29,959 bases of DNA, from IMG/VR virus record IMGVR_UViG_3300029955_000104, positions 1 through 29,959 of that record; one strand, 5' to 3'. The position numbers were made by a program, and so were the translations under genes. Each line of letters starts with the position of its first letter. The first letter of the stretch is position 1. Below are positions 1-29,959 of this stretch, piece after piece. Under the pieces are notes generated by a model. The model searched no databases. It was given only the letters and a program-made list of their open reading frames with translations, and was not told where the DNA came from. The stretch is from a virus.

Positions 1-316
1 GAATATCTTCACCAACTTTGGTTTCTTCTAGTTTATACTCATCCTTGGTTGGTAGTACAAGCTTAAACTGCAAATATTGACGAGCGAGATACGCCTTAGC
101 TTTCTCTGTACGAAAACCCATCATATTGTCTAAGCTTCTATACTTCTCTAATCCATCCCAAAACTCAAACTCAGGATACTCTGCCGCTAAAGGCATAGCG
201 AGTTTGATGTCTCGCGCCCAATTGATATTTTGTCGCTCTATCCATTTCCCCACAATAAACTTCGCCAGCGAGTGCGGCTTGTTTATTTTTTTAGGTTTGG
301 GTTTCTTTTCTTTCAT
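1..316 (-). CDS. Hypothetical phage protein, C-terminus cut by window edge
   Basis: An open frame starts at the ATG whose complement lies at 314-316 and runs off the left edge without a stop, giving at least 105 residues. The N-terminus is strongly basic (MKEKKPKPKKINKP), followed by a mixed alpha-helical-looking stretch rich in Trp, Tyr and Lys. I do not recognise the family. It overlaps the end of the preceding 86-residue gene by 26 nt, a spacing seen repeatedly in this minus-strand operon, and this supports the start. No signal peptide or membrane segment is visible. The basic tail could bind nucleic acid, but that is only a guess. Confidence 0.7.
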   Translation of the reverse strand, partial: MKEKKPKPKKINKPHSLAKFIVGKWIERQNINWARDIKLAMPLAAEYPEFEFWDGLEKYRSLDNMMGFRTEKAKAYLARQYLQFKLVLPTKDEYKLEETKVGEDI

Positions 317-551
317 ATACGTCGCATGCTTGGCAAACACCGTTATGAATGAAATCTATATTCCTCTTTAAGCAACTTATTCCGCGTCGAGTGAACGTCT
401 GGCAGCAAGTCCTTACTTGAATATCGTGTTCCTCAGAACGATGTTTGCATGTATCAAATTTATTAGGTGGATTTTGATTTTGCATCGTATTTTGAGAATT
501 GTCAACGACTTTTACGTTGCCTTTCCATATATGAAGGCGCGGCTGCGGCAT
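291..551 (-). CDS. Small Cys/His-rich hypothetical protein
   Basis: This 86-residue frame begins directly at the stop codon of gmd (TAA at 552-554, ATG at 549-551) and overlaps the next gene by 26 nt, so it fits the operon. Cysteines and histidines are spaced as in a small zinc-binding fold (CKHRSEEH, then RTCCQTF, then GVCQAC). The protein is Lys/Arg-rich. I do not recognise a family. It could be a zinc-finger DNA-binding or HNH-like remnant, but no catalytic His-Asn-His set is visible. Confidence rests mainly on the exact junctions on both sides. Confidence 0.6.
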   Translation of the reverse strand: MPQPRLHIWKGNVKVVDNSQNTMQNQNPPNKFDTCKHRSEEHDIQVRTCCQTFTRRGISCLKRNIDFIHNGVCQACDVYERKETQT

Positions 552-1700
552 TTACTTTAATAAATTAATATCATTTTCAACCATACTTCTGACAAGTTCA
601 GAAAAAGAAATTTTAGAACTCCATCCTAATTCTTTATGAATTAATGACGAATCTCCTAATAAAGTTGTAACGTCTGCTGGGCGATAGAATTTGGGACTAA
701 CATTTACTAATGTAGTTGACATTGGTGGTATTTGAGAACTATTGCAATCGTATATATACGATTCATCTTCCGGGGTTTTTCCAATAAGCCATGAACCATG
801 AATACCGGCTGCGGAAAAAGCTTCTTCGACAAACTCTTTTACAGTATGAGCTTTCCCGCTTGCTAAAACGTATTCCTTAATATCTTTGGAAAGTCCGAAG
901 CGAATGCTATCTATTCCATCACATGCATCAAAATATTTATTTATTAATGATGGGTTATATTTATCCTGATTTAACATTCTCCATAATCCGTCGCAGACAT
1001 CTATAGAAGATTGCCAATCCCGTTTACTGTCTAAAGAACCTAATTTGATAGATTCAAATTTTTGTTTCAATCTTAATGATTTTTTAATACGCGCCACGCC
1101 ACTTGTTACTTTACGAGTCAAAAATTCAATTCCTCTTCTTTCCCCTTCTGAATTAAAATTAAAACATTGCAAAGCATATAAGTTATAACTGTCTCTATAT
1201 ACCCTTACTAGACTTCTCGCCGCCACCTTACTAGCCCCATAAGGTGAACGGGGGCGTAAAACTGTTTTTTCATTTTGTGGGGATTCTAGGACATCACCGA
1301 ATTCTTCTGACGAGCCTAGGTTTAGATAGCGGGTATTAGGAGAATATTTTCTAATAGCTTCCAACTGGTGAAGAACTCCAATGGCATTAATTTCCATATG
1401 TTGAACGGGGTAAGTCCAACTAGAACCTACAAAACTATTCGCTGCAAAATTAATAAAATAATCTGGTTTTTCTTTTTCTATTAAGTTCGAAATTGAATGG
1501 GTGTCTGAAAGGTCCATCTGTGCTAATGAAAATCTTTCATTGTCTATATTTTTTTGAATATTTTGATGGTTATTAACGCTTAACCTTCTAGCTGTACCGA
1601 TTATATTTAAATCTGTATTAGCTAGAATATAATCCACCATATGACTACCAATTTGTCCTGTCACACCTGTAATAATTATCTTTTTATTTGTTGTATTCAT
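552..1700 (-). CDS. gmd: GDP-mannose 4,6-dehydratase
   Basis: The 382-residue product is an extended short-chain dehydrogenase that should convert GDP-D-mannose to GDP-4-keto-6-deoxy-D-mannose, the branch point for GDP-fucose, GDP-rhamnose, GDP-perosamine and GDP-colitose. The NAD(P)-binding glycine motif TGVTGQIG is at residues 11-18, the Ser/Glu catalytic segment GSSEEFG at about 129-135, and the Tyr-x-x-x-Lys pair is Y154/K158 in SPYGASK. Length matches the family (about 370). Its start overlaps an HNH gene by 17 nt. It sits in the same operon as a ColD-like 3-dehydratase and several glycosyltransferases, so its likely job is to supply a deoxy sugar nucleotide for glycosylating phage DNA, phage particles or the host surface. 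Assignment to the family is firm; the final sugar is inferred. Confidence 0.92.
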   Translation of the reverse strand: MNTTNKKIIITGVTGQIGSHMVDYILANTDLNIIGTARRLSVNNHQNIQKNIDNERFSLAQMDLSDTHSISNLIEKEKPDYFINFAANSFVGSSWTYPVQHMEINAIGVLHQLEAIRKYSPNTRYLNLGSSEEFGDVLESPQNEKTVLRPRSPYGASKVAARSLVRVYRDSYNLYALQCFNFNSEGERRGIEFLTRKVTSGVARIKKSLRLKQKFESIKLGSLDSKRDWQSSIDVCDGLWRMLNQDKYNPSLINKYFDACDGIDSIRFGLSKDIKEYVLASGKAHTVKEFVEEAFSAAGIHGSWLIGKTPEDESYIYDCNSSQIPPMSTTLVNVSPKFYRPADVTTLLGDSSLIHKELGWSSKISFSELVRSMVENDINLLK

Positions 1701-2241
1701 AAATCATTCTTATTCTATTCAAAAATTCCTCATTTGTCATAGATTGTTTCATGTAATTTATATCTCTATGTACCCATTGCAAATTTCCGGGGATATATCC
1801 TTTAGATGAATCTTTTCTGTCTAATGACGCCGAGCGTTCTCCACACCTAGATTTAGAAAACTCGATAGGCTCTCCAGAAAGAGCGCATTTCCTATCCTGT
1901 TTCAAAAAAATTTCCCAAATATATTTTTTAGAAATACGAAATGGAAGACCTCTGTTTTCTGCCCCTTTTTTTATGGAGTAAAAAAGACTTTCGCTGATTT
2001 CTCCATGACCCTTCCACTTAGGACTATTTATATTATAGCCATGCTGAATACATCCACAGCTTTTGTAGTTTCCTTTATAAACATTATGGAATTTTGCCTC
2101 GAACGTTTTGCCACATACGAAACACATACACTCTACCCACATACGCTGCGGTACTTCCCCACGCAGTCCTAAAGGTTTAATTATTTTAATACCTCCAATT
2201 TTTTTACCAATATATTTTTCTATTGTTGATGGTCTGCCCAT
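1684..2241 (-). CDS. HNH homing-type endonuclease
   Basis: This 185-residue protein resembles free-standing phage HNH endonucleases. The N-terminus (GRPSTIEKYIGKKIGGIKI) and the zinc-knuckle-like pairs CMCFVCGK and SCGC are followed by a C-terminal nuclease region containing CALSGEPI, ASLDRKDSSKGYIPGN and NLQWVHRDIN, the pattern of the His-Me finger subgroup with a conserved LDRxDSxxGY signature. It lies between a glycosyltransferase and gmd and overlaps gmd by 17 nt, a typical intergenic insertion. It has its own probable promoter: a TGTAAAAA -10-like box ends 5 nt before the ATG (complement of 2242-2254), suggesting leaderless expression. The target site is unknown. Confidence 0.85.
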   Translation of the reverse strand: MGRPSTIEKYIGKKIGGIKIIKPLGLRGEVPQRMWVECMCFVCGKTFEAKFHNVYKGNYKSCGCIQHGYNINSPKWKGHGEISESLFYSIKKGAENRGLPFRISKKYIWEIFLKQDRKCALSGEPIEFSKSRCGERSASLDRKDSSKGYIPGNLQWVHRDINYMKQSMTNEEFLNRIRMIYEYNK

Positions 2242-2289
2242 AACTATTTTTACATCAAAACTTTAAAGAAGGGAAATAAAAATATTGCA

Positions 2290-3051
2290 TTACTCCGTAT
2301 CTTTTTCGATTATTGGTAAGGGCTGATTATGAGTTTTGTAGAATTCTGTGTTTAATTCCACCTTTTGTTCAGTTTCGTTCCATCGGTATGAGCATTGCTT
2401 ATAGTGAGCAAGCTGATGTTCAATTTTAGCTTTACTGTTTGAATGTAGCCAAGTAAGATGGCGAACGTGAGCGATACCCTTGGGTATCATACTAGATGCT
2501 AATGTTTGATAATCAAAGGTATGGTCGCCTTCAATATTTTTGTAATTAACATCATTATCCCAATAAAATTCGCTTAAAATTTTGTCTCCAACACTGACTC
2601 GAAATATTCTAGGGGGGCAAAACCCGTCAATCCAATGCTTACCTTCGAAGATATAATTCTTGAATGGTATGCGCCACCATACAGTAAGAGGATTTTCTTC
2701 AACTCTTTTAATAGTCTTTAGAATTTGGTCTTTCGTATAAAGTTCATCTGCGTCTAAAATCCAAACAAGGTCCACTTTCTTATCCAACAGGTAGGTAAGA
2801 CCCATGTTTCGACAATCCGTTTCAGAAAGGCTCGTGGGATATTCCATGATTACTCCACGGGTTTGTAACATGAAGGGCATAAGTTTTTTAATAGTTGTAA
2901 TATTTTCCCTCTCTGGAAAGGTATTAAAACGAACGCTTACAACAGCGAACTCCAACTCGACGCCTTCGTGATTCAATTCCACCCAAGGGCGTAGACATTC
3001 TTCGATGGTATCCTGACAGTTATATGCGCAAATAATTAATCCTATTTTCAT
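2290..3051 (-). CDS. GT-A glycosyltransferase, family 2 type
   Basis: The 253-residue protein begins with MKIGLIICAYNCQDTIEECL, the usual GT2 nucleotide-binding beta-strand start, and has an Asp-x-Asp metal/nucleotide motif in LVWILDADELYT near residues 115-126. It probably transfers a hexose from a nucleotide sugar. No membrane helix is visible, so it should be cytosolic. Its start codon overlaps the end of the next glycosyltransferase at 3051, which shows translational coupling. Together with the neighbouring sugar-nucleotide enzymes it forms a phage glycan module. Donor and acceptor cannot be read from sequence. Confidence 0.85.
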   Translation of the reverse strand: MKIGLIICAYNCQDTIEECLRPWVELNHEGVELEFAVVSVRFNTFPERENITTIKKLMPFMLQTRGVIMEYPTSLSETDCRNMGLTYLLDKKVDLVWILDADELYTKDQILKTIKRVEENPLTVWWRIPFKNYIFEGKHWIDGFCPPRIFRVSVGDKILSEFYWDNDVNYKNIEGDHTFDYQTLASSMIPKGIAHVRHLTWLHSNSKAKIEHQLAHYKQCSYRWNETEQKVELNTEFYKTHNQPLPIIEKDTE

Positions 3052-3758
3052 TATCTTGGTGTCCAGTTTAAATCAAATGCAGAACGCTCATTATTTTCGG
3101 GGACTCCGATATGTCTAGCGTACTCACCATCAGTGAGAGTTACTTGCCTCATTCCTTTATAATAGTATTCTTGACCAAATAGCATTTCGATGTCACTCAT
3201 TTTGAATCCTTTTATTTCACTTCTAATATGTTCTAAATCTAATAACGCCGGTCTGAAACTATATCCCCATGCCCATATTACGTCACCGTTATTTACTTTA
3301 GCTCCCAATTCTAACATATTATATTTGAAACCGTTTTTTGTACAGCCTACGGGAAGGTCATGTACGCTATTTACAAGAACGCTTTTAATGTTATCACTAT
3401 CTTGAATAATATTTAATGCATCTTTAATAAAATGACCGTCTTTTATGAATTCCCAATCGTCTTCTAAATGAAACGCGTATTTTGTTTTAACATTTTCGAA
3501 AATCATATTTAAACTGCGGCCCAATCCTCTATCTTTGTAATTTTTAGAAATCAAAGAAATCTTTCTATTTGGGAAAAGTAAAACAAGTAACTTATACATA
3601 ATTTTACACTCCTCTAACGGAGAGTTATCATCGACACAGACAATATCTGTTATTAAATCTAAATCTAAACAATGTTGCGCGAAACTTCTAACTGTCCTTT
3701 CGAACAGATGGAGTCTTCGGCATGTTGTCATTGTGAGTGTTATTTTGGGATTTTCCAT
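3051..3758 (-). CDS. GT-A glycosyltransferase, family 2-like
   Basis: The 235-residue product starts with MENPKITLTMTTCRRLHLFERT, a GT2-type N-terminus, and carries VCVDDNSPLEECK and the acidic metal-binding segment FHLEDDWEF near residues 96-104. These are the features of inverting GT-A enzymes. It ends exactly where the second GT2 gene starts and begins 2 nt after the ColD-like gene stops, so all are in one operon. Sequence beyond the core is not recognisable. It is likely cytosolic and acts on the same glycan as its neighbours. Confidence 0.82.
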   Translation of the reverse strand: MENPKITLTMTTCRRLHLFERTVRSFAQHCLDLDLITDIVCVDDNSPLEECKIMYKLLVLLFPNRKISLISKNYKDRGLGRSLNMIFENVKTKYAFHLEDDWEFIKDGHFIKDALNIIQDSDNIKSVLVNSVHDLPVGCTKNGFKYNMLELGAKVNNGDVIWAWGYSFRPALLDLEHIRSEIKGFKMSDIEMLFGQEYYYKGMRQVTLTDGEYARHIGVPENNERSAFDLNWTPR

Positions 3759-3759
3759 A

Positions 3760-4941
3760 TTAAAGCTTGTTTAAAAATTCAACTAGGTCCGCTACCTTAT
3801 TTACATCCAAGTTTGGATATAGTCCTACATACAAACCATTCTTATGTAACCATTCAGCGTTCGCAAAGTCAGAAAATAAGCCATACTTTTTATAAGGTGT
3901 TTGTCTTAAAAGGTTCCCTGAAACGATAGGCCGTGTTTCGATTTTGTTTTCTTTGCAAAACTCAGCGACTTTATGGATACGCAGACCTGAGTTTGAACCG
4001 AGCGTACGATGAGCGATTATAGGTAATGCGAACGCCACATGTTCTTTAAAACTAGTCTCTAAAGGAAATAAATAATCAGACTTCAAAGAATTACGAAAGT
4101 AATTGTAAATATCAATGCGTTGATTTCTGTATTCTTCCCATCTTTCCAAGTCTATCTGTCCTATAAAAGCATTAACGTCACTATTCCTAAAATTATTTCC
4201 TAGCAACGCAAAATCGAATAATGGACTTACGGACTTATTTTCGTATTTTGAAGGGTCTCTTAGGCCGCGTGTCATTCCGTGGTTACGAGCCATAATGAAG
4301 TAGTCATACTCTTCTTGAGAGCGGGTAAATATAAACCCCCCTTCAATACTTTGAAGCTGGTGCCCAAAATATGTGCTCGTTGTAGATGTTAGATAAGAAG
4401 AAATGTTCTTATTGTTATAAGAACCAAAAGTATTTTCACAATTATCTAACATAAATCTAACTTCAGGATAGGCAGATTTTAAATAAAGAATCCTTTCAAT
4501 GGACGGCACGAATCCAAGAAGAGACGTAATAAATACTACTGCTACTCGCTGGTGTTCTTGTCCAAGAAAACATTCTAAACTAGTAAGGTCCATAGAAAAA
4601 TCACTTAAAGTAACGTCTATGAACTTCGGCTCGAATCCTTCGCGAATCCATGGCGAACAAGAAGTTTGCCATGTAACACTAGGCAGCACTACAATATTTC
4701 GAGCGCTATTTTTGGATAATATTTTATCTTTAGCATAATAAGCTAATAAAGTATTCGCTGCGGAACCACTAGAAACAAATATAGCATTTGACTCAACCTT
4801 ATCGCCCATTTTACGCTCGAAATTCTTTACTTCTTCATCTTGCGTCCAGCGTTTGTTTTCGTTTAGAAAAAACTCTGAAATCCTCACCCTATCGGCGGGA
4901 GTGAAGTTGTTTTGATTTAAGGGCCAGTCAAAGTTATTCAT
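3760..4941 (-). CDS. PLP-dependent sugar 3-dehydratase, ColD-like (DegT/DnrJ/EryC1 fold)
   Basis: The 393-residue protein belongs to the DegT/DnrJ/EryC1/StrS fold: VSSGSAANT (phosphate loop, about 57-64), PSVTWQTS (about 87-94), and LDNCENTFGS (165-174), whose Asp166 should bind the PLP ring nitrogen. At the position of the usual Schiff-base lysine the sequence is YFGHQLQSIEGG, so residue 194 is His. Replacement of Lys by His is the hallmark of GDP-4-keto-6-deoxymannose 3-dehydratase (ColD) and of RfbH-type E1 dehydrases, which remove the 3-OH instead of transferring an amino group. With gmd in the same operon, the product would be GDP-4-keto-3,6-dideoxymannose, the precursor of GDP-L-colitose. 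The ColC epimerase/reductase is not in this window. Confidence 0.85.
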   Translation of the reverse strand: MNNFDWPLNQNNFTPADRVRISEFFLNENKRWTQDEEVKNFERKMGDKVESNAIFVSSGSAANTLLAYYAKDKILSKNSARNIVVLPSVTWQTSCSPWIREGFEPKFIDVTLSDFSMDLTSLECFLGQEHQRVAVVFITSLLGFVPSIERILYLKSAYPEVRFMLDNCENTFGSYNNKNISSYLTSTTSTYFGHQLQSIEGGFIFTRSQEEYDYFIMARNHGMTRGLRDPSKYENKSVSPLFDFALLGNNFRNSDVNAFIGQIDLERWEEYRNQRIDIYNYFRNSLKSDYLFPLETSFKEHVAFALPIIAHRTLGSNSGLRIHKVAEFCKENKIETRPIVSGNLLRQTPYKKYGLFSDFANAEWLHKNGLYVGLYPNLDVNKVADLVEFLNKL

Positions 4942-5971
4942 TACTTAAAATATTTACTAGTTTCTTTATAGGTTTGTCCCAGCCCCATCTTTCGATGATT
5001 GGCGTTCTGGTATCAATTTTAGCATAAACACTCGAATAACTCAAATAAATATCCTGTAATTTTTTGGCATAAACATCAATATCGAAATCATAGAACATCG
5101 GCTCCTCTGAATAATCGAAGTTACCATAATAGTTTTTAAGCCCATAGTTCTTTTCAAGCTGTGGAGCGGTAACAGGAATAGAAAGCAGGCCGTTCGATGG
5201 TATGAGTACGCCAAAATCAGGAGTAATAATCTCATTAGTAGGCTCAACGTCTCCGGTTACGCATAGACAACCGCAAGCGGAAGACTCTAAAAGCGGTAAT
5301 CCAAAACTCGTACAACGTATAACATTCAAGCAAACGTGAGAGCTACTATACAAATCTCTTAACTCGGGCGACGACATCATTTTGGGAACGTACTCAATAT
5401 TTAAACCTGTGTCATTTAATTTACTGATTACTGAACCTAGCTTTGCATCGTAGGAAGAGTCTTTAACTATTAATACTACATCATCATTACCACGGAACGC
5501 TCTTGAAAAAGCTTGTAATGTCAGGTCTAATCCACTTCGGACGTTAGCGTGGTTGACATGAAGAAAAACAAATTTATCTTTGCTTTTCGGAATCGTTGGC
5601 TTCCAAAAGTCTGTATTACATCCTCCGTAAATTGTTTCACATTCGAATCCGTATTTTCTCCAAAGTTTCGTAATCTGGTCACTAAGCCCGAAAATACGTT
5701 GGTTTACGGATTTAGCGTTATTAACTAAATACCAAGGTAAAGCATTCGCTGTTTCCCATACGTTAATATAAAAAGTCTTTTTTCCATCAAATACAAAATT
5801 TGGGTCCAAGCTTCCACAGCGCCCTACATACTCGCATTTGTCTAATTCGCTGTAGTACCCCAACTTTTTAAGTTCATCGTTATAGTTTAAGATTAACTCT
5901 CCAAAACTACCATGAGACTCTCTATAATCGGGCGAATCCTTACGTGGGTCGGTATCAAAAAAATGAATCAT
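4934..5971 (-). CDS. GT-B glycosyltransferase, group 1 (GT4-like)
   Basis: The likely product is 345 residues. I choose the ATG at 5969-5971 because it overlaps the preceding stop as TAATG and has a good ribosome site (AAAGGAG) just upstream; an ATG at 6028 would extend 19 residues into the upstream gene. The C-terminal half has GT-B features: FLHVNHANVRSGLDLTLQAF, and ELRDLYSSSHVCLNV followed by LPLLESSACGCLCV with the nucleotide-sugar-binding Glu, as in GT4 enzymes. It probably acts in the cytosol on the same glycan as its neighbours. It overlaps the ColD-like gene by 8 nt. Donor and acceptor are unknown. Confidence 0.83.
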   Translation of the reverse strand: MIHFFDTDPRKDSPDYRESHGSFGELILNYNDELKKLGYYSELDKCEYVGRCGSLDPNFVFDGKKTFYINVWETANALPWYLVNNAKSVNQRIFGLSDQITKLWRKYGFECETIYGGCNTDFWKPTIPKSKDKFVFLHVNHANVRSGLDLTLQAFSRAFRGNDDVVLIVKDSSYDAKLGSVISKLNDTGLNIEYVPKMMSSPELRDLYSSSHVCLNVIRCTSFGLPLLESSACGCLCVTGDVEPTNEIITPDFGVLIPSNGLLSIPVTAPQLEKNYGLKNYYGNFDYSEEPMFYDFDIDVYAKKLQDIYLSYSSVYAKIDTRTPIIERWGWDKPIKKLVNILSNE

Positions 5972-6861
5972 TACCGCTCCTTTAGTAAAAGTTGCCGTTC
6001 CCAATCGTACAGGCTTATATTTGCGCATTCCATTCGGGGAATGAGAGTGGATTGGATAACTTTTAGGTTACATTTAGCAATATGTGTTATGATACCTATA
6101 GAAGTATTAATTGGCACGGACTCCGAATAATCCTCGCGCCATCTTGCAATCCATGGTAAGCGTCCATATTGAGGGTCAAGAAGAATACGATTAATACCAG
6201 CGTGATAAGCAATATGACTTGGACCGTTATCGGTTCCTATAAAATATGTTGACTGCATTAACATCAACAACGATTCTGAAAAAATAGGGTTTTTGTCGAT
6301 GATTAGATTCGAAGGAATATCTTTAGGTATTTCGACTTTTTCAATATCTTGCGACGCCCACTTATCCACTACGGGAAAATATATCTCGTAATTCGCTAAC
6401 TCCTTCGCTAGATTAATAGCGAGTCCAACAGGATTATAATACATATACCCCCTAGTAGTTGTCATTAATCCAAGATATACTATATTCTTTTTAGGTACAT
6501 ATGAATCTAACAAACGCAGACTACGAATCGACTGAGGATTCGTACAATATTTATCAAAATTAAAAGCGTACTTATTGTTAAAAAGTAAGTCGGGAATTAC
6601 GTAATATACCTCGTCAAATCCCTCTGATAGCTCTTTCATCTTTGAGACACTACGAAGAACTAGATTATTTTCTGAATAAGATTCATCAATTCGTGTCATA
6701 GGAGTCTTATAGAAGACATCATATAGGGCATCGAATATTTCTTTTCGTGCAGATATATACACCGTGGGTTTTATTCCCCTACTTTCTACTACCTTAGCAC
6801 ATTGTAAAGCTAGAAGGCAATCTCCTAATCCGTGCCCACCAATTATTAGAACTTTAGTCAT
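5971..6861 (-). CDS. Glycosyltransferase family 9-like (heptosyltransferase fold)
   Basis: Starting at the ATG at 6859-6861 the product is 296 residues and begins MTKVLIIGGHGLGDCLLALQ, the GxGDxL start typical of GT9 ADP-heptose:LPS heptosyltransferase-like enzymes. A C-terminal YFIGTDNGPSHIAYHAG segment matches the GT9 donor-site motif (G-D-x-G-x-x-H-x-A). A longer frame upstream adds 18 hydrophobic residues but would lie inside the preceding gene, so I prefer the shorter start. It overlaps both neighbours by a few bases. Presence of a heptosyltransferase-like enzyme suggests a lipopolysaccharide-like or DNA-linked glycan; specificity is not readable. Confidence 0.82.
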   Translation of the reverse strand: MTKVLIIGGHGLGDCLLALQCAKVVESRGIKPTVYISARKEIFDALYDVFYKTPMTRIDESYSENNLVLRSVSKMKELSEGFDEVYYVIPDLLFNNKYAFNFDKYCTNPQSIRSLRLLDSYVPKKNIVYLGLMTTTRGYMYYNPVGLAINLAKELANYEIYFPVVDKWASQDIEKVEIPKDIPSNLIIDKNPIFSESLLMLMQSTYFIGTDNGPSHIAYHAGINRILLDPQYGRLPWIARWREDYSESVPINTSIGIITHIAKCNLKVIQSTLIPRMECANISLYDWERQLLLKER

Positions 6862-7336
6862 ATAACGTAGGACTTTTAGGAATAGGAGGAATTCTAAGAA
6901 TATTAGAACCATCATCTTTAGCAGGGGTAGCGTGATAGACCTTTGGTTTTGAGATTATGTTTTCTTTCGCTTTTGTAGCCTTCTCGTACTCTTCGACTTT
7001 TCTATACGAGGGAGGTAATCCTTTACCGTGCATCCAGTCTTGGTAAGGTAGTTCAGAAAGATAATCTGAAACGGTGGGAATGGCACCCATATCTTCGATT
7101 ACGTGTTGCTCTCCAATATCGCGTACTGAAACTTGCTTACAGTCCGAGTTAACGATATTGTGACCGAATACCTGTTCAGCTAGAAAGATTCCGAATGAGC
7201 TATGCAGTATGGCCCTATGTCGGTTATCTCCAAGATGGCTTTTTGTCTGGTCAAACCAATCATGGATTTTTAAATAATCTTCAAGTTTACCACCGAATTT
7301 TGTGGCTGAACTAACTGCATGAATGTAAGGTTTCAT
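6854..7336 (-). CDS. Conserved hypothetical protein, DUF6915-like
   Basis: The 160-residue protein has a conserved N-terminal pattern: HAVSSATKFGGKLEDYLKIH, then DQTKSHLGDNRHRAILHSSF, GIFLAEQVFG and SVRDIGEQHVIEDMGAIPT. From memory this is the small phage/bacterial family called DUF6915, with several invariant His and Asp residues that look like a metal site; its function is unknown. The C-terminal 45 residues are Lys/Pro-rich and probably disordered. It overlaps the GT9-like gene by 8 nt and follows a short hypothetical gene. I cannot assign a role. Confidence 0.75.
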   Translation of the reverse strand: MKPYIHAVSSATKFGGKLEDYLKIHDWFDQTKSHLGDNRHRAILHSSFGIFLAEQVFGHNIVNSDCKQVSVRDIGEQHVIEDMGAIPTVSDYLSELPYQDWMHGKGLPPSYRKVEEYEKATKAKENIISKPKVYHATPAKDDGSNILRIPPIPKSPTLYD

Positions 7337-7341
7337 AATTA

Positions 7342-7728
7342 TTAAACGGACTTATATGCTGATAGATATCTTAACTGATAGTGGTCAACGGGGACTTTTT
7401 CAAAAACAATTTTACCGCAAGGGAAACTTCTAATAATCAAAGCGTATGCCAATCGCTCACTTCTATCATCAGTTTCTAGGGCGTGCATGAGCTTAGGTGT
7501 ATTAAAAGCAAATACACTTCCATCAGTTATAGGGTTCAATTTAGAAGTTTTGCTGAATGCAAGATGTTCTTGTGAGGCTTCTTGAAACACTGCGTCCACA
7601 AAATCGTCTAGCTGTTCTACGGTCTTTAAGAAGATAAATCTTCCATGATTACATCCGTCATATCTCATAGCGAGATAAGCTGTACCCGCGATAATATCTG
7701 ATTTTAATCCTTCGTATGTTGGTGTCAT
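7342..7728 (-). CDS. Hypothetical protein
   Basis: A 128-residue soluble protein that I do not recognise. It begins MTPTYEGLKSDIIAGTAYLA and is mixed alpha/beta in appearance without cysteine clusters or membrane segments. Its stop is 5 nt from the next start. Upstream, the complement of 7758-7763 reads TTGACA and an AGAATA/GAATAT -10 lies 16-17 nt further on, placing the expected transcript start close to the ATG. This gene therefore probably heads the transcript running into the glycosyltransferase block. Confidence 0.72.
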   Translation of the reverse strand: MTPTYEGLKSDIIAGTAYLAMRYDGCNHGRFIFLKTVEQLDDFVDAVFQEASQEHLAFSKTSKLNPITDGSVFAFNTPKLMHALETDDRSERLAYALIIRSFPCGKIVFEKVPVDHYQLRYLSAYKSV

Positions 7729-7735
7729 ACAAGGA

Positions 7736-7763
7736 TATTCTTAAACCTTTAAAGAAATGTCAA
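7736..7763 (-). promoter_or_regulatory. Promoter for the 7728-to-1 gene block
   Basis: On the minus strand TTGACA (complement of 7758-7763) is followed, after 16 nt, by AGAATA (7736-7741); GAATAT one base further is an alternative. The ATG at 7728 is only about 7 nt past the -10 box, so the transcript would start at or next to the initiation codon. Confidence 0.6.
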
Positions 7764-9725
7764 CTACTTTAAAACGCACGAATCATTATTACAAAACTTT
7801 TCGACTTCCGCTTCCTCGTTTTTAATACGTTTGATATTTAAAGGTTTGATATTTTGAGACATCAAATCGAACTCTTGTTGCGTAATTTCTTCGTAAGGCA
7901 TTTGAGGATACGCTCCCTTATCGGTTTTTGGTAGAAAAGAGATACCCTTTAACTGATACTGGAAATATTCCAAAGCGGGTTTGATTTGAGAAGCTTCTTC
8001 CGGTTGAAAGGTGACTGTACAAGATACCTGATTATCAGCCCAATACTTTTGTAAGAATGCAGCAAGAGACAACTGTTCCCACATACTAACTTGGTCGATG
8101 GTACGGATATTTCCTACATGGACAGGAATCTCGACAACGACCGTTGTGGACTCAGACCCTACACAAGGCTCAATCTTATATCCAGCCTTTCTGAAAGGTT
8201 CAAGGAGGTCGCTATGGATAGACAAACGCATTCTACGAATATACCACTCGCTCTCAGGATAATGACATCCGGGTGTGGCACCAGCAAGTAATGAAACTGT
8301 GCCGCTGGGTTTAATGGAGGTTTTCTTAATGCTTTTAGGGATAGCAAGCCAATCCGAATAAACTTCGTCATAACGCTCCAAAGCGCTGTAGCCTTTTGTA
8401 CACCATTCTTTTAGTGTGTCGAGACCTTTATATGTAATAAATTGAGCAACACCGCTCATGGAGCAACCGATGCGTCGATTACGTAACATAACCCTGTTGG
8501 TATCAGGCCAGTGCGTTTCTCCTAATGTCACTGTTTTTGCGTACAAATAAGCGTACTTCAAGGTAATTAGGTAATCCTCAATGCTTTCGTGGTTGTTTGG
8601 GAAAGTTTCAACTAAGCAGCATAGCTCATAAGATTCAAGGGATTGCTCAAGACAGGGATTTCCGCCACGTACACGATGGTCTTTGTTATCAGGGCCGTTA
8701 TTCATGCGAGAATACTTCTTCATATTCTCCAACCATGCATATCCCGGTTCACCGTTAATTGCTGTACGCTTTGCGGATTCCGTATAATCCATTCCGATGT
8801 CAGCAAAGATACTATTATTTGAGGTCCATCCGTACTCCGCGCGATGAGGATTAACGCCATAATTCTTCAAATCAAGATATTCAGCTTTCAAATAACTACC
8901 AAAAACAATTTCAGCGGTACGGCGCACATTGCCAGCTACGACGCACTTACCAATAAGATTCATAATATCAACAATAGCTGTAATAGTTATGGTGTTGCCT
9001 ATGATTTTATCTAGTGTTGAGCGGAGGGCTAAATGACATTCTATTAATGGCTCAGGACCACTTGAAAGTCCCCCAAATCCTTTGATAGGTAATCCGGGTC
9101 CACGAATTTGACTATAATCCAGTAGAACATCAGCGCTTCCAGTAAAATAAGAATCGAGCAACTTGCGCGTAGCTTCTACCCACCCCTCTCGGGTATCAGG
9201 AATAACATATGTTTCGCTTACAGAAAGATTTGGACCTTTAATTAATATTTGTCCTTCACCCCTTACGTCAAATCCTACACCCACTCCAACCATTGAGGCA
9301 TCCATTAAAAAACAAAATGGCTTAGAAAGGTCTTCTTTAATAGTTTCCGTACTTACATATGCGCAATTATTTAATGCTGCATACAATCCTCGTTCTTCTG
9401 TTAACGGACTCCCCATTGCCCATAATCCACGACCCGGAGGTAAGAACTTCATATTGAAGATTCTATCGTACATTTCATGGGCTGAAATTTGAGCTTTACG
9501 AGGACTCCAACCTAAATTACGGCTCTCAATCCATCGCTTTTGCATGTTAAAAGTACCTTCAACAACACGAGCTACAGTTTCCCACCAAACTTCATTCTGT
9601 CCGTCTTCTTTGACACGAGAATAGGTACGCATATATACCAGTTCTCCTAAACCGTTAAAACCGAAAGGGGGCTTGACCTTTTTGTATTTCTCCAAAAAGG
9701 AATCAGTGAGTTTGAATTTTGACAT
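7764..9725 (-). CDS. nrdJ: Adenosylcobalamin-dependent (class II) ribonucleoside-triphosphate reductase
   Basis: The 653-residue enzyme reduces ribonucleotides to deoxyribonucleotides using a cobalamin-derived thiyl radical. Its layout matches the monomeric RTPR of Lactobacillus leichmannii: NNCAYVST with Cys121, NPCLEQ with radical Cys358 and Glu360, Cys369 eleven residues later, and a C-terminal C-x4-C (Cys645, Cys650) that would pass electrons to the active site. GNTITITAIVDIMNLIGKCV and KPSGTVSLLAGATPG are further core motifs. It is about 85 residues shorter than the Lactobacillus enzyme. It is followed by dut at 2 nt spacing, so the pair supplies dNTPs. The enzyme would work with or without oxygen but depends on host B12. 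Confidence 0.93.
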   Translation of the reverse strand: MSKFKLTDSFLEKYKKVKPPFGFNGLGELVYMRTYSRVKEDGQNEVWWETVARVVEGTFNMQKRWIESRNLGWSPRKAQISAHEMYDRIFNMKFLPPGRGLWAMGSPLTEERGLYAALNNCAYVSTETIKEDLSKPFCFLMDASMVGVGVGFDVRGEGQILIKGPNLSVSETYVIPDTREGWVEATRKLLDSYFTGSADVLLDYSQIRGPGLPIKGFGGLSSGPEPLIECHLALRSTLDKIIGNTITITAIVDIMNLIGKCVVAGNVRRTAEIVFGSYLKAEYLDLKNYGVNPHRAEYGWTSNNSIFADIGMDYTESAKRTAINGEPGYAWLENMKKYSRMNNGPDNKDHRVRGGNPCLEQSLESYELCCLVETFPNNHESIEDYLITLKYAYLYAKTVTLGETHWPDTNRVMLRNRRIGCSMSGVAQFITYKGLDTLKEWCTKGYSALERYDEVYSDWLAIPKSIKKTSIKPSGTVSLLAGATPGCHYPESEWYIRRMRLSIHSDLLEPFRKAGYKIEPCVGSESTTVVVEIPVHVGNIRTIDQVSMWEQLSLAAFLQKYWADNQVSCTVTFQPEEASQIKPALEYFQYQLKGISFLPKTDKGAYPQMPYEEITQQEFDLMSQNIKPLNIKRIKNEEAEVEKFCNNDSCVLK

Positions 9726-9727
9726 AT

Positions 9728-10219
9728 TTATTGGCCCGTTGAACCGAAACCATTCAAATTACGTACTGTCGTATCTAAATTAGTAACTTCTATGAACTCG
9801 GCGTCGTGATATTTTTCAATGATAAGTTGAGCGATTCTATCTCCATATTTTACCGTATAAGGTGAGGCAAAAACTTGCTCAGTCATTTGCGCTGAAAGAC
9901 GCTCGAATATTGACTGGTCGCGGCTTTGTGAGTTATATGCATTGAGATTAATAAGAATAATCCCAACATCGTTCCGATAGGTTGAATCAATAACTCCCGC
10001 AAGAACGTCAATACCACTTTTGTAAGCCATGCCTGAACGCGGAGCGATGCGTCCGTAGTAACCTTCTGGTATAGAGATAGCTAGGCCAGTTTTAAAAAGT
10101 TTTCTTTCTAAAGGTTGAAGAATGTAGTCTTCGGTGGCGTACAAATCGTATCCTGCGTCACCATCATTTTTTGTCGGCAGAATAGCTAAAGGGTTGAGTT
10201 TTTTGACTTTGATTTCCAT
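9728..10219 (-). CDS. dut: dUTP diphosphatase
   Basis: The 163-residue trimeric-type dUTPase hydrolyses dUTP to dUMP, keeping uracil out of DNA and feeding thymidylate synthesis. The five family motifs are present: DAGYDLYA, PRSGMA, GVIDSTYRNDVGIILIN, GDRIAQLII, and the C-terminal glycine-rich NGFGSTGQ. About 20 extra residues after motif 3 (from AYNSQSRD to VFASPYTV) lengthen the usual loop. A promoter-like TTGTGC-17-TAAATT ends 6 nt before the ATG, and the gene is 2 nt from nrdJ, forming a small dNTP operon. Confidence 0.95.
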   Translation of the reverse strand: MEIKVKKLNPLAILPTKNDGDAGYDLYATEDYILQPLERKLFKTGLAISIPEGYYGRIAPRSGMAYKSGIDVLAGVIDSTYRNDVGIILINLNAYNSQSRDQSIFERLSAQMTEQVFASPYTVKYGDRIAQLIIEKYHDAEFIEVTNLDTTVRNLNGFGSTGQ

Positions 10220-10225
10220 GCGTCT

Positions 10226-10254
10226 AATTTACAACTTTTAAGTGCAGCGCACAA
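10226..10254 (-). promoter_or_regulatory. Promoter for dut-nrdJ, leaderless geometry
   Basis: On the minus strand TTGTGC (10249-10254), a 17-nt spacer and TAAATT (10226-10231, preceded by TG) are followed by 6 nt and then the dut ATG. This is the same arrangement as at several other starts in the window. Confidence 0.6.
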
Positions 10255-10293
10255 GAAAATTCGCTGTAAAAAGAATTTTGGAATTACTCAAAA

Positions 10294-10662
10294 TTAAATC
10301 GTGTAGGTCTTGTCCGTTATTTGAGACGGGTGAGGCTTACCTTTTCTTTTTTTAGAGTAGTCTTTGAGATACTTTTCTTTCACTGGGTCAACGCCCCCAT
10401 TTTTTGCAGCACGCTTTTCTGAAAGTTCCTTTGACCTATCCCATAAGTCTCCGACTTTTTGATTTTTACCGTTCGATGTTTTCTTTATAAAATCCGCTTC
10501 GCTAAAAGGATTTATACGTCCATCAACAACAGCTTGAGGTACGGTGAATATACGGTTCCACTTTACGCCTTTCGCATCCACATAAACGTGGTCTTCTGAC
10601 ATTCTTTGAATGACCTCTTTAGTTTCTTTCGTATTAGGATGTTGATAAATGTAAATTCCCAT
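10294..10662 (-). CDS. Conserved phage protein (FmdB-like N-terminus)
   Basis: The 122-residue protein begins MGIYIYQHPNTKETKEVIQ, has VKWNRIFTVPQAVVDGRINP in the middle, and ends with a very basic tail (SEKRAAKNGGVDPVKEKYLK, then KKRKGKPHPSQ). Proteins with this N-terminus and this EKRxxKNGGVDPVKEKYxKDYSKKR tail pattern occur widely in myophages, often labelled FmdB-like regulatory proteins, without known function. The FmdB zinc cysteines are absent here. A LAGLIDADG endonuclease gene overlaps its start by 29 nt, so that gene was inserted right at its 5' end. Confidence 0.78.
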   Translation of the reverse strand: MGIYIYQHPNTKETKEVIQRMSEDHVYVDAKGVKWNRIFTVPQAVVDGRINPFSEADFIKKTSNGKNQKVGDLWDRSKELSEKRAAKNGGVDPVKEKYLKDYSKKRKGKPHPSQITDKTYTI

Positions 10663-11395
10663 AATTTTCGAATGCCTTCTTTTTTCTTTGTAAGAAAAAC
10701 GGGGGAGACGTATAAAACATAGAATATAAACTTTTTAGGTTTTCGTCTCCTGTTATTCTTAGTCTCCAAATCTTTCCATTTTTTTGTAGCCTGTTGGTTT
10801 GGATTTTATTTTTAGTTAAAAAACGTTGTATGTTTTTGCAAACATCTATAGTTCCCAAAAAGTAAGCTTGCAACTGTTGGCGGCTTTGGGTGACGCATCC
10901 ATCGCCGTCGAACAGTCCTAACAAAAAATATTTTTCTAATGCTTTAGGCAAGACGGGGTATTTCAAGATGAGAGACTTTCTCGGGACACATCCTAATCTT
11001 AACAAATCTTCTTTCATTCTAGGACTGCAAAAAGAGAATGTCTTCGCTTTCGAATGGTTGGGGTTTCGATATATTTTCTTTGTGCATCTTATCTGTTTTC
11101 TGAAAAAGTTAATTAAATCTAAATCGTTACATATTAAAGATATGGTATTAGATATAGACGCCACACAACCGTCGCTCCACATAATACCGAGCAAATAAGC
11201 TTTCTGTGGAGTATTAATTTTAGAAAAGAATTCATGGTCCAGTTCATAATTTAGCCAGTCTACGTGACGGCTTGTTCGTATTTTTACGCCTTTAGATTTA
11301 AGAAGGGAGCTTACAAAGCTCTGCCTCTTATGATATTTGCGAGCTAAATCAATTATTTTTGAACCGTTATTATATTCTTGTAGGATTCCTTCCAT
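10634..11395 (-). CDS. LAGLIDADG homing endonuclease
   Basis: The product (253 residues from the ATG at 11393-11395) is a single-chain LAGLIDADG enzyme: two motif helices, AYLLGIMWSDGCV and YFLLGLFDGDGCV, each provide the acidic residue for the two active sites. The first about 45 residues (MEGILQEYNNGSKIIDLARK onward) look like a helix-turn-helix that adds DNA contacts. I prefer the second ATG because a TGTAAATA -10-like box (complement of 11401-11408) ends 5 nt before it; the ATG at 11401 would add two residues. The gene overlaps the conserved phage gene downstream. Free-standing LAGLIDADG enzymes are less usual in phages than HNH or GIY-YIG types. Confidence 0.9.
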   Translation of the reverse strand: MEGILQEYNNGSKIIDLARKYHKRQSFVSSLLKSKGVKIRTSRHVDWLNYELDHEFFSKINTPQKAYLLGIMWSDGCVASISNTISLICNDLDLINFFRKQIRCTKKIYRNPNHSKAKTFSFCSPRMKEDLLRLGCVPRKSLILKYPVLPKALEKYFLLGLFDGDGCVTQSRQQLQAYFLGTIDVCKNIQRFLTKNKIQTNRLQKNGKIWRLRITGDENLKSLYSMFYTSPPFFLQRKKKAFENYGNLHLSTS

Positions 11396-11462
11396 GTTCA
11401 TATTTACACGAGCATCCCATCGCGGGAAATATTTTCTTTACTTTATCTGATTCGAAACGCCA

Positions 11463-11771
11463 TTACATATCTAGTCCATCAATGATTCCAGAAATATCAT
11501 TAATGTGACCAGCTAGCTCTTCATTAGCTTCATCAAGGTCGCGCACGAATGTAGAAGAAGAGGAAATTTTTGATGAGGCAGCTTTTAAGCTATCACCTTT
11601 CTCACCAAATCTCAACACGTTAGAAAGCCTACTCCTAAGTTCCTCGATGATTGCTTTCATCTTTTCGTTATTGATTTTGTAGTTTTGAATAGCGTCTCCA
11701 AGACCGCTATTTTTAGCTGCGCATGTTAGTTCAGTGATACTAGTCTTAGATGTTATATTAGGATTTTTCAT
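11463..11771 (-). CDS. Small coiled-coil hypothetical protein
   Basis: A 102-residue acidic protein with a long heptad-like stretch (NYKINNEKMKAIIEELRSRL) and helical C-terminus (DLDEANEELAGHINDISGII), consistent with a coiled coil. There is no recognisable domain. An AAGGAA ribosome site precedes the ATG at 11769-11771, and the gene overlaps the end of the upstream 75-residue gene by 14 nt. It probably forms oligomers or binds a partner; its role is unknown. Confidence 0.72.
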   Translation of the reverse strand: MKNPNITSKTSITELTCAAKNSGLGDAIQNYKINNEKMKAIIEELRSRLSNVLRFGEKGDSLKAASSKISSSSTFVRDLDEANEELAGHINDISGIIDGLDM

Positions 11772-11985
11772 TTTTTTGTTCCTTACGTTTTATTGCCGCC
11801 GCCTCAAATAATTGGTCTATAGTTCTGGTAAGCTTGCGCCTAATATCCTGCTCTGTACCTTCGATATTAAATAAATGACATATCATTCTGGAATTGGGTT
11901 CCCCCTCTCGTTTGATGGAACCGTCTTCTGATACGACTAGAGTATCTTTGCTATCGTTTAAAACTAAGGTATAAATTAACTGCAT
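11758..11985 (-). CDS. Small hypothetical protein
   Basis: A 75-residue frame starting MQLIYTLVLNDSKDTLVVSE and ending with a charged tail (AAAIKRKEQKNEKS). The first half looks like a short beta-rich module and the second half is helical. The family is not recognised. It overlaps the downstream coiled-coil gene by 14 nt. A TAGAAT hexamer lies immediately before the ATG, so a promoter here is possible but has no clear -35 partner. Confidence 0.65.
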   Translation of the reverse strand: MQLIYTLVLNDSKDTLVVSEDGSIKREGEPNSRMICHLFNIEGTEQDIRRKLTRTIDQLFEAAAIKRKEQKNEKS

Positions 11986-12012
11986 TATTCTACGTTTGAT
12001 AAGGTAACATTA

Positions 12013-13101
12013 TTATTTTACCGTCTCCAGAATTGTATCGACTGTCTTTTTCCAAGTAAAATCTTCCTGTATCTTCAAGCCCTCTTCATTAACGGGGTTT
12101 GCTGTTTTTCTATATATAGCTTCTTCGCATCCAGCTATGAAGGCATCCTCATCCCATGTATAGATATTCCCCTGATTGAAAGGCTGACCTTTATTAAAGA
12201 ATAATCCATCATAAATCTCTTCCTTGCCGGTAGGATTAATAAGAACTGCATTTTTAGATGTAGCCCAATCCTTCATCGCAGAACAATTATGGATAATAGC
12301 ATGCTTCCCTAGCCCTAGACAATGGAAAGACGGCAGCGAGAACCCTTCTCCACCAGACATATCTATAACGATATTAATAGCGTTAAAGCAATCATTCAAC
12401 TCGTTTAGCGTATTCATAAACGGAAGAATATTAACATTAAAAGGCTTTGGACGACCTTCTAATATTTTACCAATAATTTGTTGGTTATCTTCTGGCTTAA
12501 AAAAGGGATTATAGATATGGGTATGAAGTACATATCTTTTATCGCCAGCGAATCTTTTTAACCATGCTTTTATAGCTTTTTCGTGGTGTTTACGCTTCTC
12601 GAATTTACCAAAAATACCAAAGACAGTTACATCCGGTGGATAGTAAGATTTGTTAGTCTTATAAAAGTTTTGATTGTCAAAGCCGAGCGGACAATAGACA
12701 ACTGGCACATTGGTTCCATAATCTTCAAAAACAGTTTTTGTTTCTTTAGAAGTAACTAATACCTTATACTGATTATTAAGGATATTGATTTCTGTCTCGG
12801 TGGGAGAGTCCAACTCATAGAAAGTCATTAAACTTGTTTTGTCGCTGACAGAAGCTTCGGAACCACTAATATGCCAAAGTTTGAAACAATGGTTTTTACG
12901 TGAAAAGTAACGACGTGACTTATTTGCGCAACTGGTAAGATAAAACTTAAAGTCTTCCTCAGCTTTATCATATGCTGATAAATCGACTTGGGCGCTAAAT
13001 AAGTTTGGATTGATATTCCTCTTATACAACTCTTGAAGGATATTGTAAGAGCAAAAACCAAACGACAGTGAATTAAATTGTAGGTCGGCGTTGATATTCA
13101 T
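12013..13101 (-). CDS. GT-B glycosyltransferase (group 1-like)
   Basis: The 362-residue protein has the C-terminal half of a GT-B enzyme: FGIFGKFEKRKHHEKAIKAW starts the donor domain, and GGEGFSLPSFHCLGLGKHAI holds the E-G-F/LP motif that binds the nucleotide sugar. The N-terminal half is divergent. It is separated from the main sugar block by about 5 kb and sits next to replication genes, which could point to DNA-linked sugars rather than surface glycans, but nothing in the sequence decides this. The start overlaps the SEC-C gene stop as TAATG. Confidence 0.82.
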   Translation of the reverse strand: MNINADLQFNSLSFGFCSYNILQELYKRNINPNLFSAQVDLSAYDKAEEDFKFYLTSCANKSRRYFSRKNHCFKLWHISGSEASVSDKTSLMTFYELDSPTETEINILNNQYKVLVTSKETKTVFEDYGTNVPVVYCPLGFDNQNFYKTNKSYYPPDVTVFGIFGKFEKRKHHEKAIKAWLKRFAGDKRYVLHTHIYNPFFKPEDNQQIIGKILEGRPKPFNVNILPFMNTLNELNDCFNAINIVIDMSGGEGFSLPSFHCLGLGKHAIIHNCSAMKDWATSKNAVLINPTGKEEIYDGLFFNKGQPFNQGNIYTWDEDAFIAGCEEAIYRKTANPVNEEGLKIQEDFTWKKTVDTILETVK

Positions 13102-13343
13102 TATTTAAATTGACAGCATCGCTTGAAACGTTTGCCGCTTCCACAGGGGCACGAGGTATTACGACTAATGTAACGCGGGGCATTCACAGCGCCATTTCTT
13201 TTTGCTAGAAATTGTTTTACCATCTTACTTGTATCAGGTGATAGCTTTTCCGTGTCTACGAACTTCGTAGAAAAATAACTCTTAACACGGTTTTCAGGAT
13301 GGCCTCCGTCGCCAATAATAGTTGATGGTATTAAGGTTTCCAT
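13101..13343 (-). CDS. SEC-C zinc-motif small protein
   Basis: The 80-residue protein ends with SCPCGSGKRFKRCC, a full SEC-C zinc-binding motif (CxCxSGxxxKxCC) as found at the C-terminus of SecA and many small proteins. The N-terminal part is not recognisable. The stop codon overlaps the start of the glycosyltransferase gene by one base, and the SSB-like gene ends 3 nt upstream. SEC-C motifs mediate protein or nucleic-acid contacts; a specific role cannot be given. Confidence 0.82.
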   Translation of the reverse strand: METLIPSTIIGDGGHPENRVKSYFSTKFVDTEKLSPDTSKMVKQFLAKRNGAVNAPRYISRNTSCPCGSGKRFKRCCQFK

Positions 13344-13346
13344 TTT

Positions 13347-13685
13347 TTAAAAAGGAATGTCGTCTTCGGAAGGAAATTCGTCTGCTTCCAGCTTCTTCTT
13401 TGCAACAGGCTTGCTTTGAGGTTTGCTTTGAGGTTTGGAAGCGGGCTTACTGTCTACCCCACCGTTAGTAGGCTCCCAAGTATCGAGCACCGCATAATGC
13501 GTTTCTCCCTTTTCTGAGGTTTCCTTACGGGGAAGAATGTCGAAGTTAATCCATCCATTAGCTTTCTTGTTAGCCTTGACGAATGCTCCGAAATCATCAA
13601 GTTTGAGTGATACCTTCAAAACGCTACCGAATGAAGTGTCTTTGTTTTTTAGGACGATGCCCTTTACGTATGTTTTTTCAGCCAT
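13347..13685 (-). CDS. SSB-like single-stranded DNA-binding protein candidate
   Basis: The 112-residue protein has an N-terminal beta-rich part (TYVKGIVLKNKDTSFGSVLK) that could form an OB-like fold, a low-complexity linker with repeats of KPQSKPQSKP, and an acidic end SEDDIPF. A Pro/Gln-rich linker followed by a DDIPF tip is the architecture of bacterial SSB, whose tip docks replication and repair partners. The core is shorter than bacterial SSB and I do not recognise it directly. It lies between a sigma factor and a SEC-C protein in the replication-related block. Confidence 0.72.
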   Translation of the reverse strand: MAEKTYVKGIVLKNKDTSFGSVLKVSLKLDDFGAFVKANKKANGWINFDILPRKETSEKGETHYAVLDTWEPTNGGVDSKPASKPQSKPQSKPVAKKKLEADEFPSEDDIPF

Positions 13686-13729
13686 ATTTAGTGTGTGTTG
13701 ATTGTTTGGGTTGTATTCTGTTTTGTCAA

Positions 13730-14332
13730 TTAAATTTCGTCCATGTTAGCCGTTGATTCTATCTTTCGGCGCATGAACTTAATGAAGTTATCATGCAAGT
13801 CTATAATACCTTGAGTGGACATTCCAAGCTTTTTCGCTATAAAATTGTAACTTCTTTTCTTTTTATCCTCGGAGAAGTATCTAAGCTGAAATATTTTCTT
13901 AATACGCTTGTCCTTGATTTGTTCAAGAATATCCAATACGTACTGAGCCTCAGATAAAATTTTTTCATTATCGAGCCCATCTTGTGAGGCGGCGTCCATT
14001 AAGTATTCTATTTTTTCGGGTTCGCTGCCATAATACTTAGATTCTTTATTTATTGTATTCAAACAATAGTAACGAACTTGATTTCCTAGCCAAGTAACAA
14101 ATTTTGTTTGTCTTGTCGGGTCAAAATTCTTAGCAGCCTTATAAACGATAAAGTGTTGGTTATCTTTAAAATCTTCGACCGAGATACCGGAACTTCCAAT
14201 ATTCATGTTACCGTACCTCTTAGCCATCACGTTAAACATACCAGCATGGCGCTTAACTAAAATCTCTAAACTCGCAGAACAATTATTTTCCTGCACATTC
14301 CGAATTAGTACATCATCGGGTAGGTCTTCCAT
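13730..14332 (-). CDS. Phage RNA polymerase sigma factor, gp55-like
   Basis: The 200-residue protein carries sigma-70 family features: region 2 (HFIVYKAAKNFDPTRQTKFV then TWLGNQVRYYCLN) for core binding and -10 recognition, and a C-terminal region 4-like helix-turn-helix (RSYNFIAKKLGMSTQGIIDL). Size and layout resemble T4 gp55 and related late sigma factors. It would redirect host RNA polymerase to phage promoters. The unusual TGTAAA-like -10 boxes in this window could be its targets, but this is inference. It overlaps the kinase gene by one base. Confidence 0.85.
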   Translation of the reverse strand: MEDLPDDVLIRNVQENNCSASLEILVKRHAGMFNVMAKRYGNMNIGSSGISVEDFKDNQHFIVYKAAKNFDPTRQTKFVTWLGNQVRYYCLNTINKESKYYGSEPEKIEYLMDAASQDGLDNEKILSEAQYVLDILEQIKDKRIKKIFQLRYFSEDKKKRSYNFIAKKLGMSTQGIIDLHDNFIKFMRRKIESTANMDEI

Positions 14333-15018
14333 TATGTTAGTCTATTTTCTTTCAAATAGGAAATGAACTTTAATACATACGGCAGGCAATGCTCATGCAA
14401 ACGCTCAGGATTTTTAGTTGTGCTCCATTCTAGGACGTAATCGGCTTTATTTTTTAATTTAGGATTATTGTTTTTCTCGTCTTCGTTAGGCGCTTGAATC
14501 CAGTTACGCCATTCTTTTGTTACGGGGTCTTGGTTTATGCCCGTATTGTGATGATGGTCCCAGTCCCACATATCATCTTCTGACAAAATTTCGTAACGAC
14601 TTAAATGAACTAAAACGCCGTTCATCTTAGTTTGAGCCCACCAAATTTCATCATTTGGAAAAACATCGTACCTTATATCGGTTACGACAGGCACAACGAT
14701 ATGTCTGTCGCTCTTAATATCCTGCTCTAGTAGGGATGTCCAGTAAGTCCCTTCGGTTTGATACCTTTTAATCTTTCCTACAGCTACTAAGTAATCTCTA
14801 ACGAGTTCTTTATCTTTAGGTGTGCAGTTTAAAATATCAACACCTGATAACTCTAAAAGAGGCTGTCGGATTTTGCGCTTTAATTCATCAGCTAAAGCAT
14901 ACCTCTTCGAAGGAATCCCCTGAGCGTTTAACTCATTGCATAAGATATTACAAAAAGCGTCTTTACCCGCGCGAGCCACGCCTGATATTGCTACTAAAGT
15001 TTTGTTTAAAGGTGACAT
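14332..15018 (-). CDS. Deoxynucleoside monophosphate kinase (T4 gp1-like)
   Basis: The 228-residue enzyme starts with a P-loop, AISGVARAGKDAF, in the GxxxxGKD form used by T4 dNMP kinase and relatives. It should phosphorylate dNMPs to dNDPs for phage DNA synthesis. VVTDIRYDVFPNDEI and the Trp-rich lid-like DDMWDWDHHHNTG segment follow. Together with NrdJ, dUTPase and the deoxyribosyltransferase-like protein it makes a dNTP supply set. A promoter TTGATT-17-TACAGT ends 6 nt before its ATG. Confidence 0.85.
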   Translation of the reverse strand: MSPLNKTLVAISGVARAGKDAFCNILCNELNAQGIPSKRYALADELKRKIRQPLLELSGVDILNCTPKDKELVRDYLVAVGKIKRYQTEGTYWTSLLEQDIKSDRHIVVPVVTDIRYDVFPNDEIWWAQTKMNGVLVHLSRYEILSEDDMWDWDHHHNTGINQDPVTKEWRNWIQAPNEDEKNNNPKLKNKADYVLEWSTTKNPERLHEHCLPYVLKFISYLKENRLT

Positions 15019-15024
15019 CTACTA

Positions 15025-15053
15025 ACTGTAGTTAGTATTGGTATCTAAATCAA
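15025..15053 (-). promoter_or_regulatory. Promoter for dNMP kinase-sigma block, leaderless geometry
   Basis: On the minus strand TTGATT (15048-15053), a 17-nt spacer and TACAGT (15025-15030) lie exactly 6 nt before the ATG at 15018. The first transcribed base is expected at the start codon. Confidence 0.65.
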
Positions 15054-15061
15054 GTAAAAAT

Positions 15062-15298
15062 TTAAGACTTAGCGGGGAGCTTAAAATGAGCCTTAATTTT
15101 CTCTATTTCACCATTATTATCTATATCCCAAACCTCTACTCTAGGATTTTCTTTATCTAGTACGAGGCTGTAGCTAATACCATTAAGCTCGACGCTTACC
15201 CTATCGCTCTCCTCAGTATTACATTTAACCAGCGGCCACTGCTGGATTTCCACATTAGAATCGGCGTTGTAGTTTATTGTTAGTTTGATGTTTTGCAT
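15062..15298 (-). CDS. Small hypothetical protein
   Basis: I take the ATG at 15296-15298, which gives 78 residues (MQNIKLTINYNADSNVEIQQ onward) and starts 2 nt after the preceding gene stops. A longer frame would lie inside that gene. The protein alternates hydrophobic and polar residues like a small beta-sheet domain (VELNGISYSLVLDKENPRVE). The family is not recognised. Confidence 0.68.
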   Translation of the reverse strand: MQNIKLTINYNADSNVEIQQWPLVKCNTEESDRVSVELNGISYSLVLDKENPRVEVWDIDNNGEIEKIKAHFKLPAKS

Positions 15299-15300
15299 AA

Positions 15301-15837
15301 TTATCGGTATTGAAGCTTTAATAGCCTCCACCGATAATTGTCCATGACTTGCGTGCCATCGTCTATTCTTTTCACACATTCTATAATTTCTTCTACGCTT
15401 GAGTAGATGTATTTATGGGGAATAGTACCCATAATCCAAAGCGGGCATTTAGTCTTACCTCCTTCTATAGCTAGAAAAATAGGCTTTTTCATACGATTAA
15501 CGGTAAAAAATTCCTCTGCACTTCCCCATGATGCTAATCGCGGGTCAATGTACATAATGATAAAATCACTAAGGTCGCAAATACGTAAATCGTCGTTACG
15601 AACTGCTTTCATTCTATCTGCCACTCTATCGTACTCCTCATTATCCATCCATTCCTTTAAGGCGGCACGAGCTTCTTCATCCTCTTTAACTTCATTTAAA
15701 AATGGTTTATGATATGGGTCAAAGACCGTTATACCTCTAGGGCATAATTCGGCCTTGACTTTGTTTCTCCAGTCTCTACCATCGGTATATTGCATACCAC
15801 CGACAGTATAGACTTTACATTTATTGAGAATTCCCAT
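15301..15837 (-). CDS. Nucleoside 2-deoxyribosyltransferase-like protein
   Basis: The 178-residue protein has the Rossmann-like pattern of nucleoside 2-deoxyribosyltransferase relatives common in phages: CKVYTVGGMQYTDGRDWRNK at the N-terminus, VFDPYHKPF, then RNDDLRICDLSDFIIMYIDP and ASWGSAEEFF with the likely active-site Glu, and KPIFLAIEGG. Such enzymes exchange or remove nucleobases in nucleotide salvage or control base pools. Its start overlaps the preceding stop by one base. Whether it is catalytic here is not shown. Confidence 0.75.
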   Translation of the reverse strand: MGILNKCKVYTVGGMQYTDGRDWRNKVKAELCPRGITVFDPYHKPFLNEVKEDEEARAALKEWMDNEEYDRVADRMKAVRNDDLRICDLSDFIIMYIDPRLASWGSAEEFFTVNRMKKPIFLAIEGGKTKCPLWIMGTIPHKYIYSSVEEIIECVKRIDDGTQVMDNYRWRLLKLQYR

Positions 15838-16166
15838 TAGAATCCGTCTGTATCATCGGTGTCGTCAACAATGTCAACATTGTTGTTAGCAATGTCCGCA
15901 ACGGCTTGTACCAGCGTGGAAGGCTTGATATTAACGACCTGATAGACCACTGAGGGGCGTCCCATCTTTGTGTCGCCCTTTTCAGTCCCTACGACTTCGA
16001 GTTGTTTTTCGTCGATAGCCTTCTTAATTTTCAATTGGAGACTGACGCGTGAAAGCTGCACACCCTGCTTTTCCTTGAGGGTATTGATGGTGAAAGTCCC
16101 AGAGGGCCAAGTCACAGGCTTTACAGGACGACCGGGACGACGAGTTGAGGTATTTGATGTATTCAT
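15837..16166 (-). CDS. Small AT-hook/winged-helix-like DNA-binding candidate
   Basis: From the ATG at 16164-16166 the product is 109 residues. It starts MNTSNTSTRRPGRPVKPVTW, where RRPGRPVKP is an AT-hook-like minor-groove motif, followed by a helical segment (TINTLKEKQGVQLSRVSLQL) and GRPSVVYQV that could be a small winged helix. The tail is acidic. An ATG at 16184 would add six residues, but the TTGACA-16-TAGAAT promoter ends 8 nt before 16166, matching the leaderless spacing elsewhere. It is the first gene of the leftward block and may be an early regulator. Confidence 0.72.
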   Translation of the reverse strand: MNTSNTSTRRPGRPVKPVTWPSGTFTINTLKEKQGVQLSRVSLQLKIKKAIDEKQLEVVGTEKGDTKMGRPSVVYQVVNIKPSTLVQAVADIANNNVDIVDDTDDTDGF

Positions 16167-16174
16167 ATTCCAGC

Positions 16175-16202
16175 ATTCTAGCATTTCTTATACCTATGTC
16201 AA
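16175..16202 (-). promoter_or_regulatory. Main leftward promoter of the divergent region
   Basis: Minus-strand TTGACA (16197-16202), a 16-nt spacer and TAGAAT (16175-16180) form a near-consensus sigma-70-type promoter. The ATG at 16166 begins 8 nt after the -10 box. Confidence 0.75.
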
Positions 16203-16480
16203 CGAGTTTTTTAACACATTGTTTTTTAAAATTTAGCTTGACAAGGCTAAAAATACGTAATACTCTCTATACCATAGAACGTTATATAACGTACGATGTT
16301 ATTATATAGCTTCGCAAAAGAATAAAAGAATTTAAAGTATATAACGGTTATCGGAGCGAAGCGTAGATAAACGTTATATACTTACCGAGCGTAGCGAGGT
16401 AAAGACAATGAACTAAAATTCATTAAATACTACGTTTAATATCATACTTTGGTTCTCTAAAGCAAGACAAATTTTAAGCA
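16203..16480. promoter_or_regulatory. Divergent intergenic control region with inverted repeats; possible origin
   Basis: This gene-free stretch separates the leftward and rightward gene blocks. It is AT-rich and holds a 14-bp perfect palindrome ACGTTATATAACGT (16279-16292), a 12-bp inverted repeat AAGTATATAACG/CGTTATATACTT (16335-16346 with 16372-16383) enclosing a further GTTATC/GATAAAC arm, a TTACC/GGTAA hairpin (16382-16402) and two related GC-rich words (GGAGCGAAGCG, CGAGCGTAGCG). A plus-strand TTGACA-17-TACTCT (16238-16266) would read into the repeats, so a small RNA is possible. The position between divergent blocks fits an operator or replication origin; no function is proven. Confidence 0.6.
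16335..16383. repeat. 12-bp inverted repeat forming a long hairpin
   Basis: AAGTATATAACG at 16335-16346 is exactly complementary to CGTTATATACTT at 16372-16383. The arms continue imperfectly inward. The half-site TATATAACG also occurs in the palindrome at 16279-16292, so one protein may bind both. Confidence 0.8.
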
Positions 16481-16509
16481 TTGACACCCTTACAATATCA
16501 GTGTAAAGT
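16481..16509 (+). promoter_or_regulatory. Main rightward promoter
   Basis: TTGACA (16481-16486), 17-nt spacer, TAAAGT (16504-16509, preceded by GTG). The ATG of the membrane protein gene follows after 8 nt, leaving no room for a ribosome site. Confidence 0.75.
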
Positions 16510-16517
16510 ACCAAAAT

Positions 16518-16808
16518 ATGACACAAGAATCAGAATACCCCACGGAGCCTTCTTCACTTTCCATAATTTTCAGAATCGTGCTGGCTACGATAGTAATTTC
16601 AGCGTTTATTGGAGTTCTTTTGACGTTTTCATGGAACCAAATCGTACCACAAATATCACACTATCGAATCTCGCCGCTTGAGTATTGGCAGGGAATGCTT
16701 GCGATTTTTGTGTATAATATTGTCTCGCTTTCAAGTATTCGTTCGATTTTGCAAATTTTGAATCACGGTGAGACCGTCATCGAGACTTCTGGATGCGCCT
16801 GCGAATAA
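16518..16808 (+). CDS. Small membrane protein with two transmembrane segments
   Basis: The 96-residue protein has two hydrophobic helices (SIIFRIVLATIVISAFIGVL at about 14-34 and EYWQGMLAIFVYNIVSLSSI at about 55-74) and a Cys-containing acidic end (ETSGCACE). It is the first rightward gene and is therefore probably made early. I do not recognise the family; small early phage membrane proteins often act on the host envelope or superinfection, but that is only a possibility. It starts 8 nt after a strong promoter's -10 box. Confidence 0.75.
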   Translation: MTQESEYPTEPSSLSIIFRIVLATIVISAFIGVLLTFSWNQIVPQISHYRISPLEYWQGMLAIFVYNIVSLSSIRSILQILNHGETVIETSGCACE

Positions 16809-16811
16809 TTA

Positions 16812-16839
16812 TTGACAAAACGTTAAAAAGCATTAACGT
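16812..16839 (+). promoter_or_regulatory. Promoter in front of the displaced RNA ligase start
   Basis: TTGACA (16812-16817), 16-nt spacer, TAACGT (16834-16839), then 6 nt to the ATG at 16846. The spacing equals other leaderless starts in the window. Confidence 0.65.
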
Positions 16840-16845
16840 CGATAC

Positions 16846-16923
16846 ATGATTAAGGTACAAATACCGTCTGCCGAAGAGTTCGACTTTAAATATATTAATC
16901 ATCTTTATTCGTCCCAATTGTAA
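16846..16923 (+). pseudogene. Remnant 5' end of the RNA ligase gene (25 codons)
   Basis: A 25-residue frame, MIKVQIPSAEEFDFKYINHL plus five residues, follows a good promoter. Its AEEFDFK segment repeats the TEEFDFK found near the start of the RNA ligase encoded 660 nt downstream, and MIKVQIPSAEEFDFK looks like the normal N-terminus of that ligase family. The codons differ between the two copies (GAAGAGTTCGACTTTAAA against GAGGAATTTGATTTTAAG). The simplest reading is that an HNH gene inserted here and cut off the original start. The peptide may still be translated, but a function is unlikely. Confidence 0.6.
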
Positions 16924-16944
16924 ACAGACGGTGTAAATTTTAGT

Positions 16945-17532
16945 ATGACAAAAAAATGTAGTTCTTGTGGACAAGCTAAAAACTTAAAAGAATTCAAAAA
17001 TGAGAAGCGCAACGTCGATGGCAAAATGGGCCAATGTCGAAAATGTGTTAACTCAATACGAAGAGCACGAAGAGCACGAAATATAACTCATTGCCAAGTA
17101 AAAGAAGCAGAATATAACAAAAAACAAGTCGATAGCGGATATTGTAATAATTACTATCATAGAACGAGAACTCCCCAAAACCGTTTAATTATGAGTTTTC
17201 GTTCATTACTGCGAAGATGTTTAAAAGGTCAAATAAAAAAATCAAAAACCAAAGATTATCTAGGATGTACCTTAGATGAGATTAAAATTTATTTAGAAAA
17301 ACAATTTACAAAAGAAATGAATTGGGAAAACTATGGAACCTATTGGCAGGTTGACCACATAATTCCTTGTAAAGCATTTAATTTTTCTGACGACGAACAA
17401 ATCAAAAAATGCTACCATTATTCTAACCTGCAACCATTACCAAAATCAGTAAACATTTCAAAAAGCGATAAATTACCAAACGGAAACCGAGCAAGGTTTA
17501 TTATCCATGACAGCCGATATATCCAAAATTAA
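16945..17532 (+). CDS. HNH homing-type endonuclease
   Basis: The 195-residue protein begins with a zinc ribbon (CSSCGQAK, then CRKC) and has a C-terminal HNH nuclease: YWQVDHIIPCKAFNF carries the catalytic Asp-His, and HYSNLQPLPKSVNISKSDK the Asn and second metal site. A TGTAAATT -10-like box ends 5 nt before the ATG. It overlaps the RNA ligase gene by 26 nt at its end. Its insertion separated the ligase promoter and first 15 codons from the rest of the gene. Confidence 0.9.
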   Translation: MTKKCSSCGQAKNLKEFKNEKRNVDGKMGQCRKCVNSIRRARRARNITHCQVKEAEYNKKQVDSGYCNNYYHRTRTPQNRLIMSFRSLLRRCLKGQIKKSKTKDYLGCTLDEIKIYLEKQFTKEMNWENYGTYWQVDHIIPCKAFNFSDDEQIKKCYHYSNLQPLPKSVNISKSDKLPNGNRARFIIHDSRYIQN

Positions 17533-18709
17533 TACTGAGGAATTTGATTTTAAGCCCTGTGTGTTCGCGGGTGACGCATGTGTTCTAATTCATCCTAAAA
17601 ATATAGGAGCTAAATGGACAAAAGAAACCCTAATATATAGGTCTTCAATATGGCGTCTCTCAGATTGGTCGCCTATATCATTGTCGTTTAAGAAATTTTT
17701 TAACTTTGATGAGAGGAGCGATATTGTTCCAACCCCGTCATCCATGAAGGGCGTCGAACTTATGGAAAAAGTCGATGGTTCAACCCTTATCGTTTCCAAA
17801 TATAAGGGTGAGTATATCATACGTACTCGTGGAACTGTGGACGCATCCAAGCTTGAAAACGGTTTCGAAATCGAAATCTTGAAGCAAAAGTATCCTCGCG
17901 TTTTTACTTCTCTTCCCGGCGAAATAGAAACTTCACGAGAATCTTTGGTTTTCGAATGGGTTTCTCCTACTAACAAAATTGTCATCAGCTATGGTGACGA
18001 ACCCGAGTTATATTTGACTGCGGTTATCGACCACAACGATTATAGTTTACGTTCTCAAGACGAGCTAGACTCTCGTGCGGTTAACCTTGGAGTTAAGCGT
18101 CCACGTCGTTTCAAGTTCAATACTTTTGATGAAATGTTTGCTGCAATCCAAGCGCTAGACTACGCGAAGACTCGCGAATTCAACGCTCCACAAGAGTATC
18201 AATCTACTACTGGCGCACAAGCTGTTCCAGAGTTAGCTCGTGGATTCGAAGGATTCTGCGTGTACTTCGGTCGTGGACAGCATATTCGTAAGGTCAAGTC
18301 CGCATGGTATCTTGCACTTCACAAGTTAAAGTCTGAATTGTCGTCTTTCGACAAGGTTCTTGATTTGTGGATAACCCTTGATTGTAAGTCTTTCTCAGAA
18401 TTCTACGATTACGTTCTCGAAAATATCGACTACGAAATTGCCGAGCAGTCGCGTAATGACGCTTCTAAGGTGGCTGACGCTACCAAAGAAGTTGAGCGTA
18501 TCATCGCGGGTATGCAAGCATTTGCTGAAAGCATCAAACATCTCGCTATACAGTACGGTTTCCAAAAAGGACGTGCCGCACAAGCTAAGAAGATATTTGA
18601 AGCATATGGACAAACTAACCGCGCTTCTTATGTCTTCTCTATTTTGGATGGAAAGCAGTTGAGTCGTGATGCTGTTAAAAAACTATATTACCAAGTTCTA
18701 AAAAAATGA
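17507..18709 (+). CDS. RNA ligase, T4 Rnl1-like
   Basis: The 400-residue enzyme joins 3'-OH and 5'-phosphate RNA ends with ATP. The adenylated lysine is K88 in MEKVDGSTLIV (motif I); SLVFEWVSPTNKIVIS fits motifs III/IIIa, RGFEGFCVYF motif IV, and IRKVKSAWYL motif V. The C-terminal helical domain resembles T4 Rnl1, the tRNA repair ligase. Its first residues (MTADISKINTEEFDFK) overlap the HNH gene and seem to be a rebuilt start after the insertion. With the PNK-like kinase and phosphoesterase downstream it could form a heal-and-seal tRNA repair pathway. Confidence 0.88.
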   Translation: MTADISKINTEEFDFKPCVFAGDACVLIHPKNIGAKWTKETLIYRSSIWRLSDWSPISLSFKKFFNFDERSDIVPTPSSMKGVELMEKVDGSTLIVSKYKGEYIIRTRGTVDASKLENGFEIEILKQKYPRVFTSLPGEIETSRESLVFEWVSPTNKIVISYGDEPELYLTAVIDHNDYSLRSQDELDSRAVNLGVKRPRRFKFNTFDEMFAAIQALDYAKTREFNAPQEYQSTTGAQAVPELARGFEGFCVYFGRGQHIRKVKSAWYLALHKLKSELSSFDKVLDLWITLDCKSFSEFYDYVLENIDYEIAEQSRNDASKVADATKEVERIIAGMQAFAESIKHLAIQYGFQKGRAAQAKKIFEAYGQTNRASYVFSILDGKQLSRDAVKKLYYQVLKK

Positions 18710-18737
18710 TTGACGACTGCCGCACACAACCCGGTCG

Positions 18738-18743
18738 TATAAT
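18738..18743 (+). promoter_or_regulatory. Consensus -10 box before the leader peptide
   Basis: A perfect TATAAT lies 4 nt before the ATG at 18748. TTGACG upstream (18711-18716) is 21-22 nt away, too far for a normal -35, so an activator or another sigma factor may be needed. Confidence 0.5.
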
Positions 18744-18747
18744 GCGT

Positions 18748-18795
18748 ATGAAAGTACCGCAGGTATTACATACACTTCCAAAATCAAATGCCTAA
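18748..18795 (+). CDS. 15-residue leader peptide candidate
   Basis: A short frame MKVPQVLHTLPKSNA starts 4 nt after TATAAT. Its stop TAA lies just past the ATG of the next gene (8-nt overlap), so translation could be coupled. The peptide may only load ribosomes onto the downstream gene, which lacks a ribosome site. There is no homology argument. Confidence 0.4.
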   Translation: MKVPQVLHTLPKSNA

Positions 18796-19300
18796 ATCAG
18801 CCATACTCGAATTAACGTCGCTCTCTCCAGAAGAAGTTCTGGAAAGGGTAGAAACAGTGTTGCGTCATCAAGATAACGTAAGGGAGGGATGCGAGCTATT
18901 AGGCCGAAGGTTAATTAAGGAAGGAGAGATTGAATTGGGGGTTGACTTGATACGTAACGGGCGCGAGCATGATAACTCGAAGCTCCGTGGAGTTGAATTC
19001 TTGGGGCTAACTCAAGATAAAGACTCTGAACTTCTAAAGTTCGCTATCGCCCATCACCAGCAAGTAAACGCTCACCACCCGGAGTATTGGCATGGTATAG
19101 AGAATGTACCCGAATTGTTTCTGGCGGAAATGGTTTGTGATTGGCGTGCGCGTTCCATTGAATTTGGAAGCAATTTACGAGAGTGGATTAAAGACCACGC
19201 TTTAGATAAATACAAAATACCTCCGAACGGTAAAACTTGCAAAAAGATTAAAGAGTTTGTAGATTTACTGTTAGAAGACCCTTTTAAACCTTTAAAATAA
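18788..19300 (+). CDS. DUF5662-like protein
   Basis: The 170-residue protein shows the conserved pattern HQDNVREGCELLGRRLI, GREHDNSKLRGVEF, FAIAHHQQVNAHHPEYWHGI and LAEMVCDWRARSIEFG that I associate with DUF5662, a phage and bacterial family. The paired His and Asp residues (HDNSK, AHHQQVNAHH) resemble an HD-like metal site, so hydrolysis of a nucleotide or phosphoester is conceivable. Its function is unknown. The stop overlaps the next start as TAATG. Confidence 0.75.
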   Translation: MPKSAILELTSLSPEEVLERVETVLRHQDNVREGCELLGRRLIKEGEIELGVDLIRNGREHDNSKLRGVEFLGLTQDKDSELLKFAIAHHQQVNAHHPEYWHGIENVPELFLAEMVCDWRARSIEFGSNLREWIKDHALDKYKIPPNGKTCKKIKEFVDLLLEDPFKPLK

Positions 19301-19734
19301 TGAAAATGAAAGTTTGTAATGAAATGATTGTGGACGTTCTAACGACATTAGCCATTCGTCGGAGAGCAGAAGAAATCTGGCTTGAAAAAGGACGCCCTTC
19401 TGGTATTGATGAAGAAATTTGGTTAGAAGCTGAACAGGATATACTTTATCCCGGTCCCCGATTAGTCGAAGGGCGATTTATCGACCCGCGTATTAAATTC
19501 TTAAAAGAAAAGCCTATTGGTAAGGATTCACGAACCTCTCACGAATTTTCTGATAGGAACATAATTTCTGACGGAGAAAGATACTACTATTGCCGTTATT
19601 GTGAGGGGTGGATTGAGGGGCAAATGTCTTACCGCCGAGAAGATACAATTGGTCCTTTATGTGGCAGGCGTGGGGAGGCTAGAGGGTGCATTCGGTGTAA
19701 TAATGAGCTAGAGTTTTTTGGAATGTATTCCTAA
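19300..19734 (+). CDS. Small zinc-finger hypothetical protein
   Basis: The 144-residue protein has a helical N-terminus (LAIRRRAEEIWLEKGRPSGI, EEIWLEAEQDI) resembling the short DUF2934 motif, and a C-terminal pair of cysteine couples (YYYCRYCEGWIEG and CGRRGEARGCIRC) likely to bind zinc. It overlaps the neighbours by one base on each side (TAATG junctions), so it is tightly coupled with DUF5662-like and the ATPase-acyltransferase genes. Its role is unknown. Confidence 0.7.
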   Translation: MKMKVCNEMIVDVLTTLAIRRRAEEIWLEKGRPSGIDEEIWLEAEQDILYPGPRLVEGRFIDPRIKFLKEKPIGKDSRTSHEFSDRNIISDGERYYYCRYCEGWIEGQMSYRREDTIGPLCGRRGEARGCIRCNNELEFFGMYS

Positions 19735-20879
19735 TGGATATTGTTTTAAAATATCCTATTGTTCACGACGATTATACAGCCGTCGCAGAACAGATGTTTG
19801 ACGTTCCCCATGTCGAGGAAAGTGTTTCAATTATAACTAATAACATTACTCCTCCTGAAAATTGGAACATAGGACTTATATACGGTCCAAGCGGTAGCGG
19901 TAAGAGTACCTTGCTGAAAACTTTTGGTAAAATTCCTGAGTATGTGTGGGATGAATTAGCAGTAATAAGTAACTTCGATTACATAACTCCAGAAAAGGCA
20001 ACAGAGTTATTTTGTGCTGTAGGATTTGGGAATGTACCCGCTTGGCTTCGTCCTTTCAAGGCATTAAGTAATGGGGAGCAGTTTCGATGTAATGTAGCTA
20101 GAGCGATGTCAGAGGAGAGCGAGATTATTTTAATTGATGAATTTACCTCGGTAGTAGATAGGAATGTTGCTAAGTCCGCTTCGAACGCTTTACAAAAGTA
20201 CGTGCGTAATACTAACAAGAAAGTTGTCGTCGCTTCTTGTCACGCTGATATTATTGAATTTTTACAACCGGATTGGGTTTACAATCCTACAGAGGGACTG
20301 ACTCACGTTTTACCGCGTGGGAGTCTTCGACGACCTGAAATTTCACTTAAAGTATTCCGAAGCAAATATGAAGCGTGGGAACTTTTTAAACACTATCACT
20401 ATCTAAGTGCTGACATAAATAAAGGGGCGCGATGTTTTTTAGTTACGTGGAATGATAATCCCGTAGCTTTCTCTGCCGCCCTCGCTCATCCTAATGCTTA
20501 TAAAAAGGATTGCTGGCGCGAATCTCGTACTGTTGTATTGCCAGACTTTCAAGGATTAGGGATTGGAGTGAAAGTTTCTGATTATATTGGCTCCATGGTT
20601 AGGGCTGGAGGAGGAACGTATTACTCAAAGACTATTCATCCTGCGATGATAGCGTATCGTCTCAAAAGTGAGAAATGGGTAGAAACCTCTCATAGCCGAA
20701 AAGTTAGAAAGCTGGATACTCGTGACAAAAAATGGCTTGTGTCAAACCGCTTCTGCTATTCATTTGAGTACGTGGGTGGCATGAGTTCTGCTACGGACGC
20801 GCAACTCTTTTGGGAGGAACTGGATACGAAGAAGTCGAGGCTTCGATTAAAGGGCGAGAGGAAGTTCTTGACGGAATAG
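19734..20879 (+). CDS. ABC-type ATPase fused to a GNAT acyltransferase
   Basis: The 381-residue protein has two parts. Residues 1-195 form an ABC ATPase: Walker A GPSGSGKST (51-59), signature LSNGEQ (111-116), Walker B IILIDE (131-136) and switch His170. There are no membrane helices, so this is not a transporter. Residues about 200-350 form a GNAT fold with the acyl-CoA loop DFQGLGIG (271-278) and a HYHYLSADINKGARCFLV segment that recalls Mom-like acyltransferases. A soluble ATPase plus a Mom-like domain could modify DNA bases or RNA, but substrate and action are inferred. The ligase downstream starts 23 nt after its stop. Confidence 0.82.
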   Translation: MDIVLKYPIVHDDYTAVAEQMFDVPHVEESVSIITNNITPPENWNIGLIYGPSGSGKSTLLKTFGKIPEYVWDELAVISNFDYITPEKATELFCAVGFGNVPAWLRPFKALSNGEQFRCNVARAMSEESEIILIDEFTSVVDRNVAKSASNALQKYVRNTNKKVVVASCHADIIEFLQPDWVYNPTEGLTHVLPRGSLRRPEISLKVFRSKYEAWELFKHYHYLSADINKGARCFLVTWNDNPVAFSAALAHPNAYKKDCWRESRTVVLPDFQGLGIGVKVSDYIGSMVRAGGGTYYSKTIHPAMIAYRLKSEKWVETSHSRKVRKLDTRDKKWLVSNRFCYSFEYVGGMSSATDAQLFWEELDTKKSRLRLKGERKFLTE

Positions 20880-20902
20880 AAAATCCGCCTAGAATGGGAA
20901 CC

Positions 20903-21580
20903 ATGAATATTGCAAATAATGAATTCGTCGAATTCCCAAAGATGCCTCGTCTGTCGAGGAAAATGTCGTTGACTGAAAAAATCGACGGTACGAACGCGTC
21001 TATTGTAATCACAGACGAAGGAGAGTTTTTGGTTGGTAGTCGTACTCGTTGGATTACGCCCGAGCAAGACAACTATGGCTTTGCTCGCTGGGCCTACGCT
21101 AATAAGGATGAACTTATGGCCCTAGGAGTCGGTCGTCATTATGGTGAGTGGTGGGGCGCAGGTATTCAACGTGGATACGGTCAAAAGGAAAAGCATTTCT
21201 CGCTATTCAACGTGGGTCGTTGGGTAGATACGCGCCCGCACGCTTATTTTGATTGGTCTCCCGTCATGCTCGGTGGAGCGGAAAGTCCACTATTTGTCGT
21301 CAACGGCGTAGTCTCTCCTCTAAAGGAAAAGCAAGAATATGCGCCTGCGTGCTGTAGGGTTGTCCCCATCCTTTACGAAGGCATGTTCGATACGGTACAA
21401 ATCAAAAGAGTTTTAGACGCACTCGTTTGTTTTGGTAGCGTGGCAATTCATAATGGTGGCGTGGTAGAAAATAATTTCCCCGCAGAAGGTATAATTGTGT
21501 ATCATACAGCAGGAAACCTTTCCTTCAAAAAAACTATAGAACACGATGAAATCCCGAAATCAGCAATCAAAAAAATGTAG
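20903..21580 (+). CDS. Second RNA ligase family protein
   Basis: With the ATG at 20903 the protein is 225 residues; an ATG at 20894 is possible, and one at 20810 would overlap the previous gene by 70 nt. Nucleotidyltransferase motifs are visible: SLTEKIDGTNASIV with adenylated Lys26 (motif I), FLVGSRTRWI (Ia), HYGEWWGAGIQRGYG (III), EGIIVYH (IV) and LSFKKT (V). It lacks the extra domains of DNA ligases and fits the small phage RNA ligase family with a GEWWG motif. It would seal RNA nicks, giving the phage two RNA ligases. The HNH gene overlaps its end by 35 nt. Confidence 0.82.
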   Translation: MNIANNEFVEFPKMPRLSRKMSLTEKIDGTNASIVITDEGEFLVGSRTRWITPEQDNYGFARWAYANKDELMALGVGRHYGEWWGAGIQRGYGQKEKHFSLFNVGRWVDTRPHAYFDWSPVMLGGAESPLFVVNGVVSPLKEKQEYAPACCRVVPILYEGMFDTVQIKRVLDALVCFGSVAIHNGGVVENNFPAEGIIVYHTAGNLSFKKTIEHDEIPKSAIKKM

Positions 21581-22190
21581 TAAGTGTGATAAAAAACAGT
21601 CTATAAAAAGGTTTCATAAAGACAAACAGAAGAAAGACGGGTTGTGTTCGGTTTGTAAAGCTTGTAATAAACAGCGGGTGAATGAATACTATATATCACA
21701 CAAAGAAGCCCGCGATGCAAAAAACTTAAAATACTACGAATTAAACAAAGAAACAATAAACAGGAATAAAAGAAAGCACCCCGAAATTTCTGGATGCGGA
21801 ACATTCAATAAAATGTACCCGGACCATTTTGATTTTGGTGCGAGTTTGCGAAAGCCATTTGGAGAAGCTTCTTTCGCAAGATTAGTCAGACAATATAAAG
21901 CCGCCGCAAAAAGGAGAAATCTATTGTTTACTCTCATAGATGAAGACGTTAGAACTATTACAAGTTCCCGATGCTGTTATTGTGGAGTTAAACCCTACCA
22001 AAGTATGAATTCTTGTGATGCGAACGGTCCATATATCTATAATGGAATAGATAGAATAAATAACGAGGTTGGATACATCCGCGAAAATTGTGTACCAGCG
22101 TGTGGATTATGCAATAAAGCTAAAAGCAACCTATCTATAGAACAATGGAATGAGTGGTTAGATAGAATATTGGCATTCCATAAAAAATAA
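21546..22190 (+). CDS. HNH endonuclease with N-terminal zinc finger
   Basis: The 214-residue protein starts with a treble-clef-like zinc module (CSKCDKKQSIKRFHKDKQ, then CSVCKAC), a helical middle, and a C-terminal nuclease with CCYCGVKP, GIDRINNEVGYIRENCVPAC and CGLCNKAKSNL, the HNH subgroup using two cysteine pairs to hold the fold. It overlaps the second RNA ligase gene by 35 nt and ends 1 nt before the NADAR gene, so it is an insertion between them. No separate promoter is evident. Confidence 0.88.
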   Translation: MKSRNQQSKKCSKCDKKQSIKRFHKDKQKKDGLCSVCKACNKQRVNEYYISHKEARDAKNLKYYELNKETINRNKRKHPEISGCGTFNKMYPDHFDFGASLRKPFGEASFARLVRQYKAAAKRRNLLFTLIDEDVRTITSSRCCYCGVKPYQSMNSCDANGPYIYNGIDRINNEVGYIRENCVPACGLCNKAKSNLSIEQWNEWLDRILAFHKK

Positions 22191-22191
22191 T

Positions 22192-22713
22192 ATGAACTAC
22201 GATACCGAAATACCTTCATATGCCAGACACACTGAGCACGAAGTTTGTGGGTTCTTCGGGCCGTATCGTTTTTTGTCTAATTTTTATGATGCTTCTGTTT
22301 ATTATGGTGGTAGATGGTTTAGACGTACCGAGAACGCATTTCAATTTGCAAAGTTGATTCCTGTGATTCCTGATGATGAAGACGATTATAAAGAATGGTA
22401 TGAAAAACAGTATGAGATTGTAGCTGCGATGCCAGCAAGAGAAGTAAAAAAATGGGGAAAGAGCGTTAAAATGCGCGACGATTGGGAAATTAAAGGAGTA
22501 CGTAAGGATGTAATGCTAGCGGTTGTGTTCGACAAATTTTTTCGACATCGCGACTTACGCGCAAAGCTGCTTGAAACCGGAGCGCGTTACCTAGAAGAGA
22601 CGAACTCTTGGAGGGATACTACATGGGGTATATGTGACGGAATAGGTACTAATTATCTTGGTAAAATAACAATGAATGTTAGAGATTTATTTATAAAACA
22701 TCAAATTTTATGA
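22192..22713 (+). CDS. NADAR (YbiA/DUF1768) family N-glycosidase
   Basis: The 173-residue protein shows NADAR motifs: GFFGPYRFLSNFYDASVYY, RTENAFQFAKL with the catalytic-site Glu, EVKKWGKSV and ETNSWRDTTWGICDG followed by NYLGK. NADAR enzymes cut N-glycosidic bonds; YbiA acts on riboflavin intermediates and others remove ADP-ribose from guanine in DNA, counteracting DarT-type toxins. A phage copy could reverse host ADP-ribosylation defence or NAD-related signalling. It starts 1 nt after the HNH gene and overlaps the next gene as ATGA. Confidence 0.88.
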   Translation: MNYDTEIPSYARHTEHEVCGFFGPYRFLSNFYDASVYYGGRWFRRTENAFQFAKLIPVIPDDEDDYKEWYEKQYEIVAAMPAREVKKWGKSVKMRDDWEIKGVRKDVMLAVVFDKFFRHRDLRAKLLETGARYLEETNSWRDTTWGICDGIGTNYLGKITMNVRDLFIKHQIL

Positions 22714-22931
22714 GTTCGAAAATACAAGATACAATAACGCTAGGAGAAGAAATAGATATAGCCGTTAAAGATAACGGAGAACTTTCGCTTACATCTTTTA
22801 CAGTTAAAAGAATTGAGCCAGACGATTTGACATTAGCTTACTTGGAAGCTAAAAACGGTATGTTTACGTACCTAAGATTCAAAGACGGCGCATGGTGGAC
22901 TACAGGACTTGCATCCTTAAAAAATACTTGA
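22710..22931 (+). CDS. Small hypothetical protein
   Basis: A 73-residue frame coupled to the NADAR gene by an ATGA overlap. It looks like a small all-beta domain (ITLGEEIDIAVKDNGELSL and YLRFKDGAWWTTG). The family is not recognised. It is followed by the DNA ligase promoter. Confidence 0.65.
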   Translation: MSSKIQDTITLGEEIDIAVKDNGELSLTSFTVKRIEPDDLTLAYLEAKNGMFTYLRFKDGAWWTTGLASLKNT

Positions 22932-22955
22932 CTTTTGTAAAATACTCCTTAAAGT
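22928..22955 (+). promoter_or_regulatory. DNA ligase promoter, leaderless geometry
   Basis: TTGACT (22928-22933), 16-nt spacer, TAAAGT (22950-22955), then 6 nt and the ATG at 22962. Confidence 0.7.
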
Positions 22956-22961
22956 AGTCTC

Positions 22962-24149
22962 ATGCACACATTTCCTAAACTTTATTCTCGGACATCAACA
23001 AACGCGGTACAAGAATGGCAAATTTTTGTAGATGGAAATAGTTTTTTTACCGTTTCGGGGCAACAAAACGGTCAATCTGTTCGTGCAAAACCCACAGTTT
23101 GTGCAGGAAAGAACATCGGTCGCGGCAACGAAACGTCTCCCGAAGACCAAGCAATGAAAGAGGCTCAAGCACGATATGATAAACAACTCAAATCAGGTGG
23201 CTACTTCGAAAACATCGCGGATATTGACAATGTTCAGTTCGTACAGCCGATGCTTGCAAAAAAGTATCTCGAACGCTTGGATAAAGTGGTATATCCGGTT
23301 GGCGTCCAACTAAAATTCAACGGTGGCCGTTGTGTTGCTACGCGCCATGGTTTGTTTTCCCGTAAGGGTGAACGTTATATTTCTGTGCCTCATATTTTTG
23401 AGTCTATGAAATCGTTTTTTGCTTTATGGCCCGATGCGGTGATTGATGGAGAACTATACGCTCCTAATTTTGGTCAGAAGCTTAATGAAGTAATGAAGCT
23501 AATTCGTAAGACCGTTCATATCACGCAAGCTGACCTTGATAAAAGCGAGAAGCTGGTACGGTTTTATATTTATGATGGATATGGGTATGATGGTGTTGAG
23601 AAGGAAACTAACTATCGCGCACGTTCCGCTGCAATCAAAAAGAATTTCTCTTCCAACCCATATTACTGTCAGGTCTTTACGCGTGTTGCGAATACTCACG
23701 AGGATGTAATGAGGATGTTCGCTGATGATATTAACGCTGGGGAAGAAGGTTCTATCGTTCGTATTTTGGGCGCTCCCTATGAGAACAAACGCTCATCGAA
23801 TCTTTTGAAGGTAAAGCCTACTGACGACGAAGAATTTAAAATCGTCGGGGTTGAAGAAGGTATCGGAAATCGCGCTGGCACCGCTGGCAAAGTTGTGTGT
23901 TTGATGAAAGACGGGCGTACTTTCAAGGCTAATATCAAGGGAACGTTTGAACAGGCGAAGGATATTTGGGTACATCCTGAAAATTATGTTGGTAAGACTG
24001 CCACGATTTTCTTTTACGGATACACTGGAAAGTTGACGGAAACCGTGGATGGAATTGAGAAAACGTTCGCGACTGGCCGACCAAATTATGCTCAGTTCGA
24101 CTGCAATCGCTCATTCGGTGGCGCTGCGGATAAAGATGAAAGTGATTGA
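22962..24149 (+). CDS. ATP-dependent DNA ligase with WGR-like N-terminus
   Basis: The 395-residue protein seals DNA nicks. The first about 80 residues (QEWQIFVDGNSFFTVSGQQN, KNIGRGNETSPEDQAMKEA) resemble a WGR-type domain. The adenylation domain follows: motif I QLKFNGGRCVA with Lys118 (Asn in place of the usual Asp), motif III DGELYAPNFGQKLNEVMKLI, motif IV GEEGSIVR and motif V SNLLKVKP. An OB-fold with KTATIFFYGYTGK and ATGRPNYAQF ends the protein. It has its own promoter and is followed by the kinase gene. Replication or repair use is likely. Confidence 0.9.
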   Translation: MHTFPKLYSRTSTNAVQEWQIFVDGNSFFTVSGQQNGQSVRAKPTVCAGKNIGRGNETSPEDQAMKEAQARYDKQLKSGGYFENIADIDNVQFVQPMLAKKYLERLDKVVYPVGVQLKFNGGRCVATRHGLFSRKGERYISVPHIFESMKSFFALWPDAVIDGELYAPNFGQKLNEVMKLIRKTVHITQADLDKSEKLVRFYIYDGYGYDGVEKETNYRARSAAIKKNFSSNPYYCQVFTRVANTHEDVMRMFADDINAGEEGSIVRILGAPYENKRSSNLLKVKPTDDEEFKIVGVEEGIGNRAGTAGKVVCLMKDGRTFKANIKGTFEQAKDIWVHPENYVGKTATIFFYGYTGKLTETVDGIEKTFATGRPNYAQFDCNRSFGGAADKDESD

Positions 24150-24173
24150 CATTATTTGAAAATCGCATAATAT
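24146..24173 (+). promoter_or_regulatory. Promoter for the kinase-phosphoesterase block
   Basis: TTGACA (24146-24151, overlapping the ligase stop codon), 16-nt spacer, TAATAT (24168-24173), then 7 nt to the ATG at 24181. Separate transcription of the healing enzymes is therefore likely. Confidence 0.72.
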
Positions 24174-24180
24174 AAACGAA

Positions 24181-24630
24181 ATGAAACCAACATTAATACT
24201 TATGGTCGGATGCGTTGCATCTGGCAAGACTCGCTTTTCGAAAGATTATGTCTCACTTAACCCTTCGGTCGTACGTCTTTCCACTGATGAGTTTCGCGCA
24301 ATCGTTGGTAATGGTGAAGGCGACCAAACCGTTAGCGGAAAGGTTTTTCAAACAGTATATGCAGTTACCGAGCATCTGTTGAAACAGGGTAAATCTGTTT
24401 TAATAGACGCTTGCAATTATCATTTGAAAGCGCGAAAAGATTTCCTAGACATAGCAAAACGATGTGACGCAGAAACAGCAGCGTATGTTTTTCGAGTGCC
24501 ATTAGACGTTCTTAAATTGAGAAATAAGGGTCGAGTGCGTCAAGTACCCGAAGATGTAATTGAAAAGCAATTTAACAATTTCGTAATTCCTACCGTTGGT
24601 GAGTTTGGATTCGTATGCAATGTAGAATAA
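24181..24630 (+). CDS. Polynucleotide 5'-kinase-like P-loop kinase
   Basis: The 149-residue protein is a P-loop kinase with MVGCVASGKTRF (Walker A at about 10-17), LSTDEFRAIV (catalytic Asp and Arg as in T4 PNK), VLIDACNYHLKARKDFLDIA and the lid segment LRNKGRVRQVPEDVI. This is the kinase half of T4 Pnk without the HAD phosphatase. It should phosphorylate 5'-OH ends left by anticodon nucleases. The following gene, 1 nt away, encodes a phosphoesterase that could supply the missing 3'-end healing activity. Confidence 0.85.
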   Translation: MKPTLILMVGCVASGKTRFSKDYVSLNPSVVRLSTDEFRAIVGNGEGDQTVSGKVFQTVYAVTEHLLKQGKSVLIDACNYHLKARKDFLDIAKRCDAETAAYVFRVPLDVLKLRNKGRVRQVPEDVIEKQFNNFVIPTVGEFGFVCNVE

Positions 24631-24631
24631 T

Positions 24632-25297
24632 ATGTCACAACACGTAAATTTTAATACTAAAAAAACCCCATTATGGATTGTGTCAGACACACACTTTCAC
24701 CATGACCGCGAATTCTTGTGGAAGCCTCGGGGCTACTCAGATATTCAATCGCATGACGAGGGTGTAAAAAAGAATTGGAATAACCTTGTAGGAAAGGACG
24801 ATAACGTTCTTTGTCTTGGTGATTTTGTATTCAACGACCCTGATGGTTCGCGCTTTAAGCAATTACTTTCAGAGCTAAATGGGTACATCTATTTACTATG
24901 GGGAAACCATAATAGCGGCGTGAAAGCCGTATATAAGAGTGAAGTCCTTCGACAGTATGGAAGCGCGTTAGTTGAGGTATATCCTTTAGCGTATGGTAAT
25001 AAAGTAATGTTTTTGGGCGACTATGTACTTGGACGCATTGATGGTGTGCCTTATGTTGCTTCGCACTTTCCATTTCGTATTTGGGATGAAATGCAGCACG
25101 GCTCTATTGCGTTGAGCGGCCATAGTCACGGTAACGATGAAGGGCGTAATCCAAAAGCTCTTGATGATAAAGCTCTCGATTGCGGCATCGACAACTTTGG
25201 TGGCCCCGTGTCATTTCAGGATGTAATGGAGATTATGAGGGGAAAGCAAACTGTTGTAATAGACCATCACGATAAGAATACTTTATCAGGGCATTAA
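24632..25297 (+). CDS. Calcineurin-like metallophosphoesterase
   Basis: The 221-residue protein has all family metal motifs: VSDTHFHHDREF, CLGDFVFND, LWGNHN, VASHFPF and SGHSHGND. It is a cytosolic two-metal phosphoesterase. It starts 1 nt after the kinase gene. In bacterial Pnkp a metallophosphoesterase domain heals 2',3'-cyclic phosphate ends beside a kinase, so here the same pair may be encoded as two polypeptides. Other substrates, such as cyclic nucleotides, cannot be excluded. Confidence 0.88.
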   Translation: MSQHVNFNTKKTPLWIVSDTHFHHDREFLWKPRGYSDIQSHDEGVKKNWNNLVGKDDNVLCLGDFVFNDPDGSRFKQLLSELNGYIYLLWGNHNSGVKAVYKSEVLRQYGSALVEVYPLAYGNKVMFLGDYVLGRIDGVPYVASHFPFRIWDEMQHGSIALSGHSHGNDEGRNPKALDDKALDCGIDNFGGPVSFQDVMEIMRGKQTVVIDHHDKNTLSGH

Positions 25298-25299
25298 TT

Positions 25300-25848
25300 A
25301 TGGTAAGAATTGCATGTATAGGTTCTCGTGATATTTCCTTATGGACTGCTGCTATTATGGAAAAAATAGGCGAGGTCATCGTTTTATCAGGAGGTTATAT
25401 TGCGACGGGAAACGCTTTAGGTTCTGACGCCGCCTTTGCCCGTGGCGGAAATCGTGTTAGTCCATCCCATGTGATTCTTTATCTTCCTTGGAAGACATAT
25501 AACGAAGAACTGATTGTCGAAAAGAATTTGGTTACGTGGCAGGACAATCCCGAGTGGGAGTTCATAGCTCGTGCCCATCATCCTGTTTACGACCAGCTTT
25601 CAAAAGGCGCAAAGCAGATGATGAACAGAAATGCCGGAATTCTCTCTAGGGCTAATGCGTGTATTGCTTTTCTGAATCATTCAAAACAAGGCTTTGGGGG
25701 AACAGGTCACGGATGGAGAATCGCTGGCACAAAAGCAATTCCTCGCTTCGATTTAGCAACTTTTAACCCCCACAACCGAGAAGATTCCGCAAGACTTGAA
25801 GAATTTTTGAAAAAGCTGTTGACGAAAGACCAAAATGCAGTAGGATAG
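25300..25848 (+). CDS. SLOG/DprA-like Rossmann protein
   Basis: The 182-residue protein begins MVRIACIGSRDISLWTAAIM and has LSGGYIATGNALGSDAAFAR, the glycine-rich nucleotide-binding pattern of SLOG proteins (DprA, LOG, YpsA-related). Phage members of this kind are usually uncharacterised; SLOG domains bind nucleotides or nucleotide-derived ligands. It starts 2 nt after the phosphoesterase stop and ends the protein-coding block before the RNA gene region. A role in NAD-derived signal handling would fit the NADAR neighbour but is speculative. Confidence 0.8.
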   Translation: MVRIACIGSRDISLWTAAIMEKIGEVIVLSGGYIATGNALGSDAAFARGGNRVSPSHVILYLPWKTYNEELIVEKNLVTWQDNPEWEFIARAHHPVYDQLSKGAKQMMNRNAGILSRANACIAFLNHSKQGFGGTGHGWRIAGTKAIPRFDLATFNPHNREDSARLEEFLKKLLTKDQNAVG

Positions 25849-25905
25849 AGGAACCTTAGAAACAAACAGAGTGAATCGAAACCAAAAAGAAAACGAAAAA
25901 CTCTG

Positions 25906-25992
25906 TTGACAACGAAAAAAACTGAGGTAGAGTGAAGAAACAAAGAAAATCTTACAGAAAAAGTTGACAAAAGACGAAACAGAGTGTAAGAT
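25906..25992 (+). promoter_or_regulatory. Tandem promoters for the RNA gene array
   Basis: In the 25849-26000 gap two near-consensus promoters point into the RNA region: TTGACA (25906-25911)-16-TAGAGT (25928-25933), and TTGACA (25964-25969)-17-TAAGAT (25987-25992). The second predicts a transcript start near 26000. No protein gene is seen in the gap. Confidence 0.75.
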
Positions 25993-25999
25993 ATAGTAT

Positions 26000-26400
26000 A
26001 ACGATGAAACCGATTTTAAATAGAAACTTTACATATAGTCAGCCGAGCCTCGAAATAGGCGGGTGTGACGCCCAAAGATGGTCTGCCTATCTGACCTCTG
26101 AGGAAAAGCCGGGAGATACAGCAGATTAGAGAGTAGCAAGCCAGATAGGAAAGACGACGACCCGCTTGCTCTCAGAAAAAGACAGCGGGTTTTTTAGTCG
26201 CAAAACAGATTTTTTAGAACATATAGTGGAAACGATGGAACACCGACCCGAAGAGGGAGGCCGTCGAAAGAAACTCAGAAGGCGCTTTTAGAGTTCCAGC
26301 CTGAATGGAACAAATGTCCGGTCAACACCCTCGAAAAGAGCAATCCGGCTTACCAAACCACCTAGAGTGGCGCGGAACTCTGAATAGGTGTTAGTTTTTG
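26000..26400 (+). ncRNA. rnpB: RNase P RNA-like ribozyme gene
   Basis: The RNA following the tandem promoters has the core of bacterial RNase P RNA. GAGGAAAAGCCGGG (26100-26113) resembles CR-I (GAGGAAAGUCCGGG), and CAATCCGGCTTACC (26341-26354) resembles CR-V (AGAACCCGGCUUAU). AAGCCGG (26106-26112) pairs with CCGGCTT (26345-26351) as helix P4; the conserved bulged U is missing. GGGTGT (26061-26066) pairs with ACACCC (26325-26330) as P2. The order P2-5', P4-5', P2-3', P4-3' is the diagnostic pseudoknot. An outer P1 can form (CCGAGCC 26043-26049 with GGCGCGG 26369-26375, one mismatch; AAACT with AGTTT further out). It precedes an array of tRNA precursors, the RNase P substrates. No protein subunit gene is in the window. 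Confidence 0.72.
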
Positions 26401-26404
26401 GAAA

Positions 26405-26443
26405 GGATAGCACGCCGTCAAACGTGTGCTATCCCCAATTTTT
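26405..26443 (+). terminator. Rho-independent terminator after the RNase P-like RNA
   Basis: GGATAGCAC (26405-26413) and GTGCTATCC form a 9-bp stem followed by CCAATTTTT. It would end the ribozyme transcript or allow partial read-through into the tRNAs. Confidence 0.65.
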
Positions 26444-26508
26444 GCGCTAGTTTAATAACTAAAACGCTCTCAACTGTATGAGAGAGAATTCGGTAAACCG
26501 AAGCGCCA
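26442..26508 (+). tRNA. Cloverleaf-like element, not a standard tRNA
   Basis: GCGCT/AGCGC closes three perfect hairpins: AGTT-TAAT-AACT, CTCTCA-ACTGTA-TGAGAG and TTCGG-TAAA-CCGAA. The layout mimics a tRNA, but the anticodon loop has 6 nt, the T loop only 4, and a proper discriminator-CCA is not paired correctly. It may be a decayed tRNA or a tRNA-like RNA. Confidence 0.35.
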
Positions 26509-26509
26509 T

Positions 26510-26584
26510 GCGGGTATGATGTAATAGCTAGCATCGGGCGTTGCCAACGCTTGCGTGGGGATGCGAATTCCCCTACCCGCTCCA
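26510..26584 (+). tRNA. tRNA-Gly(GCC)
   Basis: Acceptor GCGGGTA/TACCCGC, anticodon arm GGGCG-TTGCCAA-CGCTT with anticodon GCC, T arm GGGGA-TGCGAAT-TCCCC, encoded CCA. The D loop has AG instead of GG and the T loop TGC instead of TTC. Confidence 0.95.
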
Positions 26585-26596
26585 TTTTAGTACCAT

Positions 26597-26670
26597 GCGA
26601 AGGTAGTTTAGCGTTCAGAACGTCGCCCTTAAAAGCGGAAACGTGGGTTAAAATCCCACCCTTTGCCCCA
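26597..26670 (+). tRNA. tRNA with UAA-like anticodon and expanded loop
   Basis: Acceptor GCGAAGG/CCTTTGC, D stem GTTT/GAAC, T arm GTGGG-TTAAAAT-CCCAC and CCA are good. The anticodon arm pairs best as TCGC-CCTTAAAA-GCGG, giving an 8-nt loop; a 7-nt loop (CTTAAAA, anticodon TAA, Leu) would leave two mismatches. There is no long variable arm, unlike bacterial tRNA-Leu, so identity is uncertain. Confidence 0.75.
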
Positions 26671-26672
26671 AT

Positions 26673-26749
26673 CGCCATTAGTTCAACATATTAGAACAGC
26701 GGCCACATGAAGGCCGAAGAAAGACGAGAATAACGTCCGGTGGCGACCA
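26673..26749 (+). tRNA. Atypical tRNA, identity uncertain
   Basis: Acceptor CGCCATT/GGTGGCG with discriminator A and CCA; D stem GTTC/GAAC; anticodon stem CGGCC/GGCCG with loop ACATGAA, which lacks U33 (apparent anticodon ATG); T arm GACG-AGAATAA-CGTC with a non-consensus loop and a long spacer before it. It may be a non-decoding tRNA or a decoy. Confidence 0.6.
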
Positions 26750-26828
26750 TCTTTGTTAGTTTAACTGGTTAAAATTCCCGGCTGTAAAAAGCGGGGGGAA
26801 CGAGGTTCGAACCCTCGACATTGAGCCA
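26750..26828 (+). tRNA. tRNA-Tyr(GTA)-like with 11-nt anticodon loop
   Basis: This starts at the base after the previous CCA. T arm CGAGG-TTCGAAC-CCTCG and D loop with GG are canonical. The anticodon stem TCCCG/CGGGG encloses an 11-nt loop GCTGTAAAAAG that contains the Tyr-like CTGTAAA. The acceptor TCTTTGT/ACATTGA has two T-T mismatches. Decoding ability is uncertain. Confidence 0.7.
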
Positions 26829-26830
26829 AT

Positions 26831-26904
26831 ACGCGTCTGGTGTAACAGAAGCATGATGGTCTCCAAAACCATTCGTCAGGGTGCAAGTCCTTGGATGCGT
26901 GCCA
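26831..26904 (+). tRNA. tRNA-Trp(CCA)
   Basis: Acceptor ACGCGTC/GATGCGT, anticodon arm ATGGT-CTCCAAA-ACCAT, T arm CAGGG-TGCAAGT-CCTTG, GCCA end. D loop AG and T loop TGC as in most tRNAs here. Confidence 0.95.
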
Positions 26905-26922
26905 TTTAATTCGTCTGCCCTC

Positions 26923-26991
26923 TCGATGGGACAGATGGCCTGAGAAGGCGATAATATCCGAAGCAGTGCGGTATTCTGAACTATCGAGCCA
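26923..26991 (+). tRNA. tRNA-like element with unusual internal folds
   Basis: TCGATGG pairs with CTATCGA followed by GCCA, as in a tRNA acceptor. Inside, GCCT-GAGA-AGGC is a GNRA tetraloop hairpin like a serine-type D arm, and AATA.CCG/CGG.TATT form another; no anticodon or T arm fits. It may be a degenerate tRNA or a distinct small RNA. The promoter of the next gene overlaps its end. Confidence 0.4.
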
Positions 26992-27010
26992 TTTGGGTGT
27001 AAAGAGTAGT

Positions 27011-27199
27011 ATGATTATATTACTATTCTATACAGCGTTGTTCGCACTCATTGCATGGGTTGCGTGGACATACATAACAATTCAATGGGCAAAGTATCTT
27101 GTCGGCGGGATTTTCTTCCTGTTGGCACTTTTTGAATTGCTCAGTTTTGCTCTCGATGTTATTAGTGGCGGCTCTGCCCCGCTATGGCATCATTGGTAA
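27011..27199 (+). CDS. Small membrane protein inside the tRNA array
   Basis: From the ATG at 27011 the product is 62 residues with two hydrophobic helices (MIILLFYTALFALIAWVAW at 1-19 and GGIFFLLALFELLSFALDVI at about 32-51) and a short polar end. A -10-like TGTAAAGA (27000-27005 core) lies 5 nt before the start, matching the leaderless pattern. A longer frame from 26891 would run through tRNA sequence and is rejected. It is holin-like in size, but the gene has no lysis neighbours in this window; its function is unknown. Confidence 0.68.
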   Translation: MIILLFYTALFALIAWVAWTYITIQWAKYLVGGIFFLLALFELLSFALDVISGGSAPLWHHW

Positions 27200-27201
27200 T
27201 T

Positions 27202-27276
27202 TGCCGCGATTAGATACTTCGGCAACTCGAACTACAACATAGTGTAGGCTTTTGGTGACTACAATCGTCGCAGCCA
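27202..27276 (+). tRNA. tRNA-like element with 6-nt anticodon loop
   Basis: TGCCGCG/CGTCGCA (one mismatch) with GCCA end; hairpins TTCG-GCAACT-CGAA and CTACA-ACATAG-TGTAG; T arm only TTG-GTGACTA-CAA. The anticodon loop has 6 nt and no U33, so normal decoding is unlikely. It starts right after the membrane protein stop codon. Confidence 0.5.
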
Positions 27277-27305
27277 GCCGTAGAGATTATGTTAGTAGTT
27301 TAATT

Positions 27306-27381
27306 GGGCTTATAGTGATAAAAGATAGCACATCGCACTTGCAATGCGAAAGACTCGGAGCGTTACCGAGTAGGTCCACCA
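27306..27381 (+). tRNA. tRNA-Ala(TGC)
   Basis: Acceptor GGGCTTA/TAGGTCC, anticodon arm TCGCA-CTTGCAA-TGCGA, T arm CTCGG-AGCGTTA-CCGAG, ACCA end. The T loop AGCGTTA swaps T54/A58 to A54/T58 and has G55; the D loop has AG. Confidence 0.93.
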
Positions 27382-27421
27382 ATTTTGTTCCCGTTCTCCA
27401 CCGCTGCGTGTAAAAGCGAGC

Positions 27422-27886
27422 ATGAGAACGATTACTTTAGTTTGCGCAACATGCGGTAAGCCCTTTGATAAGGAAATCAAAGAGTATAACCGCCGTCTCC
27501 GTCTAGGGAAAGCATCAATGTTCTGTGATGAAAAATGCGCGGGTGCAGATAGAGCGTTATCATTTGACCCATTCAAATCAATACTTCTTTTTGCCCGAAA
27601 AAACGCTCGTTCCAGACCTAAAGAATGCTCTATAACTAAAGAATATTTGGAATCTATTTGGCAAATCCAAAATGGTAAATGTGCTTATACTGACGTAGAG
27701 CTAGTTTTGCCGCATCCTAATAAGAGAGCACAACCAAATACCGCATCACTTGACCGTATCGACTCTTCAAAAGGATATATTAAGGGGAATGTTGAATTCG
27801 TATGCGTCTTTGTTAACTTAGGCAAGAATGGCTTTTCGAAGCAACAAGTAATAGACCTACTCAAGCAATTCAAGATTGGCATGTAG
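27422..27886 (+). CDS. HNH endonuclease within the tRNA array
   Basis: The 154-residue protein has an N-terminal zinc knuckle (CATCGKPFDKEIKEYNRR, then MFCDEKC) and a C-terminal nuclease with KCAYTDVEL, ASLDRIDSSKGYIKGNVEFV and VNLGKNGFSKQQV, the same LDRxDSxxGYxxGN signature as the 1684-2241 gene. A TGTAAAAG box ends 5 nt before the ATG. Its last 10 nt, including the stop TAG, are the first bases of tRNA-Ile, so the insertion reused tRNA sequence as its stop codon and could target tRNA genes. Confidence 0.9.
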   Translation: MRTITLVCATCGKPFDKEIKEYNRRLRLGKASMFCDEKCAGADRALSFDPFKSILLFARKNARSRPKECSITKEYLESIWQIQNGKCAYTDVELVLPHPNKRAQPNTASLDRIDSSKGYIKGNVEFVCVFVNLGKNGFSKQQVIDLLKQFKIGM

Positions 27887-27951
27887 CTCAGAAGCAGAGC
27901 ACTCGCTTGATAAGCGATAGGTCGAGATTGCAAAATTCTCTATGCCAACCA
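27877..27951 (+). tRNA. tRNA-Ile(GAT)
   Basis: Acceptor TGGCATG/TATGCCA, D stem GCTC/GAGC, anticodon arm with loop TTGATAA (GAT), T arm GAGAT-TGCAAAA-TTCTC, ACCA end. The HNH reading frame ends inside its acceptor/D region. Confidence 0.9.
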
Positions 27952-28010
27952 TTTTACTTCCTGTTTAAAATCAGCTTGGCAGATTATGTTTGCTAAATTA
28001 AAATTTACGT

Positions 28011-28067
28011 GGGCCGTCATGTACCATAGGGGGCGACGAATCCTTGCAAGCGCCTCACGGTCCACCA
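28011..28067 (+). tRNA. 57-nt minimal tRNA-like element
   Basis: A perfect 7-bp acceptor GGGCCGT/ACGGTCC with ACCA encloses only 39 nt, folding as ATG-TAC-CAT and GGGGCG/CGCCTC. There is no room for separate D, anticodon and T arms. It has the ends of a tRNA precursor but cannot decode. The 27952-28010 stretch before it holds nothing recognisable. Confidence 0.5.
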
Positions 28068-28089
28068 AAATAACGTGTAAAGTAGATAT

Positions 28090-28473
28090 ATGAAAATGAA
28101 TCTATCAGCGAGGACGGTATACGCCTTCCTATCTACTAAAATGTTTGTTATTGCGCTATTTACGTTGGCATTGCATCTTCATCATCGGTCCATTATGTAT
28201 TTTCCAGATTTGAGAAATACAATAGGCTGGCAGCTTTTCCTCCTTGTCGTAGGAGCGGCGGGCCTTATTAATTGTAGGTACAAATCCTACAAAGTTAGCA
28301 TTGCTGTATCAATTGCAATATTGTTAATTTCGAATTTTTTGATTATTGGACTGTATTTAAAAGATAATCAATCAGCGGATTGGGCGGGAAGAATAACTGA
28401 CGTTTTCTTTATAGCTTATACTCTAACGCACTTATTTAGGTATAAGAGGTTAGATGACAGAATTTTGTGTTAA
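28090..28473 (+). CDS. Membrane protein with about four transmembrane segments
   Basis: The 127-residue protein has four hydrophobic stretches (MFVIALFTLALHLHH, WQLFLLVVGAAGLIN, VSIAVSIAILLISNFLIIGL and ITDVFFIAYTLTHLF) with short polar loops. It lies inside the tRNA array and is preceded by TGTAAAGT (core 28078-28083) only 6 nt before the ATG. The family is not recognised. Its presence between tRNA genes with its own promoter suggests independent early expression. Confidence 0.72.
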   Translation: MKMNLSARTVYAFLSTKMFVIALFTLALHLHHRSIMYFPDLRNTIGWQLFLLVVGAAGLINCRYKSYKVSIAVSIAILLISNFLIIGLYLKDNQSADWAGRITDVFFIAYTLTHLFRYKRLDDRILC

Positions 28474-28520
28474 TAGCGTGTGTTTTGAGCGACTATACTA
28501 TGCCCCACGCTTGGAAAGAT

Positions 28521-28593
28521 GCACCGTAGTTCAATGTAGAACGTCCCGCCTAGAATTGCGGGAAATACTGGACGATTCCAGTCGGTGCCACCA
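28521..28593 (+). tRNA. Atypical tRNA with 8-nt anticodon loop
   Basis: GCACCG/CGGTGC acceptor, D stem GTTC/GAAC, anticodon stem TCCCGC/GCGGGA with 8-nt loop CTAGAATT, T arm ACTGG-ACGATT-CCAGT with a 6-nt loop, CACCA end. The anticodon could be AGA or GAA depending on register, so identity is not assigned. Confidence 0.65.
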
Positions 28594-28597
28594 TTTT

Positions 28598-28672
28598 GCT
28601 CGTATATTCCAACGCAGAGAAGCAACGTTGAGAACGTTGACAGTGGGAGTGCGAATCTCCCTACGAGCACCA
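28598..28672 (+). tRNA. tRNA with anticodon GAG (Leu?) lacking a long variable arm
   Basis: Acceptor GCTCGTA/TACGAGC, anticodon arm CAACG-TTGAGAA-CGTTG, T arm GGGAG-TGCGAAT-CTCCC, ACCA end. GAG reads Leu codons, but the variable loop is only about 5 nt, whereas bacterial tRNA-Leu is class II. Confidence 0.88.
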
Positions 28673-28677
28673 TATCA

Positions 28678-28724
28678 AACTCGCCACGCCTCTTAGTAAA
28701 GCGTAATTTGGTGAGTGTTTTTTA
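28678..28724 (+). terminator. Rho-independent terminator inside the tRNA array
   Basis: ACTCGCCA and TGGTGAGT (one G-T pair) form an 8-bp stem enclosing ACGC/GCGT, followed by GTTTTTT. It splits the array into at least two transcription units. Confidence 0.75.
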
Positions 28725-28725
28725 T

Positions 28726-28800
28726 CGCTGCATCGTTCATGTAGTAGGACTCAGGTTTCATAAGCCTAGAAAGAGGATGCAAACGCCTCTGTAGCGACCA
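28726..28800 (+). tRNA. tRNA-Met(CAT)
   Basis: Acceptor CGCTGCA/TGTAGCG, D stem GTTC/GGAC, anticodon loop TTCATAA (CAT) on a short stem, T loop TGCAAAC, ACCA end. It could also be an Ile tRNA with modified C34. Confidence 0.85.
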
Positions 28801-28806
28801 TTTTTT

Positions 28807-28880
28807 CGGGAATTAGTCTAATAGTAGGACGCGCCGTTTGGGGCGGTGTGGCGATGGAGCGTTACCATCATTCCCGACCA
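28807..28880 (+). tRNA. tRNA-Pro(TGG)
   Basis: Acceptor CGGGAAT/ATTCCCG, anticodon arm CGCCG-TTTGGGG-CGGTG, T arm GATGG-AGCGTTA-CCATC, ACCA end; D loop AG. Confidence 0.94.
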
Positions 28881-28885
28881 TTTAT

Positions 28886-28982
28886 CGCAGGGTGGAGCAA
28901 AAGTAGCTTGCTTGGCTCATGGCTTTTTCAGGCCAACGAGATAACCAAGAGGTAGTCGGAGCGTTACCGGCCCCTGTAACCA
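28886..28982 (+). tRNA. Initiator tRNA-fMet(CAT) with a 22-nt insertion in the anticodon loop
   Basis: Acceptor CGCAGGG/CCCTGTA with a C1-A72 mismatch, the mark of bacterial initiator tRNAs; D arm GAGC-AAAAGTA-GCTT, and TAGCTT...CTCAT...AACCAAGAGGTAGTCGG align with E. coli tRNA-fMet. The perfect stem CTTGG/CCAAG encloses a 29-nt loop: CTCAT, then 22 nt at 28921-28942 with a TGGC/GCCA mini-hairpin, then AA. Removing the 22 nt restores CTCATAA. T loop AGCGTTA, AACCA end. Confidence 0.88.
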
Positions 28983-28986
28983 AAAT

Positions 28987-29061
28987 CAGATACGAGGAAG
29001 ACAGTAATCCGCCTACTTGGGGTGTAGGAAATACCGAATGCAACCTTCGGGTATCTGACCA
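28987..29061 (+). tRNA. tRNA-Pro(GGG)
   Basis: Acceptor CAGATAC/GTATCTG, D stem GGA/TCC, anticodon arm CCTAC-TTGGGGT-GTAGG, T arm CCGAA-TGCAACC-TTCGG, ACCA end. Confidence 0.92.
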
Positions 29062-29137
29062 TCAGAAGAGTGAAACGGAATTCATTCGCGGCTCATAACC
29101 GTTGAGATAGTTGGTTCGACTCCAACTTCTGAAACCA
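29062..29137 (+). tRNA. tRNA-Met or tRNA-Ile2 (CAT)
   Basis: This abuts the previous CCA with no spacer. Anticodon loop CTCATAA, T arm GTTGG-TTCGACT-CCAAC and D loop with GG: one of only two tRNAs here with the standard elbow. Acceptor TCAGAA/TTCTGA, ACCA end. Confidence 0.87.
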
Positions 29138-29212
29138 CGCAGTATAGTATAAAATTAGTACACTCCCGCGTTCATGGGAGAGGCTGACGTGAGACTCGTC
29201 ATGCTGCAACCA
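29138..29212 (+). tRNA. Atypical tRNA with 8-nt anticodon loop and C1-A72
   Basis: This abuts the previous tRNA. Acceptor CGCAGTA/TGCTGCA with a C1-A72 mismatch, D stem GTAT/GTAC, anticodon stem CTCCC/GGGAG with 8-nt loop GCGTTCAT, T arm TGACG-TGAGACT-CGTCA, ACCA end. The anticodon cannot be fixed. Confidence 0.75.
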
Positions 29213-29236
29213 TAAAAAAGAACTGTTTATGAAAAT

Positions 29237-29310
29237 GGGAGTGTGGTGTAATAGTAGCACGAGTGCCTGTCGAGCATTTAGCAGGGGAGCGTAACCCCTT
29301 ACTCCCGCCA
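29237..29310 (+). tRNA. tRNA-Asp(GTC), first copy
   Basis: Acceptor GGGAGTG/TACTCCC, anticodon arm AGTGC-CTGTCGA-GCATT, T arm AGGGG-AGCGTAA-CCCCT, GCCA end; D loop AG. Confidence 0.93.
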
Positions 29311-29410
29311 TTACATCAAAGAGAAACGGCCCGCAAGGGTACATTGTCCGTCTTTCAATAGCGGCTTTACTCCTAGTGACCATGTAACGGGTTAGCCCGA
29401 TATAGCTTTT
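29311..29410 (+). other. Structured spacer of unknown function
   Basis: No gene is seen. The stretch can fold AAAG..ACGG/CCGT.CTTT around CCC-GCAA-GGG (GNRA loop), and CGGG-TTAG-CCCG near its end; TTACAT and ATGTAA could close it. A GACCA occurs at 29377-29381 but no matching acceptor is found. It may be a degenerate tRNA or a small RNA. Confidence 0.35.
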
Positions 29411-29567
29411 GGGTGAGTAGTCAAGAGAGACGAAAGACACCAGCATCTAAGCTGGAATAGAAATTAGTATGTGGTGGCGACAGGAGAAATAAGCATGAAT
29501 AAACCTCCTGCTGGCGCTATCAACAGCTAATCGAACACCGGGGGTTAAAATCCTTCCTTGCCCACCA
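29411..29567 (+). tRNA. 157-nt tRNA-like gene with 29-nt anticodon loop and long variable region
   Basis: Acceptor GGGTGAG/CTTGCCC, ACCA end and T arm GGGGG-TTAAAAT-CCTTC are clear. CACCA (29438-29442) and TGGTG (29472-29476) can form the anticodon stem around 29 nt, though CCAGC/GCTGG is an alternative. A 63-nt variable region holds a CAGGAG/CTCCTG stem. The identity cannot be read. Confidence 0.55.
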
Positions 29568-29572
29568 ATTTT

Positions 29573-29648
29573 GGATAGGAGTTTGAAAAGTATCAATACT
29601 TGATTGTCAATCAAGTTTAAGCGGGCGCGATACCCGTCCTATCCGCCA
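29573..29648 (+). tRNA. tRNA-Asp(GTC), second copy
   Basis: Acceptor GGATAGG/CCTATCC, anticodon arm CTTGA-TTGTCAA-TCAAG, T arm GCGGG-CGCGATA-CCCGT, GCCA end. It differs clearly in sequence from the first Asp tRNA. Confidence 0.93.
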
Positions 29649-29652
29649 TGTT

Positions 29653-29784
29653 GAGCGTTGTGGCGAAATTAGCAGACGCGCTGGTTACAAAGGAAGTCCT
29701 TCAAGCTTCCCTAGACTGGTGGCAAACGGACGAATTGAAGCGTCGAGAGTTGCCTTATAGGTGCAAATCCTATCAAACTCACCA
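29653..29784 (+). tRNA. tRNA-Leu-like gene with 29-nt anticodon loop and extended variable arm
   Basis: TGGCGAAATTAGCAGACGCG matches a class II tRNA-Leu D arm. CTGGT/ACTGG encloses a 29-nt loop (29686-29714) with an inner GGAAG/CTTCC hairpin. The variable arm has GGCAA/TTGCC and GACG/CGTC stems. T arm ATAGG-TGCAAAT-CCTAT, ACCA end. The acceptor GAG..TTG/CAA.CTC has an internal mismatch. The anticodon depends on how the loop is processed. Confidence 0.65.
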
Positions 29785-29843
29785 TCTCAGAGAGTTAGTA
29801 TGTCGGACTGCTCTCCAATCACCCAAAAAATGAAAGGAAAGCA

Positions 29844-29959
29844 ATGAAAAAAGTAATAGCAATCGTATTAACTATGTTATTCCTAACTTGTAGTAGTCCA
29901 GCATCCAGTTGGTTTTCTCGTCACAAGTTCGGATACAATAAACCTAGAACAATCGTAGC
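29844..29959 (+). CDS. Small lipoprotein, C-terminus cut by window edge
   Basis: The frame starts at an ATG with an AAAGGAAA ribosome site 5 nt upstream and is open to the window end (38 codons). It begins MKKVIAIVLTMLFLTCSSPA, a lipoprotein signal peptide with lipobox FLTC, followed by SSWFSRHKFGYNKPRTIV. It should be exported and lipid-anchored. It could be an outer spanin subunit or an exclusion lipoprotein, but too little is visible. Confidence 0.75.
   Translation, partial: MKKVIAIVLTMLFLTCSSPASSWFSRHKFGYNKPRTIV

What the first reader, a model, noticed from the sequence alone, without database searches (positions are those of the whole stretch)
28886..28982. Initiator tRNA with a 22-nt intron-like insertion in the anticodon loop
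Flanks align closely with bacterial tRNA-fMet, including C1-A72. The 29-nt loop becomes a normal CTCATAA loop if 28921-28942 is removed. The site, next to position 36/37, is where archaeal and eukaryotic tRNA introns lie, but bacteria and phages normally have only self-splicing group I introns in tRNAs. 22 nt is too small to self-splice, so a protein- or RNase P-dependent removal, or a non-decoding role, is implied.
Basis: partly seen in the sequence, partly recalled or inferred. Interest (0 to 1): 0.92.

Follow-up and report, generated by a model that had tools for sequence, protein, structure and literature searches.

The report
Structured insert in phage start tRNA
A large phage carries a translation-start tRNA gene interrupted in its anticodon loop by a small folded insert, and two dissimilar phages carry different inserts at the same spot, so this looks like a recurring intron-like feature of phage tRNAs whose removal still has to be shown.

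Summary
Window 28886-28982 is an initiator-type tRNA-Met gene (C1xA72, A11:U24, CAU, encoded CCA) with a 29-nt anticodon loop. Removing 28921-28942 leaves a normal CTCATAA loop. A near-identical contig has the same insert. Pattern scans of IMG/VR found two dissimilar phages with different inserts (24 and 39 nt) at the same 36/37 position. Both score above Rfam's tRNA cut-off. One scan of 84,980 prokaryote genomes gave 7 contigs, all exon duplications or N joins. Other phages carry uninterrupted versions (93% exon identity). A Leu(CAA)-type tRNA 0.7 kb away has a 22-nt structured excess at the same place. Three of four inserts fold better than shuffles (p<0.05). The window phage encodes a PNK-like kinase, a phosphoesterase and two RNA ligases; the second phage encodes RlaP and a CCA-adding-type enzyme. 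Best reading, unproven: a small protein-spliced intron, cut by an unidentified nuclease and rejoined by RNA-repair enzymes. Rivals: a retained insert that evades or baits anticodon nucleases, or a decayed gene. No strict archaeal BHB motif is present; no EndA or RtcB gene was found in four virus records.

The parts
28886..28982 (+). initiator-type tRNA-Met(CAU) gene with an enlarged (29-nt) anticodon loop
   Evidence: direct reading, finder, covariance model R1
28886..28920 (+). 5' half of the tRNA; anticodon CAT at 28918-28920
28921..28942 (+). 22-nt structured insert, after position 36; TGGCTT/AGGCCA hairpin (its first T is U36) plus CTC(32-34):GAG pairing next to a 4-nt ATAA bulge
28943..28982 (+). 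3' half of the tRNA with encoded CCA
29653..29784 (+). class II Leu(CAA)-type tRNA with a 29-nt anticodon loop, a long variable arm and an imperfect acceptor stem
   Evidence: hand parse; MFE contains anticodon arm, insert hairpin, V arm and T arm but not the acceptor stem; not detected as a whole by Rfam or R1
29691..29712 (+). 22-nt excess in the anticodon loop of the Leu-type tRNA, same position (36/37, ambiguous by an AG repeat)
26510..29784 (+). part of a large tRNA array; it continues beyond the window in contig L126 to extended coordinate 35610
24181..24630 (+). PNK-like P-loop kinase (possible 5'-OH healing)
   Evidence: Pfam AAA_33 3.7e-21, phrog_505 polynucleotide kinase 2.7e-19
24632..25297 (+). 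phosphoesterase (possible 3'-end healing)
   Evidence: phrog_547 3.6e-38; weak PDB phosphohydrolase hits; no Pfam match
17507..18709 (+). T4 Rnl1-family RNA ligase
   Evidence: PF09511 1.9e-14, phrog_562 4.3e-32, PDB RNA ligase 2.3e-7 and T4 RNA ligase 1 7.1e-7
20810..21580 (+). RNA_ligase-family (Rnl2-like) ligase
   Evidence: PF09414 6.2e-14, phrog_548 2.2e-29

Best explanation
A small, structured, non-self-splicing intron in the anticodon loop of a phage initiator tRNA (and probably of a Leu-type tRNA in the same array). Shown by sequence: the gene, the insert, intact cloverleaf pairing, recurrence at the same site in dissimilar phages. Inferred: the precursor forms an extended anticodon arm; an unidentified endonuclease (host or phage) cuts after U36 and before A37; the phage kinase, phosphoesterase and Rnl-type RNA ligase heal and seal the halves, much as T4 repairs anticodon-cut tRNA and as fungal and plant tRNA splicing works. 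This would yield a 75-nt initiator tRNA.
For: Exact removal restores a 7-nt CTCATAA loop. Same-site inserts of 22, 24 and 39 nt in three phages, all reading GGCTCAT...ATAACC. The three phages show no protein similarity over the stretches held (0 tblastn hits at 1e-4 in three comparisons) and the inserts are no more alike than shuffles. L140 and L128 score 48.0 and 45.7 bits against Rfam tRNA, gathering score 29; ARAGORN's intron mode reports both. All three keep a 1x72 mismatch typical of initiators (CxA, UxU, AxA). Insert folds beat insert shuffles in 3 of 4 cases (p 0.038, 0.22, 0.009, 0.014). In 3 of 3 fMet cases anticodon-loop bases 32-34 or 33-35 can pair with a triplet just before the last 4-5 loop bases (chance about 0.001, noticed after the fact; 0 of 1 for Leu). 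RNA-repair genes: kinase, phosphoesterase and two RNA ligases in the window phage; RlaP and a CCA-adding-type enzyme in the L128 phage. Uninterrupted counterparts exist, e.g. MT835736.1, 93% over 75 bases.
Against: No spliced RNA seen. No tRNA splicing endonuclease (PF01974) or RtcB (PF01139) in 4 of 4 virus records searched, all linear and possibly fragments. No T4-type RNA ligase in the L128 and L140 contigs. Predicted arms differ between the phages and none is a strict BHB motif. The whole window precursor is not unusually stable (z -1.07) and its free MFE is not the cloverleaf (-31.8 versus -30.9 forced). The window gene is missed by Rfam and ARAGORN, though array neighbours share its odd T loop. 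The array model scores the L128 gene weakly (13.8 bits, E 0.0085) and does not list the L140 gene at E up to 0.1. An uninterrupted Leu(CAA) tRNA exists in the same array (35520-35610 in extended coordinates), so the interrupted Leu copy is not obviously needed.
Confidence: 0.45

Rival explanations
1. Retained insert. The RNA keeps its enlarged anticodon arm and does not decode; it serves as a decoy or nuclease-resistant tRNA mimic against host enzymes that attack the initiator anticodon loop, such as VapC.
For: VapC toxins of Shigella and Salmonella cut tRNA-fMet between A38 and C39 (PMC4105405, passages); phage tRNAs are proposed to evade anticodon nucleases by anticodon-loop changes (PMC10264068, passages). 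Differing insert sequences at one site fit disruption of a recognised loop.
Against: A decoy should keep the recognised loop; a resistant tRNA should still decode, which a 29-46 nt loop should not (general knowledge). It does not explain why removal restores exactly 7 nt with the same flanks in three phages.
Confidence: 0.28
2. Decayed or scarred gene: an insertion into the anticodon region (for instance a break by a homing endonuclease that targets fMet anticodon DNA, with a 2-bp duplication) left non-functional tRNA genes.
For: 2-nt AT repeat flanking all three fMet inserts and AG in the Leu case; a group I intron endonuclease specific for the fMet anticodon region is known (title in the reference list of PMC3984707); window and Leu tRNAs score poorly; a homing-type endonuclease gene lies in the array (27422-27886).
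Against: Stems are intact in all three fMet genes, and two score well as tRNAs. Three of four inserts fold better than shuffles. Same site three times. Phages tend to lose dead genes (general knowledge).
Confidence: 0.2
3. Artefact: chance match or assembly error.
For: 10 of the 13 distinct loci from the five insert-pattern scans were not genuine; all 7 genome-contig hits were duplications or N joins.
Against: Window insert repeated in a separate contig; no N or exon duplication in the three genes; full cloverleaf in all three.
Confidence: 0.04

Closest known systems
Archaeal BHB and eukaryotic nuclear tRNA introns
   Same: Small (one archaeal passage: mostly 12-25 nt; eukaryotic 6-133 nt; PMC4090602, passages), in the anticodon loop next to the anticodon, removal restores a 7-nt loop; the window arm is loosely BHB-like in layout (outer helix, 3' bulge, 3 bp, small internal loop, inner helix)
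   Different: 36/37 not 37/38; no strict bulge-helix-bulge; bacterial-type initiator tRNA in phages; no EndA found
Bacterial group I introns in tRNA-fMet and tRNA-Leu (cyanobacteria)
   Same: Same genes and anticodon-region insertion (recalled; titles seen in the reference list of PMC3984707)
   Different: Those are self-splicing ribozymes of hundreds of bases (recalled); here 22-39 nt. PMC3984707 (2014, passages) says all introns observed in phages to date were in protein-coding genes
T4 Pnkp/Rnl1 repair of PrrC-cut tRNA-Lys
   Same: Phage kinase, phosphatase and ligase act on an anticodon-loop break (PMC3400036, passages); the window phage encodes counterparts by family
   Different: That repairs damage; here it would complete splicing, which is inferred only
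Bacterial rRNA intervening sequences removed by RNase III
   Same: Short structured inserts in a stable RNA (recalled)
   Different: rRNA pieces are not rejoined (recalled); a tRNA cut at 36/37 would need ligation

Membership tests
Bacterial initiator tRNA | mismatch at 1x72 | tested here: met
   CxA (window), UxU (L128), AxA (L140)
Bacterial initiator tRNA | A11:U24 and CAU anticodon | tested here: met
   D stem GAGC/GCTT (window, L128) or GAGC/GCTC (L140) with CTCAT in all three
Bacterial initiator tRNA | three G:C pairs 29-31:39-41 | tested here: not met
   window and L128 have U29:A41 (2 of 3 G:C); L140 has all three. Uninterrupted initiator-like tRNAs of a 595-kb phage and a Caulobacter phage also have CTTGG/CCAAG. 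Hence 'initiator-type', not certified initiator
Archaeal BHB tRNA intron | 4-bp helix flanked by two 3-nt bulges | tested here: not met
   constrained folds: 4-nt bulge, 3 bp, 1x2 internal loop in the window; other layouts in L128 and L140
Archaeal BHB tRNA intron | EndA-type splicing endonuclease available | tested here: inconclusive
   0 of 4 virus records, possibly fragments; hosts unknown
Group I intron | ribozyme core and size | tested here: not met
   22-39 nt, too short for the core; only tRNA matches in the window at gathering thresholds
Protein-spliced tRNA intron in general | joined tRNA accumulates in vivo | not testable with these tools
   needs RNA data
Protein-spliced tRNA intron in general | removal restores a 7-nt anticodon loop within a paired cloverleaf | tested here: met

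The most novel reading that the evidence does not exclude
Phages infecting bacteria carry genuine protein-spliced introns in their own tRNAs, including the initiator tRNA, spliced by a phage RNA-repair pathway (endonuclease plus kinase, phosphatase and Rnl-type ligase). Phage translation start would then depend on phage repair enzymes, and cut-and-rejoin tRNA splicing would exist in the bacterial world.
Probability: 0.35. Interest if true: 0.93.

Novelty: new variant of a known kind. Interest (0 to 1): 0.76.

Why it matters
Bacterial tRNAs are described as interrupted by self-splicing introns only (PMC3400036, passages). A recurring small structured insert in phage initiator-type tRNAs would imply either enzymatic tRNA splicing in bacterial cells or a new kind of tRNA mimic in the conflict over tRNAs. 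It gives a concrete test of what phage RNA-repair genes do when no damage is inflicted.

Tried and rejected
Chance hits: of 13 distinct loci returned by the five insert-pattern scans, 3 are genuine (L060, which is the near-identical copy of the window; L128; L140). L138 and L139 hold ordinary fMet genes with a chance downstream match. L141-L144 show no tRNA by ARAGORN and L155-L158 none by Rfam; the matched stretches do not form a cloverleaf by eye. That screen printed 24 rows, among them the genome contigs artefacts and entries in L044, L074, L112, L129 and L138/L139 not followed as introns, so its specificity is low; it also misses the window gene.

The genome-contig scan gave 7 contigs with 8 sites: N joins in 5 contigs, internal exon duplications in the other 2. 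Only one exact pattern was scanned, so divergent initiators would be missed.

Relatives for exon/insert conservation were sought and not found: the protein next to the array gave only 2 contigs, both 100% identical; three terminase relatives of L140 have no tRNA match in the stretches held. A control scan for inserts at other tRNA positions was not run, so site preference outside the anticodon loop is untested. One search allowed inserts from 36/37 to 38/39 and gave no new genuine case.

RNase P removal, group I remnant and strict BHB intron were considered and are not supported. Whole-array BLAST against phages found only short matches of tRNA length in 22 records and a near-identity search of 25 kb found none; plasmids gave none. 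The L128 precursor as query gave 43 phage records, none covering 80% of it. Ten paper searches (several listings were capped) showed nothing that I recognised as describing small non-self-splicing introns in phage tRNAs; only open-licence PMC papers are held.

Full report
What is there. The window is a 29,959-base virus record. From 26510 it holds a tRNA array that continues in a near-identical, longer contig (L126, IMGVR_UViG_3300031524_000008, 99.98% over 14.66 kb). In 26001-29959 the two differ only by an indel at 28801 and changes at 29942 and 29945, outside the tRNA in question. A covariance model built from 27 array tRNAs (27 of the 41 rows) gives 54 matches at E<0.001, of 73 listed, in L126 plus L162; 27 of the 54 are the training sequences.

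The finding. 28886-28982 reads as an initiator-type tRNA: C1xA72, D stem with A11:U24, CAU, T stem GTCGG/CCGGC, encoded CCA. Its anticodon loop is CTCAT-GGCTTTTTCAGGCCAACGAGAT-AA, 29 nt. In the finder's list, 36 of 41 rows have a 7-nt loop; the other five are this gene (29), 31889 (9), 30594 (45, better read as an enlarged region 3' of a 7-nt loop), and two that I take for misparses (31395, 35091). The finder penalises loops other than 7 nt, and at least one 7-nt row (27539) lies in a coding stretch (extended coordinates). So the insert stands out in its own array, with that caveat.

A second case in the array. 29653-29784 has the D arm of a class II Leu tRNA, a CTGGT/ACTGG anticodon stem and a 29-nt loop TACAA-AGGAAGTCCTTCAAGCTTCCCT-AG. 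Removing 22 nt leaves TACAAAG with anticodon CAA. Its unconstrained MFE contains the anticodon arm with the insert hairpin, a long variable arm and the T arm. Its acceptor stem is imperfect and absent from that MFE, and neither Rfam nor the array model finds it whole. This case is weaker and rests on a hand parse.

Recurrence elsewhere. Pattern scans of IMG/VR found two more phages. L128 (IMGVR_UViG_3300007734_000743, 62 kb) has a 24-nt insert; its contig encodes a DNA polymerase, a DnaB-like helicase, and UvsX-like and RecJ-like proteins. L140 (IMGVR_UViG_3300035698_002384, 11.7 kb) has a 39-nt insert that on its own folds into two perfect hairpins, though within the forced anticodon arm the MFE is a different fold; a terminase gene starts 755 bases downstream. 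Rfam scores them 45.7 and 48.0 bits with the excess in the anticodon loop; ARAGORN's intron mode reports both, though it names L128 Ile. The array-specific model is weak on L128 and does not list L140. The stretches held of the three phages show no protein similarity (0 tblastn hits at 1e-4 in each of three comparisons; the only shared DNA is two pieces of 33-34 bases between L128 and L140, one of them the tRNA), and the inserts are no more alike than shuffles. All three genes read GGCTCAT...ATAACC. Searches required the last T, which found the window copy and L128, did not. In L128 the encoded CCA is one base out of register with a 7-bp acceptor stem.

Empty sites. In the phage collection, 379 records match the L140 exons at E<=1e-3; the 60 listed rows are all single-piece matches of 70-76 bases, that is uninterrupted, and a few of the records are bacterial or prophage-like. 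The closest, MT835736.1, matches both L140 exons at 93% across a continuous 75 bases. For the window exons 23 records matched, 12 of them in part; the three partial ones that I read are uninterrupted, and a 595-kb phage and a Caulobacter phage share the CTTGG/CCAAG stem. One scan of genome contigs gave 7 contigs, all exon duplications or N joins.

Structure. The whole window precursor is not unusually stable (z -1.07), and its free MFE is slightly better than the cloverleaf (-31.8 versus -30.9). With the anticodon stem forced, the window arm is CTTGG/CCAAG, then a 3' ATAA bulge, CTC:GAG, a 1x2 internal loop and TGGCTT/AGGCCA. Tests against 1000 shuffles of the insert alone (base composition kept) give p = 0.038 (window), 0.22 (L128), 0.009 (L140) and 0.014 (Leu). 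A triplet that can pair with bases 32-34 or 33-35 just before the last 4-5 loop bases occurs in 3 of 3 fMet genes (chance 0.10, 0.13, 0.08) and 0 of 1 Leu; this was noticed after the fact, and the MFE uses it only in the window. It recalls the anticodon-intron pairing of eukaryotic pre-tRNAs (recalled), but the strict BHB motif is absent.

Enzymes. Within 11.4 kb upstream of the tRNA the window phage encodes an Rnl1-family ligase, an RNA_ligase-family ligase, a PNK-like kinase and a phosphoesterase. The L128 phage encodes RlaP (PF10127, 2.2e-19) and a CCA-adding-type enzyme with an HD domain. A jumbo-phage survey describes RlaP as functioning alongside RNA ligases (PMC7824862, passages). EndA and RtcB were not found in 4 of 4 virus records, which may be fragments; T4-type ligases were found only in the window phage among three; RlaP only in the L128 phage among three. 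RNA-repair genes are common in jumbo phages by that survey, so this association is suggestive only.

Judgement. The recurring insert at one position of phage initiator-type tRNAs is well supported. That it is spliced is inferred. I put 0.45 on protein-dependent splicing with RNA repair, 0.28 on a retained insert with a defence-related role (VapC toxins cut fMet between A38 and C39), 0.2 on decay, 0.04 on artefact.

Noticed in passing
window 28680-28716: Near-threshold Rfam match to abiF RNA (34.0 bits, gathering 37, E 0.0006) lying between two tRNA genes; a phage copy of an RNA named for abortive-infection loci would be of interest.
   Followed up: no
L148 3654-3777 (LR745206.1, 634-kb uncultured phage): tRNA with intact acceptor, D and T arms (Rfam 40.9 bits) but about 62 bases, with possible hairpins, in place of the anticodon arm.
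   Followed up: partly
L126 15294-15408: Arg(TCG)-like tRNA of 115 nt (Rfam 40.4 bits) with an enlarged region 3' of the anticodon arm.
   Followed up: no
window 26510-29784 and L126: Most array tRNAs lack the TTC motif of the T loop (loops such as TGCGAAT, AGCGTTA); only 3 of 53 printed anchors, some of them chance, carry it.
   Followed up: no
L162 3650-3724: ARAGORN names a tRNA-Pyl with anticodon CTA, a possible amber suppressor.
   Followed up: no
L126 16589-16665 and window 28520-28590: tRNAs with 9-nt and (by eye) 8-nt anticodon loops in the same array.
   Followed up: no
window 27422-27886: Endonuclease gene (phrog_3322; also an HNH family, phrog_3118) whose end overlaps the tRNA at 27877, a possible homing endonuclease in the array; no Pfam match.
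   Followed up: no
window 28726-28800 and 29061-29137: Two more CAT-anticodon tRNAs (the second read by eye) beside the initiator-type gene, probably elongator Met or Ile2 types.
   Followed up: no
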